NCBI GenBank assembly: GCA_002281535.1
Contig: NCGD01000004.1
Coordinates: 1 to 64,000 of the forward strand
DNA: 64,000 bases
DNA from: Sphingomonas sp. 28-63-12
GTDB lineage: Bacteria > Pseudomonadota > Alphaproteobacteria > Sphingomonadales > Sphingomonadaceae
Reading direction: 5' to 3'
The translations under genes and the position numbers were made by a program. Below are positions 1 through 64,000 of this stretch, one piece after another (position 1 is the stretch's first letter; each line of letters starts with the position of its first letter). Below the pieces are notes generated by a model. It did not search any database. It saw nothing but the letters and a program-made list of their open reading frames with translations, and was not told where the DNA came from.

Positions 1-384
1 GGTGAACTGGGTCGCCATGAACGGCAGAAAGAATGGATCGGGCGGGGAATCGGTGCGGTGCAGGATCGCCACCATTGGGCCGGCCACCAGCAGGATCGGC
101 ACCAGAAAGAACCCGATCCGGCCGACCTTTTTGTGCAAGACGGTGTTGCCCGATCGCACCAGCAGCACCTGACCGACCAGCAGGACCAGCCACAGACTGA
201 AGGCGACAGCGTGCACGTGCGTGTACCAAGCGTAAGTGAACGGGTTCGCGCTCGACACTGTCGCCATGTCATAGCCGAAACCGCCAGCGATCACCGCGAA
301 GATGATTGCTGTGCATAGGACCACGGCCAGCCGATCGATGGTGGAAGGGGACAAAATGGACGGGCTTGATCGCCTTTCTCCCAT
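1..384 (-). CDS. Membrane protein, N-terminal part only (runs off the window)
   Basis: The reading frame opens at ATG 384-382 on the minus strand and stays open to the window edge, giving 128 residues without a stop. The protein starts MGERRSSPSILSPSTID and has hydrophobic segments around residues 18-40, 53-75 and 88-108. Between them lie histidines (YTHVHAVAF) and a basic HKKVGRIG turn, a pattern seen in uncharacterised multi-span membrane proteins with a cytochrome b561- or DUF2306-like look. No clear Shine-Dalgarno precedes the start, so an internal start is possible. Function unknown; the membrane location is well supported by composition. Confidence 0.6.
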   Translation of the reverse strand, partial: MGERRSSPSILSPSTIDRLAVVLCTAIIFAVIAGGFGYDMATVSSANPFTYAWYTHVHAVAFSLWLVLLVGQVLLVRSGNTVLHKKVGRIGFFLVPILLVAGPMVAILHRTDSPPDPFFLPFMATQFT

Positions 385-465
385 GGCCGAGACTAGGGGA
401 GATGCCGACCTGCTCGGCTCGTCCCCCCGTTATCAGGACGTTGGGGCATTGGGCAGCGGCAGCCA

Positions 466-1410
466 ATGGACAATTTTGAGTCGATCGTTACGGTGCCGTC
501 GGTGGATGCTTCGCTAGCCTGGGATGACGATTTCGACGTGGCGTATCGCTCGGCCGATGCGATTCTGGCGCATCCCCGGTTCGCAGACGCCCGGCTCGCC
601 TATTTCGACCAGCTCGACCGCGTCTATGGCGAGAATCCGTTCCTCAACAAGCTGATGATGCAGGCGGGCCGCATGATGCTGTTCTTCCTGATCATTTGTC
701 TTGAAGCGGGCTACCGCGAGGAGGATCGCGCCAGCTGGCCGACGCTGGCTAATATCTTGCGGATGCTGAAACCGATGGGCGTCGCCAGCGAAGGCCATGT
801 CAGCCAGCTGATCGGGCGGCTGGTGCATGTAGGATTTCTGAGCACGCGGCCGAGCCCCGTTGACGCGCGCGTGCGCCTGCTGGGGCCCACACCGGCAATG
901 CTGGCGCATGATCAGGATTGGCTGATCGCGCATTACGCGCCGCTTGCGACCCTATATGGTTCGGCGAGTTATAGCCTGCCGATGTCCAGGAATGGCGCGT
1001 TTCAGATTGCCCAACGCGGCATCGCGGCGCAGGCCTTTGCCAAGCTCGCGGCCCCCCTGCTCGACAACCCGATCATCCTATTCTTCGGCGTGCACGATGC
1101 GGCCTTCCTGATCCTGACCACGCTGGCGGGCGACGCCTCGCGCGCCAATAGCGATAGCGCGACGGTGCCCTATGCGGCATTGGCGCGCCGCTTTTCGGTG
1201 TCGCGCACGCACGTCCGGCGCATTCTTGCCGAAGCGCAGGCGAACGGATGGGTTCAGCTGGCGGGCGCCCGCGAGCGGAGTGTGGTGTTGCAACCGCCTC
1301 TGTTGCAGGCGCTCGACAGGTTCATCGCCGAAGCAATGTCGAACCATGATCGCACAGGTCGTGCGGCCGAGCGCCTGCTGCTGGCTGCGTCTGACCGGGC
1401 AACCAATTGA
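466..1410 (+). CDS. Winged-helix transcriptional regulator-like protein
   Basis: A 314-residue soluble protein. Residues about 90-140 (SWPTLANILRMLKPMG, then a GHVSQLIGRLVHVGFLS stretch) resemble a MarR/PadR-type winged helix. A second helix-turn-helix near residues 238-265 (YAALARRFSVSRTHVRRIL) resembles the Crp-type DNA-reading helix. Two HTH-like regions in one chain are unusual, and one may be structural. It lies directly upstream of an MFS transporter and an APC permease on the same strand with a 135-bp gap, so it may control them; that is inference. I do not recognise the exact family. Confidence 0.7.
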   Translation: MDNFESIVTVPSVDASLAWDDDFDVAYRSADAILAHPRFADARLAYFDQLDRVYGENPFLNKLMMQAGRMMLFFLIICLEAGYREEDRASWPTLANILRMLKPMGVASEGHVSQLIGRLVHVGFLSTRPSPVDARVRLLGPTPAMLAHDQDWLIAHYAPLATLYGSASYSLPMSRNGAFQIAQRGIAAQAFAKLAAPLLDNPIILFFGVHDAAFLILTTLAGDASRANSDSATVPYAALARRFSVSRTHVRRILAEAQANGWVQLAGARERSVVLQPPLLQALDRFIAEAMSNHDRTGRAAERLLLAASDRATN

Positions 1411-1545
1411 CCGTCACACGCTTCAGATTGCCGTCGTCCCGCAGCAGTTATTTGGGCAGGCAACAAATACCCAAAATTGTCCATTCGCTAATGCGCAACT
1501 TTATCCCAGACTGCCCCCGAAACGATGTGCAGGGGGTTCAGCCAA

Positions 1546-2877
1546 ATGGCGGACGCAGGGACCAGATTGGAACGGCGTGCTATCACTAAGATCAGCTGGC
1601 GCCTACTGCCTCTGCTGGGCGCCTGTTACTTGGTAGCAATAATCGATCGCGGCAACGTATCCTTCGCATCGGTATCGATGAACGCCGAGCTAAAGTTCAG
1701 CGAAGCCGTTTATGGGCTGGGTGTCGCGTGCTTCTTCATCAGCTATGCGCTGTTCGAAGTACCGTCGAATTTGCTGCTCAACCGGTTCGGTGCGCGGCGC
1801 TGGCTGGCGCGGATCATGGTCACCTGGGGCATCGTTTCGATGGCGATGGTGTTTGTCCGGACGCCTTGGGAGTTTTATGGCCTGCGGTTCCTGCTGGGGA
1901 TGGCAGAGGCAGGGTTCTTCCCCGGTGTCACGCATTATGTGTCGGAATGGATGCCGGCGCATCAACGAGGGCGGGCGATCAGCCGCTTTTACATCGCCAG
2001 CGCCTTGGCCTTGGTGGCGCTTGGAGCCTCGGCGCCGCCGCTGCTCGGCCTGCATGGGCTGGCGGGGCTTTCAGGCTGGCAATGGTTGTTCATCGTTCAG
2101 GGCCTTCCCGCCGTGCTGCTCGGCGTCGCCTTGTTGTTTGCGCTTCCGGACCGTTACAGTGAAGCTGCCTGGCTTGAGCCTGAGGAGAAGGCGTGGCTTG
2201 ACCGCGAGATGGCACTAGGAACCGCTGCGACTGGTGCCGCGCCGATTGGGATCGGCGGCGCGCTGCTCCAGCCGATCGTCCTGGTCGCTGGCACGGCCCT
2301 GGCGCTCAACTTCGCCGTGGGCAGCGCCATCGGCTTTTCGCTGCCCAAATTGATGACCGATCAGATGCATTGGTCGATCGCGCAAGCCGGAAAAATGACG
2401 GTTGTGTCGGGCGTGCTGGTTGGGGTGGCGATGTTGATCGCCGGGGTCGTCTCCGATCGAATGGCCCGGCCATCCAGGCTTGTCGCGATCCTGATGCTGG
2501 TAACGGCCGCTGGGGGCATGATGATTCTGTTTGGTGGCACAACGATGATCGCGGCCGCGGGCGGCGTGATCTTCACGGTGGCCGGTCAAGTGGCAGGACT
2601 CGTGATACTCATCACGCTGACCCGCTTTATCCATCCTACCGCCCGGGCGGCCGGAATCGCCATGAGCAACACGCTTGGACAAATCGGCGCGGCAATCGGA
2701 CCTGCCCTTTGGGGTTTAGCCGCCAGCGCTACGGGCAGCTTCTCGCTCGGGCTCCTCATCGCATCGGTCGTGATGGCTTTTGCCGCGCTGATCGCGTGGT
2801 CGATCGAGCTTGTGACGGCACGCAAGGCACCCTCGCCCGTGCTTTCCTCAATCCGGCCAACCGCGCACCAGCATTGA
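1546..2877 (+). CDS. MFS transporter, anion:cation symporter (ACS)-like
   Basis: A 443-residue protein with about 12 hydrophobic segments. The first helix ends AIIDRGNVSFASVSMN and the loop after helix 2 carries NRFGARRWLARIM, matching the major facilitator signature; the phthalate/tartrate/hydroxyphenylacetate (ACS) group has this N-terminus. I chose ATG 1546 over the ATG at 1525 because an AGGGGG ribosome-binding site lies at 1531-1536. The APC permease begins 11 bp after its stop with a Shine-Dalgarno overlapping the stop region, so the two are probably co-transcribed. The likely substrate is an organic acid anion, not determinable from sequence. Confidence 0.88.
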   Translation: MADAGTRLERRAITKISWRLLPLLGACYLVAIIDRGNVSFASVSMNAELKFSEAVYGLGVACFFISYALFEVPSNLLLNRFGARRWLARIMVTWGIVSMAMVFVRTPWEFYGLRFLLGMAEAGFFPGVTHYVSEWMPAHQRGRAISRFYIASALALVALGASAPPLLGLHGLAGLSGWQWLFIVQGLPAVLLGVALLFALPDRYSEAAWLEPEEKAWLDREMALGTAATGAAPIGIGGALLQPIVLVAGTALALNFAVGSAIGFSLPKLMTDQMHWSIAQAGKMTVVSGVLVGVAMLIAGVVSDRMARPSRLVAILMLVTAAGGMMILFGGTTMIAAAGGVIFTVAGQVAGLVILITLTRFIHPTARAAGIAMSNTLGQIGAAIGPALWGLAASATGSFSLGLLIASVVMAFAALIAWSIELVTARKAPSPVLSSIRPTAHQH

Positions 2878-2888
2878 AGGAATTTCAG

Positions 2889-4316
2889 ATGACGGATGCG
2901 AGCACCCCACCGAAGCTGAAGCGGGAAATGTCGGGCATTGGCGGCATGATCATTACCCTGACCAATCTTTCGCCGAGCATTGGCGTTTTTATCGTCGCGC
3001 CCGTCCTGATCCAGCAGTCAGGCACCTTCGTCATCACCGCGTGCCTGCTGGCGGTCCTGCTCGGCTGCATCGTGGCTGGCATTTATGCTGAGTTGGGGTC
3101 CGCCTTTCCCCATGCCGGGGGCGACTATGTGCTGGTAGGTAACACATTGGGCCCAACGGCGCGCTTTGCCAGCCTCGCCGGCATGCTCCTCCTGGTGCCC
3201 GTAGCGCTGGCGCTGTCCGCGCTGGGTGTGGCCGATTTCCTGAAGGTGATCGCGCCTTTCGTTCAGCCCATACCCTGTGCCCTTGCCTGCATCATTCTGG
3301 TTACGGCGATGGCTGCGCTCAGCATCCGGATGAACGCCTGGATCACGGGTCTCTTTCTGGCAATCGAGATCGCAGCGGTGGTCGCCACGGGGGCGCTCGG
3401 CGTCCTACACCCCCACAACGACTTGTTTCAGGCCATCCTCCACCCGGTCATGGCGTCGTCGCAGGGCGGCCTGCAGGCTACACCGGTACTGGCGATGGCA
3501 CTTGCCGGTAGCGCCGCAATCTTCGCACTCAACGGCTATGGCGGGGCAGTGATCTTCGGTGAAGAGGTCGTGGGCGCACGTCAAAAGCTGGTGTGGATAA
3601 TTTACGGCGTGCTATTTCTGGGCGCTGCGACGATCATCCCGCCCTTGATGGGCGTGATCATTGGCGCGCCCGACCTCGCGGCGCTGAGCGCGTCGGCCAC
3701 GCCGTTGCAGGACTTCATCGTCGCGGCAGGCGGTCAACAGGTCGCCAACGTGATCAGCCTCGGCGTCGCAGTTGCGGTGTTCAACGCCATGATCGCGATC
3801 GCGCTGATGGGCGGGCGCATCCTCTATGCCGCCGCGCGCGAGAATGCCTTCCATGCCAGCCTGAACGGTATCCTGTCGAAGGTTCATCCAGGATTTGGGT
3901 CACCCTGGGTCGCGACGCTGGCGATCGGCTTCGCTGGTCTCCTGCTGTGCTTCGTGCCGCTGTCCGTCCTTGTCATGATCAGCGGCTCCAACGTGGCTAT
4001 GGGCTACGGCCTTGTCGCCTTGAGCTTGATTGTTGGCCGCAGGACGGGCGCGACGGCGAAGTCCGCGTGGGCCATGCCCCTGCATCCGATCGGGCCGGTC
4101 ATTGTCATCCTTACCGTGCTCTGGCTGTTGTTCACGGCGCTGAGCGACGAGCAGACAGGCCGCCCCGGCGTTGTGGCGATCCTCGGCATTTTGGCCGTAG
4201 GGGCGCTCTATTACCAGCTCGTCGTGCGTCGCGGGGCTGCCTGGGCGCATCATGACCCGGAGGAGGAAGAGGACATCATCGCGTCCCCACTTACAGCGCA
4301 GAGCTTGGGGCTTTGA
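2889..4316 (+). CDS. APC superfamily amino-acid/polyamine permease
   Basis: A 475-residue integral membrane protein with about 12 hydrophobic segments. The first helix (GGMIITLTNLSPSIGVF) and the AELGSAFPHAGGDYVLV segment correspond to helix 1 and the conserved helix 2-3 region of amino acid-polyamine-organocation permeases. The start MTDASTPPKLKREM is preceded by GAAGGA at 2875-2880. The open frame extends far upstream but that part overlaps the MFS gene and is out of frame with it. The C-terminal tail is acidic (PEEEEDI). Being paired with an MFS symporter suggests uptake of a catabolic substrate such as an amine or amino acid; inference. Confidence 0.88.
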   Translation: MTDASTPPKLKREMSGIGGMIITLTNLSPSIGVFIVAPVLIQQSGTFVITACLLAVLLGCIVAGIYAELGSAFPHAGGDYVLVGNTLGPTARFASLAGMLLLVPVALALSALGVADFLKVIAPFVQPIPCALACIILVTAMAALSIRMNAWITGLFLAIEIAAVVATGALGVLHPHNDLFQAILHPVMASSQGGLQATPVLAMALAGSAAIFALNGYGGAVIFGEEVVGARQKLVWIIYGVLFLGAATIIPPLMGVIIGAPDLAALSASATPLQDFIVAAGGQQVANVISLGVAVAVFNAMIAIALMGGRILYAAARENAFHASLNGILSKVHPGFGSPWVATLAIGFAGLLLCFVPLSVLVMISGSNVAMGYGLVALSLIVGRRTGATAKSAWAMPLHPIGPVIVILTVLWLLFTALSDEQTGRPGVVAILGILAVGALYYQLVVRRGAAWAHHDPEEEEDIIASPLTAQSLGL

Positions 4317-4905
4317 GACCGGGGGAAGCGTCAGGACGCTGGGCCAATCGTCAGCGTTGTCAGGCTGATGTGAGAACCGATTCGCGGGCGTGACATCTCT
4401 ATGAGTGAAGTCAAATTTCTACGCCATTTTCGAGAAAAGGCTGTGTGGCGGCAAATGCGGCGATTGTCGGCTGATTGAGAACACCCCCTTATACTCCCAC
4501 CAAGCAACAGAAGTCGCTGGTCAGGCTTCGCCAGCCCGTCAGTTTTCGGGAAGCCCGCCTGCGGCGCGGAATGGCGGCGATTGTGGGGCGCAGCTATCGT
4601 CTCGAGGCGCAACAACGAATGCCTGTTTACCTCAATCCGTCGCTCCAAAGCCGCCGGTCCGGTTTCCACCCCAATCGGGCGTCCGCAGTTAAGTCGACGT
4701 GCGGTCCTTCGCGGAGGTGGCCTGACGGCGCTGGGAGGCGAACGAGACGCTAGTCGCCCATTCGAGGTCGATCTATTCCAGCCCTTTTGAGCCCATATCC
4801 GCGTTGACCAGCGGTCCCCGAATGTGCGAGTGAGCTCTCCATTCAGGATAGAGCTGTAAAACGAAGTGTAAAACGCACCTCGTATAACAGGCTAAGTCCT
4901 TGAAA
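4317..4905 (+). other. Intergenic stretch without a convincing gene
   Basis: Between the permease and the tRNA-Gly fragment there are about 590 bases with only short overlapping frames on both strands, none with a good ribosome-binding site, recognisable domain or consistent codon use. A TATAAC hexamer at 4883-4888 lies where a -10 box for the tRNA would be expected, about 19 bp before the tRNA start. It may therefore be the original promoter of tRNA-Gly before the island inserted. Confidence 0.4.
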
Positions 4906-4946
4906 TGCGGGTGTAGCTCAATGGCAGAGCAGAAGCTTCCCAAGCT
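4906..4946 (+). repeat. Left attachment site (attL): 5' fragment of tRNA-Gly(CCC)
   Basis: These 41 bases are identical to 14451-14491. They reproduce the acceptor 5' strand, D arm and anticodon stem-loop of tRNA-Gly(CCC), starting GCGGGTG at 4907 and ending just after the anticodon loop (TTCCCAA GCT). From 4947 the sequence diverges and no T arm or CCA follows, so this copy is a truncated tRNA. With the intact copy at the other end it marks the island boundaries. The shared block implies a crossover in or near the anticodon stem-loop. Confidence 0.9.
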
Positions 4947-5052
4947 GGCCACAATCACGCATTTTCGCGCCTTTCGCTGTCAATTGGGCGAAAATTCGAT
5001 CTAATCTAATCAATAGCTTAGTGACCGGGTGTCAACCGTTTCAGGTGCTGCA

Positions 5053-5070
5053 CCCTTCCGATTGGAAGGG
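5053..5070. repeat. Inverted GGAAGGG box pair upstream of the orphan primase-tail gene
   Basis: CCCTTCC at 5053-5059 and GGAAGGG at 5064-5070 form a perfect hairpin (9-bp arms CACCCTTCC/GGAAGGGTG, 4-nt loop). It is the same box that recurs in zone A of the repeat region at 5650-5930, so the box family brackets the gene at 5119-5598. Confidence 0.75.
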
Positions 5071-5118
5071 TGGCGGCGGTGCCCCGATGGGGACGGCGGG
5101 CACGGCGGGTTCGGCGTG

Positions 5119-5598
5119 ATGACAGCAGAGTTGCAGCGCCGCGCCGCGCGCGGACTGACCGATCTGGAATTCGCCGAATTCTATCGGCACCGATTGGTGC
5201 GGACAGTTGGCGGGCGGGAGCGATCGGTTGAGATCATGGCAGCCTATGCCAAGTGGGCGGTCTGTCGCGGGGCCGGTGGAATCAGCTTCCGCATGTTGCG
5301 GCGGTTTCTCTCTGATCGCGGGCACCGGCCTTTCACTTCGAATGGCGCTTGGTATGCCGATCTGAGAATTGCCGCCGACGGCGAAACTGTTGTCGATCCG
5401 GGGCCATCGCGCCCGATGCACGCTGAGTATCTCGACGACCTGGCAGCTCGAATTGATGCAATCTCGGACAGTTTGGAACGGTTGCGTTGTCTAGTCAGTG
5501 ACGCGATCGAGCATTCCGATTTTTCGTCGGCCTTGCCCGATGTTGCCGCGCAGCATGCGCCTACTGCAAAGCAGGAGGGTGCAAATGGCGAGCATTGA
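5119..5598 (+). CDS. Orphan protein resembling the C-terminal winged helix of phage/satellite primases
   Basis: A protein of about 159 residues if started at ATG 5119; the frame is open from GTG 5029, but that extension runs through an inverted repeat. The core (FYRHRL, then AAYAKWAVCRGAGG, ISFRMLRRFLSDRG, WYADLRI) follows the pattern of the winged-helix tail of D5/P4-alpha-type primase-helicases: Y-x-x-W-C, F-x-x-x-L, G, then W/Y-x-G-I. No primase or helicase motifs are present, so it is a stand-alone tail domain. In P4-type proteins that tail binds origin repeats, and here the gene is followed immediately by a dense repeat field. Assignment is by pattern only. Confidence 0.5.
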   Translation: MTAELQRRAARGLTDLEFAEFYRHRLVRTVGGRERSVEIMAAYAKWAVCRGAGGISFRMLRRFLSDRGHRPFTSNGAWYADLRIAADGETVVDPGPSRPMHAEYLDDLAARIDAISDSLERLRCLVSDAIEHSDFSSALPDVAAQHAPTAKQEGANGEH

Positions 5599-5640
5599 TC
5601 GCGCCCGCCGCCGCCGCCCGCCTTCGCGTTGGCGCGTCCC
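5585..5640 (+). other. Strong ribosome-binding site and ATG leading into the repeat field
   Basis: AGGAGGG at 5573-5579 is placed ideally before ATG 5585, overlapping the end of the upstream gene. The frame that follows (MASIDRARRRRPPSRWRVPG) soon enters the GGAAGGGT boxes and stays open to 6535, but it reads as repeat translation rather than a folded protein. It may be the surviving start of a lost gene. I do not call the 317-codon frame a gene. Confidence 0.35.
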
Positions 5641-5649
5641 TGGACTGTC

Positions 5650-5930
5650 ACCCTTCCACTGTGGAAGGGTCGCGGAAGGGTTGCCGGAAGGGAGAAAGCG
5701 CAGAATTGCGCGCGTCTGGAAGGGTTGGAAGGGTTTCCAATATGTTTGCCCGCATGGGCATGCGCAGGCGCGCATGTGTGCGATGAAAAATATACGCAAA
5801 CGCTTCCAACCCTTCCATATTCTTAGATCAACATTAGAATATATAATTAAACCATTAGGTTATTCACTTTTGGAGCGCGGAAGGGTGGCCTCACCACCCT
5901 TCCGCCACCCTTCCAGCGTTGGAAGGGTGG
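5650..5930. repeat. Repeat zone A: GGAAGGG/CCCTTCC boxes around an AT-rich core
   Basis: Eleven copies of GGAAGGG or its complement lie here (near 5652, 5663, 5674, 5686, 5718, 5727, 5810, 5879, 5897, 5908, 5921), in both orientations; several pairs form hairpins and one pair is a direct 9-bp tandem. Between the boxes at 5810 and 5879 is a strikingly AT-rich stretch (about 5817-5875) that contains TTATTCACT, one base from a DnaA-box consensus TTATNCACA. Clustered short boxes plus an AT-rich segment is the usual layout of a replication origin with iterons. Confidence 0.6.
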
Positions 5931-5994
5931 CGCCCGATCCTTGGGGCGGCGCGAGCCGGTTAGTCCTTTGCCGCCAGTGGCGGGCGATAGTGCG

Positions 5995-6312
5995 TAACCT
6001 GCCGTGGCCGATTGCGGGTACGGCAGGTTACGGCGAGTTGCCTTCAACCTGCCGTACCGGGCGTGTCGGTGGCGCTGATCTGCCTGATATTCGGGCAAGT
6101 CATGGACGCTCGGGCAATGGTGACGGCGGGTTTAGGGGGTGCGCACGGCGGGTTGAGCGCCAACCTGCCGTCCTGATTTGGCTAGGACTTTGGCGGCTTA
6201 CGGCAGGTTACGGCGGGTTCGGCAGGTTATCGCGATGTTTCGCCCTTATGCGCGCTAGCGAGCGGGCGCGCGTGAGCATCACACTCCTAACCTGCCGTCC
6301 TGCCGTCCTGCC
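5995..6312. repeat. Repeat zone B: CGGCAGGTTA/TAACCTGCCG boxes
   Basis: A second, unrelated box family follows zone A. Copies of CGGCAGGTTA(CGG) or its complement occur near 5996, 6020, 6046, 6162, 6201, 6221 and 6288; the last runs into CTGCCGTC repeats. Orientation alternates. No copy of the zone A box occurs here, so the zones do not intermix. Confidence 0.6.
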
Positions 6313-6436
6313 GTGTCGCCGTGTCTCGGTGCCCAGCTCTATCCTCAAATCTCTCAACCAATCTTCAAAAGAAGAATTGAGATTAAGGTTTGCTTTGCGT
6401 GTTGAGCGGCGGCGCGGCGCGGCGACAGGGCATGAA

Positions 6437-6690
6437 ACTCAACTGTCCGGCCAACTGTCCGGTGAGGTGTCCGGTGGCCATGCCAGGCAGGTGAAGCGGG
6501 TAGCTTCCGAGAGGCAAAAAGGGGGTTTCGGATAGTCTATCGGACGGTTGCCGGACAGTTGTTCGGACAGTTGAGAAGCCCGGATTTGTGCGGGTTTGGC
6601 GATGGTCCGGACAGTTGAGCGCAAAGTCCGTCAACCACATGTGCGCACACACGTACTTACCCAACTTAGAAACAACTGTCCGGTGTCGGA
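6437..6690. repeat. Repeat zone C: CCGGACAGTT/AACTGTCCGG boxes
   Basis: A third box family, CCGGACAGTT or its complement with one-base variants, occurs near 6440, 6453, 6468, 6541, 6551, 6564, 6606 and 6674. It is separated from zone B by an AT-richer stretch (about 6340-6395) that contains an imperfect hairpin (CAATCTTC/GAAGAATTG). As in zone A, boxes flank an AT-rich segment. Confidence 0.6.
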
Positions 6691-6710
6691 CCAAGAAAGG
6701 GTTAGTGTTG

Positions 6711-7040
6711 ATGAGTTTTGAGAAATTGAAGCGCAGCTCGGTCGCAATGATCGTCAGACCGGGGGGGGTGGTAAAACTCCAAAAGATTGAACCCTCCCAG
6801 ACCGCTGTCCCTCCCATTCAGGGATTTTTTCCTCGCTGGTCGAATTTTGGGGGGAGGGGCTTGGTCTGTGGGGCGATTTGCGTCGCGCTGGCGGCGAAGT
6901 GGCGCGCGGCGATGCCTTTGCGCTGGTTGACGTCCTGCTCAGCGCTGGCGGGCATTGGCTGGGGTGCCGGGGTGGTGGACAGGCTGGCGGCTGATCGGTC
7001 GATTTCCGCGCCCATTTATTTCCGCGCGGTGATGCCATGA
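6711..7040 (+). CDS. Doubtful ORF before the Nu1-like gene
   Basis: A 109-codon frame starting MSFEKLKRSSVAMIV, ending in an ATGA overlap with the next gene. It contains a run of eight G residues and changes character half way. From about 6872 the +2 frame gives a better protein-like stretch (GDLRRAGGEVARGDAFALVD) that ends at a stop near 6994. The segment may be a frameshifted remnant, or this frame may be spurious. No family recognised. Confidence 0.25.
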   Translation: MSFEKLKRSSVAMIVRPGGVVKLQKIEPSQTAVPPIQGFFPRWSNFGGRGLVCGAICVALAAKWRAAMPLRWLTSCSALAGIGWGAGVVDRLAADRSISAPIYFRAVMP

Positions 7041-7291
7041 CGATCGGCTCCCTTGCCGACCTGGGCAAGCTGCCCGGCATGCCTTCCCTGCCCAGCCTGC
7101 AGCGCTTCATTGCGGCGCGGCCCGACTTCCCGGTGATCGAGCGCGGGCGCTACGGCAAGGCTTATCAGTTTGACCTGGACGCGGCGGCAAAGTTCGTTCG
7201 TGAGCATTGGCGCGATGGTCGGTTGCTAGATCCCGATGCTGAGATTTTGCGGCAGTTGCCGCTCCCCATGGAGGCAGGCAATGCCCGATAA
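7037..7291 (+). CDS. Nu1-like small DNA-binding protein (possible small terminase)
   Basis: 84 residues. The stretch SLQRFIAARPDFPVIERGRYGKAYQFDLDAA has the layout of the lambda gpNu1-type winged helix: a helix ending in PVI, a basic G-R-x-G-K wing, a Y-x-F-D-L strand, then a helix. In phages this domain recognises the packaging site. It lies at the start of the structural gene block, where a small terminase is expected, but no large terminase follows. A general excisionase-like regulator is the alternative. Confidence 0.5.
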   Translation: MTIGSLADLGKLPGMPSLPSLQRFIAARPDFPVIERGRYGKAYQFDLDAAAKFVREHWRDGRLLDPDAEILRQLPLPMEAGNAR

Positions 7292-7514
7292 CGTCGAGAG
7301 CGTCGATATGATCGTCACGCACTGCCGCGCCGTCAACGTGCGGGCCGCGAGCATGTACGTCGAACGGGGCGTCGAGCCGATCGACGCGGCGATGGGCAGC
7401 GCCCTTGCCACCATCGATATCTTGAGGGCGGCGGGATTGCCGGCAATCGATGCGGTTGAGTGGATACGATCGTTCGCGGATATGATCGAGCGCGACATAT
7501 TGGCGGAGGGATAA
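7281..7514 (+). CDS. Small hypothetical phage-island protein
   Basis: 77 residues from ATG 7281, overlapping the previous stop by 11 bases. Alternating helices (NVESVDMIVTHCRAVNVRAA, then EPIDAAMGSALATIDIL) suggest an all-alpha protein. No motif recognised. The tight overlap with both neighbours supports translation within one operon. Confidence 0.55.
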   Translation: MPDNVESVDMIVTHCRAVNVRAASMYVERGVEPIDAAMGSALATIDILRAAGLPAIDAVEWIRSFADMIERDILAEG

Positions 7515-7515
7515 G

Positions 7516-7698
7516 GTGGCGACGCAATACGAACGCCCTGGCGGCGAAAATCAGTCAGCGTCTTTGGAGGAGATTTTAGAAAGCCCCATGGTGGTGCGCG
7601 AATTTGACAATGCCTTGGCTGGGCATCTTACGCGGGCGCAACGTCGCGAATTCTGGCGCGCGCTGCAGGCCGCAAACTTGATCGTTTTTCACGCATGA
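7516..7698 (+). CDS. Small hypothetical phage-island protein
   Basis: 60 residues from a GTG start directly after the previous stop. The sequence contains LEEILESPMVVREF and LTRAQRREFWRALQAANL, predicted helical and charged. No family recognised. Supported by operon position and by overlap with the next gene (ATG 7695 inside its last codons). Confidence 0.5.
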   Translation: MATQYERPGGENQSASLEEILESPMVVREFDNALAGHLTRAQRREFWRALQAANLIVFHA

Positions 7699-8108
7699 TG
7701 CCCCGCGCCGTGATTGGGCCGGTTATGGCAATGGCGCGGCCATCGCGGCCGCCTGCAGAATCTGATCTAGTGCGAAGGGCGGCGGGTGAGTTGAGCGCCG
7801 ATCTGTCAGCATCGCGCAAGGCTGGCATGATCGCTGCCCGTGTCGCCGAGGCGGTGATTGCCGATGTCGATCGGAGCGATGTAACCCATATCGGCACGAT
7901 GCTCAAAGCGCTGGTAAATGATCCGGTTGCCCAGCTGGCAATCGACCCTGCAATTGCAACGGCTGAATTGCTCGCAGTGTTTCGTCACGATCGGATGGCC
8001 GCGCGGGGCTGGCGATATCCCTCGCCAACCGAGGTATCGACTGACCTTTCCCAAGCGCTGGAATCGCTGACCCTGGCCCTTGCCGCGCGGTATCGCCGAT
8101 ACTTGTGA
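7695..8108 (+). CDS. Hypothetical phage-island protein
   Basis: 137 residues, starting MMPRAVIGPVMAMARPSR, overlapping the previous gene by 4 bases. Mostly helical with a C-terminal LTLALAARYRRYL. In a phage operon the position just before the capsid gene is usually held by portal, protease or scaffold, but no such motif (S49/S14 protease, portal) is visible. A strong hairpin follows the stop. Confidence 0.55.
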   Translation: MMPRAVIGPVMAMARPSRPPAESDLVRRAAGELSADLSASRKAGMIAARVAEAVIADVDRSDVTHIGTMLKALVNDPVAQLAIDPAIATAELLAVFRHDRMAARGWRYPSPTEVSTDLSQALESLTLALAARYRRYL

Positions 8109-8113
8109 GAAAG

Positions 8114-8139
8114 TTGCCGTAAACAGGTGTTTACGGCAA
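8114..8139 (+). terminator. Hairpin between small ORFs and capsid gene
   Basis: A perfect 11-bp stem, TTGCCGTAAAC and its complement, with the loop AGGT, begins 6 bases after the stop at 8108. There is no T-run, so it may act as a partial terminator or a processing site that sets capsid mRNA apart from the upstream genes. Confidence 0.5.
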
Positions 8140-8190
8140 TTCGCCCCGTTCATTGGTTCCTGCGAGAATTCGCCTTGAGGAACCTTTTTT

Positions 8191-9396
8191 ATGCGCAACC
8201 TTCCGATCTTGCTTGCTGCTGCTGCTGCCCCACGGGCGGTGCGTTCTGTACCGATGGCTAACGGAAATGATCATTCCACGTTGGTGCAACAGATCAATGC
8301 CGCCTTTACCGCTTTCAAATCTGATCAGAACGCCCGCATGAGCAAGTTGGAGGCTAGCTTTGATCAGCAGGCCGGGGCGCTGGCAGCGGCGCGCCTTGGC
8401 GGCGGCAGCCAACAGCAGCCCCAACGAGTAGGCCTTGCTAGCGAGGTTCGGCGCGAGGTCATGGCACAAATGCTGGGGCTTCCGTCCGCCGCTCGCCAGA
8501 TGGAAAGCGGGTCTGGTCCCGACGGTGGTTACACGATCCCTGTCCAGATTGATCAAACCATCCTACCCCTGCTCCGCACGCTTTCTCCTCTTCGGCAGTG
8601 GGCCACGCTAGCGGCCCTCCCCACTGGTGTCGGTAAATGGCAGAAGATCATCACCAGGATTGGCGGCAAGAGCGCGTGGGCCGGGGAGCTGGACGAACGC
8701 GGTGAAACGGATACGCCTGTGTTGGGTGTCATCGAAATCATGCCTGAAGAATTGATGGCTATGCCGGTGCTCACCAATCACATTTTGGAGGATAGCGGCT
8801 TCGATTTGGAAGCGTTCATTATGGACGATCTGGCCGCTGAAATGTCGCTTGAGGAAGGCAATGCATTTGTGAACGGCAACGGCGTAAAGAAGCCCCGGGG
8901 CTTTCTCACCCTGCCCACGGCAACGACCGGCGACGCTTCTCGGGCATTCGGTACATTGCAGCATGTTGTCACGGCGGGCAGCGGCGTGATTGCCGATACC
9001 GATCTGCTCAACCTTCTGACGCCATTGCGCGCCGTCTATCGCGGCGGTGGCAGCGTGGGTTGGATTATGAACAGCACGACAGAAGGATATATCCGGTCGC
9101 TGAAGGACGCGCAGGGGCGATTTATCTGGCAGCAGGGGTTGGAAATGGGCGCGCCAAATATGTTGCTTGGCTATCCCGTTGGCATTGATGAAGCCATGCC
9201 CGATATTGCCGCGAATTCGCTGCCAATCGCATTCGGTAACTGGCGGCGCGGGTACGCGATCGTTGACAAGATCGGCATCAAACTCATCCGCGACAACGTG
9301 ACGCGCAAGGGCTGGACGAAGCTCTATTTCTATCGCCGCGTGGGCGGGCATCCGCTCGATACCAACGCGATCAAGCTGCTGAAGATCAAGCCATAA
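8191..9396 (+). CDS. Phage major capsid protein, HK97 gp5 family
   Basis: 401 residues. The N-terminal 25-60 region (TLVQQINAAFTAFKSDQNARMSKLE) is coiled-coil-like, as in the delta domain cleaved from HK97-type capsids. The core follows the family: GGYTIPVQIDQTILPLLR, then LSPLRQWATL near residues 120-145, EELMAMPVLTNHILEDS at the N-arm/P-domain, EGNAFVNGNGVKKPRGFL, a GWIMNSTTEGYIRSLKD strand, and a closing RRVGGHPLDTNAIKLL. GAGGAA near 8176 serves as ribosome-binding site. No head protease gene is present in the island. It builds the icosahedral shell if expressed. Confidence 0.88.
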   Translation: MRNLPILLAAAAAPRAVRSVPMANGNDHSTLVQQINAAFTAFKSDQNARMSKLEASFDQQAGALAAARLGGGSQQQPQRVGLASEVRREVMAQMLGLPSAARQMESGSGPDGGYTIPVQIDQTILPLLRTLSPLRQWATLAALPTGVGKWQKIITRIGGKSAWAGELDERGETDTPVLGVIEIMPEELMAMPVLTNHILEDSGFDLEAFIMDDLAAEMSLEEGNAFVNGNGVKKPRGFLTLPTATTGDASRAFGTLQHVVTAGSGVIADTDLLNLLTPLRAVYRGGGSVGWIMNSTTEGYIRSLKDAQGRFIWQQGLEMGAPNMLLGYPVGIDEAMPDIAANSLPIAFGNWRRGYAIVDKIGIKLIRDNVTRKGWTKLYFYRRVGGHPLDTNAIKLLKIKP

Positions 9397-9404
9397 AACG
9401 ATCA

Positions 9405-9434
9405 TGGCCGCGCCTCCCGAAAGAGGCGCGGCCA
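9405..9434 (+). terminator. Hairpin after the capsid gene
   Basis: A perfect 12-bp GC-rich stem (TGGCCGCGCCTC with its complement) and CCGAAA loop lies 9 bases after the capsid stop. There is no T-run. Its place between capsid and tape-measure genes fits partial termination to keep capsid expression higher. Confidence 0.55.
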
Positions 9435-9461
9435 CACAGCGGCGATGGATAGGGTTCTGAC

Positions 9462-11546
9462 ATGACGGTAATTGCAAGCCTGCTAACCCGGCTGGGTCTG
9501 GAAAGCTCTTCGTTCGTCACTGGCCTGGACAAGGCGCGGGCGGCGGCGCGGCGCGGTTCCAAGGAGATATCTTCCGATTTTACGAAGATGCAGCGCAATA
9601 TCGAGAGCGTCACCAAAGTCCTTTCAGGGTCGCTGGCCACGCTGGGCGCGGGCCTTGCGATCGGCGCGATTAAGGGCGGCATAACCAGCGGCCTGGAATA
9701 TGCGAGCGCGCTGGGCGAGGTGGCGCAGCAGCTTGGCGTTTCCACCCGCGCGCTGCAGGAATACCGCTACGTCGCAACGCAGGTGGGCATCGGGCAGGAT
9801 CAGCTTGACGCCGGGCTTCAGAAATTGACTCGATCGATCGGGCAGGCTGCCAACGGTGCGAAGGTGCAAACCGCCGCGTTCGATGCGCTGGGTGTGTCGA
9901 TCCGCGACCAGAACGGCAATCTCAAAAGCACTGACCAGATACTGTCCGAACTGATCGCTGCATTCAGCCGCATTCCTGATCCGGCGCGGCGGGCCGCGCT
10001 GGAAACGCAATTGTTCGGCAAGGCGGGGCAGCAGCTCGATACGTTGCTTGCCGGTGGTGTCAGCCAGGTGAATAACTTGCGCGATGCGGCTCACCGGCTG
10101 GGCATCGTGCTTAGCTCCGAGCAAATTCAGAAAGCCGATGACGCGGCGGATAAACTGGCGTCGGTCCAACAGGTGATGACCGCCAATATCTCCGCTGTGG
10201 TGGCCGATAATGCAGATGCAATCCTTCGCCTCGCGGATTCATTTGCGACGTTGACTGCCAACGTGCTGGGATCGGTGACGGCGTTCGCCAATTACCGAAA
10301 TGTAAGGGGATTGGCGACGGGCGATATCACCGCCGGACGTGACTTGCTCAAATCGAAATCGGGCCGCGCGGCGCTGGCTGGCTATTACGATCAGCGGCTA
10401 TCAGCAAACACGGCTGCCCGTCGCCAGCCCGGTTTGAGTGCGGCGGAAGCCAAGCGGCTCGATGGGGAAATCGCTCAGGCCAAAAAGCTGCGGGACTTGG
10501 CCATAGCCTATGATGCGCGCAAATCGTCGGCAGAGGCAGCGGTGCCAAAGAGGGTTGGCGGTGGGGGTGGCATCGGCGGCGGTGCCGTTAGAATAGCGGC
10601 CCCGCGCCCGTCACGTCTGGGCAGATCAGCGGTAAAAGAGACTGGGCCGGATTTAGGTAAGCAAGCGCAATCCATTATTGATGGTCTATTCCCCAATGAG
10701 GCCGAACTGCGGCGATTGCAGCAGGATGCAGCAACGCTAGGCGATGCGCTGGCTAAAAAGGTGATCAGCGTGCCCGCTTTCGAAAAGGCGCGGGAGGCGC
10801 TGGCGGCGCAATTGTCACAGACATTGGAGGATATCAAAAACGCCGGCGAAGGCGCGCAACCGCTCGCTTTGATCAGCGGCAATATTGACGGCATCCTGGA
10901 CCGGGAATTGAAACGCTTTGATAAGGCAGCGGACGAAAGCGCCAAAATCCAGAAAAGCAGCGCCGAATCAATCGCCCAAAGCTATGCCGAAATGGCGCAA
11001 AGCGTTGTCGGATCGCTCCAGGGGCTGACATCGTCGATTAAGGGCGGCGACTTCCTCGATATTCTGGGCAGCGTAATCGATGTGATCAGCACGGTTGCCG
11101 GGCAAATTGGCGGTGGTGGTGGGCTGTCCGGTTTGTTCGGTCGCGGATCACGGGTGGAGATACCGACAATAGACGGACTCTCGGGATTGGGGGCAAAGAA
11201 TGCGCCGATCGGCACGCCACCAATTTTTGGCGGGGCGCGGGCCAATGGCGGGCCGGTGCGCCCCGGCATGGCGTATCTGGTGGGTGAACGCGGGCCGGAA
11301 ATTTTCCGCCCCAGCGCCGGGGGCAGTATCATCCCGAACAATCGGCTGAGTGGCGGCATTGGCGGCGGGATTAGCTTTGATCTGCGCGGTGCCGTGGTGA
11401 CCACTGAACTGTATCGCGACATGGAGCGGATCGCCAACGACACGTCTGGCCGCATGGTGCGGGCTGCTGCGCCGAGCATCGCGACGGCGGGTGCTGATGG
11501 GGCGGCGGCGCGGGCGTTGCGGCAGCAATCGCGGGCGCTGGCATGA
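9462..11546 (+). CDS. Phage tail tape-measure-like protein
   Basis: 694 residues. The N-terminus (SLLTRLGLESSSFVTGLDKARAAA) and the segment around residues 85-125 (SALGEVAQQLGVSTRALQEY) are typical of tail length tape-measure proteins. A hydrophobic glycine/alanine stretch lies near residues 48-70 (LSGSLATLGAGLAIGAIKGG). The C-terminal third is glycine-rich with MAYLVGERGPEIFRP near residue 605, a motif common at the end of tape measures. It is short for the family, implying a small tail or loss of the middle. No other tail gene is present except possibly the next ORF. Confidence 0.78.
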   Translation: MTVIASLLTRLGLESSSFVTGLDKARAAARRGSKEISSDFTKMQRNIESVTKVLSGSLATLGAGLAIGAIKGGITSGLEYASALGEVAQQLGVSTRALQEYRYVATQVGIGQDQLDAGLQKLTRSIGQAANGAKVQTAAFDALGVSIRDQNGNLKSTDQILSELIAAFSRIPDPARRAALETQLFGKAGQQLDTLLAGGVSQVNNLRDAAHRLGIVLSSEQIQKADDAADKLASVQQVMTANISAVVADNADAILRLADSFATLTANVLGSVTAFANYRNVRGLATGDITAGRDLLKSKSGRAALAGYYDQRLSANTAARRQPGLSAAEAKRLDGEIAQAKKLRDLAIAYDARKSSAEAAVPKRVGGGGGIGGGAVRIAAPRPSRLGRSAVKETGPDLGKQAQSIIDGLFPNEAELRRLQQDAATLGDALAKKVISVPAFEKAREALAAQLSQTLEDIKNAGEGAQPLALISGNIDGILDRELKRFDKAADESAKIQKSSAESIAQSYAEMAQSVVGSLQGLTSSIKGGDFLDILGSVIDVISTVAGQIGGGGGLSGLFGRGSRVEIPTIDGLSGLGAKNAPIGTPPIFGGARANGGPVRPGMAYLVGERGPEIFRPSAGGSIIPNNRLSGGIGGGISFDLRGAVVTTELYRDMERIANDTSGRMVRAAAPSIATAGADGAAARALRQQSRALA

Positions 11547-11848
11547 ATCGGGAACCTCTATCGTTCGACGCAACCGAATTCGTCGAAGCGCAGATGGGGA
11601 TATATGTCGATCTGGCGATGATTCTGCATAGGGCCGGGATTATCGATGCGCGTGAACTTGTGAAGCGGCTAGACGATCAGGATAACCCGGTTGTGCGGAT
11701 TACACCCGCCTCTCGTGAGATGGCAGGCTACGCAAGTCGCAAGCTGACGATATCGCTGGACTATGCCGATGCAAAGCAGGCGCTGCACGGTGGCGACGGC
11801 GAAACGGTAGGCAGGCCACGCCTGACATTGGTGCGGCCCGATGAATAG
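11543..11848 (+). CDS. Hypothetical phage-island protein downstream of tape measure
   Basis: 101 residues, starting MNREPLSFDATEFVEAQ within the ATGA overlap of the tape-measure stop, so translation is coupled. It is acidic and mixed alpha/beta. No family recognised. Its last codons are 7 bp from the convergent ribbon-helix-helix gene. Confidence 0.6.
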   Translation: MNREPLSFDATEFVEAQMGIYVDLAMILHRAGIIDARELVKRLDDQDNPVVRITPASREMAGYASRKLTISLDYADAKQALHGGDGETVGRPRLTLVRPDE

Positions 11849-11855
11849 ACCCGTC

Positions 11856-12050
11856 TTAGACGGCGCTCTCTTGCAGGGCGATTTCGATCAGGCGGCGCAC
11901 GGCTTCCGGTCTGGTAGGGACAGGCGCTTGCGCCTCACGCCAGCGATCGAGCGCGGCGAGTTGTTCGGGCACGATTCGAACGGTGATCGGCGTCGATCCG
12001 ATTGCAGGTCTGCCTCGCGATTTTCTGACATCATTAATTGACATAACCAT
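11856..12050 (-). CDS. Ribbon-helix-helix DNA-binding protein
   Basis: 64 residues, starting MVMSINDVRKSRGRPAIG. The segment STPITVRIVPEQLAALDRW gives the basic beta strand and first helix, and VPTRPEAVRRLIEIALQE the second helix with the conserved R-x-E-A-x-R-x-L-I-E pattern of the CopG/Arc/MetJ fold. It is transcribed opposite to the rest of the island and diverges from the gene at 12134, so it is a candidate repressor of that shared promoter region. An antitoxin role is possible but no toxin gene is adjacent. Confidence 0.75.
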   Translation of the reverse strand: MVMSINDVRKSRGRPAIGSTPITVRIVPEQLAALDRWREAQAPVPTRPEAVRRLIEIALQESAV

Positions 12051-12070
12051 TTTCCAATGCCAGAAAATAC

Positions 12071-12105
12071 GAGTCGGCGCAAGGATTGCAGTCCCGCGCC
12101 GACTC
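12071..12105 (+). promoter_or_regulatory. Long inverted repeat in the divergent control region
   Basis: GAGTCGGCGC at 12071-12080 pairs perfectly with GCGCCGACTC at 12096-12105 across a 15-nt loop. It sits between the ribbon-helix-helix gene (minus) and the gene at 12134 (plus). It could be an operator for the former or a 5' UTR hairpin for the latter. Confidence 0.45.
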
Positions 12106-12133
12106 TAACCAACGCTGATCGAGAGGATCAATC

Positions 12134-12472
12134 ATGGGTTTCCAAGCTAAAGCACCACAACCCGATTTTGAAAAGCTTGCGAGCGACTTTTACGATCTAA
12201 CCGTCAAGATCGAGCGCATTAGAGCCCTTGTTGACGTTGTTGATGTTAGCGGGTTGAACCCGCTCGCCAAAGAGCGTGTCGGTTCGCAATCGGATTATCG
12301 GGACTGGTGCAATGCGGCGGCAATTTTGCCGGTGGTGTTGGACGAAGTCGATCAGCTCGCCAAAATGGCGGACGATTATGACACGGCGCTGCATAGCTGT
12401 GTGCCGCGCAAGGTCGATCGCGCAACTCTGGAGCGCCTGGGCTTGGAAGTGCCGGGAGCAAAGGCTGGTTGA
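12134..12472 (+). CDS. Hypothetical phage-island protein
   Basis: 112 residues with a good ribosome-binding site (GAGAGGA at 12120-12126). The protein is helical (DFEKLASDFYDLTVKIERIRAL, then VVLDEVDQLAKMADDYDTAL) and looks like a short coiled-coil bundle. No catalytic motif seen. It follows a divergent control region and precedes the MerR-like regulator. Confidence 0.6.
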   Translation: MGFQAKAPQPDFEKLASDFYDLTVKIERIRALVDVVDVSGLNPLAKERVGSQSDYRDWCNAAAILPVVLDEVDQLAKMADDYDTALHSCVPRKVDRATLERLGLEVPGAKAG

Positions 12473-12488
12473 GGTTGAGTAGCAAGGT

Positions 12489-12546
12489 GCGTGTTATCCC
12501 CCACGCGTCACTTGACAGCGCGACGGCATCGTGGGAGATAACACGC
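12489..12546 (+). promoter_or_regulatory. 16-bp inverted repeat and promoter of the MerR-like gene
   Basis: GCGTGTTATCCCCCAC (12489-12504) and GTGGGAGATAACACGC (12531-12546) are inverted repeats matching at 15 of 16 positions. Between them TTGACA (12512-12517) is a perfect -35, followed after 17-18 bp by GAGATA/AGATAA within the right arm. The arm ends one base before ATG 12547, so transcription would begin at or next to the start codon, predicting a leaderless mRNA. The arms flank and overlap the core promoter, the arrangement of an autoregulated operator. Confidence 0.65.
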
Positions 12547-13125
12547 ATGATAAACCAAGCCCGCCCCAAATTCACATTTCCGATGTTTCAGCCAAAGGAT
12601 TTGGAAGCAATTACTGGCCTTTCGCCAGTGGCTATCCGAGATTGGCGACGGCGGAAGTTACTGAATCCCGATTTGGAAAAGCAGGACGGTGCTTTTCACT
12701 TTTCATCGGTTGCGGAATTTCTGTTGCTCAGGCGGCTTTCAGATCATGGCATAGGGCCAAAGCAAGTTTTCGGATGGAGCACTAGCGCCTCAATCCATTT
12801 GATGCATCACGCCGTCAACGATCGATCAGCTTGGGCGAACGATAATGCTTGGGCACTTTGGTGCGATCGGGAAAAGCGCAACCCTTTGGAGCGGTTTTTC
12901 TACCTCGCGCCTGGCATTGTTTCGATGACCAACGATCCGCTTCGAGTTTTGGAGGGGCACGCGCCGGTCGCGACATTTGTCGATTTATTGCAATTGGGCA
13001 ACGAGTTGCGTGCGGCTATACTTCCTCGCGTCGCTGATGCTTCGATCACAAATTGGCAATATGACGATCATGGCGATTCTGTCGTGGTTACGATTGATGA
13101 CGACGAAGGCGAGTTGGTCGAGTAA
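12547..13125 (+). CDS. MerR-like helix-turn-helix regulator of the island
   Basis: 192 residues. The N-terminal 60 residues (FQPKDLEAITGLSPVAIRDWRRRKLL, then FHFSSVAEFLLLRRLSDHGI) follow the MerR winged-helix pattern: helix-turn-helix, wing, then the I-x-x-L-x-x-x-G helix. The C-terminus is not a metal-binding type and ends in an acidic tail (VVTIDDDEGELVE). I chose ATG 12547 over the frame start at 12469, because the latter would run through the inverted repeat and promoter. It is probably the island's lysogeny-type regulator or integrase activator, acting on its own inverted repeat. Confidence 0.7.
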   Translation: MINQARPKFTFPMFQPKDLEAITGLSPVAIRDWRRRKLLNPDLEKQDGAFHFSSVAEFLLLRRLSDHGIGPKQVFGWSTSASIHLMHHAVNDRSAWANDNAWALWCDREKRNPLERFFYLAPGIVSMTNDPLRVLEGHAPVATFVDLLQLGNELRAAILPRVADASITNWQYDDHGDSVVVTIDDDEGELVE

Positions 13126-13316
13126 TGGCTTCTCGCGCCGCCTATCCAACCGACGCACAGTTGCAACGCGCGATCGGCGCGGCGCGCAAGGTTGGTTTTG
13201 ACGTGGCGGGCGTGTCGATCAGCCGCGAAGGCGAGATTAAGCTATTCGAAGCAAGGGCGCTCTCTGCCCAGCCGAGCGATGAATTTGAGCGGTTGGAAGC
13301 CGCCGGGCTTCTGTGA
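13125..13316 (+). CDS. Small hypothetical protein coupled to the integrase
   Basis: 63 residues (MASRAAYPTDAQLQRAIGAARK...). It overlaps the previous stop and, by GTGA, the integrase start. Proteins with this YPTDAQLxRAIxAARxxG layout commonly precede integrases in alphaproteobacterial prophages, by general recollection. It could be an excisionase-like accessory, but no DNA-binding motif is clear. Confidence 0.6.
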   Translation: MASRAAYPTDAQLQRAIGAARKVGFDVAGVSISREGEIKLFEARALSAQPSDEFERLEAAGLL

Positions 13317-14428
13317 CGCTGCCCGCGATCAAGGGCCTCTACATCACGGGCAACCGCAAGCCCGGCAAGCCGGTGCGCTGGTATGTGTATGCCTGGCGGG
13401 GTGGGCCGCTGATCGCCGCCAAGGTTGGCGGTGCCAAGCCGCGCCTCGATGCCGATATCGTTGAGAAATATCACGCCGCGCTGCAATCAACCCGCAAAGT
13501 GCGGCCCGAATCCTTCGCCAGTCTGATCGCTGATTATCGCCGATCGCCCGAATGGTCTGCACTGGCAACGAGCACCAGGCGCAACTGGTCGATCATTGTC
13601 GATCGGATTGAGGCAAAATGGGGCTCAGTGCCGACCGCGATTTGGAGCGACCCGCGCATGGTGCGCAAGGTGATCGATTGGCGCGATGCTGCGGCAACCC
13701 AGCCGCGCAAGGCCGACAACCAAATCACTGTGCTGCGGCACTTGCTCGAATGGGCGCGCCTGCGGGCGCGGGTGAACGTGAACGTGGCGGCCGGGATCCC
13801 CAAGCTCTATCACGGCGGCGAGCGCGCGGAAATTATCTGGACAGAGGACGAGCTGACACGGCTTGCCGATCACGCCTCTGCCGATGTGATTGACGGGGTA
13901 CGCCTCGCCTGCCTTACCGGGTTGCGCCGCGCCGATCTGGTCGCCTTGACCTGGGCAGAAATTGGCGAGCGGGCAATCGTTCGCAAGGCGCTCAAAAGCA
14001 GCAAGGGCAAGCGTCGGACAGCGACCGTGCCGATTGTGGGCGAGCTGCGCACGTTGCTCGCTATGCTGCGGACGCGGCCACGATCAGCCGGGGTTGAGAC
14101 GGTGCTGGTCAACAGCCACGGACAGCCCTGGACAGGGGACGGCTTTGGCAACAGCGTAATTCGGGCGCGCAATGCGGCCGATATCCGGCATGAGGATGGG
14201 CGGCTTAAGCACCTTCACGATTGCCGGGGCACCTTTGCCACGAAGCTCATGACCGAGCTTGAATGGACCGATGAAAAGATCGCGGCGGCGCTTGCTTGGG
14301 CACCCGATCGCGTCGGGCGAATCCGCTCGGTCTATGTTGACGTTCAGCGTGTCGTGGTGCAGTGGACCGAGCGCAGCGCGGCGGCGGATTGTCAACCAAC
14401 TGTCAACCGACGCGGCGAAACTCTATGA
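13313..14428 (+). CDS. Tyrosine site-specific integrase
   Basis: 371 residues from a GTG start overlapping the preceding gene. The N-terminal part has a SAM-like core-binding domain (ATSTRRNWSIIVDRIEAKWG). The catalytic domain shows the first arginine in CLTGLRRADLVALTW, a KTSKGK-like KSSKGKRR beta turn, H-x-x-R in LHDCRGTFATKL, and the nucleophilic tyrosine in RSVYVDVQR. The first residues (ITGNRKPGKPVRWYVYAWRGG) resemble an arm-binding domain. It ends 23 bp before the intact tRNA-Gly, the expected position for an enzyme that inserts at that gene. The promoter for the restored tRNA may overlap the 3' end of this gene. Confidence 0.9.
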   Translation: MTLPAIKGLYITGNRKPGKPVRWYVYAWRGGPLIAAKVGGAKPRLDADIVEKYHAALQSTRKVRPESFASLIADYRRSPEWSALATSTRRNWSIIVDRIEAKWGSVPTAIWSDPRMVRKVIDWRDAAATQPRKADNQITVLRHLLEWARLRARVNVNVAAGIPKLYHGGERAEIIWTEDELTRLADHASADVIDGVRLACLTGLRRADLVALTWAEIGERAIVRKALKSSKGKRRTATVPIVGELRTLLAMLRTRPRSAGVETVLVNSHGQPWTGDGFGNSVIRARNAADIRHEDGRLKHLHDCRGTFATKLMTELEWTDEKIAAALAWAPDRVGRIRSVYVDVQRVVVQWTERSAAADCQPTVNRRGETL

Positions 14429-14450
14429 AAAGCGAGTCTTTTCAAGGTAT

Positions 14451-14491
14451 TGCGGGTGTAGCTCAATGGCAGAGCAGAAGCTTCCCAAGCT
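14451..14491 (+). repeat. Right attachment site (attR) within intact tRNA-Gly(CCC)
   Basis: Identical over 41 bases to 4906-4946. This copy continues into a full T arm and CCA end, so the functional tRNA lies at this end. The element therefore supplied the 5' part of the gene while the 3' part is the original chromosomal sequence, the reverse of the common arrangement. Confidence 0.88.
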
Positions 14492-14525
14492 TACGACGAG
14501 GGTTCGATTCCCTTCACCCGCTCCA
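14452..14525 (+). tRNA. tRNA-Gly(CCC)
   Basis: A full cloverleaf: acceptor GCGGGTG pairing with CACCCGC, D stem GCTC/GAGC, anticodon loop TTCCCAA giving anticodon CCC, T loop TTCGATT within GAGGG/CCCTT, discriminator T and encoded CCA (14523-14525). It reads GGG codons. Its 5' half derives from the island's copy, so its transcription now depends on sequence in or after the integrase gene. Confidence 0.95.
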
Positions 14526-14561
14526 TAAATAGCCACCCGCGCCCGCTTCCACGCCGGCCCG

Positions 14562-15944
14562 TCAGCCCTGATTCACCCCCAGCGTCAGCACGACCCGCAG
14601 GCCCGGGGCGTTGTCTGCCAGATCGACCGTGCCGTCGTGCAAATGGGCGGTGGCGCCGACCAGGGACAGCCCGAGCCCGGATCCAGCAATGTTGCGTGCG
14701 GGATCAAGCCGGCCAAACCGCCGCAGCGCTTCGGCACGGGAGGCGGGATCGATACCCGGGCCGTTATCAGCCACGACCAGCACCAGCCGCCCGCCCGGGC
14801 CACGCGCGGCGCTGATCGTGATCGCCGATCCGCCAGCCGCATAGTTGATCGCATTCTCAACGAGATTGCCGATCGCGCGGCTGATGAGTTCCTTGTGCAC
14901 CCGGGCAGTGATCGGCGACGCGGCGCTGGCGGTGATGGTGAAGCCATGGTCCTCAACCAGCGGCCCATAGATTTCGGCGATGTCGCTGATCAGCGCGGCG
15001 ATGTCAGTCACAGCAAAGGCCTCGCGACCGATTCCGGCTTCGGCGCGGCTAATCAGCAACGCCGTGGTCAGCATCGCCAACAGGCTGTCGGCTTCGCCGG
15101 CAACCCGATCGAGTGCGGCCAGCGCCATCGGGTCTTCGGTATCGATCAGCGCCCGCTCGATCACCGATTTCAACCGCGTGACCGGCGATTTCAGATCATG
15201 CGCCAGCCCATCGGTGACCATCCGCAATTCAGCGATCAGCCGTTCGATCCGGTCCAGCATCGCATTGATCGCGCTGCCCAGGGCATCGAACGAATCGCCA
15301 GCGCCCTTGATCGGGATGCGCTGGGCAAGATCGCCGCTGGCAAAGCGTTTGGCGGTCGCGGCGATCGAATCGAACTCGGTCGACAATAGCCGGCCGAGCA
15401 GCAGCGCGCTGACCAGAATCAGGCCAAGCCCGCCGAGCAGCGCCAGCCCGATCGCGTCCTGGTTGATCTTGGCCAGCCGCATGCTGCCATCGGTGACATG
15501 ACCGGCCAGCAAGCGCGACCCATCCGGCAACAGCGAGGTGCTGATCCCGAGATGATCGGGGCGGTCGCTGCCTCGGCGATAGAGGCTGATCTCGCGCCAG
15601 TCGGTCTTGACGCCAACCGTTGCCGGCCAATCGGCAAGATTGCCGATGATCGGCCGTCCCCGATCGGTCGCGAGCAGGATTACCGCAATGCTGCGCTGGG
15701 GGGATTGCAAGCGATCGGCGATCAGCCGTGCCAGGCCGGTACGCCCGTCAAGCTTGTAGGCGTCGAGCAGTTCGTCGCGCAGATCGGTGACCGATTGCCG
15801 CTGTTCGCGCACAAGCGCCGCCGCGCTTTGCTGCTGGACGAACACCAGCACCCCGACAGTGATTGTCGCCTGAACCACGAAGCTGAGCAGGACAAAACGC
15901 GCAATCGTCGAGCGCGTCGCAAATCGCCATAGCTGCGCGATCAA
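14562..15944 (-). CDS. Sensor histidine kinase
   Basis: 460 residues, membrane-bound. Transmembrane helices lie near residues 15-38 (FVLLSFVVQATITVGVLVF) and 168-190 (LALLGGLGLILVSALLLG), enclosing a periplasmic sensor region of about 130 residues. A HAMP segment follows (RFASGDLAQRIP), then the H box GLAHDLKSPVTRLK with the phospho-accepting histidine, the N box NLVENAINYA, the G1 box VADNGPGID and the G2 box GSGLGLSLV. Its start overlaps the response regulator stop by 4 bases. With the PDZ protein it forms a three-gene operon, probably for envelope stress sensing; the signal is unknown. Confidence 0.92.
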   Translation of the reverse strand: MIAQLWRFATRSTIARFVLLSFVVQATITVGVLVFVQQQSAAALVREQRQSVTDLRDELLDAYKLDGRTGLARLIADRLQSPQRSIAVILLATDRGRPIIGNLADWPATVGVKTDWREISLYRRGSDRPDHLGISTSLLPDGSRLLAGHVTDGSMRLAKINQDAIGLALLGGLGLILVSALLLGRLLSTEFDSIAATAKRFASGDLAQRIPIKGAGDSFDALGSAINAMLDRIERLIAELRMVTDGLAHDLKSPVTRLKSVIERALIDTEDPMALAALDRVAGEADSLLAMLTTALLISRAEAGIGREAFAVTDIAALISDIAEIYGPLVEDHGFTITASAASPITARVHKELISRAIGNLVENAINYAAGGSAITISAARGPGGRLVLVVADNGPGIDPASRAEALRRFGRLDPARNIAGSGLGLSLVGATAHLHDGTVDLADNAPGLRVVLTLGVNQG

Positions 15945-16627
15945 GGATCGACCCCAAGCCGATAGCCAGCCCCGCGGACGGTGTGCAGCAGCGAGCGTTC
16001 GCCGCCCTCGTCAAGCTTGCGCCGCAGCCGGCTGATATGCACGTCGATCACGTTGGTGCCGGGATCGAAATGATAATCCCATACGCCTTCGAGCAACATC
16101 GTGCGGGTCACGACCTGATCGGTGTGGCGCAGCAGAAATTCGAGCAGGCGGAACTCGCGCGGCTGGAGCTCGATCGTCCGGCCGCCGCGCTTCACGCGGC
16201 GCGACAGCAGATCCATTTCCAGATTACCGCAGGCAACCTTGGTCACTACTGCGGCACCCGCGCCGCGCTTGCGCAGCAACAACCGCACGCGCGCCAGCAA
16301 CTCGGCAAAGGCAAAGGGTTTGGTCAAATAATCGTCTGCCCCCGCATTCAGGCCCCCGATCCTGTCCTCGGGCGCGCCCAAGGCCGACAAGATGATCACC
16401 GGGGTTTCGATCTGGGCGGCACGCAGCGCCTGGAGCACGGCCATGCCGTCCATGCCGGGCAGCATGCGATCGAGGATGATCGCGTCATAGCTGCCATCGC
16501 TCGCCAGGAAGAAACCGTCGCGTCCATTATCGGCGCGATCGATGGTGAATCCTTCTTCGCCCAAGCCCTTGGCAATATAGGTCGCAGTGGAATCGTCATC
16601 GTCCACCAGCAGCAGCTTATGCCCCAT
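15941..16627 (-). CDS. OmpR-family response regulator
   Basis: 228 residues. The receiver domain has the acidic pocket LLVDDDD, phospho-acceptor Asp53 in IILDRMLPGMDG and the conserved Lys in YLTKPF near residue 102. The C-terminal winged helix (ELQPREFRLLEFLLRH, then VDVHISRLRRKLDEGG, and VRGAGYRLG) is the OmpR/PhoB DNA-binding domain. It overlaps the PDZ-protein stop by 11 bases and the kinase start by 4, so the pair is co-translated. It is the cognate partner of the downstream kinase. Confidence 0.94.
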   Translation of the reverse strand: MGHKLLLVDDDDSTATYIAKGLGEEGFTIDRADNGRDGFFLASDGSYDAIILDRMLPGMDGMAVLQALRAAQIETPVIILSALGAPEDRIGGLNAGADDYLTKPFAFAELLARVRLLLRKRGAGAAVVTKVACGNLEMDLLSRRVKRGGRTIELQPREFRLLEFLLRHTDQVVTRTMLLEGVWDYHFDPGTNVIDVHISRLRRKLDEGGERSLLHTVRGAGYRLGVDP

Positions 16628-17048
16628 AATCGCCCCTCTTCGCGCGGTTCAACCGGACCAGATATGGCCGGCGATGATGCAGCAGGGTTAGCAGAATGAC
16701 GGGCTGTTGGTGGCTTTTTAGATAGGCGTTGGCGTCATCAATGGTTTTGACGGGGACGCGATCGATGGCTGTAATGATGTCGCCAACATTGACCGCGGCA
16801 GCAGCAGCCTGATCGCCCGAACGGCGGCTGGTCACGATGATGCCGGTATCGGGCGGCGGCGCCGTCTCGATCGTCAGCCCGGGCAACAGATCGACGGCAA
16901 CGCTGGTCGGCGCGAACCCCCAGCGCGGGTGCTGCACGGCACGGGTCAGAACCAGGCAGCCGGTACCGAGAATCGCCAACAGCCCCACCACCATGACCCC
17001 GGAGAATATTCGGCGGGCAGGCAAATGCCCAGGGGCGCGAACGGTCAT
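16617..17048 (-). CDS. Membrane-anchored PDZ-domain protein
   Basis: 143 residues starting MTVRAPGHLPARR; the longer upstream frame is rejected because it overlaps a real small gene and reads as nonsense. One transmembrane helix near residues 14-36 (VMVVGLLAILGTGCLVL) is followed by a single PDZ-like domain (GDQAAAAAVNVGDIITAIDRV, DDANAYLKS) at about residues 70-125. Single-PDZ proteins beside two-component genes often tune proteolysis or sensing in the periplasm; that role is inference. It lacks any protease domain. Confidence 0.75.
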   Translation of the reverse strand: MTVRAPGHLPARRIFSGVMVVGLLAILGTGCLVLTRAVQHPRWGFAPTSVAVDLLPGLTIETAPPPDTGIIVTSRRSGDQAAAAAVNVGDIITAIDRVPVKTIDDANAYLKSHQQPVILLTLLHHRRPYLVRLNRAKRGDYGA

Positions 17049-17103
17049 GGCCCGATGATCGGCTTTTGGAGAGGTGGTCTGGGCATGGCGGTTATCCCCC
17101 CGA

Positions 17104-17139
17104 AGCGTTCGGACGCGGTGGCTACGCCGTCCGAACGCT
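17104..17139 (-). terminator. Hairpin between the His-rich gene and the PDZ gene
   Basis: A perfect 12-bp stem (AGCGTTCGGACG and its complement) with a 12-nt loop, 11 bases after the stop of the gene ending at 17150 (minus strand). There is no T-run, so it may attenuate rather than stop transcription into the PDZ-regulator-kinase operon. Confidence 0.5.
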
Positions 17140-17149
17140 GGTGCCGGGC

Positions 17150-17377
17150 TCAGGCTTTGTGGTGGGCCTTTGCGCGACGGGCGGCGGCCTGCTTTTCGTG
17201 ATGATGCTTGGCCAGTTTGTGCGGGTGGTGCATCGCCGCCGGCATGGTGCGTTCCATGCAGCCGTCGGTGATCGATTTCGAACAGGTCGGCGGGACAGTG
17301 GCGGTTGGCGCGGCATTGGCGGCACCGGCGGCAAAGATCGCCACGGCGAGCGCGCCGGTCATCAACAACGTCTTCAT
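17150..17377 (-). CDS. Small secreted histidine-rich protein
   Basis: 75 residues from MKTLLMTGALAVAIFAAGAA, a typical signal peptide cleaved after ANA. The mature part has two cysteines (CSKSITDGC) and a histidine/alanine/lysine-rich tail (MHHPHKLAKHHHEKQ) that could bind metal ions. GGACC upstream serves as a weak ribosome-binding site. It lies upstream of the PDZ/two-component operon on the same strand, separated by a hairpin. Function unknown; metal binding is inference from composition. Confidence 0.7.
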   Translation of the reverse strand: MKTLLMTGALAVAIFAAGAANAAPTATVPPTCSKSITDGCMERTMPAAMHHPHKLAKHHHEKQAAARRAKAHHKA

Positions 17378-17837
17378 GGGAGGGGTCCTTTCGCTGATCA
17401 CGGGACACGTTTTGACGCAGCCCATGCCCTTGATCCTCTGCCAATGGCCGGCGAATGTCACATTAATGATCGGTCACAAGCCGGCCATTACCAATTAATC
17501 CGCAATAGTCTTTAATATTCATCTAGATTTATCGCGTCATATGAAGTCAATATCGGAAACGTCATTCTGAATATTTGACTGTTACCAAATAACATGCGGT
17601 GGGCCCGCGGCGCTCCATGAGTCCTGATATAGCCGGGATGACAAAGGACAAACTGTCCGATTGGTAATGCCGCTTCCACCTTTTGGCCGCGCCGGGCTGG
17701 CTATCCCGCAGCGATGCATCACCTGCCAGAGTCCCGCAACGCCTGCCCCGACGCACTGATCGCGACAATCACTGGGACGCGGCATGGCCGGCGATGCGTC
17801 GGGCGACACGCAATGATCGAAATCGGGGTGCAGACCG
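17378..17837. other. Intergenic region, AT-richer, no gene seen
   Basis: About 460 bases between divergent small genes. The stretch 17480-17600 is AT-rich compared with its surroundings and probably holds the promoters of the His-rich gene (minus). Short frames on both strands show no signal peptide, domain or ribosome-binding site. Confidence 0.4.
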
Positions 17838-18161
17838 GTGGATAGCGCACCACCGCCAGGGGACGATCGAGGCGCAGCGCCAAAACATCCCCACATCCTT
17901 AACGCAGCGTCCAATTTGCTGGGGATCGCGCTGGTAATCATCGTCGGGCTGAATGCCGCCGGCGTTACCAAGAAAAGCTGGTCGCATGAGGTGGCCTGGG
18001 GCGCAGCGGCGTTGCTTTGCGCAAGCTGCATCCTGTCCTATCTTGCCTTGCGGCATCCGCGGCTCGAACGGCGCTTCGAACGCTGGGCCGATGGCTGTTT
18101 TCTAGGCGGGATCTGCACCTTGTTCCTGGCCGTCATCGTGCTGGCGCTGCACATGGCCTGA
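17838..18161 (+). CDS. Small two- to three-helix membrane protein
   Basis: 107 residues with hydrophobic helices near residues 23-43 (NLLGIALVIIVGLNAAG), 53-70 (WGAAALLCASCILSYLA) and 88-106 (CFLGGICTLFLAVIVLAL). The N-terminus is charged and proline-rich, and a basic loop (RHPRLERRFERW) separates helices 2 and 3. No family recognised; the layout is that of a conserved hypothetical inner-membrane protein. Confidence 0.65.
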   Translation: MDSAPPPGDDRGAAPKHPHILNAASNLLGIALVIIVGLNAAGVTKKSWSHEVAWGAAALLCASCILSYLALRHPRLERRFERWADGCFLGGICTLFLAVIVLALHMA

Positions 18162-18286
18162 TCGCTGCCAGCACGCACCGCCAGGTTACCGATGCTTCAT
18201 GCGTCGGCCAGCTTGTCGACCATCGCCCGGTGCCAGAACGATTTCACGGCTTCGAACAAACGGGGTCGGTTCAAGGAGACGTTTCG

Positions 18287-18631
18287 ATGACCCGCCTTTA
18301 TGCCCTTGCCACCGCGTCGATGCTCGCCGTCAGCTCGCTTGCCTTTGCCGCTGCGCCCGCCAGTGCAGCGCCGTGCCGGGATTCGCACGGCAAATTCATC
18401 AAATGCGCCGTGACCGCCCTCCCGGCCAAGCCAGTGCCGACTCGCGCCGCTGTTTGCCATGATGCCCATGGCAAGTTCGCGAAATGCCCGGCGGTCGCCG
18501 GCAAGGTTGAAGTCGCAAAGACAGTGATCGTGACGCATCGCGCGGTATCGACCAAGAAGGTCGTGGCAGCCAAAACGATCGCCACCAAGCCGATTGTCAA
18601 GCCGGCGGCAAAGCCGATGGCAAAAAGCTGA
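18287..18631 (+). CDS. Small secreted protein with duplicated Cys-HGKF-Cys motif
   Basis: 114 residues from ATG 18287 with an AAGGAG-type site at 18272-18277. A signal peptide (MTRLYALATASMLAVSSLAF, cleavage after ASA) precedes two near-identical motifs, CRDSHGKFIKC and CHDAHGKFAKC, about 30 residues apart. The tail is rich in Lys, Ala, Val and Pro with repeated KP-x-AKP. The paired C-x9-C motifs probably form small disulphide loops. I know this C-x-D-x-x-GKF-x-KC motif only as a recurring feature of small sphingomonad exported proteins; no function is assigned. Confidence 0.75.
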   Translation: MTRLYALATASMLAVSSLAFAAAPASAAPCRDSHGKFIKCAVTALPAKPVPTRAAVCHDAHGKFAKCPAVAGKVEVAKTVIVTHRAVSTKKVVAAKTIATKPIVKPAAKPMAKS

Positions 18632-18648
18632 ACGCCAGCGGGAAGAGG

Positions 18649-18670
18649 ACGCCCCGGTTCGCCGGGGCGT
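18649..18670 (+). terminator. Terminator-like hairpin with TTCG loop
   Basis: ACGCCCCGG pairs with CCGGGGCGT across a TTCG tetraloop, 17 bases after the stop at 18631. The T-run is weak (TTCG only), but the stem is strong and well placed to end the upstream transcript and, from the other side, the CinA-like gene. Confidence 0.6.
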
Positions 18671-18739
18671 TCGACCCCATTCAGTACCCGGGGCTGATCG
18701 TCCCGGCGTGATCTTGAGCCGATACCGTCGATAGCCTGT

Positions 18740-19507
18740 TCAGATGCCGTCGATCACCACGATCCGGCCTTGCGCCTCAAGCCGGGCCGTAATGTCGGCG
18801 ATACAGCCGTCAATCAGCGGCTGCTCGGTGGCGCGCACCACGAAATTGGCGCCGACCTTGCCTTCGCGAAAAAACGGATAGCTGCCGATCGCCACGCCGG
18901 CATGCGCGCGTTCGGCGGCGTGCAGCAGATCGGCGACCTCGCTTTCGGCAACCCAGCAGCCGATCGTTCGCGACAAGACCGGCAAGCCGCCCTCCAGCGT
19001 CCCGGTCAGTGCGTCGAGCATCCCGGCTGTAATATGCGGCACGCCCGCCATCACGAAGATATTGCCGATCCGGATACCCGGTGCGCCTGACATCCGGTTT
19101 TCGATCAGGTCAGCACCGTCCGGCACGCGCGCCATGCGCTTGCGCGCCTCGGTCAGCCCACCGCGCGATGCGTAATAGCCCTCCAGCACAGCCAGTGCAC
19201 GCGGATGATGGACCACGGCGACGCCCAATGCGGCGGCGATCGCATCGACCGTGATATCGTCATGCGTCGGCCCGATGCCGCCGGTGGTGAACAGATAATC
19301 GTTGCGCGCGCGCAGGATATTGACCGCCTCGACGATCGACTCGGTCTTGTCGGCGACCACCCGCACTTCGGCCAGGCGAATGCCCTGAACGTTGAGCCAG
19401 GCGGCAATCTGCGCGACATTCTTGTCCTGGGTGCGGCCCGAGAGGATCTCGTCGCCGATCACGACAAGGGCGGCGGTCCAGATACGGGCGGGGGATGCAG
19501 TCATCAT
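18740..19507 (-). CDS. CinA/MoaB-Mog domain protein (competence/damage-inducible protein A family)
   Basis: About 255 residues (MMTASPARIWTAALVVIGDEILSG). The GDEILSGRTQDKN and TTGGIGPTHDDIT motifs define the MoaB/Mog-like molybdopterin-binding fold that forms the N-terminal domain of CinA. The C-terminal amidohydrolase domain of full CinA is absent, as in stand-alone versions widespread in Alphaproteobacteria. Proposed roles include ADP-ribose or NMN metabolism. The start is uncertain: ATG 19507 or 19504, and an upstream ATG follows GAGGGGGG too closely. Divergent from map with a 63-bp gap. Confidence 0.85.
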   Translation of the reverse strand: MMTASPARIWTAALVVIGDEILSGRTQDKNVAQIAAWLNVQGIRLAEVRVVADKTESIVEAVNILRARNDYLFTTGGIGPTHDDITVDAIAAALGVAVVHHPRALAVLEGYYASRGGLTEARKRMARVPDGADLIENRMSGAPGIRIGNIFVMAGVPHITAGMLDALTGTLEGGLPVLSRTIGCWVAESEVADLLHAAERAHAGVAIGSYPFFREGKVGANFVVRATEQPLIDGCIADITARLEAQGRIVVIDGI

Positions 19508-19570
19508 GCCAGCCGCATAGCCGAGCATGCCCCCCTCGCAAAGCCCGCACTGCCGCGCTATATGATAGAA

Positions 19571-20395
19571 ATGACCGTCTATGAGCATGTAACCACCCAG
19601 GCACCGATGACGCGCACCGGCGCGATCAAGCTTCACGACGCAGCCGGATTTGACGGCATGCGCCGTGCCGGCCGGCTGGCGGCGGAAACCCTCGATATGC
19701 TGGTGCCGCATGTCGTGCCCGGCGTCACCACGGGGGAACTCGACGATCTGGTCCGCACCTTCATTGCCGCTGGCGGTGGCGTGCCGGCGACGATCGGCTA
19801 TCGCGGCTATACCCATAGCTGCTGCATCTCGATCAACCATGTCGTTTGCCACGGGATACCAGGCGACAAGACGCTTAAGGACGGCGACATCGTCAACATC
19901 GATGTCACCCCGCTGCTCGACGGCTGGCATGGCGATTCAAGCCGCATGTATCTGGTCGGCGATGTGCCTTTGAAGGCGCGGCGGCTGGTCGACGTCACCT
20001 ATGAATGCCTGATGCTCGGGATCGAAAAGGCGCGACCGGGCAATACGCTGGGCGATGTTGGCCATGCCATCCAGGCGCATGCCGAGCGCCACCGTTACGG
20101 CGTGGTGCGCGATTTCTGCGGGCATGGCGTCGGCCGACTTTTCCACGACGCACCGGAGGTCGTCCATGTCGGCCGGCCAGGCACAGGCCCGGAATTGCGC
20201 CCGGGCATGTTTTTCACGATCGAGCCGATGATCAATATCGGCCGCCCCGACGTGAAATTGCTCGACGATGGCTGGACGGCCGTCACCCGCGACCGATCAC
20301 TATCGGCGCAATTCGAACATTCGATCGGCATTACCGACGATGGCTGCGAGATTTTCACCGCCAGCCCGCTGGGACTGCATCAACCGCCCTATTGA
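19571..20395 (+). CDS. map: Type I methionine aminopeptidase
   Basis: About 274 residues. It removes the N-terminal methionine of new proteins in the cytoplasm. The pita-bread fold is clear: GYRGYTHSCCISINHVVCHG, the first metal ligands in GDIVNIDVTPLLDGWHGDSS (two Asp), the metal-ligand histidine region GHGVGRLFHDAPEV, and Glu ligands in MFFTIEPMI and QFEHSIGIT. I chose ATG 19571 (MTVYEHVTTQAPMTRTG), as related proteins keep this leader; ATG 19562 and 19607 are alternatives. It converges with the next gene, overlapping it by 7 bases. Confidence 0.93.
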   Translation: MTVYEHVTTQAPMTRTGAIKLHDAAGFDGMRRAGRLAAETLDMLVPHVVPGVTTGELDDLVRTFIAAGGGVPATIGYRGYTHSCCISINHVVCHGIPGDKTLKDGDIVNIDVTPLLDGWHGDSSRMYLVGDVPLKARRLVDVTYECLMLGIEKARPGNTLGDVGHAIQAHAERHRYGVVRDFCGHGVGRLFHDAPEVVHVGRPGTGPELRPGMFFTIEPMINIGRPDVKLLDDGWTAVTRDRSLSAQFEHSIGITDDGCEIFTASPLGLHQPPY

Positions 20396-21339
20396 TCACG
20401 CTGCTGTGCAGCGAGTGCCCCTATGCCGAGCCAGAACCCGATCACAGGGCTCATCGACATACCGACCAGTGGCACGGGAAAATGGCCGATCGCCGGCGCC
20501 AGCGCTGTTGCCACCATATAGCCCGCCAAGACTGGCCCGGCCCCGCCGTCTGATCCGACGGCCAAGCGTAAAGGCGCCAATGCCGCCAATGCTAGCGCCA
20601 CTGCCGCGACGATTGCGACCGCGGGCGCCCGCTGCCCGGCAAGTGACAGGATACCTTCAACCTCTGCAACGCTCGCCAAGGGATCAGGCCGGCACCACGC
20701 GAGGGCGCCAAGCATGGCCAGCAACACCGCCTGGGCCAGGGCGAAACGGCTTCGCTTGCCCGTCGCCAGCATGATCACCGCTGCGACGCCAAAGCCGCTT
20801 GCCTGCGATGCATCCGGTTGCGCGATCAGCAGCAGCATGATCGCGACCATCGCTACGGGCGCCGATCGGGCCCGGTGCAGCAGTACGAGCGTCACCGGCA
20901 GGGCGATCGCAGCGACATTGATCCGCACCGGGCCGATCACGATCCACCGATGCACCGCCTGGAGCCCCGGTTCGGCGAAACCCAATGCCAGCAGCATGAT
21001 CACCGCCAAGAGCGCGGCCGGACCTGCGCCCGAGTCCGCCAACCGATGCTGAACCCACGGGCCAAACCGCGTGATGGCAACGGCAAGCCCCAGGCCGACG
21101 AGCCAAGCCATGACCTGACGCGCCCAAATGGCCGTCGCCACGCCGGAAGCAGCCGCCGTCCAGCACCCGGCCAGAACCGCGATGAGCGAAGCGGTGCCGA
21201 AAAAGACGATGACTGACGGACGCGAGGCAACCACCAATGGATCATTCCTGCTGCACATGGCCGCAACCACTGCGGCTGCTGCCGCAAAATAGGGCAGTCG
21301 CGCGCTCTTTGCACGGCAGTTGAGCACCCCTGCCACCAC
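20389..21339 (-). CDS. Multi-span membrane protein of unknown function
   Basis: 316 residues with about 9 hydrophobic segments and very high Ala/Leu/Val content (for example VAIVAAVALALAALAPL). There are no charged catalytic clusters and no recognisable transporter signature. Arginines near YIFAR-like positions are lacking, so polysaccharide ligase or O-antigen functions are not supported. It lies alone between map and glnB on the opposite strand. The start is uncertain because the region upstream stays open in places. Confidence 0.65.
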   Translation of the reverse strand: MVAGVLNCRAKSARLPYFAAAAAVVAAMCSRNDPLVVASRPSVIVFFGTASLIAVLAGCWTAAASGVATAIWARQVMAWLVGLGLAVAITRFGPWVQHRLADSGAGPAALLAVIMLLALGFAEPGLQAVHRWIVIGPVRINVAAIALPVTLVLLHRARSAPVAMVAIMLLLIAQPDASQASGFGVAAVIMLATGKRSRFALAQAVLLAMLGALAWCRPDPLASVAEVEGILSLAGQRAPAVAIVAAVALALAALAPLRLAVGSDGGAGPVLAGYMVATALAPAIGHFPVPLVGMSMSPVIGFWLGIGALAAQQRDQ

Positions 21340-21434
21340 CGCATCACCGGCAACCGCCCTTCCCGGCCTCTCGCGCGGCTGGCACGCTTGTTGTAAGGAG
21401 GACCGACAGGCAGAGGTTCATCCCTTCAGAATAA

Positions 21435-21785
<351 letters not shown>

Positions 21786-21879
21786 CGCAGCGCAGCAATA
21801 TGTGAAAAGTGGCTACCGCGCCGCAACATGATTCTCCGGTTCGCCGGCGAGACTAATATTTTCGAAAGGGCAAGTTCCA

Positions 21880-23292
21880 ATGGCCAACGACGCCGGCAAA
21901 ATCCTGAAGATGATCAAGGACGACGAGATCGAGTGGGTCGATCTGCGTTTTACCGATCCCAAGGGCAAGTGGCAGCATCTGACGATGGTCTCCTCCGTGA
22001 TCGGCGAAGACGAGCTGACCGACGGCCTGATGTTCGACGGCTCCTCGATTGAGGGCTGGAAGGCGATCAACGAGAGCGACATGATCCTCAAGCCTGATCT
22101 TGATGCGGTCTATGTCGATCCATTCTCGGCCACGCCGATGATGATCCTGTTCTGCGACATCGTCGAGCCGTCAACGGGCGCGCTCTATACCCGCGATCCC
22201 CGCTCGACCGCCAAGCGCGCCGAACAATATCTGCAGGCAACCGGCATTGGCGACACTGTCTATGTCGGCCCCGAAGCCGAATTCTTCATGTTCGACGATG
22301 TCCGCTTCGAAAACAGCTATTCAACCAGCTATTACAAGATCGACGATATCGAGCTGCCGGGCAACACCGGCCGCGAATATGAAGGTGGCAATCTGGGCCA
22401 TCGGCCGCGTGCCAAGGGCGGCTATTTTCCGGTCGCCCCGGTCGACAGCGCCGTCGACATTCGCGGCGAGATGGTCTCGACCATGATCGAAATGGGTCTG
22501 CCTTGCGACAAGCATCACCACGAAGTCGCCGCCGCGCAGCACGAACTCGGCCTGACCTTTGGCACGCTGGTGACCACGGCCGACCGGATGCAGATCTACA
22601 AATATGTCGTGCATCAGGTTGCCCATGCCTATGGCAAAACCGCGACCTTCATGCCCAAGCCGATCAAGGAAGATAACGGATCGGGCATGCACACGCATAT
22701 CTCGATCTGGGAGAAGGGCCAGCCGCTGTTCGCGGGCAATGGCTATGCCGGCCTGTCCGACATGTGCTTGTACTTCATCGGCGGCGTCATCAAGCACGCC
22801 AAGTCGCTGAACGCCTTCACCAATCCTTCAACCAATAGCTACAAGCGGCTGGTGCCGGGTTACGAAGCACCGGTGCTGCTCGCTTATTCGAGCCGCAACC
22901 GGTCCGCCTCGTGCCGCATTCCGTACGGCACCGGCAGCAAGGCCAAGCGCGTCGAATTCCGCTTCCCCGACGCGCTCGCCAACCCGTATCTGTGCTATTC
23001 GGCGCTGCTGATGGCAGGTCTCGACGGCATCCAGAACCGCATCCATCCGGGCGAGCCGATGGACAAAAACCTCTATGATCTGCCGCCGGCAGAACTGGCC
23101 GAAGTGCCGACGGTATGCGGATCGCTCCGCGAAGCGCTCGACTGCCTTGAAGCCGATATGGACTATCTGCTGAAGGGCGATGTCTTCTCGAAGGATCAGA
23201 TCGAAGCGTATATCGAGATCAAGCGCGCCGACGTCGCCCGCTGGGAAATGACGCCGAGCCCGGTTGAATATGACATGTATTACAGCTCGTAA
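21880..23292 (+). CDS. glnA: Glutamine synthetase type I
   Basis: 470 residues, the normal length of a GSI-beta subunit. It makes glutamine from glutamate, ammonia and ATP in the cytoplasm as a dodecamer. Seen motifs: [18 protein letters not shown] (substrate/metal region with Asp loop), [11 protein letters not shown], the ATP/metal site [24 protein letters not shown], and the adenylylation tyrosine in [10 protein letters not shown] near residue 397. The last indicates control by GlnE. It is downstream of glnB and ends 25 bp before a strong terminator. Confidence 0.97.
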
Positions 23293-23317
23293 GCGACCAA
23301 GCGTCACGCAAAAATAG

Positions 23318-23350
23318 GGGTGTCCGGCATCAACCGGACACCCTTTTTTT
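23318..23350 (+). terminator. Rho-independent terminator of glnA
   Basis: A 10-bp perfect stem (GGGTGTCCGG with CCGGACACCC), loop CATCAA and a run of seven T, 25 bases after the glnA stop. It is the clearest intrinsic terminator in the window. Confidence 0.93.
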
Positions 23351-23548
23351 ACGTCCGATCACGCGGCCGAGATGACGCCGCGCCGAGGTGCGAGAATCCG
23401 GCATGACGCTTGTGATCGACCGGCTCGGCTGGCCGGGCCAATGTTGCAAATTCTTTCTCGATTATTTCCAGTGTCACACTCAAGCAACGAAAACGTCACC
23501 GCCCCGCGTTAACGCCCCCAATGTCGAGTGGACTTGGGGGATTTAAAA

Positions 23549-25798
23549 ATGAACAAACTGCTGAATCGCGCCCTGCATATGGGCGCGAGCCTGACGATTA
23601 TTGGTGTGGCGTTGGCGTCGACCGCAGCGCACGCGGAAACCCCAGCGCCGGCGACAGAGACAAAGCGTGACGTGCCGGTTCCCGGTATCGCAGAGGGCTC
23701 CGACATTGTCGTGACAGCAACCAGAGCCAATGAAATCGCCCCGGTGACGGCATCGCTCCAGACCACCCAGCCCCAATCGATCGTCTCGCGTTCGTTCATC
23801 GAAGATTCGCTGCCCAAGACGGCGGACTTCAACCAGATCGCCCTGATCTCGCCCAGCGTTTCCAATTTTGGCGGCACCAACGGTGTCGGCCTGTCGGAAA
23901 GCAAGGCGCAGATCCGCGGCTTCCAGGATGCCGAATATAACATCACCTATGACGGCGTGCCCTTTGGCGACACCAATGATCCGTCGCACCATTCGAACAC
24001 GTTTTTCCCGTCCAACACGATCGAAACACTGATTATCGATCGTGGCCCCGGCAATGCGAGCCAGCTTGGCCAGGCGACCTTTGGCGGCAACTTCAACCTG
24101 TTTTCGCGCGAAACGCGCAGCGATCCGGGGATCGAGGCAACGGGTAGCTATGGCAGTTTCAACACCTATCTGGTGCGCGGCCTGGTCCAGAGCGGCGGCC
24201 TTGACGCATTGGGCGGCACCCAGATCGTGCTCAGCGGCCAGCATGTGCGCACCGATGGTGCGCGGTCGTTCAGCCCTTACGAAGCAAGCAACATCTTCGG
24301 CAAGATCGTTGTGCCAATTACGCCCGATGTGAAGCTGACCGTACTTGGCACCTATAGCTACAACAAGTTCAACCAGCCCGATAATGACGGCGTCACGCTT
24401 GCGCAGATCGCGCTGTACGGCAAGGATTTCAGCCTAAACACCAACCCAAATTCGCAGGCGAACAGAGATTATAACCCGGAATCAAAAAAGACCGATTTCG
24501 AGATCATCAAGTTTGAAGCGCATCTGTCCGATCGGTTCACCTTCGAAAACCGGCTTTATACCTATGCCTATCAAAATCTAACGACCAGCGGCAACGACGT
24601 AACCGTGGTTGGCACTGCCGGTGAAGCGGCGGCCAATGTCGTTCGGCTGACGCCGACCGGCGCGCTGGAATTCGGCGTGCCCGGGTACACCAAGACCAAC
24701 CAGTACCGTGTCTATGGCGACATCGCGAAGCTGCATGTCGTGCTCACCGATTTCGCCCGGCTGACCGTTGGCGGCTGGATCGAGCAATCAGATACCTATC
24801 GGCAGCAGCGCACGATCAATCTTGTCACCGGCGCGCGCAATTACTCGCTCACCAACACGGCAGCGCAGGTCAACACCCCGCGTGACGTGCGCTATGATCA
24901 AAATTCGTCCTTTTCCAATGGCGAAGAATTTGTCGAACTTGAAATCGAACCAATTGCGGGCCTCAAGATCACGCCAGGGTTCAAGCATGTCGATTTCACG
25001 CGCAAGATCGACGCGCTGTACAACCAGACCACCCGTATCCCGGCGGTATCGACGGCATCCTATAGCGCCGATCTCCCTTTTGTGACGGCAAATTACGCCA
25101 TCACCGAGCGGCTTTCGACCTATTTCCAATACGCCAAGGGCTTCCTGCCGCCACTGCTCAATACCCAATATGTCGTTAACCCTGGGCTCTCGTCACTCGA
25201 ACCGCAGAAATCAACCAACTATCAGATTGGCGCGGTTTATCATGGCCCGCATCTGTCGCTTGATTTCGATCTTTATCAGATCGAATTTAGCAACAAGATC
25301 ACTTCCTTCACCTCATCGGTTCCCGGCCAGGGCGTGATCTTCGTCAATTCCGGCAAGGCGCTGTACAAGGGTATCGAGGGTCAGGTGACCTATGCGTTTG
25401 ACTTTGGCCTGGCACTGTTCGCCAACGGCTCGCTCAACTATGCACGGACTGCCAACAATCCAGCCGCCCCGGCGACCGACCTATATCTGCCCCGCGCACC
25501 GAAATCGACCGCGGCGGCCGGCATCCTGTACAAGGATGGCCCGATCCGCTTTTCGCTGATCGATAAATATACCGGCGTGCAATATGCCGATACGGGCAAC
25601 ACGTTGCGGCTCGAGGGCTACAACACGGCGATCGTGTCGGGCAGCTATGACATTGGCCCGGTCCGTCTCGGCATTCAGGTCACCAACCTGACAGACTCCC
25701 GCAAAGTCACCAATATTTCGGGTACTGCCGTCGCCACCCGGCAATATTTCTTCCAGGCACCACGCGAGATTACCGGCACGGCGACGCTGCGCTTTTGA
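23549..25798 (+). CDS. TonB-dependent outer-membrane receptor
   Basis: 749 residues. The start at ATG 23549 follows TGGGGGA at 23534-23540. A signal peptide (residues 1-30, ending STAAHAE) is followed by a short linker and the TonB box-like EGSDIVVTATRANE. The plug domain (QTTQPQSIVSRSFIEDSLPK, SKAQIRGFQDAEYNITYDGVPFG) spans residues to about 200, then a 22-strand barrel. The chain ends in aromatic TATLRF, the usual outer-membrane insertion signal. The substrate cannot be read from sequence; it is not adjacent to Fe or B12 genes. It stands alone between glnA and a nitroreductase. Confidence 0.93.
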   Translation: MNKLLNRALHMGASLTIIGVALASTAAHAETPAPATETKRDVPVPGIAEGSDIVVTATRANEIAPVTASLQTTQPQSIVSRSFIEDSLPKTADFNQIALISPSVSNFGGTNGVGLSESKAQIRGFQDAEYNITYDGVPFGDTNDPSHHSNTFFPSNTIETLIIDRGPGNASQLGQATFGGNFNLFSRETRSDPGIEATGSYGSFNTYLVRGLVQSGGLDALGGTQIVLSGQHVRTDGARSFSPYEASNIFGKIVVPITPDVKLTVLGTYSYNKFNQPDNDGVTLAQIALYGKDFSLNTNPNSQANRDYNPESKKTDFEIIKFEAHLSDRFTFENRLYTYAYQNLTTSGNDVTVVGTAGEAAANVVRLTPTGALEFGVPGYTKTNQYRVYGDIAKLHVVLTDFARLTVGGWIEQSDTYRQQRTINLVTGARNYSLTNTAAQVNTPRDVRYDQNSSFSNGEEFVELEIEPIAGLKITPGFKHVDFTRKIDALYNQTTRIPAVSTASYSADLPFVTANYAITERLSTYFQYAKGFLPPLLNTQYVVNPGLSSLEPQKSTNYQIGAVYHGPHLSLDFDLYQIEFSNKITSFTSSVPGQGVIFVNSGKALYKGIEGQVTYAFDFGLALFANGSLNYARTANNPAAPATDLYLPRAPKSTAAAGILYKDGPIRFSLIDKYTGVQYADTGNTLRLEGYNTAIVSGSYDIGPVRLGIQVTNLTDSRKVTNISGTAVATRQYFFQAPREITGTATLRF

Positions 25799-25864
25799 TC
25801 GCCCGACGGCGCGCGCCACCGGGGTGACCTGATCGCCGCTCATCGGCTGACGGACTGCTCAACC

Positions 25865-25900
25865 AGAACCACCCGGGAAGAAAACTTCCCGGGTGGTTCT
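25865..25900 (+). terminator. Long perfect hairpin after the TonB receptor
   Basis: A 16-bp perfect stem (AGAACCACCCGGGAAG with its complement) and an AAAA loop, 66 bases after the receptor stop. It lacks a T-run but is one of the most stable hairpins in the window. Confidence 0.65.
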
Positions 25901-25965
25901 GCGTCGGCTCTTCCCTGCGCCGCTCAAATCGTTACCGGTCAGCCCGCACGATTTCAGGAGCCCCC

Positions 25966-26643
25966 ATGCAATTCGACGACGTCATCCTCGGCCGCCGCAG
26001 CATTCGCGGGTATAAGCCCGATCCCGTGCCCCGCGCGCTGATCGAGGAAATCCTGACGATCGCGATGCGCGCACCGTCGTCGATGAACACCCAGCCCTGG
26101 AATTTCACCGTCATCACCGGCGAACCGCTCGACCGGATCCGGGCGGGCAATACCGAACGCATGATCGCCGGCGTGCCGCAATCACGCGAATTCCGAACCG
26201 GCCAGCCCTTTGCTGGCCCGCATCGCGACCGGCAGATCGGGGTTGCCAAGCAGCTGTTCGCGGCGATGGGTATTGCGCGTGATGATCAGGCAATGCGCCA
26301 GGATTGGGTGCTCCGCGGCTTTCGCCAGTTTGATGCGCCGGTCTGCGTGATCATCACTTATGACAAGGTGCTCGACGGCAGCGACGACACGCCATTTGAT
26401 TGCGGCGCGGTCGCCACCGCGCTCGTCAACGCGGCCTGGTCGCGCGGGCTCGGCGCGGTGATCAACAGCCAGGGCATCATGCAATCCCCAGTGGTACGCG
26501 AACATGCCGGCATCGCCGACGATCAGGTAATCATGAAGAGCATCGCGCTGGGCTGGCCCGATGACGATTTCCCGGCCAACGCCGTTGTCTCGACGCGCAA
26601 GACCGTTGACGAAGCGGCGGTTTTCGTGGGGTTTGCCGATTAG
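25966..26643 (+). CDS. Nitroreductase family flavoprotein
   Basis: 225 residues. The N-terminus VILGRRSIRGYKPDPVPRALIEEIL carries the R-R-S-x-R FMN-binding motif, followed by APSSMNTQPWNFTVI. The C-terminus has the conserved region around GLGAVINSQGI, LGWPDDD and TRKTVDE. These FMN enzymes reduce nitro-aromatics, quinones or dehydrogenate substrates using NAD(P)H. The substrate here is unknown. It is preceded by a Shine-Dalgarno-like AGGAG at 25955-25959. Confidence 0.88.
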   Translation: MQFDDVILGRRSIRGYKPDPVPRALIEEILTIAMRAPSSMNTQPWNFTVITGEPLDRIRAGNTERMIAGVPQSREFRTGQPFAGPHRDRQIGVAKQLFAAMGIARDDQAMRQDWVLRGFRQFDAPVCVIITYDKVLDGSDDTPFDCGAVATALVNAAWSRGLGAVINSQGIMQSPVVREHAGIADDQVIMKSIALGWPDDDFPANAVVSTRKTVDEAAVFVGFAD

Positions 26644-26786
26644 AAGGCGATGATCGCATCATCGCCCGCTGAATCGGGATCGATCAGCAATGATTGGTAA
26701 CGAACCAGCGAAACGCGGGCAAACCCATTAGTCTATCAGGATCGTCGTACCAGGCGGCATCGGCCGCCCTTGGCAAAGGAACGATC

Positions 26787-27032
26787 ATGATTTTCTTCAC
26801 CTCACTGGCTTCGATCGCCATCTTGGCCGCGGCGCCCGCCCTGGCCGCCGACCGGACCCCGGCGGCAACTGCAGCCCCGCGCTGCGCGCCCCACCATTTG
26901 CCGATTCCCGACGGCAAGGGCCTGGTCACCACCGTGATGCGGTGCAGCGACCGCGGTACAGCGACCGAAGCCGCTGCGGTGCCGCAGCGCCCGGCGGCAA
27001 AGGCTGACGCCAAGGCCGTCCCCGCCGGCTGA
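26787..27032 (+). CDS. Small secreted protein
   Basis: 81 residues from MIFFTSLASIAILAAAPALA, a signal peptide cleaved after ALA. The mature peptide has two cysteines (RCAPHHL and MRCSDR) and an alanine-rich tail (PAAKADAKAVPAG). It resembles the other small exported Cys-containing proteins of this genome in size and layout. No function assigned. It starts from the internal ATG because the upstream codons precede the signal peptide. Confidence 0.65.
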   Translation: MIFFTSLASIAILAAAPALAADRTPAATAAPRCAPHHLPIPDGKGLVTTVMRCSDRGTATEAAAVPQRPAAKADAKAVPAG

Positions 27033-27056
27033 GTCGGCGCGCACCGACCTTATCGC

Positions 27057-27096
27057 GCCCGGGGCGAGCGCCCCTACCCCCTCGCTCGCCCCGGGC
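27057..27096 (+). terminator. GC-rich terminator-like hairpin
   Basis: GCCCGGGGCGAGCG pairs with CGCTCGCCCCGGGC (14 bp, 12-nt loop) 24 bases after the small secreted protein stop. It lacks a T-run. Confidence 0.55.
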
Positions 27097-27220
27097 CTGC
27101 CAAATGCACTTGCCCGGCATCCTGCGCCCCGTTTCACCTTGCAACCTACCGCCCTCGCTGGCATCCCTCGCGACCATAAGGTGATCTCGCAAGATCGCAG
27201 GTCCAGATGGAGAGCAAGCC

Positions 27221-28645
27221 ATGCACAGCTACCTGAAGCACTATATCGACGGCGCCTGGATCGAGAGCGACGGCGGCACACGGCATGATGTTATCAATCC
27301 AGCAACCGAAGCGCCCTGCACCGAAATCACGCTGGGCACCAAGGCCGATGTCGACAAGGCAGTGACCGCGGCGCGCGCCGCTTTCGAGAGCTGGTCGCAG
27401 ACCACCGTGGCCGAGCGCGCCGCCATCCTCACCCGGATCATCGAAGAATATAAGGCGCGCATGCCCGATCTTGCCAAAGCGGTGAGCGAGGAGATGGGTG
27501 CGCCGATCGGCTTTGCCAGCGCTGCGCAGGTGCCCGCCGGGCTCGGTCATTTCATCTCGACATTGAAGGCGCTGAACGAATTTCCATTCGAGGAACGGCT
27601 TGGTCGCGCACGCGTGGTGCATGAGGCGCTGGGTGTTGTCGCCATGATCACGCCGTGGAACTGGCCGCTCAACCAGATCACCGCCAAGGTGGCGCCAGCG
27701 CTCGCCGCCGGCGACACGATCATCCTGAAGCCGTCCGAGGAAGCGCCGGGCTGCGCGATGATCCTTGCCGAAATCCTCGACAAGGCCGGCGTACCAGCCG
27801 GGGTGTTCAACCTGGTCAATGGCGATGGCCCCGGCGTCGGGGCCGCCCTTTCCAGCCACCGCGACGTCGATATGGTGAGCTTCACCGGGTCGACACGGGC
27901 GGGCATTGCGGTCGCGCAGGCGGCGGCGGCCACGGTCAAGCGGGTCCATCAGGAACTGGGCGGCAAGGCGCCCAATCTGGTGCTGGAGGGGGCCGACCTG
28001 CAAGCGGTGCTGCCACCGACATTGATGGGTGTGCTCGCCAATTCGGGCCAGAGCTGCATAGCACCGACACGACTGCTGGTGCATAAATCGCAAACTGCGG
28101 GTGCGGTCGCGGTCGCCAAGGCGATGTTCGAGGCAACCACGGTTGGCGATCCGGCCGAAATGGGTGCGCATATTGGGCCCGTCGTCAACAAGGCGCAATT
28201 CGACAAGATCCAGGGGTTGATCCAGTCAGCCATCGACGAAGGCGCAACGCTGGTCACCGGTGGCACTGGTCGCCCCGATGGCCGCAATTCGGGCTATTAT
28301 ATCAAGCCGACCTTATTTGCCGACGTCACGCCCGGCATGCGGATCGCGCAGGAAGAAACCTTTGGGCCGGTGGCGACAATCACCAGCTATGACACGCTCG
28401 AAGAGGGCATCCGCATCGCCAATGATACGCCTTACGGCCTGTCTGCGACGATCTCGGGCGATCCGGCTGCTGCTGCCAAGGTCGCCCCGAAACTGCGCGC
28501 CGGGCTGGTGACGATCAACGGCTGGAGCCCGGACGGCAATGCACCGTTCGGCGGCTACAAACAGTCTGGCAATGGCCGCGAGAACGGCAAATACGGGCTG
28601 ACCGATTTCATGGAAGTGAAAACGATCGTCGGCGAGCCTGCCTGA
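27221..28645 (+). CDS. Aldehyde dehydrogenase family protein
   Basis: 474 residues, the usual length. NAD(P)+-dependent oxidation of an aldehyde to the acid. The catalytic cysteine lies in NSGQSCIAPTRLLV (around residue 280) and the general-base glutamate in HQELGGKAPNLVLEG; MITPWNWPLNQITAKVAPAL is the Rossmann core start, and EETFGPVATI the late motif. It ends with FGGYKQSGNGRENGKYGL and is 7 bp from the next ATG, so it is probably co-transcribed with the ATP-grasp gene. The substrate is unknown. Confidence 0.92.
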   Translation: MHSYLKHYIDGAWIESDGGTRHDVINPATEAPCTEITLGTKADVDKAVTAARAAFESWSQTTVAERAAILTRIIEEYKARMPDLAKAVSEEMGAPIGFASAAQVPAGLGHFISTLKALNEFPFEERLGRARVVHEALGVVAMITPWNWPLNQITAKVAPALAAGDTIILKPSEEAPGCAMILAEILDKAGVPAGVFNLVNGDGPGVGAALSSHRDVDMVSFTGSTRAGIAVAQAAAATVKRVHQELGGKAPNLVLEGADLQAVLPPTLMGVLANSGQSCIAPTRLLVHKSQTAGAVAVAKAMFEATTVGDPAEMGAHIGPVVNKAQFDKIQGLIQSAIDEGATLVTGGTGRPDGRNSGYYIKPTLFADVTPGMRIAQEETFGPVATITSYDTLEEGIRIANDTPYGLSATISGDPAAAAKVAPKLRAGLVTINGWSPDGNAPFGGYKQSGNGRENGKYGLTDFMEVKTIVGEPA

Positions 28646-28652
28646 ACCGACG

Positions 28653-29507
28653 ATGCCGGCAATCATCGATATGTTGATGCCGGCATCGGGTGATCCCTAT
28701 GCCGAGATGGCGGCGGTGACGCTGGCGCCCTATCATGCGGCATTCGCTTCGGCCGGGATGACGATCGTGCCGCGCCCCTGGGATCGGGGGCCTGGTACAG
28801 GCGCGACGACGCTGGCGTTGTTTGCCTGGGGCTATCACACCCGCGTCGCCGCCTGGCGGGCAATGCTGGCGGCCTGGCCGGACGATCGCCTGCTGCTCAA
28901 TCCGGCGGTGCTGCTCGACTGGAATACGCGCAAAACCTATCTGTCGGCGCTGGCGGCGGCGGACGTGAAGATCGTACCGAGCTGGTTCGGCGATGCCGAT
29001 CAGGCCAGCGTCGATGCCGCGTTCGATCGGTTCGGCGTCAATGAGCTGGTGGTGAAGCCGCAAATCTCCGGCGGCAGCTATTGCACAGCACGGATCGGTC
29101 GCGGGGCGACGGTCACGCCGCTGGCCGACGCAATCATCCAGCCACTGCTCGATTCCGTCGGCGGCGAGGGCGAATTGTCGATCATCTTCATCGGCGGTGC
29201 ATTCAGCCATGCCGCGCGCAAAGTGGCCCAGCCCGGCGAGTTTCGCGTGCAACCGCAATTTGGCGGTGTCTTCACCGCCTGGGCGCCCAGTGACGACGCG
29301 ATGGCGATCGCCAGGCTGGCATTGGCCGCGCTGCCCGCCGCGCCGCTCTATGCGCGGGTCGACCTGATCCGCCTGGCCGACGGCAGCCTGGCGCTGATGG
29401 AGCTGGAGGCGATCGAGCCCGATCTTTATCCCGACATCGATGCCGGCGTCCCGGCACGGCTTGCGTCAGCCGTGCGCGCGATCATTGATCGCGCGCAGCC
29501 TCAATAG
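28653..29507 (+). CDS. ATP-grasp domain protein
   Basis: 284 residues. Motifs of glutathione-synthetase-type ATP-grasp enzymes are visible: NPAVLLDWNTRKTYLSAL (linker helix), FGVNELVVKPQISGGSYCTAR (ATP-binding lysine and glycine loop), and the metal/ATP site at YARVDLIRLADGSLALMELEAIEPDLY. Such enzymes ligate a carboxylate to an amine or thiol using ATP. The substrate is not clear. It follows an aldehyde dehydrogenase with 7 bp between, so the two may act on one compound. It ends in a 7-base overlap with the converging tamB. Confidence 0.75.
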   Translation: MPAIIDMLMPASGDPYAEMAAVTLAPYHAAFASAGMTIVPRPWDRGPGTGATTLALFAWGYHTRVAAWRAMLAAWPDDRLLLNPAVLLDWNTRKTYLSALAAADVKIVPSWFGDADQASVDAAFDRFGVNELVVKPQISGGSYCTARIGRGATVTPLADAIIQPLLDSVGGEGELSIIFIGGAFSHAARKVAQPGEFRVQPQFGGVFTAWAPSDDAMAIARLALAALPAAPLYARVDLIRLADGSLALMELEAIEPDLYPDIDAGVPARLASAVRAIIDRAQPQ

Positions 29508-32500
29508 TCCTTGGAGACCCGGATATTGGCGCTCTGTCGACCGATCGTCGAGATCGTCGACAGGATCGACAGCCAGCGCGTTACCCGGAACTCGATCTGC
29601 GTGGCCGAATAACCCGCGCCGTCGCTGATGATTTCCGCATAGAGCTTGCGCGTGATGAATTTCCCCGCTGCGACGGAAGAGCCGGTGCGGCCTACACTGG
29701 TATCCGCCGGCAGGATCCGCAGCCGATCCAGCCCGGCGACACGGCGCAGCGCGTTGATCGGATTGAGGCCATTGCCGCCGCCCTGCAGCGCCGCGACCGC
29801 TGCGGCCAGCTGCAGCGCTTCGGGGGCCGAGAGGTTGGTGATCGACGTGCCGAACAACAGCCGCGACAATAACTCGTCCTGCGGCAAGGCAGGCACGCTT
29901 GAGAAGCTGATCTCCGGGCGGGTCGCGGGTCCGGTCACTTGAATCTTGGCAGACAGGCCCGTGCTGTCGGCATTGGCCGAGATGTCGATGACCGGGTTGG
30001 CCGGGGTTTCGCCGCCGAAACGGATCACGCCCCGCTCGATATCAAATTCGCGGCCGGAAAACTCATAGGAGCCGCGAATGATGTCGGCGCGGCCGGTAAT
30101 GGCCGGATTGTCGGGCGCGCCGCCAATGCGCAGGTCTGCCGTCCATTCGCTGCTCAGCCCCAGCCCGCTGACCCGCAGCCCGTCGCGCGCCTTGGCGTGA
30201 ATATCGAGCCGCCAGGGGGCAAGCGGGCGATCTTCCTCGACGTTCATATCGTCAGGCAGGTTGATCTCCCGGATGTTGAGCTGCGGTACCGCCGTCGCCG
30301 CCACGGCCTGGCCAAGCCGGTAGCGGCTGGCATTGAGCGTGACGTCGCCGGCAATGACCCCGCCCGAGCCGCTGGAATGGATCGTCAGCGGCCCGGTCAC
30401 CGTGGCGGCAATGTCATCGCGGTTGATCATCACGGCCTTGTCGGCCTGCAGGCGAAGATCGATGCCGAAGCCGTTGACGGCGGCAAAATCAAAGCTGCCG
30501 CTGCCCGTCACCCGCCCGCCCTTGCCGGCATCGGCGGCGAAATTTTCAAAGCTCAGTTGCGAACCATTGAAGGTGCCGGCCGCTTCCACCCCGGTCAACA
30601 CCGTCCCGGTAGTCCCGCTTTCGATCCGCGCGCCCTTTGCCCGCACGACCCCGCGAATGCGCGGATCATTGACCTTGCCGCCCAGATCGGCGCCGATCTG
30701 GATCGGGCCGGACAGGTCGAACAGCTCGATCCCGGTCAACCGCCACAATGTATCGGCAGGGCCATCATAGCGGACCTGTGCGAATAACTGCGCATTGGCG
30801 AGCCGTGCCTTGAGGCTGCCGGCGCCGAGCGGCGACAGCCGCGCCTGGGCGCGCCCGATCGTCTTGCCGCCACTGACCATCACGGCGCGAAGCGCGGCGT
30901 TGTTGGCCTGCAGCACGCCGGCCACGCCAAGATCGATTGGCTTTGACGAGAGCACCAGCCCGGAGCGGCTGAGCCCACGCACCGTCATATCCATCTTGCC
31001 GACCGGTGCCGCGCCGCGCCCGTCGCTATAGCTCAGCTGCCCCGAAGCGCTGCCCGTCAGGCCCAGACCGGGATAGACAATATCAAGGATCGTCAGCGGC
31101 AGTTGCGCAACAGTGGCGTCGATCGCCGCTGAATCGCTGCTGAAGCGACCGCCGACTTCAGCATTACCGCCCGCAAAGGCAAGCTTTGTCGGCGCGAGAA
31201 GCCAGCCATCGCCGACGCGGGTCACGATCGCTGGGGTGAGCAGCTTGACCGGTCGCCGATCAATCGTCCCCCCAGCCGTGATCCGGTAGCGATCGGCAGT
31301 GACGTCTGCCTCGCCGCGAATATCGAAGGCGCGGCCGCGCGCGCCGGCAATCGCCCCCTTGATCGTGCCGACCCCGCCACGCAGCGACGCCGTTCCCTCG
31401 AACCGGGCAAGGCCGAGCGCGCCGCGCCGCAAGCCGCTGCCCTTGACGCTTGCCTCAACCGACGCCCCTTGCGGATAGAGCATCGTTACCAGATCGAGCC
31501 GACCGCGACGCAGCACCGAATCGCCCAGCACCTGCGCGTTGGCCGCATCGAGATGCGCCTCAATCCGCTGCACGCCATTAGCGGGCGCAAAGCCGATCGC
31601 CCCGGTCACGCCGCCACCAGTGACGGTGAGCGTGCCATCAAAACCGCCTGCTGCCGCAAGTAATGCGCCATTCGCCTTGATCCCGCCGGCATCGAGCGCC
31701 TCGATCACGATCGTGGCGCGCTGGTTCCTGGGCAGCAGCAGCCGGCCATGGCTGACAAAATCCCCGAGGGTGGAGCCGCCATTTGCCGTGAATGCATAAC
31801 CCTCCGGGGTCGGATCGAGATGCGCGCGCACGGTGCTGAGCCCCAGCGTATCGTTGGGATGGGCCAGCGTGATATCGACCGTCGGCCGTTCGATGCGGCC
31901 ATCGAGCTTGAGCGTCAGGGGGCCATAAGTGCGCTGCGTGCCGACACCCTCGAAATAGAAGCTGCCATCGCGCCGGTGATAGCCCGCACCGGTGATCCGG
32001 ATATCAGGCGCGGTCAGCACCAGGCTGCTGAAGTGAAGCACGCCATCGGTCGATTGTTCGAGATTGGCAGCCAACCGGGGCAAGCCGCCGGCCAGCGACC
32101 GGAAAAATTCATTATCGAGCCGGATCACCTGCGCGCTGGCGGAGCCAAGGATCCGCGCGCCCTTGCCATTGGGATCGGGCACGACGTGCAGCATCGTAAC
32201 GACATCGACGATGCCGAGCCCGGGAATAAGATAGCGGCCGAGCCCGCCATCGATGCCGATATCGAAGCGGCCGTTCTTCAGATCGACAAGCACGTTGAAG
32301 CTGCCGTTGAGCTTGTCCGATTTGAACTGCAAATTGCTGCCGGTGATCAGCGCGGCGGTGATCTGCAGCTTGCCGTCAAGCGTCAGGTTGCGGAGGATTT
32401 CGCCCGCCACTTTGTCGACTCCGGTGACGCTGGCAACGCTGACGTGGAGCGGCACGACGATCGGCTGCTTGCTGAGCCGGCCCTTGCCTGCGGCGACAAT

Positions 32501-33664
32501 ATTGTTGAAGCCTTCCTTGCCGAACGACACGAAATCGGCGGTAAGGCGGTATTCGAAAGCCGCTGTGGCGAAGGCACCGTCCAGAATTGCGCGCAATTCC
32601 ACCTTGCGGCCCACCATCTTGGGCAGCAGCGCCGGCGGCTGGAGCAACTGCGTGCGGATGCGCAGCTTGCGGAAGCCGCTGGCCGCAAGATCAACCCCCC
32701 CGCCAACATCAATCGCCAGCGCCGACGACCGCAGCGTCAATTCGCCGTCGAGCTGGCGGTCCACCAGGGTGGCCGCGCCGTTGACCGCGATCCCCGGCAG
32801 CGCCATCCTGACCAGCTTGTCGCTCGACATGCCCGACGGTGTCAGTGCCCCGGTCAAGGTGTAGGCCCCGGACCGGTTACCGAGGGCGAGATCGACCACG
32901 CGCTTGCCACCGACATCGGCGAGCGCCGTCCCGCGCCAGCGCGACCAGCGCCCGACCCCGGCGATGCGCGCCCTGATCGGCCTGGTCAGCCGGGCGAGCT
33001 TGGCTGTGAGGCCATTGGCCGCGCCCTCGGCGCGCAGATCGATGTCGAAGCGATCCCGATCCGGCTCGACATCCAGCTTGAGCAGCAACCTGTCGCTGCC
33101 TTCGACCAGCGCGCGCAGATCGATGAGTGCCCGCCCCTTATGGATATCGGCCCGGCCGGCAAGGCTACCGGTGCGCGCCGTACCGGTGACGACGCGATCA
33201 ATCGCCAGCCGATCGACGCGCAGCATGCCGATCAGGATATCGAAACTTGGCAGCACCGGGCTTGGCTTGCCGGTCCGCACCACTTCGGGGAGCTTGACGA
33301 GGCGTGCCTGCGGTATCGTCAGCTGCCTGATTTCGAGCCGGTTCGACAGCCAGGCCAGCGGTGCCCAGCTGAGCGACGCGCGCGGCACGACCAGCACCAG
33401 CCCCTTGCGATCGTAGACACGTACATCGTTCAACATTGCATGACCGAATACCGAGCCGTCGATCCGGCCAACGGCATAGCGCAGCCCGTTCGACGGCCGG
33501 AGCGCGCCGATCCGATCGGCGATGAAGCGGTGGCCGATGCTCGAATCGAGCAGCAGCAGACCCGCCAGCCCAAGCGCGAGCAGCCCGCCCAGCGCGATGG
33601 CGAGTCTGCGCCGCCAGCGAGGCTGGGCAGCAACCGGTGCCGGTATCGGTGCTTCTTCGGTCAA
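29501..33664 (-). CDS. tamB: Translocation and assembly module inner-membrane component TamB
   Basis: 1387 residues. An N-terminal transmembrane helix (residues 18-40) anchors it in the inner membrane; a long beta-helical periplasmic body follows, then the conserved C-terminal DUF490 domain with its last motifs (QDELLSRLLFGTSITNLS and RITRWLSILSTISTIG near the end). It forms the TAM complex with the outer-membrane TamA and helps insert autotransporter-type and other proteins, or phospholipid transport. It overlaps tamA by 4 bases, an operon with tamA first. Confidence 0.93.
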   Translation of the reverse strand: MTEEAPIPAPVAAQPRWRRRLAIALGGLLALGLAGLLLLDSSIGHRFIADRIGALRPSNGLRYAVGRIDGSVFGHAMLNDVRVYDRKGLVLVVPRASLSWAPLAWLSNRLEIRQLTIPQARLVKLPEVVRTGKPSPVLPSFDILIGMLRVDRLAIDRVVTGTARTGSLAGRADIHKGRALIDLRALVEGSDRLLLKLDVEPDRDRFDIDLRAEGAANGLTAKLARLTRPIRARIAGVGRWSRWRGTALADVGGKRVVDLALGNRSGAYTLTGALTPSGMSSDKLVRMALPGIAVNGAATLVDRQLDGELTLRSSALAIDVGGGVDLAASGFRKLRIRTQLLQPPALLPKMVGRKVELRAILDGAFATAAFEYRLTADFVSFGKEGFNNIVAAGKGRLSKQPIVVPLHVSVASVTGVDKVAGEILRNLTLDGKLQITAALITGSNLQFKSDKLNGSFNVLVDLKNGRFDIGIDGGLGRYLIPGLGIVDVVTMLHVVPDPNGKGARILGSASAQVIRLDNEFFRSLAGGLPRLAANLEQSTDGVLHFSSLVLTAPDIRITGAGYHRRDGSFYFEGVGTQRTYGPLTLKLDGRIERPTVDITLAHPNDTLGLSTVRAHLDPTPEGYAFTANGGSTLGDFVSHGRLLLPRNQRATIVIEALDAGGIKANGALLAAAGGFDGTLTVTGGGVTGAIGFAPANGVQRIEAHLDAANAQVLGDSVLRRGRLDLVTMLYPQGASVEASVKGSGLRRGALGLARFEGTASLRGGVGTIKGAIAGARGRAFDIRGEADVTADRYRITAGGTIDRRPVKLLTPAIVTRVGDGWLLAPTKLAFAGGNAEVGGRFSSDSAAIDATVAQLPLTILDIVYPGLGLTGSASGQLSYSDGRGAAPVGKMDMTVRGLSRSGLVLSSKPIDLGVAGVLQANNAALRAVMVSGGKTIGRAQARLSPLGAGSLKARLANAQLFAQVRYDGPADTLWRLTGIELFDLSGPIQIGADLGGKVNDPRIRGVVRAKGARIESGTTGTVLTGVEAAGTFNGSQLSFENFAADAGKGGRVTGSGSFDFAAVNGFGIDLRLQADKAVMINRDDIAATVTGPLTIHSSGSGGVIAGDVTLNASRYRLGQAVAATAVPQLNIREINLPDDMNVEEDRPLAPWRLDIHAKARDGLRVSGLGLSSEWTADLRIGGAPDNPAITGRADIIRGSYEFSGREFDIERGVIRFGGETPANPVIDISANADSTGLSAKIQVTGPATRPEISFSSVPALPQDELLSRLLFGTSITNLSAPEALQLAAAVAALQGGGNGLNPINALRRVAGLDRLRILPADTSVGRTGSSVAAGKFITRKLYAEIISDGAGYSATQIEFRVTRWLSILSTISTIGRQSANIRVSKDY

Positions 33665-35640
33665 AAAGCCTGCCCCAGCGAGACATAGACGGCAACACGC
33701 GGATCGCCCTTTTGCGGGTTAAGCGGGGTACCGACATCGATCCGGATCGGGCCGAAATTCGAATAATAGCGCAGGCCCACCCCAGCCCCATATTGCAAGG
33801 CGGTGAATTTCGGCAGGTTCGAGGTATAGATGTTGCCGGCATCGAAGAACGGTACCAGCCCGAACGGGCCAAAGACCTTGACGCGGGCCTCGATCGAAAA
33901 TTCGGTCAGGCTGCGGCCGCCGATTGGATCGTTATTCGGGTCGCGCGGACCAATATCCTGATAGCCATAGCCGCGCACCGACGCACCACCGCCGGCGTAG
34001 AAGCGCCGCGACGGCGCAATCGCATCGCGCGGTGCGCCGACAATGGTGCCGAGCCTGACCCGACCGGCGAGCACGACCCGATCGCCGATCGACTGATAGG
34101 CGCTGCCATCGAGCTGAATACGCGCATAGCCAAAGGCCGAGCCTTGCAGCGACAGTTCCGGCGACAGTCGCCCCCCGAGCCGGAACCCCTTGGTCGGGTT
34201 GAGCAGATCGTCCGATCCGTCATAATTCAGGCTGGTCGGCAGCGCGGCAATGAAAAAGGTTCGGCGGCGCGGCGCGCCGGTCGACAGGATAACGTCGCGT
34301 TCATCGGACGCAACCAGCTCTGCGCCGACCGACCAGCTCCACGCCTTTTGGAAGAAGATCGTCGTCTGACGCTCGAGCGTGCCGCTCAACGAAAATGATG
34401 TCGCCTGATAGGCCGCGCGATTGACGTTGGAGGCTGTCGCCTGCCCGGTCAGCACCCGATCGCGCCCTTCGAAATTGTTGCGCCGGAAAATCACCCCGCC
34501 CGATTGCTCCTGCGTGCCCGCAACGCCGCGCACCGTCAGCGCGCCTTCGGGCGGAAACAGATTGCGATGCGTCCAGCTCACCGCGGCGCGCACCCCTTCA
34601 CCGGTGCCATAGCCAAGCTCCCCGGCGATGGTTCGCGGCGGTGCTGGCAGCAGTGCCACATCGATGTCGACCGTCCCCGGCACTTCGCCCTCGATCGGTT
34701 TGACCTCGGCCGACGAGACGATGCCCGTCTGGATCAGGGTGCGACGGAGATCGTCGAGCGCGCTTTCGTCAAACGGCTCGCCTGGCTTGAACCGGGCAAT
34801 TTTCTCGATGTGGTGCGCGTTCATCAGCCGGTTGGGGGCAATGACGACATGACCGAAATTGCGCGCGCCGCCCGGTTCGACCGCCAACTCGAGCGTCGCC
34901 GTCTGGGTGGCATGATCAATGACGATTTCGGACTGGCCGATTTTCGCAAAGGGAAACCCCTGCTCGCCGATCCGCGTCCGCAATTCCGCCTCACCGATCG
35001 TGATGGCATCGGCATTGACCGGATCATTTGCCGCCACGCCAAATTCCTTGCGCAGCGGTGCCGCCTTGTCGCCCGTCGCCGCCAGCCCCGGCAGCGCCAC
35101 GCTATCGAAGCGATATTGCGGCCCGGGCACGACGCTCAGCACGACCAGCGGCTCGCCATCCTGGCTTTCGAGGCTGTTGCTGATTTCCGCGTCATAATAG
35201 CCCGCGCCGCGCAGTAGCGATTGCAACAGGGCCGCATCCTCGCGCGCGCGCCGTTCAATCTGCGCGGCGTTGGAGGGCTCGCCACGATGCGTCCGCAAGG
35301 TCGACAGCGAATCGAACCGCGACCTGAACACCGAATCGGCCACCGCCTCGATACCGTCGACGCGATAATCATAGCGGGTGAGATCGGCGATGTCGGTGGT
35401 TGAGGCAGTGGCAGCGACGGCGTCAGGCGTCGTCGTCAGGTCCGGCCAGGCGACACCAAGATCGGGCAACGCCGCCATCGGAGATTCCGGATCTAGCGCG
35501 TCGGCCGACGGTGCGGAAGCAGCCGGCGGCGGTGCCGGGCGGGGCGCCTCCTGGGCCGAGGCAGCGAGCGGCGTCGCGCAGGCCATCAATCCGGCCGCCG
35601 CACAGCTCACTCCATTTTGTCTTTTGATACGCCACACCAT
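33661..35640 (-). CDS. tamA: Omp85-family TamA
   Basis: 659 residues. A signal peptide (MVWRIKRQNGVSCAAAGLMA...) ends near ASAQE, then a Pro/Ala-rich linker (residues 35-60). Three POTRA-like repeats span about residues 90-330 and an Omp85 16-stranded barrel the rest. The final residues (VGTPLNPQKGDPRVAVYVSLGQAF) match the barrel end with terminal phenylalanine. With no lipoproteins nearby it is TamA rather than BamA. Its stop overlaps the tamB start (ATGA-type). Confidence 0.93.
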   Translation of the reverse strand: MVWRIKRQNGVSCAAAGLMACATPLAASAQEAPRPAPPPAASAPSADALDPESPMAALPDLGVAWPDLTTTPDAVAATASTTDIADLTRYDYRVDGIEAVADSVFRSRFDSLSTLRTHRGEPSNAAQIERRAREDAALLQSLLRGAGYYDAEISNSLESQDGEPLVVLSVVPGPQYRFDSVALPGLAATGDKAAPLRKEFGVAANDPVNADAITIGEAELRTRIGEQGFPFAKIGQSEIVIDHATQTATLELAVEPGGARNFGHVVIAPNRLMNAHHIEKIARFKPGEPFDESALDDLRRTLIQTGIVSSAEVKPIEGEVPGTVDIDVALLPAPPRTIAGELGYGTGEGVRAAVSWTHRNLFPPEGALTVRGVAGTQEQSGGVIFRRNNFEGRDRVLTGQATASNVNRAAYQATSFSLSGTLERQTTIFFQKAWSWSVGAELVASDERDVILSTGAPRRRTFFIAALPTSLNYDGSDDLLNPTKGFRLGGRLSPELSLQGSAFGYARIQLDGSAYQSIGDRVVLAGRVRLGTIVGAPRDAIAPSRRFYAGGGASVRGYGYQDIGPRDPNNDPIGGRSLTEFSIEARVKVFGPFGLVPFFDAGNIYTSNLPKFTALQYGAGVGLRYYSNFGPIRIDVGTPLNPQKGDPRVAVYVSLGQAF

Positions 35641-35739
35641 CGCGCCGCTCTAGCGCCCGCCGGCGGCAAGGGACAGCGCTGGCGATCGCCGATCGGGCGA
35701 AATCAACGCGGGTGCGGCTCGTCGTACCGCAGCCCGGCG

Positions 35740-36033
35740 TTAATGGACCGTGCCAACGGCGCGTCCGGTCGACAGCAGCACGATCAACCGCTCGATCTGG
35801 CGCCACCGGCAAAAGCCCAGCGCGTTGCCCAGATTCCGGCTGCGTTCGGCCAATGCGGCAGCCTCAAACCCGGCATCGTCGCCAAAACGCGCAATCAAAT
35901 CGGCGGCGGAATCAACCGCGGCACGATCGTGGAGATAGGGAGTTGGGGGAGCAGCCTCATCGGCTTGATCGTAAAAGGGAAATGCCATGGACGCGGCGAT
36001 AAGGGCTAATGCTGGCGCGACGATTACGGGCAA
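35740..36033 (-). CDS. Small secreted hypothetical protein
   Basis: 97 residues (MPVIVAPALALIAASMAFPF), with a signal-like hydrophobic start and a C-terminus of FCRWRQIERLIVLLSTGRAVG. The FCRWRQIERLIVLLS stretch looks conserved and helical. No function assigned. It diverges from the small membrane protein at 36108. Confidence 0.6.
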   Translation of the reverse strand: MPVIVAPALALIAASMAFPFYDQADEAAPPTPYLHDRAAVDSAADLIARFGDDAGFEAAALAERSRNLGNALGFCRWRQIERLIVLLSTGRAVGTVH

Positions 36034-36107
36034 TGGTAAACGCGACGTCGGTAATTGCCTTTATCGCCGCACTGGCGCGCGGCGCTGTCCCATGGCAGGG
36101 CAGCCTG

Positions 36108-36281
36108 ATGAGCGATTCCCCGCCCCGCAACCCCGCCGCCGGCGGATTTCCGATCGCCATTGGTGCCATGATCGGCGCATTTGGCGGTGCCTTTTTCGGC
36201 GAATCGACCCGCGGCCTGATCCTTGGCACGACCATCGGCATCGCGCTGGCGATCATTATCTGGCTGCGCGATCGCCGCTGA
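36108..36281 (+). CDS. Small two-helix membrane protein
   Basis: 57 residues from ATG 36108. Two hydrophobic helices (FPIAIGAMIGAFGGAFFG and GLILGTTIGIALAIIIWL) with glycine-zipper character are joined by ESTR. The basic end WLRDRR suggests a cytoplasmic C-terminus. No family recognised. The longer upstream frame begins in unrelated sequence. Confidence 0.55.
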   Translation: MSDSPPRNPAAGGFPIAIGAMIGAFGGAFFGESTRGLILGTTIGIALAIIIWLRDRR

Positions 36282-36297
36282 CGCGGCGGCACATCGT

Positions 36298-36924
36298 TTA
36301 TTTCAGCATCCGGGTAAGCCGCACGACTCGGCCGACGATATCGATTGCCGCATCGGCGGGCAGCGGCGGAAAGGCAGGGTTGTCGCTGATCACCGCGAGT
36401 GTCGCTCCGTGCCAGACCAGGCGCTTCACCGCCAGCCCGTCAGCAAGGCGGATGACATAAATGCCCCCGCGCACGCCGGGACGCGTATCCCCCCGATCGA
36501 CCAGCATGTCATCGCCATCGGCAATCGTCGGCAGCATCGAATCCCCGCGCGCGGCGATGATCGACAAACTGGCAGGCAAAACGCCCCAGCCGCGCAGGAG
36601 CGCCGGGTCGATTGCTTCGCCGCCAGCGGCACGGTCCCCATCGAGCAAGCCGCCCGGCCCGGCTGAAGCGACGGCATCGATTCGCGGGATACGCAACAAC
36701 GCGGCGGCGGCGGACACCGGCGCGCCCAACACGGCCTCGTCAACGCCAAGATAGGCAGCGAGCAGGCGCCGATCCTGTTCATGCAGCGCGCGCGGCGACC
36801 CGCGCGTCACGAATTGCTGGAGATAGGCAGCATTGCGCCCCAGCAGCCGCGACAATGCGGCGAGGCTTTCGCCGCGCGCATGTGCCAAGGCCGCCAAATC
36901 GGCGCGAACACGGGCATGATCCAT
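36298..36924 (-). CDS. LexA-like S24-family repressor with N-terminal DNA-binding region
   Basis: 208 residues; ATG 36924 directly follows a GGAG site. The N-terminus (VRADLAALAHARGESLAALS, LLGRNAAYLQQFVTRGSP) is an XRE-like helix-turn-helix; the C-terminus is a peptidase S24 domain with the Ser/Lys dyad in ARGDSMLPTI and LAVKRLVW, and a likely self-cleavage Ala-Gly in VASAGPGG. Such repressors cleave themselves when RecA is active. A palindrome (TAGGAA-TT-TTCCTA, 36941-36954) sits just upstream as a candidate operator. A transposon now occupies the promoter-distal side. Confidence 0.85.
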   Translation of the reverse strand: MDHARVRADLAALAHARGESLAALSRLLGRNAAYLQQFVTRGSPRALHEQDRRLLAAYLGVDEAVLGAPVSAAAALLRIPRIDAVASAGPGGLLDGDRAAGGEAIDPALLRGWGVLPASLSIIAARGDSMLPTIADGDDMLVDRGDTRPGVRGGIYVIRLADGLAVKRLVWHGATLAVISDNPAFPPLPADAAIDIVGRVVRLTRMLK

Positions 36925-36940
36925 CTCCAAATTCTACGCG

Positions 36941-36954
36941 TAGGAATTTTCCTA
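36941..36954. promoter_or_regulatory. Palindrome upstream of the S24 repressor, candidate operator
   Basis: TAGGAA and TTCCTA flank a 2-bp centre, 16 bp ahead of the S24 repressor start. It lies in the native intergenic region, 4 bp before the 8-bp target duplication of the transposon. An operator for the repressor itself is likely but unproven. Confidence 0.45.
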
Positions 36955-36957
36955 GAC

Positions 36958-36965
36958 AAGTTGGA
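36958..36965. repeat. Left 8-bp target-site duplication
   Basis: AAGTTGGA, repeated at 38928-38935 directly outside the right terminal inverted repeat. An 8-bp duplication is what the IS1595 family makes. Confidence 0.9.
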
Positions 36966-36978
36966 GGGAATTATATAC

Positions 36979-37170
36979 ATGACAAAGCAGAACAATGATG
37001 GTACGGGTGCCCCCGACAGGCCGGCGCTAGAGATTGAAATCACCGATGAGATGGTGAAGGCTGGTATAAAGGCGTATCAGGATTTTGAAGACGAGCCTTA
37101 TCTCGAAAGGCTAGTAGAAGAGATATTTCGTGGGATGACACTTGCGGCAAGCGCGGGTCGTCAAGGGTGA
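36979..37170 (+). CDS. Small passenger protein of the IS1595 transposon
   Basis: 63 residues (MTKQNNDGTGAPDRPALEIE, ITDEMVKAGIKAYQDFED). Its ATG lies inside the left terminal inverted repeat. The ITDEMVKAGIKAY...LVEEIFRGM pattern recurs in small alphaproteobacterial phage and mobile proteins, from general recollection; function unknown. Its last 131 bases overlap the 3' end of the HEPN-like gene on the opposite strand, so the two transcripts would be antisense to each other. Confidence 0.6.
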   Translation: MTKQNNDGTGAPDRPALEIEITDEMVKAGIKAYQDFEDEPYLERLVEEIFRGMTLAASAGRQG

Positions 37171-37753
37171 TTTCTTGTAGCCTGCCCGCTAAATTTGCGG
37201 CCTTGAAAAATAGGCGTTCAAGATCATCTGCCGTAAACTCTTTTTGGACCGGATTTTTATCTTTCACGCCCTGAGCGATGATGGTCACAGCTACATGTTT
37301 AGGCTCGATGGCGTCCCCACTTGGGCAATTGATCTGGACCCGAGTCGATAAATAGCCGTGCGCGAGAAGGTTGCGATCACCATAAATGGCTTTTGCTTCG
37401 CCAAGGATATTCACGATATAGGCTTGGATTTTCGGCGAAGATGGAAACGCCAATCGCACTTCAGCTTTGAGACGTTTCCGCATCGGTTCAAAGCCGCGCC
37501 TAACAACGGTGACGTCGCCTCCATTCGCCTCGACAAACGCAAATAATAGGCGGTTGTGCAGTTCTTCAAATGCGCCCCACTGGACAATGCAGGCCCCTAG
37601 CGGAGCAAGGAATTGCTCTGGAAAAGATGGGGCAAGCATCGGAGCTTCCGCGTATCTGCTGGCAAGGCTGACGCTTCTCAGGTGGACTGAAGTTTCATCC
37701 CCATTGTCCTCGATGATGACGGGCGTGGGAAAGTGGAATATAGAGGACGGCAT
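37040..37753 (-). CDS. HEPN-like passenger protein of the IS1595 transposon
   Basis: 237 residues from ATG 37753 (or 240 from GTG 37762). The core (IVQWGAFEELHNRLLFAFVE; then EAKAIYGDRNLLAHGYLS near residues 120-140) has the HEPN layout: a helix with W-x-x-x-E and, later, R-N-x-x-x-H. R-(N/D/H)-x-x-x-H is the catalytic motif of HEPN ribonucleases found in toxins and phage-defence effectors. Its start codon overlaps that of the divergent 46-residue ORF. The N- and C-terminal extensions are unrecognised. Assignment is by motif only. Confidence 0.6.
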   Translation of the reverse strand: MPSSIFHFPTPVIIEDNGDETSVHLRSVSLASRYAEAPMLAPSFPEQFLAPLGACIVQWGAFEELHNRLLFAFVEANGGDVTVVRRGFEPMRKRLKAEVRLAFPSSPKIQAYIVNILGEAKAIYGDRNLLAHGYLSTRVQINCPSGDAIEPKHVAVTIIAQGVKDKNPVQKEFTADDLERLFFKAANLAGRLQEITLDDPRLPQVSSHEISLLLAFRDKARLQNPDTPLYQPSPSHR

Positions 37754-37892
37754 GACAAACACCGATCAACAGCAAGAAGATGACGTGCTCAAGCGTATGC
37801 TGAGCACGCCACCAAAGCCGCATGATTCCGGTAAGGAGTCAACTAAGCGGGAAGCGCGCCAGCGGCCTAAGCCTTCCGGCGACGCCTCCTAA
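37752..37892 (+). CDS. Small passenger ORF next to the HEPN-like gene
   Basis: 46 residues (MTNTDQQQEDDVLKRMLST...), with an AGAGGA ribosome-binding site at 37742-37747. Charged and proline-rich (KPHDSGKESTKREARQRPKP), probably disordered. Its start codon overlaps that of the divergent HEPN-like gene at the palindrome CATG. It ends 24 bp before the transposase stop. The VLKRMLSTPPKPH stretch looks familiar from small ORFs in mobile DNA; I assign no function. Confidence 0.55.
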   Translation: MTNTDQQQEDDVLKRMLSTPPKPHDSGKESTKREARQRPKPSGDAS

Positions 37893-37915
37893 CGCGCCCT
37901 ACAGGGGCAAGTCCC

Positions 37916-38878
37916 TTAAACGAGTGCGTTACCAGTCCGCCGATAGGTCAGGCGCTTCCCAGCGATCCCCATAAGGGCGATATCGGCGCGCTGGGCGTCC
38001 TCTACGCCGTTCGCTGAACGGTGCGTGTAGCGGAAGTCAAACTCGCGAAGGTAGCGCTGCAAGTGCTGTTCGCCGCAATGCTGATAGACGCCCTTCATTC
38101 CGCGCTTGAACACCGAGAAAAAGCCCTCAATCGTATTCGTATGCAGGTGCGGCTTGTCGCGGTTGACGTATTCTTCCTTGCCATGGTTCACGGTGCCGTG
38201 GCCCGAGAAATTCCAGCCAAGCCCTTTGTAGATGATATGCTCGTCGGTCATCAGGAAGGCTTCCGGCGAGACATTGGCGGCAAGGATTGGGCCGATGCTG
38301 AACTGTGAGACCAAGCCGACGCGAAAGCTGCGAGCGGCGCCAGTGTTGCGATCGACGAGCGAGACAACCTTCATCTTGTGCTGGAAACCGCCACGACCGC
38401 GCTCTTTGCCCTTCTTGTTGCCGATGTAGGTTTCGTCGGCCTCCACAACGCCGCCATCACCGCCCATAGGGCCGGTCTGGACGTCTATCATCGCTTCACG
38501 AATGCGATGCGCCATGAACCAGGCAGTCTTGTAGGTCACACCGAGCATACGGTGCAGCTGGTGCGCGGAAATACCCTTCTTGCTGGCGACCATCAGGTGA
38601 TTGGCGAGCAGCCACTTGTGAAGCGGCACCTTGCTGTCCTCGAACACTGTGCCGACCGTCACCGTGAACTGCTTACGGCAATCATTGCACTGGACGAGGC
38701 CCTTGCGGATCGCGCCTTCAGGATGCGCCTTTGATGGACGCCCGCGCTGATCAGGCAAACGCTTCGCGTTGAGCGAGCGGCAATGCGGGCAAACCGGACC
38801 ATGCGGCCAGTGCAGGGCTTCAAGATGCTCGCGGGCTGCATCTGCGTCGGTGAAGCGAGGGGCGGTGATGTTCGTCAT
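37916..38878 (-). CDS. IS1595-family (ISXO2-like) transposase
   Basis: 320 residues. The N-terminus has a zinc ribbon (CPHCRSLNAKR and VQCNDCRKQFTVTVGTVFE), the central part an ISXO2-like DDE/DDN nuclease with VVEADETYIGNKKG (first Asp), FLMTDEHIIYKG (second Asp) and HLHTNTIEGFFSVFKRGMKG (Asn/Glu region), ending FDFRYTHR. It catalyses cut-and-paste insertion with an 8-bp duplication. Its ATG lies 26 bp inside the right end. Complete and apparently functional. Confidence 0.95.
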   Translation of the reverse strand: MTNITAPRFTDADAAREHLEALHWPHGPVCPHCRSLNAKRLPDQRGRPSKAHPEGAIRKGLVQCNDCRKQFTVTVGTVFEDSKVPLHKWLLANHLMVASKKGISAHQLHRMLGVTYKTAWFMAHRIREAMIDVQTGPMGGDGGVVEADETYIGNKKGKERGRGGFQHKMKVVSLVDRNTGAARSFRVGLVSQFSIGPILAANVSPEAFLMTDEHIIYKGLGWNFSGHGTVNHGKEEYVNRDKPHLHTNTIEGFFSVFKRGMKGVYQHCGEQHLQRYLREFDFRYTHRSANGVEDAQRADIALMGIAGKRLTYRRTGNALV

Positions 38879-38927
38879 GCGGATTATATGCCCGCATCAC
38901 GGTTGCTTTGTCAAGTATATAATTCCC

Positions 38928-38935
38928 AAGTTGGA
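38928..38935. repeat. Right 8-bp target-site duplication
   Basis: AAGTTGGA, identical to 36958-36965, immediately outside the right inverted repeat. Confidence 0.9.
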
Positions 38936-38982
38936 AATGACGGAACAAAAAAGGAACATCATCAAGGACTCGGGAGAATTTC

Positions 38983-39171
38983 ATGTCGGTACTGTGGAAG
39001 ATCGAGCAGTTCCTGCGCGAATCGGCGATGCCGCCGACCAAATTTGGCCGGCTTGCCGTCAATGACCCGCGACTAGTGGAGGACATGCGTCGTGGCCGCG
39101 AGCCGCGCCCGGCCACTGCAGCGCGGATCGAGGCCATCATCGCCGACTTGGCAGACGGGGCAAGGCGATGA
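38983..39171 (+). CDS. Small DNA-binding-like protein, former neighbour of the S24 repressor
   Basis: 62 residues (MSVLWKIEQFLRESAMPPTK), with GGGAGA ahead of the start. The layout (helix, P-x-x-F-G-x-L-A-V-N-D-P-R-L-V-E-D, then helix) suggests a HTH-like protein, reading FGRLAVNDPRLVEDMRRG as the recognition region. It overlaps the next gene by ATGA. Before the transposon inserted it would have diverged from the S24 repressor with only a short shared intergenic region. Confidence 0.65.
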   Translation: MSVLWKIEQFLRESAMPPTKFGRLAVNDPRLVEDMRRGREPRPATAARIEAIIADLADGARR

Positions 39172-39482
39172 GCCGTGGCCCCGATATCGGTACCGCCCTC
39201 ATCCGCGCGATCGGCCGCCACGCTGGGGATGCGGGGTGCGCGATCGAAATCGTGTCGGCAGACTGGGATCACTGGGCCAGCGCGACCTTTGCCGGTGCCC
39301 GGCACCAGATCACGCTTGCCGCCGAAGCATGCCCGGCAATCACGGGCTGGCTTGGCGGGTTGGCCGAGGCCGAGTTCGACATCAGCGGGCATCTCGTCGC
39401 CGATTTGGCGGTTACGGCCGTGCGTCGCAGTGGCGGACGGATCGAAGCCGCTCTGGAAGTGCTGACGGTCGAAGTCAGGTAA
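39168..39482 (+). CDS. Conserved hypothetical protein coupled to the preceding gene
   Basis: 104 residues (MSRGPDIGTALIRAIGRHAG...), mixed alpha/beta: VSADWDHWASATFAGARHQIT and FDISGHLVADLAVTAVRR. No motif recognised. It is translationally coupled (ATGA) to the gene at 38983 and converges with the next gene with no spacer. Confidence 0.65.
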   Translation: MSRGPDIGTALIRAIGRHAGDAGCAIEIVSADWDHWASATFAGARHQITLAAEACPAITGWLGGLAEAEFDISGHLVADLAVTAVRRSGGRIEAALEVLTVEVR

Positions 39483-40346
39483 TCAGGCGCGCGTGGCCAT
39501 CCGCCGCAGCGTGCCCAGCGTTTCCTGCAAGCCGTCGTCGCGCTTGGCCGACGCGCCGGCCGGCATCGGCACGCGATCGGCGCGGTGGGTGACGCCGCGC
39601 TCTAAGCGCTCAAGCAACGCGGCAATCGTCGCCTGGGTGTCTCGCGGATCGCGCGGCGGGCGTGGCTGCGGGGCGGGCGCGGGGGCCTCTCCCTGCACCG
39701 GGCGCACCATCGGTGTCAGTTCGAATGTTTCGAAACGCTCGGTCGGCTCGAAGATCTGCGGCCTTGGCGATTCGATGCTGGCCGCTGCCGGAACGGGATC
39801 GGCCCGTGGCGGGATGGCGCCGGGATCAAAGGCGGATAGTGGCAGGTCAAGATCGATCGGCAGGTCACGCGATTCGCGCGGAGCTGGCGCCGCGGCCGGC
39901 GCGTCCCCCGCCGTGAGATGCCGCGCCCTGACCTCGAGAAACGGGGTACCCAGATCGCGATTGGCAAAGACCGGGCGACGCGACGGGGCGTCTGGATGCG
40001 CATCGGCGCGGCGCAGCACGGGTGCGCCCTCCTCATCGGTGATCGTGTCAGCAACGGCCTCGTTGCCGACCATGATCGTGCGTGAGCCGACGATCAGAAA
40101 CAGCGCGAACCAGACGAGCAGCGCAACACTGCCCCCGCCGATCAGGATTAGCACGATCCGCGCGGTCAGCCCAAGCGGGGGTTCAGCGGCGGCGACAACT
40201 GCAGCAATGCCGCTGCGCAGGACCAGCCGGCCAAGCATATCCGCCGGCACCAGCGCAAAAATCGCGGCGGTGACGATACCGACCAGCGCCCCGGCAAGCG
40301 GGGCAACGGGCAGGATCAGACGTTGACGACTGGGTTTCGCGACCAT
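39483..40346 (-). CDS. Hypothetical membrane-anchored protein
   Basis: 287 residues. The N-terminus carries three hydrophobic segments (residues 12-35, 40-60 and 62-88, for example ARIVLILIGGGSVALLVWF). The rest is a long, proline- and arginine-rich, probably disordered cytoplasmic or periplasmic region (for example PAPQPRPPRDPRDTQATI), ending in a helix with TLGTLRRMATRA. It overlaps the next gene (glycosyltransferase) by 31 bp at its start. No family recognised. Confidence 0.6.
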   Translation of the reverse strand: MVAKPSRQRLILPVAPLAGALVGIVTAAIFALVPADMLGRLVLRSGIAAVVAAAEPPLGLTARIVLILIGGGSVALLVWFALFLIVGSRTIMVGNEAVADTITDEEGAPVLRRADAHPDAPSRRPVFANRDLGTPFLEVRARHLTAGDAPAAAPAPRESRDLPIDLDLPLSAFDPGAIPPRADPVPAAASIESPRPQIFEPTERFETFELTPMVRPVQGEAPAPAPQPRPPRDPRDTQATIAALLERLERGVTHRADRVPMPAGASAKRDDGLQETLGTLRRMATRA

Positions 40347-41557
40347 GGCGCCAATCTATCGGCGGATTCGATTAGCTTTTGGTAAACAGGGCCATAACGC
40401 GCGACATTATTTGCCCAGTTGCGCTCTGCCTCGACAAAGGCGCGCCCGCGTTCGCGCCGCGCCGGCCAGCTCTCGCGATCGGCGAACAGGCCTGCGATCG
40501 CGCGGGCCATCGCCTTGGGGTCATCTGGGGGAAACAGGGTGCCGGTATCGCGATCCCGGATCAGCTCGCGGTGGCCGCCAACGTCAGACGCCGCGACCAG
40601 CCGGCGCTGCGCCATCGCTTCGAGCGGCTTGAGGGGCGTGACCAGATCAGTCAGCCGCATCCGCTTGCGCGGATAAACCAGGACGTCGATCACGCTGTAA
40701 TAGCGTTCGACCTGTTCGTGGGGCACCCGGCCAATGAAATGGATGTGCGCGGCAACCTCGCTGGCCGCCGCCTGTGCCCGCAGTGCGGCGTCGCACGGAC
40801 CGCCGCCGACCAGCACCAGCTTCATCCGTGGGCGCGATGCGACCAGCCTGGGCATGGCGGCGATCAGATCATCCAAGCCCTCATAATCGTAAAAGCTGCC
40901 GATAAAGCCGATGACTTCGTCACCGACGATGCCGAGTTCCGTTGCCAGCGCCGCGTCAAACGGCAGTGGCTTGCCGAACAAGGTGAGGTCGACGCCATTG
41001 GGCGAAATCATGATTCGCTGCGGATTGACGCCACGCGCAACAAGATCGCTACGCAGCCCTTCACAGATCACCGCCACGGCATCGACCTTGCCGACCATCC
41101 GGGTTTCCAGCGCCCGCGTTGCCCGATAACGCCATGATCCCTGGGTACCGGTGCCATTGCCGACGGCGGCGTCCTCCCAAAAGGCGCGAATTTCGTAGAG
41201 TAGCGGCACATGATAGCGTCGGCTGGCACGGTATGCGGCCATTGCATCGAGCACCGGCGAATGGGCGTGGAGGATATCGGGCTGAAATTGCTTGATGACC
41301 TGGCCGATCCGGCGAGCAAAGGCGCCGATCTCGCGCAGTTCACCGAACGGGCTGATCCAGGGCCGGGGCGCGAGGGTGCGGTAGAAATCGATCCCGTCGA
41401 TCCGTTCATCGCCAAGTGTGCCATCGCCGTGGCGCGGGCCGGTGACCGCCGCGACCTGCCAGCCATGCGCAATCTGCGCCTTTAAAATCGCCCGGCTGCG
41501 AAAGGTATAGCCGCTCTGCAGCGGCAGGCCATGATCGAGAAGATGAAGAATGCGCAT
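40316..41557 (-). CDS. Exosortase-A-associated glycosyltransferase (GT4-like)
   Basis: 413 residues from MRILHLLDHGLPLQSGYTFR. The N-terminus (HLLDHGLPLQSGYTFRSR) matches the PEP-CTERM/exosortase-A-associated glycosyltransferase family. The donor domain carries MISPNGVDLTLF, IGFIGSFYDYEGLDDLI and the ELIRDRDTGTLFPPDDPK motif of GT-B retaining enzymes. It probably adds a sugar to a nascent surface glycan. No exosortase gene is in the window, so the EpsH-type locus may lie elsewhere. ATG 41557 chosen over 41566 by family convention. Confidence 0.8.
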   Translation of the reverse strand: MRILHLLDHGLPLQSGYTFRSRAILKAQIAHGWQVAAVTGPRHGDGTLGDERIDGIDFYRTLAPRPWISPFGELREIGAFARRIGQVIKQFQPDILHAHSPVLDAMAAYRASRRYHVPLLYEIRAFWEDAAVGNGTGTQGSWRYRATRALETRMVGKVDAVAVICEGLRSDLVARGVNPQRIMISPNGVDLTLFGKPLPFDAALATELGIVGDEVIGFIGSFYDYEGLDDLIAAMPRLVASRPRMKLVLVGGGPCDAALRAQAAASEVAAHIHFIGRVPHEQVERYYSVIDVLVYPRKRMRLTDLVTPLKPLEAMAQRRLVAASDVGGHRELIRDRDTGTLFPPDDPKAMARAIAGLFADRESWPARRERGRAFVEAERNWANNVARYGPVYQKLIESADRLAPWSRNPVVNV

Positions 41558-41664
41558 CGTCCGCATGGCTTGCCACAGCAGTGTTTAACGCCGCGTCAAC
41601 TGACACGGGCGTATTGCATCGCCTGCGCCACTGCGCACCGTCACAGGCAGGCAAGGCAAAGGGC

Positions 41665-41790
41665 ATGATCGACAATTTCGCGCTCGGGCTGACGCATGGG
41701 CTGATGATGCTGGCAGCGCTGCTGCTGTTGCGCCGGCCCGATCTCGATCGCGAGGCCCCCGCCCGGCCGGAGGAGCCGCCGGTTGCGTGA
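41665..41790 (+). CDS. 41-residue single-span micropeptide
   Basis: MIDNFALGLTHGLMMLAALLLLRR followed by a charged, proline-rich tail (DREAPARPEEPPVA). One hydrophobic helix, then RR, suggests a cytoplasmic C-terminus. The stop overlaps the start of the O-glycosylation ligase by 8 bases, so it may be translationally coupled to it. The conserved pairing is inferred from position only. Confidence 0.5.
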   Translation: MIDNFALGLTHGLMMLAALLLLRRPDLDREAPARPEEPPVA

Positions 41791-43171
41791 TCTCGCCTTC
41801 ATCGCCTTTCTGCTCGCGCTGTTCGGGTTCGGCTTTCGCCGCCCGTTCCTGTTCGTGCTGACCTATGTCTATATCGACATCGTTTCCCCCCAGCGGCTGA
41901 CCTATTTGCTGCTCAACAGCGTGCCGATTTCGCTGATCGCGGTGGTTGCAGCGGTCGGGTCATGGATGCTGTTCGACGACAAGCGCGACACGCGAATCGC
42001 GCCGCGCCAATTATTGCTGCTGCTGCTGCTCGTCTATTGCGCGATCACGACGCGCTATGCCGATTTCCCAATCGAGGCGCTGGAGAAATGGGATTGGGTC
42101 TGGAAGGCGCTCGCCTTTGCGATCTTCCTGCCGCTGACCTTGCGCACCAGGCTTCGGATCGAAGCGCTGCTGCTGTTCATGATCCTGTCGGCGGGTTCGA
42201 TCATCATCGTCGGCGGGGTCAAGACGCTGGCATCGGGCGGGGGCTATGGCGAGCTCAACCTGATGGTCTCAAACAATAGCGGCCTGTACGAAGGCAGCAT
42301 CATCTCCACGGTCGCCGTCTGCATCGTGCCACTGGTGCTGTGGTTTGCCGCGCATGGCACGATCTTCAAGCCCGACTGGAAGGTGAAGACCTTCTGCTAT
42401 GCGCTGGCCTTTTCGTGTCTGCTGATTCCGGTTGGCACCTCGGCCAGGACCGGGCTGGTCTGCATCGGGCTGCTGGCACTGCTGATGCTGCGCAATGCCA
42501 AGCGGCGGCTATTGTATCTGGCGCTGATGGCCGCCGTTCCGGTCGTCACGCTGCCCTTCCTGCCCGAATCCTTCCTGGAGCGGATGCAGACGATCCAGAA
42601 CCACCAGGCCGACACATCGGCTTCCACCCGGGTCGCGGTGTGGAAATGGACGATCGACTATGCCAAAACTCATCCGTTCGGCGGCGGGTTCGAAGCCTAT
42701 CGCCAGAACCATGTCCGCTTCGAGACGATCAAGGTGGAGGGATCGGGGAACAACACCGCGCTCGTCCGGACGCCCGAGGAAGATCACGCCCGGGCCTATC
42801 ACAGCAGCTATTTCGAGATGCTGGGCGAACAAGGCTATCCCGGCCTCGCGCTGTGGCTGATCATCAACATCATCGGCATCGTGCGGATGGAAGTGCTCCG
42901 CCAGCGATATCGGAAGGCCGGCACCGAACAGGCCTGGGTGATGCCGCTGGCGAGCGCATTGCAAAACGCCCATATCGTCTATCTGCTGGGCGCGGCCTTT
43001 GTCGGCATCGCCTTCCAGCCCTTTATCTACATGCTGCTCGGCGCGCAGATCGGACTCGACACTTATCTGGCGCGTCGCCGCAGCGAAGCGGGCTGGAGAC
43101 CCTTTCGCAAGGCGCCGACTCAACCGCGATCACCGGCGAGCCCGGTCGCTGCCGGTCACCCGGCTCGCTAG
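41783..43171 (+). CDS. O-glycosylation ligase / Wzy-like, exosortase-A-associated
   Basis: 462 residues from a TTG start. About 10-12 hydrophobic segments; the opening MRDLAFIAFLLALFGFGFRRPF and YVYIDIVSPQRL are typical of the exosortase-A-associated putative O-glycosylation ligase family. The periplasmic loop carries HPFGGGFEAYRQNHVRFE, then HSSYFEMLGEQGYPGLALWL, the Wzy/WaaL-type signature region. It is coupled to the upstream micropeptide and points away from the glycosyltransferase. It probably links or polymerises a surface glycan. Confidence 0.82.
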   Translation: MRDLAFIAFLLALFGFGFRRPFLFVLTYVYIDIVSPQRLTYLLLNSVPISLIAVVAAVGSWMLFDDKRDTRIAPRQLLLLLLLVYCAITTRYADFPIEALEKWDWVWKALAFAIFLPLTLRTRLRIEALLLFMILSAGSIIIVGGVKTLASGGGYGELNLMVSNNSGLYEGSIISTVAVCIVPLVLWFAAHGTIFKPDWKVKTFCYALAFSCLLIPVGTSARTGLVCIGLLALLMLRNAKRRLLYLALMAAVPVVTLPFLPESFLERMQTIQNHQADTSASTRVAVWKWTIDYAKTHPFGGGFEAYRQNHVRFETIKVEGSGNNTALVRTPEEDHARAYHSSYFEMLGEQGYPGLALWLIINIIGIVRMEVLRQRYRKAGTEQAWVMPLASALQNAHIVYLLGAAFVGIAFQPFIYMLLGAQIGLDTYLARRRSEAGWRPFRKAPTQPRSPASPVAAGHPAR

Positions 43172-43722
43172 GCTGACTCGCTAACCTGTTCGTTGATCGC
43201 TTCGATCAATGCCGCATTGAACGCGGGCAGATCATCGGGATTGCGGCTGGTGATCAGATTGCCGTCGATCACCACCGCCGCGTCAACCACCTCGGCACCG
43301 GCATTTTCAAGATCGGTGTGCAGGGATGGCCAGCTCGCCAAGCGCCGGCCATCGACGACATCCGCCTCGATCAGCAGCCATGGCGCGTGGCAGATCGCTG
43401 CCACCGTCTTGTCGTCGTCGAAAAAGGCCTGGATGATCGCGATCGCTTTGGGCTGCAGGCGCATCGTATCTGGATTGGCGACCCCGCCGGGCAGCACCAG
43501 GGCATCATAATCATTGGCGTCGACATCGTGCAGCATCAAATCCGGCGTAATCGTTTCGGCCTTTTCATCGTGCTTCATGCCCTGGATCGGATCGGTGCCG
43601 ATCGACGCCAGGGTAACATGCGCGCCGGCGTCGATCAGCGCCTCGCGCGGGCTGAACAGTTCGGACTGCTCGAAACCGTCAGTGGCCAGAAAGAGAACGC
43701 GGGCGTTGGTGATATCGGACAT
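43168..43722 (-). CDS. PfpI/DJ-1 family protein (YhbO-like protease/deglycase)
   Basis: 184 residues from ATG 43722 with a GGAGG site. The nucleophile elbow IAAICHAPWLLIEA contains the catalytic cysteine and GGVANPDTMRL is the oxyanion region. LVPGGVANP and ARVLFLATDGFEQSE match PfpI/DJ-1. Family members remove glyoxal-type damage or act as peptidases. It stands alone on the minus strand and overlaps the ligase by 4 bases at the 3' end. Confidence 0.88.
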   Translation of the reverse strand: MSDITNARVLFLATDGFEQSELFSPREALIDAGAHVTLASIGTDPIQGMKHDEKAETITPDLMLHDVDANDYDALVLPGGVANPDTMRLQPKAIAIIQAFFDDDKTVAAICHAPWLLIEADVVDGRRLASWPSLHTDLENAGAEVVDAAVVIDGNLITSRNPDDLPAFNAALIEAINEQVSESA

Positions 43723-43870
43723 AAGAACCTCCACTGCATGTCTGCCATCAACCCGTAATCGCCGAAGCTGTTCCGGAACGAAGCGACCAGCCGATCATTG
43801 ATAAGGCGCCATGAACGCGATACCGACGCCATCCGGTCGCGCCCGCCTCCCCCTTCGGCTGGTCACTGTG

Positions 43871-43966
43871 CTAGATACCCGGCTAGATACCCGGCTAGGT
43901 ACCGGGCTAGGTACCGGGCTAGGTACCGGGCTAGGTACCGGGCTAGGTACCGGGCTAAACACCGGC
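43871..43966. repeat. 12-bp tandem repeat rich in CTAG and GGTACC
   Basis: Eight copies: two CTAGATACCCGG (43871-43894), five CTAGGTACCGGG (43895-43954), then the degenerate CTAAACACCGGC (43955-43966). Each of the five contains CTAG, a tetranucleotide usually very rare in such genomes, and GGTACC. The array lies about 44 bp before the mscS-like start and within an ORF of low complexity (LGTGLGTG repeats) that I do not call a gene. Confidence 0.9.
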
Positions 43967-44009
43967 AGATCACGCCGAAACCGGTATCGCCAACCACAAG
44001 AAAGTCGCA

Positions 44010-45188
44010 ATGATCCGCATCAGCACCACCACGCCCCCAACGATCCTCAATACCGATCTGAGCACGCAACTGCAGGTGATCGCCGATACCAGCGTCATCT
44101 GGTTCCAGGGCCATTGGCTGCAAATCGCGATTGCCGTGTTGGTCGGGGCGCTCATCGTGATCGGGATGCATGCGATACGGCGCTATTTCCGGCGCCACTA
44201 TCATCGCGACGAGCCAAGCCATAGCTGGGCGGAGATTTTTGCCCACGCCGTCACCCGGACAACCAATTTCTTCATCGCGACAACGGCGGCCAAGATCGTC
44301 GACGGTTATGCCCGGGCTCCGATCGAGGTGGCACAGACCGTCAATTTCCTGTTCGTGGTCGCCGCCGGCTTTCAGGTCGCCATCTGGGCGCGTGAAATCA
44401 TCCTCGGCTTGATCGAGCAGCGCGCCCAAAGCGAGCATTATCGCGGCGAGACCATCGCCAATGCGCTTGGCATCATTCGTCTGCTCGTCACCTTTGCCCT
44501 GTTCGGCATCGCGATCATCGTCATCCTGGGTAATCTCGGCGTCAACGTCACCGGATTGGTCGCTGGTCTGGGCGTCGGCGGCATCGCCATTGGTCTCGCC
44601 GCGCAAGGGATTTTCGCCGATCTGTTCGCCGCGCTGGCGATCATTTTTGACCGGCCGTTCAGCAAGGGCGACGCCATCGCCTATGACGATACCCAGGGGA
44701 CGGTCGAGGAAATCGGGCTGAAATCAACCCGGATTCGCAGCATCACCGGCGAAGAACGGATCATCGCCAACAAGCAGTTGCTCGAAAAGGAAATCCAGAA
44801 CAACAGCCGCCGCGCCGCGCGGCGGATGAAATTCCCGATCGGCGTGACCTATCAGACCCCGCCTGAGGTGGCGCTGGCAATACCGGCGATGCTTGAGGCG
44901 ATCGTCCAGGATTCCGGCGCGCGATTCGTCAGGGCCGGTTTTGTTGGCTTTGGCGACAGCAGCCTAAATTTCGAGCTCGAGTTCGATTGCGATCCGATTT
45001 TCGATGAGGCCTATCTGGTCCGCCACAAGGTAGGGCTCGCCATCCTCAACCGGTTCAATCTGGAAGGGATCGATTTCGCCTATCCGACACAGACCAGCTT
45101 CACTGCCGCGCCCGACGGCACGATGACTCTGCCCTATCCCGAGGTGCAGGCCGTGAAGCGGATCGATTTGAAAGACAGCGAGGCCTAG
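44010..45188 (+). CDS. MscS-family mechanosensitive channel
   Basis: 392 residues. Several hydrophobic helices (residues 30-55, 95-130, 150-175 and 180-200). The pore-lining helix and its kink are seen in VTGLVAGLGVGGIAIGLAAQ followed by GIFADLFAALAIIFDRPFSKGD, the MscS beta-domain start. The cytoplasmic vestibule follows (GTVEEIGLKSTRIRS, NKQLLEKEIQNNSRR). It opens on membrane tension to release solutes. The 12-bp tandem repeat lies in its upstream region and may affect its expression. Confidence 0.93.
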   Translation: MIRISTTTPPTILNTDLSTQLQVIADTSVIWFQGHWLQIAIAVLVGALIVIGMHAIRRYFRRHYHRDEPSHSWAEIFAHAVTRTTNFFIATTAAKIVDGYARAPIEVAQTVNFLFVVAAGFQVAIWAREIILGLIEQRAQSEHYRGETIANALGIIRLLVTFALFGIAIIVILGNLGVNVTGLVAGLGVGGIAIGLAAQGIFADLFAALAIIFDRPFSKGDAIAYDDTQGTVEEIGLKSTRIRSITGEERIIANKQLLEKEIQNNSRRAARRMKFPIGVTYQTPPEVALAIPAMLEAIVQDSGARFVRAGFVGFGDSSLNFELEFDCDPIFDEAYLVRHKVGLAILNRFNLEGIDFAYPTQTSFTAAPDGTMTLPYPEVQAVKRIDLKDSEA

Positions 45189-45206
45189 AGGCGTTTTCCT
45201 CTTGAT

Positions 45207-45325
45207 GGAATCGTTGTCCCGCGAAAGCGGGAGCCCAGAGTCCCAAGTGCCGTGCCCGGCGGCCCGGGGCCTCAGCTTTCGCTGGGGCAGAAGCGCTGGT
45301 TCACGCTAACGGCGATCGACTCCAG
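45207..45325. repeat. Dispersed palindromic element, copy 1
   Basis: About 119 bp after mscS: GGAATCGTTGTCCCGCG, AAAGCGGGAGCCCAGAGT and, later, CAGCTTTCGCTGGGGC, ending GCGATCGACTCC. The order of boxes is matched at 63721-63838 with substitutions, so both belong to one repeat family. A second small palindrome (GGGCACCCTCAAGCCAGGGTGCCC) follows at about 45327-45350 and may be the putA terminator. Confidence 0.6.
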
Positions 45326-45352
45326 GGCACCCTCAAGCCAGGGTGCCCCAAA

Positions 45353-48300
45353 TCAGCCCTCATCCAGGCTCAGCAATGTCGCATTGCCGCCGGCGCTGGT
45401 GGTATCGACCGACACCGCACGCTCGGCACAGAAGCGATAGAGATAATGCGGGCCGCCGGCCTTGGGGCCAGTGCCCGACAGGCGCTCGCCGCCAAAGGGC
45501 TGACTGCCGACCACCGCGCCGATCATCGACCGGTTGACGTAGAGATTGCCGATCGCCGCCTTCATCTCGACGAGTTCACTCGCCCTTGCGATACGGCTGT
45601 GCAGGCCCATCGTCAGGCCATAGCCCTTGGCGTTGACCCGCTCGACTGTCTCGACGAGCTTGCCGGCCGGCCAGGTGGCGACGTGGAGGATCGGGCCGAA
45701 CCATTCCTCCGTCAGATCGTCGGCCGACTGGAGTTGGATGAGCGTTGGCGGCACGAACAGGCCGGTTGGGGGCACATCGATCGTCTTGACCGTCTGCCCC
45801 GTCATTGCGGCACGATAGGCCATCAGCTTGTTATAGGCGGCGCGGTCGATCACGGGACCGACATCGGTCCGCGGATCGCCGGAATCGCCGACGATGAGCA
45901 AGTCCATTGCGCCCTGCAGCATCTCGATCACGCCCTCGGCGATCTCTTCCTGAAGCAGCAACAGGCGCAGCGCCGAGCAACGCTGCCCTGCCGAGCGGAA
46001 GGCGCTGGTGACGACATCGGCGACGACCTGTTCGGGCAGCGCGGTCGAATCGACGATCATGGTGTTGATGCCCCCGGTTTCGGCGATGAGCGGGACGATG
46101 GGGCGGTTGTCGTCTTCGAGCAGCGCGCGCGCGATCTTGCGCGCCGTAGCCGTCGAGCCGGTGAAGGCGACGCCCTGGATACGCGGATCGGTGGTGAGCG
46201 CCACGCCAACTTCCGGGCCGCCGGGGACGAGGATCAGCACGTCCTTGGGAATACCGGCCCGATGCGCGAGATCGACCGCGAACGCCGCGATGCGCGGGGT
46301 CTGCGGGGCGGGCTTGGCGACCACCGTGTTGCCGGTGACCAGCGCCGCGACGGTTTGCCCCAGGAAGATCGCCAGCGGGAAATTCCACGGCGCGATCGTC
46401 GCCCACACGCCGCGTCCATCGAGATGGAGCGTGTTGCGCTCGCCAGTTGGGCCGGGCAGTTCGACCGACTGGAGGTGGTTGCGCGCTTCGGCCGCATAAT
46501 AGCGGCAGAAATCGACCGCCTCGCGGACTTCGCCGAGTGCGTCGGGGATGGTTTTGAAGGCTTCCGACACGCAGATCGCCATCAGTGCGTCTCGGTTGGC
46601 TTCTAGCAGGTCGGCAAGGCGATCGAAGCAGGCGGCGCGCGTATCAACCGGCGTGGCGGACCAGGCCGGGAAGGCAGCGGCGGCGCGGGTGATCACCAAT
46701 TTAACAAGCCCCTCCCCTTCAGGGGAGGGGTTGGGGTGGGGGGTGTCAATCTCATCGAGATCGACGCGCTTGGGGAGAGCCCCCACCCCCACCCCTCCCC
46801 TGAAGGGGAGGGGCTTAGTGACGGTCTTTGCGATCCGGTTGAGTACCTCCCTATCCGCCAGATCCAGCCCGGCAGAATTCCGCCGCCCCGCCCCGAACAA
46901 ATCCACCGGCAGCGGAATATTCGGGTGCCGCGTTCCCCCGACAGCCAGGATCTTCTCAACCGGATCAGCAAGAATTTCGTCCTCGCTCAGCCGCTGGTCC
47001 GCCAGTTGGTGGACGAAGGACGAATTCGCCCCATTCTCCAGCAGTCGCCTGACCAGATAGGCCAGCAAGTCGCGGTGCCCGCCGACCGGCGCATAGATGC
47101 GGCAATGATAGCCACGCTCGCGCACCAGCCGCTCGTAGAGGCCGTCGCCCATGCCGTGCAGCCGCTGAAACTCGAAATCGCGGTTGTTCCCCGCCCATTC
47201 GACGATCGTCGCAACGGTCAGCGCGTTATGGCTGGCAAAGGCGGGGCGGATATGCGGCGCATCGAGCATGTCGCGCGCGCAGGCGAGGTAGGACACGTCG
47301 GTCGCGGCCTTGCGGGTGAAGAGCGGATAATCGCTTAGGCCCTCGACTTGCGTGCGCTTGATCTCGCTGTCCCAATAGGCGCCCTTCACCAGCCGGACGT
47401 TCATCGGCCGCCCCAGGGAATCGGCCCAGGCGATCACGGGGCGGGCGCGCTTGCCATACGCCTGCACGGCCATGCCAAACCCATCCCAGCCCTTCAGCGC
47501 GGGCAGCGCCGCCACCGCCCCAATGATGTCCAGGCTCATCTCCAGCCGCTCGCTCTCCTCGGCATCCACCGTCAGCGCGATCCCCTTGCCCGCAGCCTGA
47601 ACGCTCAGCGCCTCGAGCATCTCGGTGAGCGCCGGCACGCAATCATCCCACTGCGCCACTTCATAACGGGCATGCAGCGCGGAGAGCTTGACAGAAATGG
47701 AATGCCCCGCCGCCGGATCGGCCCCCACCGCATCGATCGCATCGACATAGGCGCGGAAATAGCGATCGGCGTCAGCACGGGTCCGCGCTGCTTCGCCCAG
47801 CATATCGAAGCTGGCGGTGAAGCCCTGGTGCTCGGGCTTTTTCATGCGGCGGGCGGCTTCGTCGATGGTGCGGCCCATCACGAAGATTTCGCCCATCATT
47901 CGCATGGCAGCGCCCACCGCCTGCCGCACGAAGGGCTCGCCGGCGCGGCTGATCAGGCGGCGGAGAGCGCTGGGCTGCTCGCCCTCGCCGACCAGCGCGC
48001 GCCCGACGACGAGGCCCCAGGTGGCGGAGTTCACCAGCGTCGAATTGGACTTGCCGGTGTGGGCGCGCCAATCCGCATCGCCCAATTTATCGGCGATCAG
48101 CAGGTCTGCCGTCTGCGGATCGGGCACGCGCAGGAACGCTTCGGCAAGCGACAGCAGGGCCACGCCTTCAGAAGAATTGAGCCGATATTCCTGCAGGAAC
48201 TGGTTGACCCAGCCCTTTCCCTGTGCCGCACGCAGGTCCGCGAGCAGCCCGAGCGACTCCGACATGATCCGCTCACGCGAGTCGGGGGTGACAGCGGCGC

Positions 48301-48391
48301 GCTCCAGCAACGCTTTTAGAACTTCGGGTTCGGGCGCGCGGTGCTGCGCGGCCATGGATTTGCGGGCCGCGGACGCTACGTCAGGTGTCAT
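45353..48391 (-). CDS. putA: Bifunctional proline dehydrogenase / P5C dehydrogenase
   Basis: 1012 residues. Proline to glutamate in two steps, PRODH (FAD) at about residues 190-490 and P5CDH (NAD+) at about 560-1000. PRODH motifs: ISVKLSALHARYEVAQW, VTVDAEESERLEMSLD, RLVKGAYWDSEIKRTQ. P5CDH motifs: IAPWNFPLAIF, ETGGINTMIVD, and the catalytic Cys in SAGQRCSALRLLLL; the end FGGERLSGTGPKAGGPHYL is conserved. It has no N-terminal DNA-binding domain. Uniquely, the linker contains 37 codons derived from a palindromic element (46706-46816). Confidence 0.95.
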   Translation of the reverse strand: MTPDVASAARKSMAAQHRAPEPEVLKALLERAAVTPDSRERIMSESLGLLADLRAAQGKGWVNQFLQEYRLNSSEGVALLSLAEAFLRVPDPQTADLLIADKLGDADWRAHTGKSNSTLVNSATWGLVVGRALVGEGEQPSALRRLISRAGEPFVRQAVGAAMRMMGEIFVMGRTIDEAARRMKKPEHQGFTASFDMLGEAARTRADADRYFRAYVDAIDAVGADPAAGHSISVKLSALHARYEVAQWDDCVPALTEMLEALSVQAAGKGIALTVDAEESERLEMSLDIIGAVAALPALKGWDGFGMAVQAYGKRARPVIAWADSLGRPMNVRLVKGAYWDSEIKRTQVEGLSDYPLFTRKAATDVSYLACARDMLDAPHIRPAFASHNALTVATIVEWAGNNRDFEFQRLHGMGDGLYERLVRERGYHCRIYAPVGGHRDLLAYLVRRLLENGANSSFVHQLADQRLSEDEILADPVEKILAVGGTRHPNIPLPVDLFGAGRRNSAGLDLADREVLNRIAKTVTKPLPFRGGVGVGALPKRVDLDEIDTPHPNPSPEGEGLVKLVITRAAAAFPAWSATPVDTRAACFDRLADLLEANRDALMAICVSEAFKTIPDALGEVREAVDFCRYYAAEARNHLQSVELPGPTGERNTLHLDGRGVWATIAPWNFPLAIFLGQTVAALVTGNTVVAKPAPQTPRIAAFAVDLAHRAGIPKDVLILVPGGPEVGVALTTDPRIQGVAFTGSTATARKIARALLEDDNRPIVPLIAETGGINTMIVDSTALPEQVVADVVTSAFRSAGQRCSALRLLLLQEEIAEGVIEMLQGAMDLLIVGDSGDPRTDVGPVIDRAAYNKLMAYRAAMTGQTVKTIDVPPTGLFVPPTLIQLQSADDLTEEWFGPILHVATWPAGKLVETVERVNAKGYGLTMGLHSRIARASELVEMKAAIGNLYVNRSMIGAVVGSQPFGGERLSGTGPKAGGPHYLYRFCAERAVSVDTTSAGGNATLLSLDEG
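46706..46816. repeat. In-frame palindromic element inside putA
   Basis: Two 37-base inverted arms (46706-46742 and 46780-46816, one mismatch) flank a 37-base core. The total is 111 bp, exactly 37 codons, so the reading frame survives. It translates as PLPFRGGVGVGA...TPHPNPSPEGEG within putA, between the two enzyme domains. A half-copy with the same core (CCCTgAAGGGGAGGGGCTT) lies at 48954-48981. Confidence 0.85.
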
Positions 48392-48487
48392 CTTCCGGTT
48401 TCCGGTCTAGCGAGGGTTGGCAAGGGGTGCTCGACACGCCTATTTGAGCCCCGCGCTATGCGATGATTTGACCCGGAGGGAAATGCC

Positions 48488-48946
48488 GTGACGACAATCA
48501 CCATTCAGGAAATGGCCATGCGGGTCGGCACCGAGCAGGTCTCCGACTGGGTCGTGGTCAGCCAGGAAATGATCGACAAGTTCGCCGATGCGACTGGCGA
48601 TCACCAGTTCATCCACGTGAACCCGGCAATGGCGGCGATGACGCCCTTCGGCGGCACGATCGCGCACGGCTTCCTGACGCTGTCGCTGATGCCGCTGCTG
48701 TCCTCCAAGATCGCCGACGCCCCCAAGATCGAAGGCGTCAAGATGGGCGTCAATTATGGTGGCAACAAAGTCCGCTTCCTTACCCCGGTCCGCTCGGGCA
48801 AGCGCGTCCGCGGCCGCTTCAAGCTGATGGAGCTGATCGAAAAGCGCCCCGGCCAGTGGCAGCAGACCAACGAATTCGCCGTCGAGATCGAGGGCGAGGA
48901 CAAGCCCGCAATGATCGCGGAATGGATTACCCAGATATTCGTCTAA
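48488..48946 (+). CDS. MaoC-like hydratase (hotdog fold)
   Basis: 152 residues from a GTG start with GGAGGG upstream. The catalytic Asp/His region is DATGDHQFIHVNPAMAAMTPFG; GTIAHGFLTLSLMP and LTPVRSGKRVRGRFK follow the MaoC dehydratase pattern. It hydrates trans-2-enoyl-CoA, as in PHA supply or fatty acid oxidation. Its position before a CMD protein and a thiolase fits a short beta-oxidation or catabolic run. Confidence 0.88.
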   Translation: MTTITIQEMAMRVGTEQVSDWVVVSQEMIDKFADATGDHQFIHVNPAMAAMTPFGGTIAHGFLTLSLMPLLSSKIADAPKIEGVKMGVNYGGNKVRFLTPVRSGKRVRGRFKLMELIEKRPGQWQQTNEFAVEIEGEDKPAMIAEWITQIFV

Positions 48947-48953
48947 CGATATC

Positions 48954-48981
48954 AAGCCCCTCTCCTGAAGGGGAGGGGCTT
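48954..48981. repeat. Half-copy of the putA-type palindrome (or terminator) after MaoC gene
   Basis: AAGCCCCTCTCCTGAAGGGGAGGGGCTT forms an 11-12 bp hairpin 8 bases after the MaoC stop. Its right arm matches the arm of the 111-bp element in putA. It may act as a terminator, but the next gene starts only 21 bp later. I describe the motif by position; the arms read AAGCCCC and GGGGCTT. Confidence 0.6.
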
Positions 48982-49001
48982 TAGGAAAAAGGTACACCCG
49001 A

Positions 49002-49556
49002 TTGACCCGCATCACGCCCCTCGCCAAACCCTTCCCGCCCGAATTCGACGCGCGGATGAAGGCGCTGATGCGCGGGGCCGAACCGCTGGTGCTGTTCACG
49101 ACGCTTGCGACCAACGAGCGTGCATGGACCAAGTTCAGCGGCGGTTCGCTGCTCGACAAGGGCTCCCCCCTGTCGATGCGCCAGCGCGAGATCGTCATCG
49201 ACCGAACAACCGCGAAATGTGGCAACGAATATGAATGGGGCGTCCATATCGCCGGCTTTGCGCCGCATGTCGGCATGGACGCAGCGCAGATTTACGCAAC
49301 CGTCCATGGCGTGGCCGATGACCCCGTCTGGTCGCCTGAAGAAGCCGTCCTGATTGCCACCGTGGACGCGCTGCTCGGCCATAAGAAATTAACCGAGGCC
49401 GAATGGTCGGCGCTCAAAGCCCATTATGACGACCCCCAGGCGCTGGAAATCGTCCAGCTTGTCGGCTTTTATCACGGCGTCTCGCTGATCTGCGGCGCGC
49501 TCGACCTGCCCCTTGAAACCAACGCGGCGCGATTCCCGGCCGCCAAAGGAGATTAA
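49002..49556 (+). CDS. Carboxymuconolactone decarboxylase (CMD) family protein
   Basis: 184 residues from a TTG start; no ATG lies nearby in frame. The AhpD/CMD-like pattern RQREIVIDRTTAKCGNEYEWGVH carries the conserved Cys and Glu with a distant His. LVGFYHGVSLICG is the late motif. Family members decarboxylate gamma-carboxymuconolactone or act as peroxidase partners (AhpD-like CXXC is missing, only one Cys). Located directly before the thiolase, so a role in the same pathway is likely. Confidence 0.82.
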   Translation: MTRITPLAKPFPPEFDARMKALMRGAEPLVLFTTLATNERAWTKFSGGSLLDKGSPLSMRQREIVIDRTTAKCGNEYEWGVHIAGFAPHVGMDAAQIYATVHGVADDPVWSPEEAVLIATVDALLGHKKLTEAEWSALKAHYDDPQALEIVQLVGFYHGVSLICGALDLPLETNAARFPAAKGD

Positions 49557-49559
49557 ACC

Positions 49560-50738
49560 ATGCGTTCAGCCGTCATCGTGTCCACCGCCCGCACCCCGAT
49601 CGGCCGCGCCTATCGCGGCGGGTTCAACAACCTGCCATCGCCCACGCTGTCGAGCCACGCGATCAAGGCAGCCGTCGAGCGCGCCGGCATCGATGGCGCC
49701 GAAGTGCAGGACGTCGTGTGGGGTGCCGCGCTCCAACAGGGCGTGCAGGGCGGCAACATTGCGCGCAACGCGCTGCTGCGGTCGGGCCTGCCGATCAGCG
49801 TGCCCGGCCAATCGATGGACCGCCAGTGCGCCAGCGGTCTGATGGCGATCGCCACCGCCGCCAAGCAGATCATCGTCGACAATATGGACGTCACGATCGG
49901 CGGCGGCTGCGAATCGATTTCGATGGTGCAGACCCCTGAAATGCGCGTCGGTGCCGACAAGGAATTGCTGGCGATGCACCCCGATGTCTATATGTCGATG
50001 CTGCAGACCGCCGAGATCGTTGCCAAGCGCTATAACATCAGCCGCGAGGCGATGGACGAATATAGCTTCCAGTCGCAGATGCGCACCGCCGCCGCCCAGG
50101 CCGCCGGCAAGTTCGACGACGAGATCGTGCCCGTTACCGCAACGATGGCGATGACCAACAAGGAAACCAAGGAGGTCACGCATCACGACGTGACGGTGAC
50201 CAAGGATGAAGGCAATCGCGGCGACACCACGCTGATCGGTCTCAGCGGCCTGAAACCGGTACTCGGCCCCGACATGACGATCACGGCGGGCAATGCCAGC
50301 CAGCTGTCGGACGGTGCCTCGGCCAGCGTGCTGATGGAGGAAAAGCTCGCTGAGAAGCGCGGCCTGACCCCGCTCGGCCGCTATATCGGCATGGCCGCCG
50401 CCGGCACCAAGCCCGACGAGATGGGCATCGGCCCGGTCTATGCCATCCCCAAGCTGCTCGAACGCTTCAACCTGAAGATGGACGATATCGGCCTGTGGGA
50501 GCTGAACGAGGCGTTTGCGGTGCAGGTACTTTATTGCCGCGATCATCTGGGCATTCCGAACGAGCTGCTCAACGTGAACGGCGGCGCGATCTCGATCGGC
50601 CATCCTTATGGCATGTCGGGCGCGCGGATGACCGGCCACGCCCTGATCGAGGGCAAGCGCCGCGGCGCGAAGTACGTCGTCATCACGATGTGCGTTGGCG
50701 GCGGCCAGGGTGCGGCTGGGTTGTTCGAGGTGCTGTAA
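49560..50738 (+). CDS. Acetyl-CoA acyltransferase / thiolase
   Basis: 392 residues, with GGAG before ATG 49560. Catalytic Cys90 in [13 protein letters not shown], His in [18 protein letters not shown] and the second Cys in [24 protein letters not shown] is the conserved Asn-Glu-Ala-Phe loop. It cleaves 3-ketoacyl-CoA or condenses acetyl-CoA. With the MaoC hydratase it forms part of a beta-oxidation-like run. Confidence 0.93.
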
Positions 50739-50796
50739 TTGAATTTTATCACCAAAAGTGATATCTAAACAGCGGCGAGGACATCCGCCTTTCTGT

Positions 50797-50826
50797 GAGC
50801 CCCGGTTGTGTCAGCGACCGGGGCTC
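50797..50826 (+). terminator. Terminator-like hairpin after the thiolase
   Basis: GAGCCCCGGT pairs with ACCGGGGCTC across a 10-nt loop, 58 bases after the thiolase stop. A weak AAACGTTT tail follows. Confidence 0.6.
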
Positions 50827-50834
50827 AAACGTTT

Positions 50835-50860
50835 GGGGCGCGGCTGTCAGGCCGCGCCCC
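50835..50860 (-). terminator. Hairpin following the 30-residue ORF (minus strand)
   Basis: GGGGCGCGGC and GCCGCGCCCC form a perfect 10-bp stem with the loop TGTCAG. On the minus strand it begins 10 bases after the stop of the small ORF and is followed by AAACGTTT, so it probably terminates that transcript. Confidence 0.6.
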
Positions 50861-50869
50861 GCCCGTGTG

Positions 50870-50962
50870 TCAGCCTTTTCTGGCGACCTCGCTCACCTTG
50901 ACGACGAGTGTCGCAAACGCAATCAGGATGCCTAAAAACAGACACAGATCGGTCAAGGACAT
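50870..50962 (-). CDS. 30-residue single-span membrane micropeptide
   Basis: ATG 50962-50960 on the minus strand, with AAAGG about 10 bases upstream. The peptide (MSLTDLCLFLGILIAFATLV and KVSEVARKG) is one hydrophobic helix ending in a basic tail. A strong hairpin follows. Its length, membrane helix and compact transcription unit resemble small membrane stress proteins or type I toxins, but the match is only by form. Whether it is expressed cannot be seen. Confidence 0.45.
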   Translation of the reverse strand: MSLTDLCLFLGILIAFATLVVKVSEVARKG

Positions 50963-51116
50963 CTTTTGACCTTTCTGTTTCGACGGCACTATTACCGTCG
51001 AACGCAGTTTATCAGATCAATCTGTATGACCGGAACAAAAAGTGACCGTCTGGTTCCAGCATAGTCTCTGACAAGCCAAGTCGGTGCTCGTGGCACCTGT
51101 CGGCAGGTAAATCACG

Positions 51117-51575
51117 TTAAGCGGATTCGATCGGATCTCCGATAACATAGCGCGGCCCTGCCCCACGCCTGCCCGCACGGTCGCCGGGATTGTACAGCGC
51201 GCACCGCTCCAGCGACAGACACCCGCATCCGATACATCCATCCAGCAACTCGCGTGTCCGGGTCAGCGTCGCGATCCGTTCGTCGATGATCGCGCGGATT
51301 CCCGTGCTCATCCGCGTCCAGTCCTTTGCCGTTGGCGTGCGGCCATCGGGCAGCTTGGCGAGTTCCCTGCCGATGGCCTCGATCGACAGCCCGAGCTGCT
51401 GCGCGATCAGAATGAACGACAACCGCCGGATATCCGATCGCAGGAAGCGACGCTGGCCGCCCTTGTTACGGAACGGATCAAGCAATCCCCGCGCTTCGTA
51501 AAAGCGGATTGCCGAGACGGAAACCCCGGTGCGCGCTGCCAGATCGCCGATCGCGATAACATCGGTCGCCTTCAT
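51117..51575 (-). CDS. soxR: Redox-sensing MerR-family regulator SoxR
   Basis: 152 residues from MKATDVIAIGDLAARTG. The MerR winged helix (LAARTGVSVSAIRFYEARGLL) is followed by the dimer helix and the [2Fe-2S] ligand motif CIGCGCLSLERC (C-x2-C-x-C-x5-C). Oxidation of the cluster activates transcription by untwisting a promoter with a 19-bp spacer; such a promoter lies just upstream (see next feature). I chose ATG 51575 rather than the frame start at 51626, because the latter runs through the SoxR box. Confidence 0.93.
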   Translation of the reverse strand: MKATDVIAIGDLAARTGVSVSAIRFYEARGLLDPFRNKGGQRRFLRSDIRRLSFILIAQQLGLSIEAIGRELAKLPDGRTPTAKDWTRMSTGIRAIIDERIATLTRTRELLDGCIGCGCLSLERCALYNPGDRAGRRGAGPRYVIGDPIESA

Positions 51576-51596
51576 CCCGCGTCTCCGAAAAATTGC

Positions 51597-51627
51597 TTGA
51601 CCTAAACTTAAGTTGAGGTTGCACATA
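51597..51627 (+). promoter_or_regulatory. SoxR box with 19-bp-spacer promoter
   Basis: The dyad CCTAAACTTAAGTTGAGG (51601-51618) matches the SoxR consensus CCTCAAGTTAACTTGAGG in layout. On the plus strand TTGACC (51597-51602) and CACATA (51622-51627) are spaced by 19 bp, the hallmark of MerR/SoxR-activated promoters, aimed at the gene at 51680. The box lies between soxR (minus) and that gene. Confidence 0.8.
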
Positions 51628-51679
51628 CCAAAACGTCAAGTCGAATCCATCTTGGATCGGCGCAATGGGAGGACCCGTG

Positions 51680-52072
51680 ATGACGTTTGCCCGCATCGAA
51701 CATATCAACCTGAACGTCACCGACCCGGCGCGCGCCGCGGCGATGGCAAATGCCTTGTTCGGCTGGACCGAACGGTGGCGCGGCGCGGCGGCGGATGGCG
51801 GGTTGTCGATTCATGTCGGCAGCGAAACCGGCTATATCGCCTATCACGGCATGCCCGGCGGCGGCAGCGCCGCCCGGTTCGAAAAGGGCGTGCCGTTCAA
51901 CCATGTCGGTGTCGAGGTCGACGATCTAACCGCGGTAGAAGCACGGGTCGTGGCGCACGGCCTGACCCCCTTTGCGCACGGCGAATACGAGCCCGGCAGG
52001 CGCTTCTATTTCTTCGACCCCGACGGCATCGAATATGAGATCGTCAGCTATCGCGAGACGGGCACCGCATGA
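51680..52072 (+). CDS. VOC-family (glyoxalase-like) protein, probable SoxR target
   Basis: 130 residues from ATG 51680 with GGGAGGA upstream. The VOC fold is seen in FARIEHINLNVTDPARAAAM, FNHVGVEVDDLTAVEARVVA and YFFDPDGIEYEIVSY, with the metal-ligand His and Glu typical of glyoxalase I and dioxygenases. It follows the SoxR box with a 19-bp-spacer promoter, so it is probably induced by redox-active compounds and acts on an electrophile or antibiotic. It is coupled by ATGA to the membrane protein. Confidence 0.88.
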   Translation: MTFARIEHINLNVTDPARAAAMANALFGWTERWRGAAADGGLSIHVGSETGYIAYHGMPGGGSAARFEKGVPFNHVGVEVDDLTAVEARVVAHGLTPFAHGEYEPGRRFYFFDPDGIEYEIVSYRETGTA

Positions 52073-52605
52073 ATCCGCTGCGCGTCATCGGTGGACGCTG
52101 CGCCATTGTTGGTGGCGCGATGCGGATCGTCGCCGGTTTCATTCCCTACACCCCCGGCTCGGCGTGGCTGGAGGGGTTTTACGGGCTGATCGATATCTGC
52201 CTGTTGCTTGGTTTGATCGGCATCTTTGGCACGATGGCCAATCGGCTGTGCCGTCTGGGCCTCGCCGGGCTGGTGGTGGCGGTGATCGGTCAAGCATCGA
52301 TCATCGGGCCGGACCCGGTGATATTCGAGATCGATTTTTATCTCGCGGGATCGGCGATATTGCTGATCGGGCTGGCGATCCTGTCGATGGCGATGCTGCG
52401 ATCGGGCCAGATACGGGGGGCCGCGATCGGCTGGCTCACCAGCGTTGGGCTCGCCGTTCTTGCCACGCTAGCAGGTGCCGAACTGCTGATAGCGCCGGCC
52501 GGGATCGCCTTTGGGGCGGGCTTTGTGCTGGCCGGGCGGCGGGCACTGACCGGGACATTTCCCGCCAGCGATACGCCGCGCAATCGGACCGGATTGGCGG
52601 GTTGA
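52069..52605 (+). CDS. Membrane protein co-transcribed with the VOC gene
   Basis: 178 residues with about 6 hydrophobic segments (for example GFYGLIDICLLLGLIGIFG, ILLIGLAILSMAMLR). The start overlaps the VOC stop (ATGA), so the two form a SoxR-controlled operon. No family recognised; a role in export or membrane response to the same stress is inference. Confidence 0.75.
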   Translation: MNPLRVIGGRCAIVGGAMRIVAGFIPYTPGSAWLEGFYGLIDICLLLGLIGIFGTMANRLCRLGLAGLVVAVIGQASIIGPDPVIFEIDFYLAGSAILLIGLAILSMAMLRSGQIRGAAIGWLTSVGLAVLATLAGAELLIAPAGIAFGAGFVLAGRRALTGTFPASDTPRNRTGLAG

Positions 52606-52671
52606 TGCCTGCCCGAAGCAACCATCGGCGCCTGCCCACGTTGTCTGTTCATCCCCCATAGGAGAAAGAAC

Positions 52672-53151
52672 ATGGCCAATGACAGCACCAGCATCGCCGA
52701 TTTTTACAAGGCGCTGAAGCATAGCCCCTTCGTGATGATCGGCCTGGATGACACCCCCGATCATGCCGAACCGATGACCGCGCAGATTGAAGACGGCGTG
52801 CACGACACGCTCTGGTTCTTCACCAGCAGAGACAATCGCGTGGCGATAGGCGGCGGCGCGATGGCGCAGTTCTCATCAAAGGGCCATGATTTTTTCGCCT
52901 GTCTGCACGGCACGCTCAGCGTCAACGCCAACCCCGCGATGATCGACACGCTCTGGTCGAAGCAGGTCGAATCCTGGTTTCCCGGCGGCAAGACCGATCC
53001 CAACCTGCTGCTGATGCACTTCGCCATCGACAGCGCGGAAATGTGGCAGGCCGATTTGTCATTGACCGGCATGGTCAAGATGATGTTCGGCGGCAAGATC
53101 AGCCCGGACGAGGTGGGCGATCACGCCAAATTGACGCTGCACCCCGCCTGA
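52672..53151 (+). CDS. Pyridoxamine 5'-phosphate oxidase-like (general stress) protein
   Basis: 159 residues with AGGAGA before ATG 52672. The split-barrel pattern SPFVMIGLDDTPDHAEPMTA, LWFFTSRDNRVAIGG and VESWFPGGKTDPNLLLMHF matches the general-stress FMN-binding family. It probably binds FMN or F420-like flavin; catalytic function is unknown. It lies just downstream of the SoxR operon and may be part of the same oxidative response. Confidence 0.85.
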   Translation: MANDSTSIADFYKALKHSPFVMIGLDDTPDHAEPMTAQIEDGVHDTLWFFTSRDNRVAIGGGAMAQFSSKGHDFFACLHGTLSVNANPAMIDTLWSKQVESWFPGGKTDPNLLLMHFAIDSAEMWQADLSLTGMVKMMFGGKISPDEVGDHAKLTLHPA

Positions 53152-53188
53152 ATGCCCTGACAGCAACAGGCAGTCGATCGCCGCTCAC

Positions 53189-54421
53189 TCAAGCGTGAGC
53201 GGTGATCCACGCCTCTACCGCCGGGGCGATGGTGTTGCGCCATTTGCTGCCGTTGAAAATGCCGTAATGGCCAGCCCCTTCGGCCATCAGATATTTCTTC
53301 ATCGACGGTGAGAGCTTGTTCGCCAGGCTCAGCGCCGCCTTGGTCTGGCCAAGGCCGGAAATATCGTCACGCTCACCCTCGATCGCCAGCAGGGCGATAT
53401 CGGTGATCGCCGACGGATCAACCGGGCGGCCGCGATGCGTATAGGTGCCATTGGCGATGGCATGCTTCTGAAACACCACCTCGATCGTCTGGAGATAGAA
53501 TTCCGACGTCATGTCGCAGACCGAGCGATATTCCTCGTAAAAATCCTTGGTCGCATCAGCGCTTTCATCGTCACCCTGGACGAGATGCTTGAACATCTCC
53601 CAATGCGAAATCATGTGGTTGCCCAGATTCATCGACATGAAACCGGCAAGCTGCAGGAAGCCCGGATAGACAGTGCGCCCGGCACCGGCATAGGTCATCG
53701 GCACGGTGGCGATGACGTTCTGCTCGAACCACGAATGCGGGCGCTCGGTTGCCAGCGTGTTGACGGCGGTGGGGGCTTCGCGCGTGTCGATCGGGCCGCC
53801 CATCAGCGTCAACGTCTTGGGCCGGCACGGATGCTTGTCCGCGCTCATCACGCAGGCGGCGGCGTAGCATGGCACCGATGGCTGGCAGACCGCGAGCATA
53901 TGCACCCCGCCCTGCCCTTCATTGGGGCCGATCGCCTCCAGGAACGCAATGATATAATCGATATAATCGTCAAGATCGAAGGTGCCATCGGACAGAGGCA
54001 CCAGCTTCGCGTCGCGCCAGTCAGTGATATAGACATCGGCGAATGGCAGCATCCGCTCGACCGTACCACGCAGCAGCGTGGCATAATGGCCCGACATCGG
54101 CGCCACGATCAGCAGCTTGGGGCCACCAGTAATGCCTTCGCGGGCGAATCGCTTGAGCTGGCCAAAGGCCTTTCGGGCGACAATCTCTTCATGAACGGCA
54201 ACGGTCTTGCCGTCGATCACGGTCGAATCGAGGCCGAATTCCGGCTTGCCGCGTGGCGCTGCAGCATGGGCGAACACCTCAAGCGCTGAACCGAGCACCG
54301 GCCCGCCGCTGAAATAGGACCAGGGATTGGCAGGATTTTGGAGCATGCCCGCGCCGAAATTGGCCATTGCACTGGCACCGGCGAGCATCGAGCGCTGCAT
54401 TTCATAGGCATTATAAAGCAT
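53189..54421 (-). CDS. phaZ: Intracellular polyhydroxyalkanoate depolymerase
   Basis: 410 residues, lacking a signal peptide. Conserved stretches: MLYNAYEMQRSMLAGASAMA, LLIVAPMSGHYATLLRGTVE, VYITDWRDAKLVPLSDGTFD, and the nucleophile region LAVCQPSVPCYAAACVM, in which cysteine replaces the lipase-box serine, as in PhaZ1 of Cupriavidus. The end AEGAGHYGIFNGSKWRNTI supplies the late histidine. It breaks down stored PHA in the cytoplasm. It points toward the stress operon but is transcribed apart. Confidence 0.92.
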   Translation of the reverse strand: MLYNAYEMQRSMLAGASAMANFGAGMLQNPANPWSYFSGGPVLGSALEVFAHAAAPRGKPEFGLDSTVIDGKTVAVHEEIVARKAFGQLKRFAREGITGGPKLLIVAPMSGHYATLLRGTVERMLPFADVYITDWRDAKLVPLSDGTFDLDDYIDYIIAFLEAIGPNEGQGGVHMLAVCQPSVPCYAAACVMSADKHPCRPKTLTLMGGPIDTREAPTAVNTLATERPHSWFEQNVIATVPMTYAGAGRTVYPGFLQLAGFMSMNLGNHMISHWEMFKHLVQGDDESADATKDFYEEYRSVCDMTSEFYLQTIEVVFQKHAIANGTYTHRGRPVDPSAITDIALLAIEGERDDISGLGQTKAALSLANKLSPSMKKYLMAEGAGHYGIFNGSKWRNTIAPAVEAWITAHA

Positions 54422-54590
54422 GAAGGTCCTTTGCCACCGAAACGGTTACCTTCCCGTCAAGATCGGCGGCAATAGCATGCTGCAGTGCGGCGGCAAAGCG
54501 CCTGCGTGCGCTTTCAGCGCAGCCATACCCAAAATTCAGGCGGTGATAGCCGTTGAGAGGCCCGAACCGTCCTGCTAGACGCCTGCCATC

Positions 54591-56372
54591 ATGGTCGATC
54601 CCGCCCCCGCTCCCAGCGAGCCCCGCCGCAAGCTTTCCAGTCTGATGATGGTATGGGGCTTTGCGTCCAAATACCCGCTGCAGATCGCGATCGCCGTCCT
54701 TGCCCTGCTTTTCGCCGCTGGCGCGACGCTGTACATCCCCGCCACGTTCAAGCTGGTGGTCGATAACGGCTTTAGCGGCAAGGGCGATCCGGCTTCGATC
54801 GCGCCCTATTTTCAGGGCCTCGGCGTGGTGGTGATCATCCTCGCCATATCCACCGCAGTCCGCTTCTATTTCGTCTCCTGGCTTGGCGAACGCACCGTTG
54901 CCGATGTGCGGGTAGCGGTACACCGCAATCTGCTGCGGCTCGATCCGAAATGGTTCGAGGAAAACCGCCCATCCGAAATCGCCTCGCGATTGACCGCCGA
55001 TACCGCGATCATCGAACAGATTGTCGGGACTACCGTCTCGGTTGCCTTGCGCAACGCGGTGATCGGTGTGGGCGGCGTGATCTATCTGTTCGCGCTGGCG
55101 CCCAAGCTCGCGGCGTCCCTGCTGATCGGCCTGCCCGTGGTGATCCTGCCGATCGTCTTTCTCGGCCGCCGGGTAAGGCAATATTCGCGCTCGAGCCAGG
55201 ACCGGGTTGCCGATATCGGCTCGATCGCGGTCGAGACGCTGGGCGCAATGAAGATCGTCCAGGCATTCGGCCAGGAGAGCCGCGAGGGCGATCGCTTCGC
55301 CGCCGCGGTCGGGCGCAGCTTTGCAACTGCCAAGCGGCGCTTCCGTCTGCGCGCGATCATGACGGCTGCGGTAATTGGCCTGTTGTTCGGCGCGATCGTG
55401 CTGATCATGTGGGATGCGGTGCGCGACGTTGCCAATGGCACGCTGACCGGCGGCTCGATCACTGCCTTTGTTCTGACCGGCGGCTTTGTCGCGGGTGCGT
55501 TCGGCGCGCTGACCGAGGTCTATGGCGATCTGCTGCGTGCATCCGGCGCAGCCGCCCGGCTCAACGACTTGCTCGCCGAAGAGCCCGAAATCTGTGCGCC
55601 TGTGCACCCGGTGGCGCTGCCGGTGCCCGCGATGGGGGGCTTGTCGTTCGACAATGTGACCTTTCGCTATCCGACGCGCCAGGAGGTTTCGGCGCTTGCC
55701 AATTTCTCGCTTGACGTCGCGCCGGGCGAAACGGTGGCGATCGTCGGCCCGTCAGGCGCCGGCAAATCGACCTTGTTCCAGCTGATCCAGCGCTTCTACG
55801 ACCCCGATTCCGGCGTGATCCGGATCGACGGCGTTGCCTTGCCGAGCGCTGACCCCGCCGAAATCCGCAAGCGGATCGCGATGGTGCCGCAGGACACGGT
55901 GATCTTCGGCGCCAGCGCGCGCGACAATCTGCGCTACGGTGATTGGGAAGCCAATGACGATGCGCTATGGGCAGCGGCCGAGGCGGCCAATGCCGCCGAA
56001 TTCCTGCACAAACTGCCCGACCGTCTCGATACCTTTCTTGGCGAAGGCGGCGCGCGGCTGTCGGGAGGCCAGCGCCAGCGTGTCGCGATCGCCCGTGCGC
56101 TGCTGCGCAACGCGCCGATCCTGCTGCTCGACGAAGCGACCAGCGCGCTTGATGCCGAAAGCGAGCGTCTGGTCCAGGAAGCCCTTGAACGGCTGATGGA
56201 GGATCGCACCACATTGGTCATCGCTCACCGCCTCGCCACCGTGCGCGCGGCCGGGCGGATCATCGTGATGGATGACGGCCGGATCGTCGAAAGCGGCACG
56301 CATCAGGCGCTGATCGGGCAGAACGGATTATACGCCAGACTGGCCAGCTTGCAGTTCAGCGAGGCGGCTTGA
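54591..56372 (+). CDS. ABC transporter, fused permease and ATPase (MsbA-like half transporter)
   Basis: 593 residues: a six-helix transmembrane domain (about residues 25-310), then a nucleotide-binding domain. Walker A is VGPSGAGKSTLFQL, the Q loop precedes ARDNLRYGD, the signature motif is RLSGGQRQRVAIARA, Walker B is LLLDEATSALDAE, and H-loop IAHRLATV. It works as a homodimer, exporting a hydrophobic substrate such as lipid, peptide or drug. The substrate is not determinable. Confidence 0.93.
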   Translation: MVDPAPAPSEPRRKLSSLMMVWGFASKYPLQIAIAVLALLFAAGATLYIPATFKLVVDNGFSGKGDPASIAPYFQGLGVVVIILAISTAVRFYFVSWLGERTVADVRVAVHRNLLRLDPKWFEENRPSEIASRLTADTAIIEQIVGTTVSVALRNAVIGVGGVIYLFALAPKLAASLLIGLPVVILPIVFLGRRVRQYSRSSQDRVADIGSIAVETLGAMKIVQAFGQESREGDRFAAAVGRSFATAKRRFRLRAIMTAAVIGLLFGAIVLIMWDAVRDVANGTLTGGSITAFVLTGGFVAGAFGALTEVYGDLLRASGAAARLNDLLAEEPEICAPVHPVALPVPAMGGLSFDNVTFRYPTRQEVSALANFSLDVAPGETVAIVGPSGAGKSTLFQLIQRFYDPDSGVIRIDGVALPSADPAEIRKRIAMVPQDTVIFGASARDNLRYGDWEANDDALWAAAEAANAAEFLHKLPDRLDTFLGEGGARLSGGQRQRVAIARALLRNAPILLLDEATSALDAESERLVQEALERLMEDRTTLVIAHRLATVRAAGRIIVMDDGRIVESGTHQALIGQNGLYARLASLQFSEAA

Positions 56373-56374
56373 GG

Positions 56375-56404
56375 CATTATCCCTCTCCCCCCAGGGAGAG
56401 GTAC
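56375..56404. repeat. Small CCTCTCCC/GGGAGAGG hairpin after the ABC gene
   Basis: CCTCTCCC pairs with GGGAGAGG at 56381-56402, 9 bases after the ABC transporter stop and just before the next gene's Shine-Dalgarno. It resembles half of the putA-type palindrome and may be a remnant. Confidence 0.45.
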
Positions 56405-56422
56405 AAGTCAGGAGAGACGATC

Positions 56423-57592
56423 ATGGCACGCGAATTCGACGTCATCGTTTATGGGGCTACCGGTTATACCGGCCGCCTGGTCGCCGAATATCTTGCCCAG
56501 GCCTATCCCGGCGCCGACAAGCCGAAATGGGCGATGGCCGGGCGTTCGCTCGCGAAGCTGGAGGAGGTGCGCGATGTGATCGGCGCACCGGCCGATACCC
56601 CGCTTGTCACTGCCGATGCCGAAGACCCCGCCAGTGTCCGCGCGATGTGCAATCGCGCCACCGTGATCCTGACGACCGTTGGACCCTATCAGCTTTACGG
56701 CAGCGACCTTGTCGCCGCCTGCGCTGAAACCGGCACTGCCTATGTCGATCTGTGCGGCGAGCCCGCGTGGATGCGCGAGATGATCGAGGCGCACCATGCA
56801 ACCGCCCAGAAGACCGGCGCACGGATCGTCTTTTCCTGTGGTTTCGATTCGATCCCTTTCGATCTGGGCGTGCTGACGCTGCAGGAAGCCGCCATCGCCA
56901 AGTTCGGCAAGCCCGCCCCACGCGTCAAATGCCGGGTACGCACGATGAAGGGTACTTTTTCCGGCGGCACTGCCGCGAGCCTGAAGGCGACCATGGCGGC
57001 AGCGGCGCGCAACCCGATGCTGATCGGCGTCCTGACCGATCCCTTCGCCCTCACACCGGGATTCAAGGGGCCAAGCCAGCCCAAGGGTATGCTGCCCGAA
57101 TATGACAAGGCGATCGACAGCTGGGTAGCCCCGTTCGTGATGGCCGCGATCAACACCAAGAATGTCCACCGCACCAATTTCCTGCTGGGCGAGGCCTATG
57201 GCGCCGATTTCGTTTATGACGAGATGGTCGTGGCGGGGCTGGGCGAGATGGGCAAGGCCGCTGCCGAAGCGCTGGCCAAGATGAACCCGTTTTCGGGCGA
57301 CAAGGGCCCCAAGCCCGGCGAAGGCCCGTCAAAAGAAGAGCGCGACGCCGGCCACTACGATATTCTTTTCATTGGCGAGACGGCGGACGGTCAGCGGATC
57401 GACGCGGTCGTCACTGGCGATCGCGACCCTGGCTATGGATCGACCAGCAAGATGATCGCCGAAAGCGCGCTGTGCCTGGTCCAGGATGTGGCCGATGCGA
57501 AAGGGGGCATCTGGACGCCCGGCGCGATCATGGGCCCGGTATTGCGGCAGCGGCTGATCGACAAGGCGGGGCTGACCTTTACGGCAGGCTGA
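56423..57592 (+). CDS. Saccharopine-dehydrogenase-like / trans-acting enoyl-reductase family protein
   Basis: 389 residues from MAREFDVIVYGATGYTGRLV, a Rossmann start (G-A-T-G-Y-T-G-R) with CAGGAG upstream. RIVFSCGFDSIPFDLGVLT and CRVRTMKGTFSGGTAAS follow the saccharopine-dehydrogenase-like family that includes mycobacterial trans-acting enoyl reductases; the C-terminus MIAESALCLVQDVADAKGGIWTPGAIMG is conserved. It is NAD(P)H-dependent. The substrate is not known here. Confidence 0.88.
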   Translation: MAREFDVIVYGATGYTGRLVAEYLAQAYPGADKPKWAMAGRSLAKLEEVRDVIGAPADTPLVTADAEDPASVRAMCNRATVILTTVGPYQLYGSDLVAACAETGTAYVDLCGEPAWMREMIEAHHATAQKTGARIVFSCGFDSIPFDLGVLTLQEAAIAKFGKPAPRVKCRVRTMKGTFSGGTAASLKATMAAAARNPMLIGVLTDPFALTPGFKGPSQPKGMLPEYDKAIDSWVAPFVMAAINTKNVHRTNFLLGEAYGADFVYDEMVVAGLGEMGKAAAEALAKMNPFSGDKGPKPGEGPSKEERDAGHYDILFIGETADGQRIDAVVTGDRDPGYGSTSKMIAESALCLVQDVADAKGGIWTPGAIMGPVLRQRLIDKAGLTFTAG

Positions 57593-57596
57593 CGGC

Positions 57597-57935
57597 CTAT
57601 CGTTCGACGTAAAGGACCATCGCTAGCGCCACCAGCACCAGCGCGAGCAGCACGGCGACGACCATCGACAATCGCCTTCGGCGGCCAATATCCGCATCAT
57701 AGGCCGCCAGATCGAGGTAGAAGCGATGACGACCGGCGTCACGGATGATGCCGCTCTGGACCATGCGCACGAAAATCTTTTCGTCGGCAGGTGTCGTCGT
57801 GCTGAAATAGATGGCGTCCTCTGGCGTCACCGCGCGTTGCGCCATGAACACCTGAGCAAGCCGGCGACGCGTGCGATCAAGCGCTGCGGTTTCGATCGTC
57901 ACACGCCGGTTGGTCGAGGCGGGCAGGATCGCCAT
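57597..57935 (-). CDS. Small C-tail-anchored protein, paralogue of the next gene
   Basis: 112 residues. A soluble N-terminal part (RRRLAQVFMAQRAVTPEDAI, MVQSGIIRDAGRHRFYLDLA) ends in one transmembrane helix (LSMVVAVLLALVLVALAMVLY). It shares size, helix position and the pattern of an Y-x-D-x-x-x-Y-D segment before basic residues (AYDADIGRRRR) with the gene at 57938. It starts 2 bp after that gene's stop, so the two are a tandem duplicate operon. Confidence 0.6.
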   Translation of the reverse strand: MAILPASTNRRVTIETAALDRTRRRLAQVFMAQRAVTPEDAIYFSTTTPADEKIFVRMVQSGIIRDAGRHRFYLDLAAYDADIGRRRRLSMVVAVLLALVLVALAMVLYVER

Positions 57936-57937
57936 GC

Positions 57938-58234
57938 TCAGCTGACCAACGCGACGACCGCGCCACCGACCAAGGCCAGCGCTGCCAAGGTCAGGCCGAT
58001 GCGCTGACGGCGTTGGCCATTGTGTGAATCATAGGTCGGCACATCGATATAATAGCCGCCTTTGGCGACCGGCACGATGACGCCCGCCCGGACATAACGA
58101 TCGAGCATCCGTCGCTCGATCGCGCGGCGGGGGGTAAAGCCTACCGCGCTGTCGGCGGAGACCGCATTGCAGGACAGGAAGTGCGAGACGACATTGCGTC
58201 TGGCGCGGGCGACGACTGCTGCTGCTGCTCCCAT
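57938..58234 (-). CDS. Small C-tail-anchored protein, paralogue of the preceding gene
   Basis: 98 residues, starting MGAAAAVVARARRNVVSHFL. The segment FTPRRAIERRMLDRYVRAGV resembles the equivalent part of its neighbour, and YYIDVPTYDSHNGQRRQRIG corresponds to the Y-x-D/A-YD-basic stretch. It ends in a transmembrane helix (IGLTLAALALVGGAVVALVS). Function unknown. It lies between a dehydrogenase-like gene and rnr, on the rnr strand. Confidence 0.6.
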   Translation of the reverse strand: MGAAAAVVARARRNVVSHFLSCNAVSADSAVGFTPRRAIERRMLDRYVRAGVIVPVAKGGYYIDVPTYDSHNGQRRQRIGLTLAALALVGGAVVALVS

Positions 58235-58340
58235 CTCATCCTCCCGCGCGATATTGCCGATATTGCCCTGACGATTCTTGCGCGTCTTGGCACAAATGGT
58301 AGCATTTCTTTGCTACCCGGCAATGGGGCAAAACACGGTA

Positions 58341-60656
58341 TCAGCGCCGCTTGCCCTGATGGCGAATATTGGCCGGGCGGCCACGATGCTTGATCACCCG
58401 CTTCGGCTTGTCGCCCCGTGGCGCACCGTTGCTGCTGCCCTTTCCATCGACCATTTCGAATCGCAACGCGCCCGATACCGGATTGGCCTCGGCCAGCCTT
58501 AGTTGCAGCCGCATGCCGCTCGAATAGGTCTCGCCGCTGTGTTCGCCGATCAGCGCCTTGGCGGCCTCGTCATAGCGAAAATATTCGCGGCCAATGTCGC
58601 GCACCGGCATCAACCCGTCGCCGCCAATCCCTTCGACCGTGGCGAAGAACCCGAAATTGAGCACGCCGGTGATGCGGGCATCGACCACTTCACCGACGCG
58701 TTCGCCGAGATAGGCCGCGACATAGCGATCGATCGTATCGCGTTCCGCCTCCATCGCCCGGCGCTCCAGCATCGAAATGCTCTCGCCGATTTGCTCCATC
58801 GATGCGCCCTCAGCATCGGTCAGCCCGCCCGGGCCGAGCTTATAGGCGGCGACCAGCGAGCGGTGGACGATCAGATCGGCATAGCGCCTGATCGGCGAGG
58901 TGAAATGCGCGTAACTGCCCAGCGCAAGCCCGAAATGGCCGTGATTGCCGGGCGCATAATAGGCTTGAGTCTGGGTGCGCAGTATCTGCTCCATCACCTG
59001 CGGCCGGAAATCGCTGTCGCCGATCCGGTCGATCACATGGTTAAAGGTCGATGGCTTCACCACCTGCCCCAGCGCGAATTCCACCCCGAAAGTCTTGAGA
59101 TAATCCTTGAGCGCGACCAGCTTCTCACGCGAGGGCGGCTCATGGTCGCGGTACATGACCGGCGCCTTTTTCTTCTCCAGCGCCTTGGCCGCCGCGACAT
59201 TGGCGGCGATCATATATTCCTCGATCAGCTTGTGCGCATCGAGCCGCTCGCGCGGCGCAACCGACATGATCCGGCCCTTCTCGTCCAGCACCACACGGCG
59301 TTCCGGCAGATCGAGATCAAGCGGCGCCCGCTTCGCCCGCGCGGCGGCCAGCGCCCGCCAGCAGGACCAGAGTGGCAGGAGGGCTGACTCCAGCAAACCG
59401 GCATCCCAGCGAAAGCTGGGATCTTGCGCCGGCAAGGACCCGCCATCGGCCTGAGGCCCCAGCTTCCGCTGGGGCGACGCTTGTTTGGCAGTGTGTGCAT
59501 CAATCGCCGCTTGTGCCTCTTCATAAGCGATGTTCGCCGCGATCCGCACCACGGCGCGCGTGAAATGCCAGCTTTTCAGCGCGCCGCCCTTGCTAATCTG
59601 CAAATGGCAAACCAGCGCTGCCCGGTCCTCGCCCTGTTTCAGCGAGCACACATCGGCCGACAGCAATTCGGGCAGCATCGGCACCACCCGGTCGGGGAAA
59701 TAGACGCTGTTCCCGCGCCGCCGCGCTTCCTTGTCGATGGCAGAGCCCGGGCGCACATAAAAGCTGACATCGGCAATCGCGACGATCGCCTTCCACCCGC
59801 CCGCATTCTCCGCATCGTCGTCAGGCGTCGCCCACACTGCATCGTCATGGTCACGCGCATCCTCGGGGTCGATCGCGACAATCGGCAGATGCCGCAAATC
59901 CTCTCGGGTCTCACCCAGCGCCTGCCGCGCCACCTCGGCTGCTTCCTCGATCGCCTCGGGCGCAAACTCGACCGGAATGCCCAGCTTGTGGATCGCGATC
60001 ATCGAGAAGCTGCGCGGGGCAAACGGATCGCCCAGCACCTGCGTCACCCGCGCGGTGATACGCGGCGGGCGCCCGGTCTTCTCCGCCAGGACCAGATCGC
60101 CCGGATTGGCGCCGCCAGCTTCTGAGACCTGATGTTCGCGCCGCTCGCGCTTATCGACGCCGATCAGCCAAAGCTTGCCGCCCTCCTCGCGCAACACGCC
60201 GAGCATCAACTCCTCACCCTTGGCGAGCGATTTCAGCGGATGTGCGATCCAGCCATTGCCGGCCTCCTCGGTCCGCGCGAGAATCCGGTCGCCGATGCCG
60301 AGCGCCCCGCGCCGGCTCTTTTCCTTCACGCGCAACCGGGGCGCGGGCGTATCCGCCTGCCAACTCTCAGGCACCGCCCAGCATTGCCCGTCATCGCCGA
60401 CATCGGTGACGCGCAGCACCGTCACCTTGGGCACACCGCCCATCTGATGGAACGCGCGGCCCGGCGCACTGTCGATCAGCCCCTCATCGGCCATGTCCTT
60501 CAACAGGGCCTTGAGCGCGATCTTCTCCGCGCCGTGCAGGCCGAACGCCTTGGCGATCTCGCGCTTACCGACCGAGGTATCGGCCGAGGCAATGAAATCG
60601 AGGATCTGCTTGGAGGTGGGCAGGCCGGCGGAGGGCTTGGAAGTGAATTTAGGCAT
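58341..60656 (-). CDS. rnr: Ribonuclease R
   Basis: 771 residues from ATG 60656 (the frame extends 12 codons further from TTG). It degrades structured RNA 3' to 5'. Order: helix-turn-helix domain (ILDFIASADTSVGKREIAKAF), cold-shock domains, the RNB catalytic core with ARDHDDAVWATPDDD (metal-binding aspartates) and MYRDHEPPSREKLVALKD, and an S1 domain (VVDARITGVLNFGFFATVEG). It has a basic tail (KPKRVIKHRGRP). Unusually, residues about 392-425 (KQASPQRKLGPQADGGSLPA...) are encoded by an inserted palindromic element; the enzyme core remains in frame. Confidence 0.94.
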   Translation of the reverse strand: MPKFTSKPSAGLPTSKQILDFIASADTSVGKREIAKAFGLHGAEKIALKALLKDMADEGLIDSAPGRAFHQMGGVPKVTVLRVTDVGDDGQCWAVPESWQADTPAPRLRVKEKSRRGALGIGDRILARTEEAGNGWIAHPLKSLAKGEELMLGVLREEGGKLWLIGVDKRERREHQVSEAGGANPGDLVLAEKTGRPPRITARVTQVLGDPFAPRSFSMIAIHKLGIPVEFAPEAIEEAAEVARQALGETREDLRHLPIVAIDPEDARDHDDAVWATPDDDAENAGGWKAIVAIADVSFYVRPGSAIDKEARRRGNSVYFPDRVVPMLPELLSADVCSLKQGEDRAALVCHLQISKGGALKSWHFTRAVVRIAANIAYEEAQAAIDAHTAKQASPQRKLGPQADGGSLPAQDPSFRWDAGLLESALLPLWSCWRALAAARAKRAPLDLDLPERRVVLDEKGRIMSVAPRERLDAHKLIEEYMIAANVAAAKALEKKKAPVMYRDHEPPSREKLVALKDYLKTFGVEFALGQVVKPSTFNHVIDRIGDSDFRPQVMEQILRTQTQAYYAPGNHGHFGLALGSYAHFTSPIRRYADLIVHRSLVAAYKLGPGGLTDAEGASMEQIGESISMLERRAMEAERDTIDRYVAAYLGERVGEVVDARITGVLNFGFFATVEGIGGDGLMPVRDIGREYFRYDEAAKALIGEHSGETYSSGMRLQLRLAEANPVSGALRFEMVDGKGSSNGAPRGDKPKRVIKHRGRPANIRHQGKRR
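59394..59487. repeat. In-frame palindromic element inside rnr
   Basis: The small hairpin CCCAGCGAAAGCTGGG (59405-59420) and, 40 bp on, CCCCAGCTTCCGCTGGGG (59457-59474) sit in a stretch that codes for SPQRKLGPQADGG and, nearby, DPSFRWDAG. The protein on either side aligns in sense with ordinary RNase R. The boxes recall the dispersed family at 45207-45325 (GAAAGC, CAGCTTTCGCTGGGG). Confidence 0.75.
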
Positions 60657-60735
60657 CGCCAAGGGGATAGGCGGTCGCGCGCCAGTTACCAAATTCCTTC
60701 TGTGCGAATGGACGCCACCAAGCTATCGGACAGCG

Positions 60736-62196
60736 GTGACATACGACCTTCTCATCATCGGCGGCGGCATCAACGGCGCGGCGATTGCGCGTGAAGCGGC
60801 GCTCAACGGCCTCAGTGTGCTGCTCGTCGAAAAGGGCGATCTTGCTGGCGCGACCTCATCGGCCTCGACCGGGCTGATCCATGGCGGGCTGCGTTACCTG
60901 GAATATTATGAGTTTAAGCTGGTGGCGGAGGCGCTGCGTGAGCGCGAGCGGTTGATCCACGCTGCCCCGCACATCATCCGCCCGATGCTGTTCGTGCTGC
61001 CGCACGAAAACGCGGTACGGCCGTGGTGGTTGGTGCGGGCCGGCCTGTATCTCTATGATTTTCTCGGCGGCAGGATGTCGCTGCCGCGCTCGCGCGGACT
61101 GCGCAAGACCGACACCGCTTTCACCGCGCCACTCAAGGGCGGTAACAAGGGGTTCGTCTATTCGGACGCGCAGGTCGACGATGCCCGGCTGACGGTGCTC
61201 AACGCGGTCGATGCCGCCGCCAATGGTGCCGAAATCGCGGTGCGTACCGAACTCCTCTCCGCCCGGCGCGAGGGTCAACTGTGGCGCGCCACGCTCGGCG
61301 ACGGGCGCGAGGTGGCGGCGCGTGCGCTGGTCAATGCGGCGGGGCCGTGGGTGCATCAGATGCTAGGGAAGCTCGGCGTCAACGCGGCGAGCGGGGTCCG
61401 TCTGATCAAGGGCAGCCATATCGTCGTGCCCCGACTCTATGCCGGCGATCACGCCTATATGCTCCAGCAGCCCGACGGCCGGATCGTCTTCGCGATCCCC
61501 TATCAGCGCGACTTTACCGAAATCGGCACCACCGACGTGCCCGTCGACCGGCCCGAGGATGCGGTGATCGATGCGGATGAGATCGCCTATCTCTGCGAGG
61601 CGGCGAACCGGCATTTCGTCAAGCAGATCAGCCCCACCGACGTCACCTCGACCTGGTCGGGCGTCCGCCCGCTCTATGACGACGGCGCGAGCGAGGCGAA
61701 GGCGGTGACGCGCGATTATGTGCTGGAGCTCGACACCAATGGCGCGCCGTTGCTGTCGATTTTCGGCGGCAAGATCACCACCGCGCGGCACTTGGCGGAA
61801 GAGGCGATGGGCAAACTCGCCGGACCGATGGGGGTGACGGTGTCGCCGCGAACGCGGACGCGCGTCTTTCCCGGCGGCGCGATCGCCGATTTTACCACCT
61901 TCGTCGCCCATGCCGGCGCGACCTGGCCCTTCCTGGGCGAGGCCCGACTCAACCGGATGGCGCGATCCTATGGCACGCTGCTGACCGCAATGCTCGATGG
62001 CGTGGCCGACAAAGCGGCGATGGGTGCCGATCTGGGCGGCGGGCTGACTGAGATCGAGGCGCGCTGGATGCACGACCGCGAATGGGCACGGACCGCCGAT
62101 GATGCGCTGATGCGGCGATCGAAGATCGGGCTGCACCTGACGGCGACCGAACGTGCGACCTTTGCAAGCTGGTGGGCAAAAGCCTATCCCGCCTGA
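60736..62196 (+). CDS. glpD: Glycerol-3-phosphate dehydrogenase (FAD-dependent)
   Basis: 486 residues from a GTG start. The FAD-binding motif is [17 protein letters not shown], followed by [20 protein letters not shown]. Other conserved parts: [12 protein letters not shown]-like [33 protein letters not shown], the [11 protein letters not shown] region and [10 protein letters not shown]. It oxidises glycerol-3-phosphate to DHAP at the membrane and feeds electrons to quinones. Divergent from rnr with a 79-bp gap. No glpK or glpF is nearby. Confidence 0.94.
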
Positions 62197-62197
62197 C

Positions 62198-63127
62198 ATG
62201 TTTACCGTTGCCGCCCTGTATCGCTTTGCCCGTTTCGATGACCCGGCGGCGCTCCGCCCTGCCCTGCTGGCAGCGTGCGAAGCCAGCGGCATCAAGGGCA
62301 CGATCTTGCTCGCGCGCGAAGGGATCAACGGGACGATCGCCGGGAGCGCAGCGGCGATAGCGACGGTGATCGCGCATGTCCGAAGCTTGCCAGGCTGCGC
62401 CGATACCGAGGTGAAATATTCGACTGCCGAGGCGATGCCGTTCCACCGCCTGAAGGTGCGGTTGAAGCGCGAGATCGTGACGATGGGGCAACCCGATATC
62501 GATCCGCTGGGCGGTGTCGGCACCTATGTCGCGCCTGCCGACTGGAACGCGCTGATCGATTCCCCCGACACGATCGTGATCGATACCCGCAACGATTACG
62601 AGGTGCAGGTGGGCAGCTTCGCCGGGGCGATCGACCCCGCCACCGCCAGCTTCAGCGAATTCCCCGACTGGTTCCGCGCGCACCGGGGCGAACTGGCCGA
62701 CAAGAAGATCGCGATGTTCTGCACCGGCGGCATCCGCTGCGAAAAGGCCACCGCCTTTCTGAAGGCCGAAGGGCTGGACGAGGTATATCACCTCAAGGGC
62801 GGTATCCTGAAATATCTCGAAGAAGTGCCCGCCGACCAGAGCCGCTGGCAGGGCGAATGCTTCGTGTTCGACGAACGCGTCGCGGTTGGCCATGGCCTGA
62901 CCGCTGGCTCACACGCGCTGTGCCGCGCCTGCCGCATGCCGGTCAGCCCCGAAGCGCGCCAGTCCCCGCATTATGTCGAGGGCGTCAGCTGCCCCGCCTG
63001 CCACGACAGCCGCGACGAAGCGCAGCGCGCCGGCTATGCCGAGCGCCACCGCCAGGTAAAGCTCGCCGAAGCGCGCGGCGAGGCGCATGTCGGTGCCGTC
63101 GCGCTGCCCGCCGGGCCAAGCGCGTGA
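62198..63127 (+). CDS. trhO: Rhodanese-family tRNA uridine 5-oxyacetylation enzyme TrhO
   Basis: 309 residues from [17 protein letters not shown]. The N-terminal ferredoxin-like domain ([20 protein letters not shown]) precedes the rhodanese domain with [20 protein letters not shown] and the active-site cysteine in [15 protein letters not shown]. The C-terminal zinc-like [16 protein letters not shown] and CPACHDS are typical. It hydroxylates U34 of tRNA. It overlaps the glpD stop by 1 base and the next start by GTGA. Confidence 0.93.
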
Positions 63128-63537
63128 CCGGCACCGATCGCGCCCAAATCGTGCTGCGCTGGCTGCTGGCAATCGCCTATCTGGTGGTCGGCATCATCCA
63201 CCTGCGGTCGCCCGGCGGGTTCATCCCGATCGTGCCGGATTGGGTGCCCTATCCGCGCGAGACCGTCCTGCTGACGGGTGTCTGCGAGATCGCCGGCGCG
63301 ATCGGTTTGATCACGTGCCGTTTCCGTTATGCCGCCGGCGTTGCGCTGGCGGCCTATGCGATTTGCGTTTTCCCGGCCAATATCAAGCATGCGATCGAAG
63401 GCGTGACGGTCGGCGGGGTCAAGCTCGGCTGGGCCTATCACGCGCCGCGCCTCGCCTTTCAGCCAGTGATCGTCTGGTGGGCGCTGTTTGCCGGCGGGGT
63501 GATACGCTGGCCGTTTGCGGGAAAGGACAAGCAATGA
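63124..63537 (+). CDS. DoxX-family membrane protein
   Basis: 137 residues from a GTG start overlapping the trhO stop. Four hydrophobic helices: [48 protein letters not shown] and [15 protein letters not shown]. The H-L-x-x-P-x-x-F start and the [12 protein letters not shown] stretch are typical of DoxX-like proteins. No function assigned. Probably in one transcript with trhO and the next small gene. Confidence 0.82.
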
Positions 63538-63689
63538 CCGATACGCTCGACGACCAGCTGATCGACACGCCCGACGGCCCGATGACCTGGGCCGCCTGGA
63601 AGAAGAAGAACCCGGTGCAAACCCCGTCGCGCCGGACCAAGGGCAAGAAGCTGCCTGTCAAGGTAAAGCGCTTCACCGACAAGGCTTGA
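63534..63689 (+). CDS. Small basic hypothetical protein
   Basis: 51 residues ([22 protein letters not shown], then KKKNPVQTPSRRTKGKKLPV, ending FTDKA). The start overlaps the DoxX-like stop (ATGA). The tail is strongly basic. No family recognised; it is coupled to its neighbours. Confidence 0.6.
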   Translation: MTDTLDDQLIDTPDGPMTWAAWKKKNPVQTPSRRTKGKKLPVKVKRFTDKA

Positions 63690-63720
63690 GATGCAGCGCC
63701 CGGCGTCGTTTTCCGGCTGG

Positions 63721-63838
63721 TAGAATCGTTCTCCCGCGCAACCGCGAGCCCAGAGTCTCCAGCGCCGTGGTCGATGGCCCTGAACCTCGGCTTTCGCTGC
63801 GGCACAAGCACGCTCCAGCCTGATGGAAATCGATTCTA
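63721..63838. repeat. Dispersed palindromic element, copy 2
   Basis: 118 bp between TAGAATCG (63721-63728) and its complement CGATTCTA (63831-63838), with CTCCCGCG, GAGCCCAGAGT and CGGCTTTCGCTGCGGC inside, the same box order as 45207-45325. The right end overlaps the stop codon of the minus-strand gene that follows. Confidence 0.72.
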
Positions 63839-64000
63839 GCGTCCGCGCGGCGCCTTTAGGGCCAGGCCGGCGACGGGGCCGCAACGGGCCATCACGCCGT
63901 CGATCATGTCGACCAGCCGATCACGCGCCAGGGCGATGCCCGCGACCGCCGATCCGCGTTCCTCGGTCTCGATATTCACATAAGCGAGCCCATGCTGCAC
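63836..64000 (-). CDS. Unidentified protein, C-terminal 54 residues only
   Basis: The minus-strand frame is open from the window edge to TAG at 63838-63836. It reads VQHGLAYVNIETEERGSAVA, then ARDRLVDMIDGVMARCGPVA and ends APRGR. Codon use is typical of the genome. The stop codon lies within the right inverted repeat of the adjacent palindromic element. No family recognised from this fragment. Confidence 0.6.
   Translation of the reverse strand: MQHGLAYVNIETEERGSAVAGIALARDRLVDMIDGVMARCGPVAGLALKAPRGR

What the first reader, a model, noticed from the sequence alone, without database searches (positions are those of the whole stretch)
5640..6700. Three successive short-repeat families next to an orphan primase tail: composite phage-satellite origin?
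Within about 1.1 kb of non-coding DNA three unrelated box families follow one another without mixing: GGAAGGG (zone A), CGGCAGGTTA (zone B), CCGGACAGTT (zone C), each in both orientations. Zone A encloses an AT-rich core with a near-consensus DnaA box, and an AT-rich stretch lies between zones B and C. The gene just before them resembles the winged-helix tail of P4-type primases, known to bind origin repeats. One reading is that three origin cassettes, each matching a different primase tail, have been stacked in one island.
Basis: partly seen in the sequence, partly recalled or inferred. Interest (0 to 1): 0.75.

Follow-up and report, generated by a model that had tools for sequence, protein, structure and literature searches.

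The report
Satellite island with three borrowed origins
A small virus-like island in a sphingomonad chromosome lacks a recognisable copying enzyme of its own but carries, side by side, three DNA stretches that closely resemble the presumed replication start sites of three different kinds of phage, which suggests that it lets other phages copy it.

Summary
The three box zones are real and far above chance. They lie in a 9.5-kb island (41-bp repeats of tRNA-Gly) with integrase, HK97-type capsid and tape-measure genes but no recognised primase. In phage contigs and named phages, P4-type primase-helicase genes are often followed within about 125 bp by a box array, and A, B and C boxes each occur as such arrays. 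Each zone matches one in sequence, box spacing and orientation; zone C is 78% identical over 246 bp, with identical spacing, to the DNA 3' of a primase-helicase gene in a temperate-phage-like contig. Boxes are as intact as in primase-linked arrays. Two other sphingomonad islands with a related orphan gene, capsid and tape measure carry two box families; sibling islands have a full replicase at that place. Best reading: a replicase-less satellite that stacks origins readable in trans by several helper primases. Cassette identity is well supported (A best, C on one close match); replication in trans is inferred and untested, no helper is known, and the DnaA box is at chance level. Closest analogy: plasmids that stack oriT mimics. 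New variant of a known kind.

The parts
4906..4946 (+). attL: 41-bp copy of the 5' half of tRNA-Gly(CCC) and the base before it
   Evidence: exact 41-bp repeat of 14451-14491
5052..5071 (.). two A boxes head to head (ACCCTTCC, GGAAGGGT) in the leader of the orphan gene; one B-type box follows at 5102-5111
5119..5598 (+). orphan gene, 159 aa: winged-helix domain related to the C-terminal tail of P4/D5-type primases, plus a C-terminal helix
   Evidence: phmmer to primase tails, best E 4.9e-7; aligned tails; model mean pLDDT 85.6, winged helix about residues 2-84, helix 98-132; Foldseek: RFX DNA-binding domain and AsfvPrimPol (part matched not shown; no E below 0.001); with three related orphans it forms a supported group apart from the primase tails
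5200..5208 (+). C-type box CGGACAGTT inside the orphan gene; a second at 5465-5473
   Evidence: 2 observed, maximum 1 in 2000 shuffles
5650..5928 (.). zone A: origin-like cassette, 11 GGAAGGG boxes, alternating purine-pyrimidine tract 5768-5782, AT-rich core 5817-5866
   Evidence: 8 of 11 boxes within 2 bp of arrays 3' of A-type primases L043, L020, L053; sequence match to 15 such 3' regions
5996..6298 (.). zone B: origin-like cassette, 10 boxes with core GC[AG]GGTT
   Evidence: 7 of 10 boxes match the array 3' of primase L187, 79% identity over 109 bp
6347..6396 (.). AT-rich stretch (30% GC) between zones B and C
6439..6683 (.). zone C: origin-like cassette, 6 CGGACAGTT boxes, alternating purine-pyrimidine tract 6636-6656
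   Evidence: 78% identity over 246 columns and identical box spacing (12, 99, 12, 44, 66) to the region 3' of primase-helicase L105:1287-2921
7037..7291 (+). small protein, 84 aa, unknown
   Evidence: no Pfam or PHROG match
7281..7514 (+). small protein shared with sibling islands L198, L200 (and, read by eye, L218)
   Evidence: phmmer 7e-11 and 2e-8; alignment A4; L218 translation
7695..8108 (+). small protein shared with sibling islands L198, L200 and L218
   Evidence: phmmer 4e-10 and 3e-13; alignment A5; L218
8191..9396 (+). HK97-type major capsid protein
   Evidence: PF05065 4e-68
9462..11546 (+). tail tape measure protein, 694 aa
   Evidence: phrog_10574 4e-34
12469..13125 (+). MerR-like regulator, weak match
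   Evidence: PF13411 3e-4, just under its cut-off
13313..14428 (+). tyrosine integrase
   Evidence: PF00589 2e-8, phrog_1 9e-26
14451..14491 (+). attR, overlapping the intact tRNA-Gly(CCC) gene 14452-14525

Best explanation
The island is a phage satellite (capsid, tape measure, integrase; no recognised replicase). The 1.1-kb block downstream of the orphan gene holds three origin cassettes, in one orientation, homologous to the arrays that P4-type (D5/SF3) primase-helicases have directly 3' of their own genes. After excision the satellite would be replicated in trans by whichever helper element supplies an A-, B- or C-type primase-helicase, whose winged-helix tail reads the matching boxes. The orphan protein, a tail-like winged helix with an extra C-terminal helix (probably a dimer), most likely binds the A-like boxes in its own leader and zone A, and represses or gates that origin and its own gene. 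Shown: the boxes, their homology and spacing, linkage of each box family to primase genes, and absence of a recognised primase. Inferred: that the arrays are origins, replication in trans, helper range, and the orphan's targets and role.
For: A arrays, B arrays and C arrays lie 3' of P4-type primases. Viral loci with at least 3 boxes in 600 bp that also hold a primase: A 23 of 40, B 13 of 22, C 2 of 4; some loci are short pieces. Among 56 primases with distinct tails, 39 had an A, B or C array (24, 12, 3; most loci were fetched by these boxes), first box 1-125 bp after the stop codon. Among the 14 best primases, not chosen by any box, 9 have a 3' array at shuffle p<=0.015, against 0 of 10 testable 5' flanks and 0 of 14 mid-gene pieces; of 4 named phage records, 3 have one. 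Spacing and strand: zone A 8 of 11 boxes (random max 6), B 7 of 10 (random max 6), C 6 of 6 (random max 4); in reverse orientation these best partners reach 4. Sequence: at E<=1e-8 zone A hits 17 loci, 15 of them 3' of A-type primases and all 15 in the same orientation; B hits L187; C hits L105; three control segments of the window hit none. Exact-box share: A 10/12, B 9/11, C 6/7, against medians 0.67, 0.67, 0.83 in primase-linked arrays. Two other islands (L007, L006) combine orphan tail, capsid, tape measure and two box families. Siblings L198 and L200 have a replicase at that place. The own genome has no TIGR01613 match.
Against: No experiment. No helper was identified: the own genome (94.8% complete) holds no TIGR01613 match, and no phage known to infect this host was tied to the cassettes. 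Replication could rest on an unrecognised island gene. The rule is not universal: Rhizobium phage RR1-A and 5 of 14 unselected primases show no 3' array at p<=0.015; 17 of 40 A, 9 of 22 B and 2 of 4 C array loci hold no primase that my profile finds. The zone's spacing is not matched (p>0.05) by 8 of 24 A, 6 of 12 B and 2 of 3 C arrays, and L051 matches zone A equally in reverse. C rests on one close match. The C pair pattern is hardly commoner over 336 genomes (6) than its reversed control (5). The two box families of L006, and the boxes of L200, were picked by eye; the motif-free scan does not report them.
Confidence: 0.66

Rival explanations
1. Interference: the arrays are decoys that titrate the origin-binding primases of competing phages, and the orphan tail is a dominant-negative competitor at their origins. 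The island would gain by starving or blocking other phages.
For: The orphan lacks any helicase or primase part but keeps the winged helix. Sites of all three families occur in and around its gene. Satellites and phages are known to fight at origins: ICP1's Odn is a nuclease with a RepA-like origin-binding domain (PMC8263062, passages read).
Against: A decoy needs boxes only, yet the zones keep the spacing of primase-linked arrays, an AT-rich core (A) and purine-pyrimidine tracts (A, C), and zone C matches L105 outside the boxes too (64% of 228 non-box positions, ungapped). Sibling islands hold a replicase at the same place.
Confidence: 0.17
2. Relics: the island captured three replication modules in turn and lost the genes, leaving dead origins behind.
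For: Origin swapping is known in satellites (PLE RepA and ori, PMC8263062). The orphan gene could be the stump of one such primase.
Against: Boxes are not less exact than in primase-linked arrays. No primase remnant is seen before zones B or C: tblastn of 56 primases against 4900-8200 gives 49 rows at E<=1, 19 in the orphan gene (best 2e-6) and 30 elsewhere, none better than 0.012. The orphans form their own group with an added C-terminal helix in the model. Two other islands keep different multi-array sets.
Confidence: 0.1
3. The boxes are operators or packaging/partition sites of the island, unrelated to replication.
For: A boxes lie in the leader of the orphan gene, so at least some may be regulatory. 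The island encodes a capsid and needs some packaging signal.
Against: Homologous arrays sit 3' of primase-helicase genes in many contigs and in named phages, and for A and B their type follows the primase tail. Three unrelated box families would not be needed for one regulator.
Confidence: 0.07

Closest known systems
Box arrays 3' of P4-type (D5/SF3) primase-helicase genes; named cases here: Rhodobacter phage RcapNL, Paracoccus phage vB_PthS_Pthi1, Microcystis phage Mae-JY28 (phage P4 alpha with ori and crr is recalled, not tested)
   Same: repeated boxes in both orientations directly 3' of the primase gene, presumably read by its winged-helix tail
   Different: here three different cassettes stand in a row without a primase gene; only a lone tail-like protein precedes them
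PLE satellites of Vibrio cholerae and phage ICP1 (PMC8263062, passages)
   Same: small phage satellite with a modular origin that an initiator's DNA-binding domain reads; PLE11 also carries a tape measure protein (PMC12987554, passages)
   Different: PLE encodes its own RepA with its cognate origin; this island has no recognised initiator and three origin types
cf-PICI (capsid-forming PICI)
   Same: integrated island with its own capsid; some cf-PICIs carry putative tape measure genes (PMC12987554, legend of Extended Data Fig. 10)
   Different: no terminase, portal or primase-rep found here; cf-PICIs are said to carry more of the head genes (recalled)
Staphylococcal plasmids with stacked oriT mimics (PMC8136818, passages)
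   Same: a dependent element captures 2 or 3 origins of different subtypes so that several helpers can serve it in trans
   Different: those are origins of transfer recognised by SmpO-type proteins of conjugative plasmids; these are replication-type origins of primase-helicases
Archaeal plasmid pRN1 (PMC4234260, passages)
   Same: putative origin directly 3' of a PrimPol-SF3-winged-helix replication gene, still working when moved elsewhere on the plasmid
   Different: a stem-loop, not a box array; gene and origin on one replicon

Membership tests
P4-type primase origin cassette | array of one box family in both orientations | tested here: met
   three zones
P4-type primase origin cassette | sequence and spacing homology to arrays 3' of P4-type primase genes | tested here: met
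   A, B and C each match at least one, same orientation
P4-type primase origin cassette | cognate primase gene directly upstream | tested here: not met
   only a 159-aa tail-like orphan precedes zone A and no primase remnant precedes B or C; no TIGR01613 match in the own genome
P4-type primase origin cassette | supports replication with the cognate primase | not testable with these tools
   needs a plasmid assay; not tested for the primase-linked arrays either
phage satellite (general) | small integrated island with att repeats, integrase and partial virion genes, no full phage gene set | tested here: met
   9.5 kb, 41-bp att; integrase, capsid and tape measure are the recognised phage genes among the ORFs scanned
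phage satellite (general) | mobilised by a helper phage | not testable with these tools
   no helper identified
cf-PICI | own capsid gene | tested here: met
   PF05065
cf-PICI | own terminase, portal and replication (pri-rep) genes (definition recalled) | tested here: not met
   none among the island ORFs scanned
P4-like satellite | alpha primase-helicase gene | tested here: not met
   (own genome, TIGR01613)
PLE | RepA_N initiator and its iteron origin | not tested
   no such match appears; no dedicated search

The most novel reading that the evidence does not exclude
Origin-of-replication mimicry: a family of sphingomonad capsid-plus-tape-measure satellites has given up its replicase and instead stacks copies of the origins of several unrelated phage lineages, so that any of them replicates it in trans, while a standalone dimeric origin-binding tail gates the origins. 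Helper range would then be written in the genome as a list of origins that can be read by eye.
Probability: 0.5. Interest if true: 0.86.

Novelty: new variant of a known kind. Interest (0 to 1): 0.77.

Why it matters
The satellites described in the passages that I read replicate with their own origin and, in PLE, their own initiator (PMC10803314, PMC8263062). A satellite that carries several foreign origins and no recognised replicase would be a replication counterpart of oriT mimicry. It would make helper range predictable from sequence: box arrays would name the primase families that can serve it. The tendency 'array 3' of the primase gene, box type follows the tail' also gives an easy way to look for origins of the many phages with P4-type primases, and it puts the winged-helix tail and its box within reach of binding experiments.

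Tried and rejected
Tried without result: orphan-tail profile in viral contigs (none) and tblastn in 50,697 phage and 72,556 plasmid records (none at E<=0.01); in 142 Alphaproteobacteria genomes only the own genome matches. Small-protein profile A4 in viral contigs: none. Capsid profile A3 over 219 family genomes rings in 146, mostly with one match each, which I take for gene transfer agents (recalled, not tested), so it is not specific; of 19 regions fetched around such hits (a twentieth, 100-bp request was a placeholder of no use) two were sibling islands (L198, L200) and none had two arrays. The 24-kb island at the same tRNA-Gly in G707 has a related integrase but no match to my primase profile and no array in the stretches read, so it is no helper candidate. 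Alternating purine-pyrimidine tracts were tested as a universal part of cassettes: long in many A and two of three C arrays but in none of the 12 B arrays above shuffle level and not in the low-GC A lineage, so they are not a defining part. The capsid profile found nothing in the L105 contig, which shows little.

Considered and rejected: chance; tandem-repeat or coding origin of the boxes (both strands, irregular spacing; six B loci in viral contigs, L093, L094, L098, L099, L100 and L195, have one orientation only and no primase); a DnaA-dependent origin (the box is at chance level).

Limits of the tests: loci L010-L109 and L173-L196 were fetched by box patterns, so that arrays exist in them is no evidence; what was not selected for is that they lie 3' of primases and in one orientation. 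Primases in those loci were called by my own profile, built from 12 primases. Of the 26 places, the 14 best (13 over the family's cut-off and the next) were used; the 12 weaker ones were not. Geometry controls use random positions over the same span. Motif counts for L002, L003, L139, L198 and L200 used motifs chosen after seeing the sequence.

Full report
What is there. The finding lies inside an integrated island of 9,545 bp. A 41-bp stretch is repeated exactly at 4906-4946 and 14451-14491, and the intact tRNA-Gly(CCC) gene (14452-14525) stands at the right end. The island encodes, left to right, the 159-aa orphan protein, the box block, small proteins, an HK97-type capsid protein (PF05065, 4e-68), a tape measure protein (phrog_10574, 4e-34), a weak MerR-like protein and a tyrosine integrase. 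None of the ORFs scanned in these calls matches a primase, helicase, terminase or portal family, and the own genome (3.48 Mb, 94.8% complete) has no match to the P4-type primase family TIGR01613.

The observation. In 5599-6720 the boxes GGAAGGGT, ACGGC[AG]GGTT and CGGACAGTT occur 10, 9 and 6 times against shuffle means of 0.042, 0.003 and 0.007. In 62.3 kb of the window on either side they occur 1, 0 and 1 times. A scan without any given motif finds three and only three dense two-strand clusters in the 64 kb, exactly zones A, B and C. In the own genome the B and C pair patterns each occur twice, all four times inside these zones; the A pair pattern was not run there. The DnaA box is at chance level: 13 matches found, 16 expected.

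What the boxes are. Scans of the viral contigs for box pairs gave 79 (A), 13 and 27 (B, two patterns) and 8 (C) stretches. Many array-bearing stretches have a large gene ending just before the array. Of 15 distinct neighbouring proteins sent to Pfam or NCBIfam, 10 are P4-type primase-helicases (D5_N, DUF5906, Pox_D5, TIGR01613): L012, L013, L023, L032, L033, L036, L046 and L053 beside A arrays, L105 and L107 beside C arrays. Five are not: L080 (Prim-Pol plus AAA), L093, L094, L099 and L104. With my own profile, a primase is found in 23 of 40 A loci, 13 of 22 B loci and 2 of 4 C loci that have at least three boxes in 600 bp (B); several loci are short pieces. After removing identical tails, 56 primases were held: 24 with an A array, 12 with B, 3 with C and 17 with another or none; in the 39 the first box lies 1-125 bp after the stop codon.

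A less biased check uses the 14 best Sphingomonadales primases of a protein-family search, chosen without boxes: 9 have a significant array (shuffle p<=0.015) in the 400 bp 3' of the gene, of varied box families, while 0 of 10 testable 5' flanks and 0 of 14 mid-gene pieces do. L113 carries C boxes and L118 A boxes. Of four named phage records, Rhodobacter phage RcapNL, Paracoccus phage vB_PthS_Pthi1 and Microcystis phage Mae-JY28 have a 3' array and Rhizobium phage RR1-A has not.

Box type follows the tail, for A and B. On a tree of tails, A needs 5 changes (shuffled mean 18.2) and B 3 (11.0), 0 of 500 shuffles as low; C, with three rows, needs 3 and is uninformative. Among 34 tails under 80% identity, the nearest neighbour has the same box type in 30 (shuffled mean 17.1; 0 of 5000 as high); the four misses are the three C rows and one A row.

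The zones look like whole cassettes, not just boxes. Compared by position and strand (tolerance 2 bp), zone A shares 8 of 11 boxes with the arrays of primases L043, L020 and L053 (random maximum 6), zone B 7 of 10 with L187 (random maximum 6), and zone C 6 of 6 with L105, with spacings 12, 99, 12, 44 and 66 bp identical in both (random maximum 4); in reverse orientation each of these best partners reaches 4. Not matched at p<=0.05: 8 of 24 A arrays (a low-GC lineage L012, L019, L031, L033, L054, L060, plus L046 and L076), 6 of 12 B arrays and 2 of 3 C arrays. Zone C is 78% identical over 246 columns (E about 1e-50) to the DNA directly 3' of the L105 primase-helicase; over 300 ungapped positions from the gene's end, box positions agree in 89% and others in 64%. 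That gene lies in a 39-kb contig whose first 19 kb hold an integrase, a DnaG-like primase and the helicase. At E<=1e-8, zone A hits 17 of the loci held, 15 of them 3' of A-type primases and all 15 in the same orientation (the other two, L011 and L044, have no primase called); zone B hits one (L187), zone C one record (L105, with L233 from the same contig); three control segments of the window hit none. Exact boxes make up 10 of 12 (A), 9 of 11 (B) and 6 of 7 (C) exact-plus-one-mismatch sites, not lower than in the primase-linked arrays (medians 0.67, 0.67, 0.83), so decay is not visible. tblastn of the 56 primases against 4900-8200 gives 49 rows at E<=1: 19 in the orphan gene, 30 elsewhere with no E under 0.012, so no primase remnant is visible before zones B and C.

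The orphan protein. Its alignment with primase tails and best phmmer hit (4.9e-7) tie it to tails of A-type primases. The AlphaFold model (16 sequences, mean pLDDT 85.6, pTM 0.58) is a winged helix followed by a long C-terminal helix. Foldseek's first hits are the RFX DNA-binding domain (1dp7, probability 1.00) and full-length AsfvPrimPol (8iqi, 0.99), but no E-value is below 0.001. The orphans of the window, L006, L007 and L144 form one supported group (SH-aLRT 99) apart from the primase tails. An A-like array is next to the orphan gene in all four (boxes GGAAGGGT, GGGAGG, GGAAAGGT, GGAAGGG in that order); the motif-free scan reports those of the window and L007 only, the other two were read by eye, and the L144 island looks degenerate. 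I therefore assign the A family to the orphan, by inference.

Relatives. L198 and L200, in tRNA-Lys and tRNA-Arg with 46- and 45-bp repeats, share the capsid and two small proteins with the window, but where the window has the orphan and three arrays they have a replicase (Prim-Pol plus DUF5906; AAA_25 plus weak Toprim). L198 has one array, GTCAGTGA, behind it; L200 has three CCGGAAAC boxes seen by eye that the scan does not report. L218, a 9.7-kb IMG/VR contig, has an integrase, an HTH protein, TerS-like, capsid and tape measure genes and no array (names from reading the translations except the matched protein). Among the loci scanned for arrays (all held then except L001, L137 and L138, 20 more) only the window copies, the G186 copies and L052 (AT-rich words 5 kb apart) have two or more.

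How it most likely works. Helper-supplied P4-type primase-helicases bind the matching zone through their tails, melt the adjacent AT-rich DNA and replicate the excised island. Three zones would widen the set of usable helpers or give an escape when one origin is attacked. This step is inference. [quoted passage not shown] pRN1 has its putative origin 3' of the replicase gene (PMC4234260, passages). A PICMI paper says that satellites replicate from their own origin (PMC10803314, passages); a P4 paper and a review touch on the use of several helpers in general terms (PMC8628076; PMC11389934; passages). My searches of the held library (listings) showed no paper on a satellite with several stacked foreign replication origins; the library lacks most subscription journals and preprints.

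What is weak. No function is shown, neither for the zones nor for the primase-linked arrays. C rests on one close match. The C pair pattern is about as common reversed (5 genomes) as forward (6) over 336 genomes, and four of those six genomes have only two boxes at the place, so pairs alone mean little. Of the 5 genomes of 396 with a B pair (reversed control 2), only the own genome, G186 and G487 have arrays. The helper is unknown.

Noticed in passing
L172:1761-2420 and L172:16406-17296 (genome G465): Two fusions that look like a P4-primase-type winged-helix tail (read from the translations and weak profile hits) behind other domains: one behind a MUG113/T5orf172 nuclease domain, one behind a Bro-N domain. 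The first resembles in layout the origin-directed nuclease Odn of phage ICP1 and could cut P4-type origins.
   Followed up: partly
L166:8135-9980 (genome G487): A very small apparent island: integrase, an AlpA-like ORF (read by eye) and a B-type array of about 10 exact boxes, with no primase found. No flanking repeat of 13 bp or more was found in the stretches compared.
   Followed up: partly
L053 and L190, both from IMGVR_UViG_2627853856_000004 (101 kb): One contig carries an A array behind a primase and, in a stretch without a blastn match to it, a B array without a primase found nearby.
   Followed up: no
L230/L231 (genome G707:C31): The same tRNA-Gly site holds a different island of about 24 kb with a related integrase in a congener.
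   Followed up: partly
L198:11616-13802 and L200:11104-13209: Sibling capsid islands carry quite different replicases (Prim-Pol/DUF5906; AAA_25/weak Toprim) in the same place, a swap point for replication modules.
   Followed up: partly
window:6576-6594: The stretch AAGCCCGGATTTGTGCGGG in zone C is conserved outside the boxes between window and L105 and could form a small hairpin (not folded).
   Followed up: no
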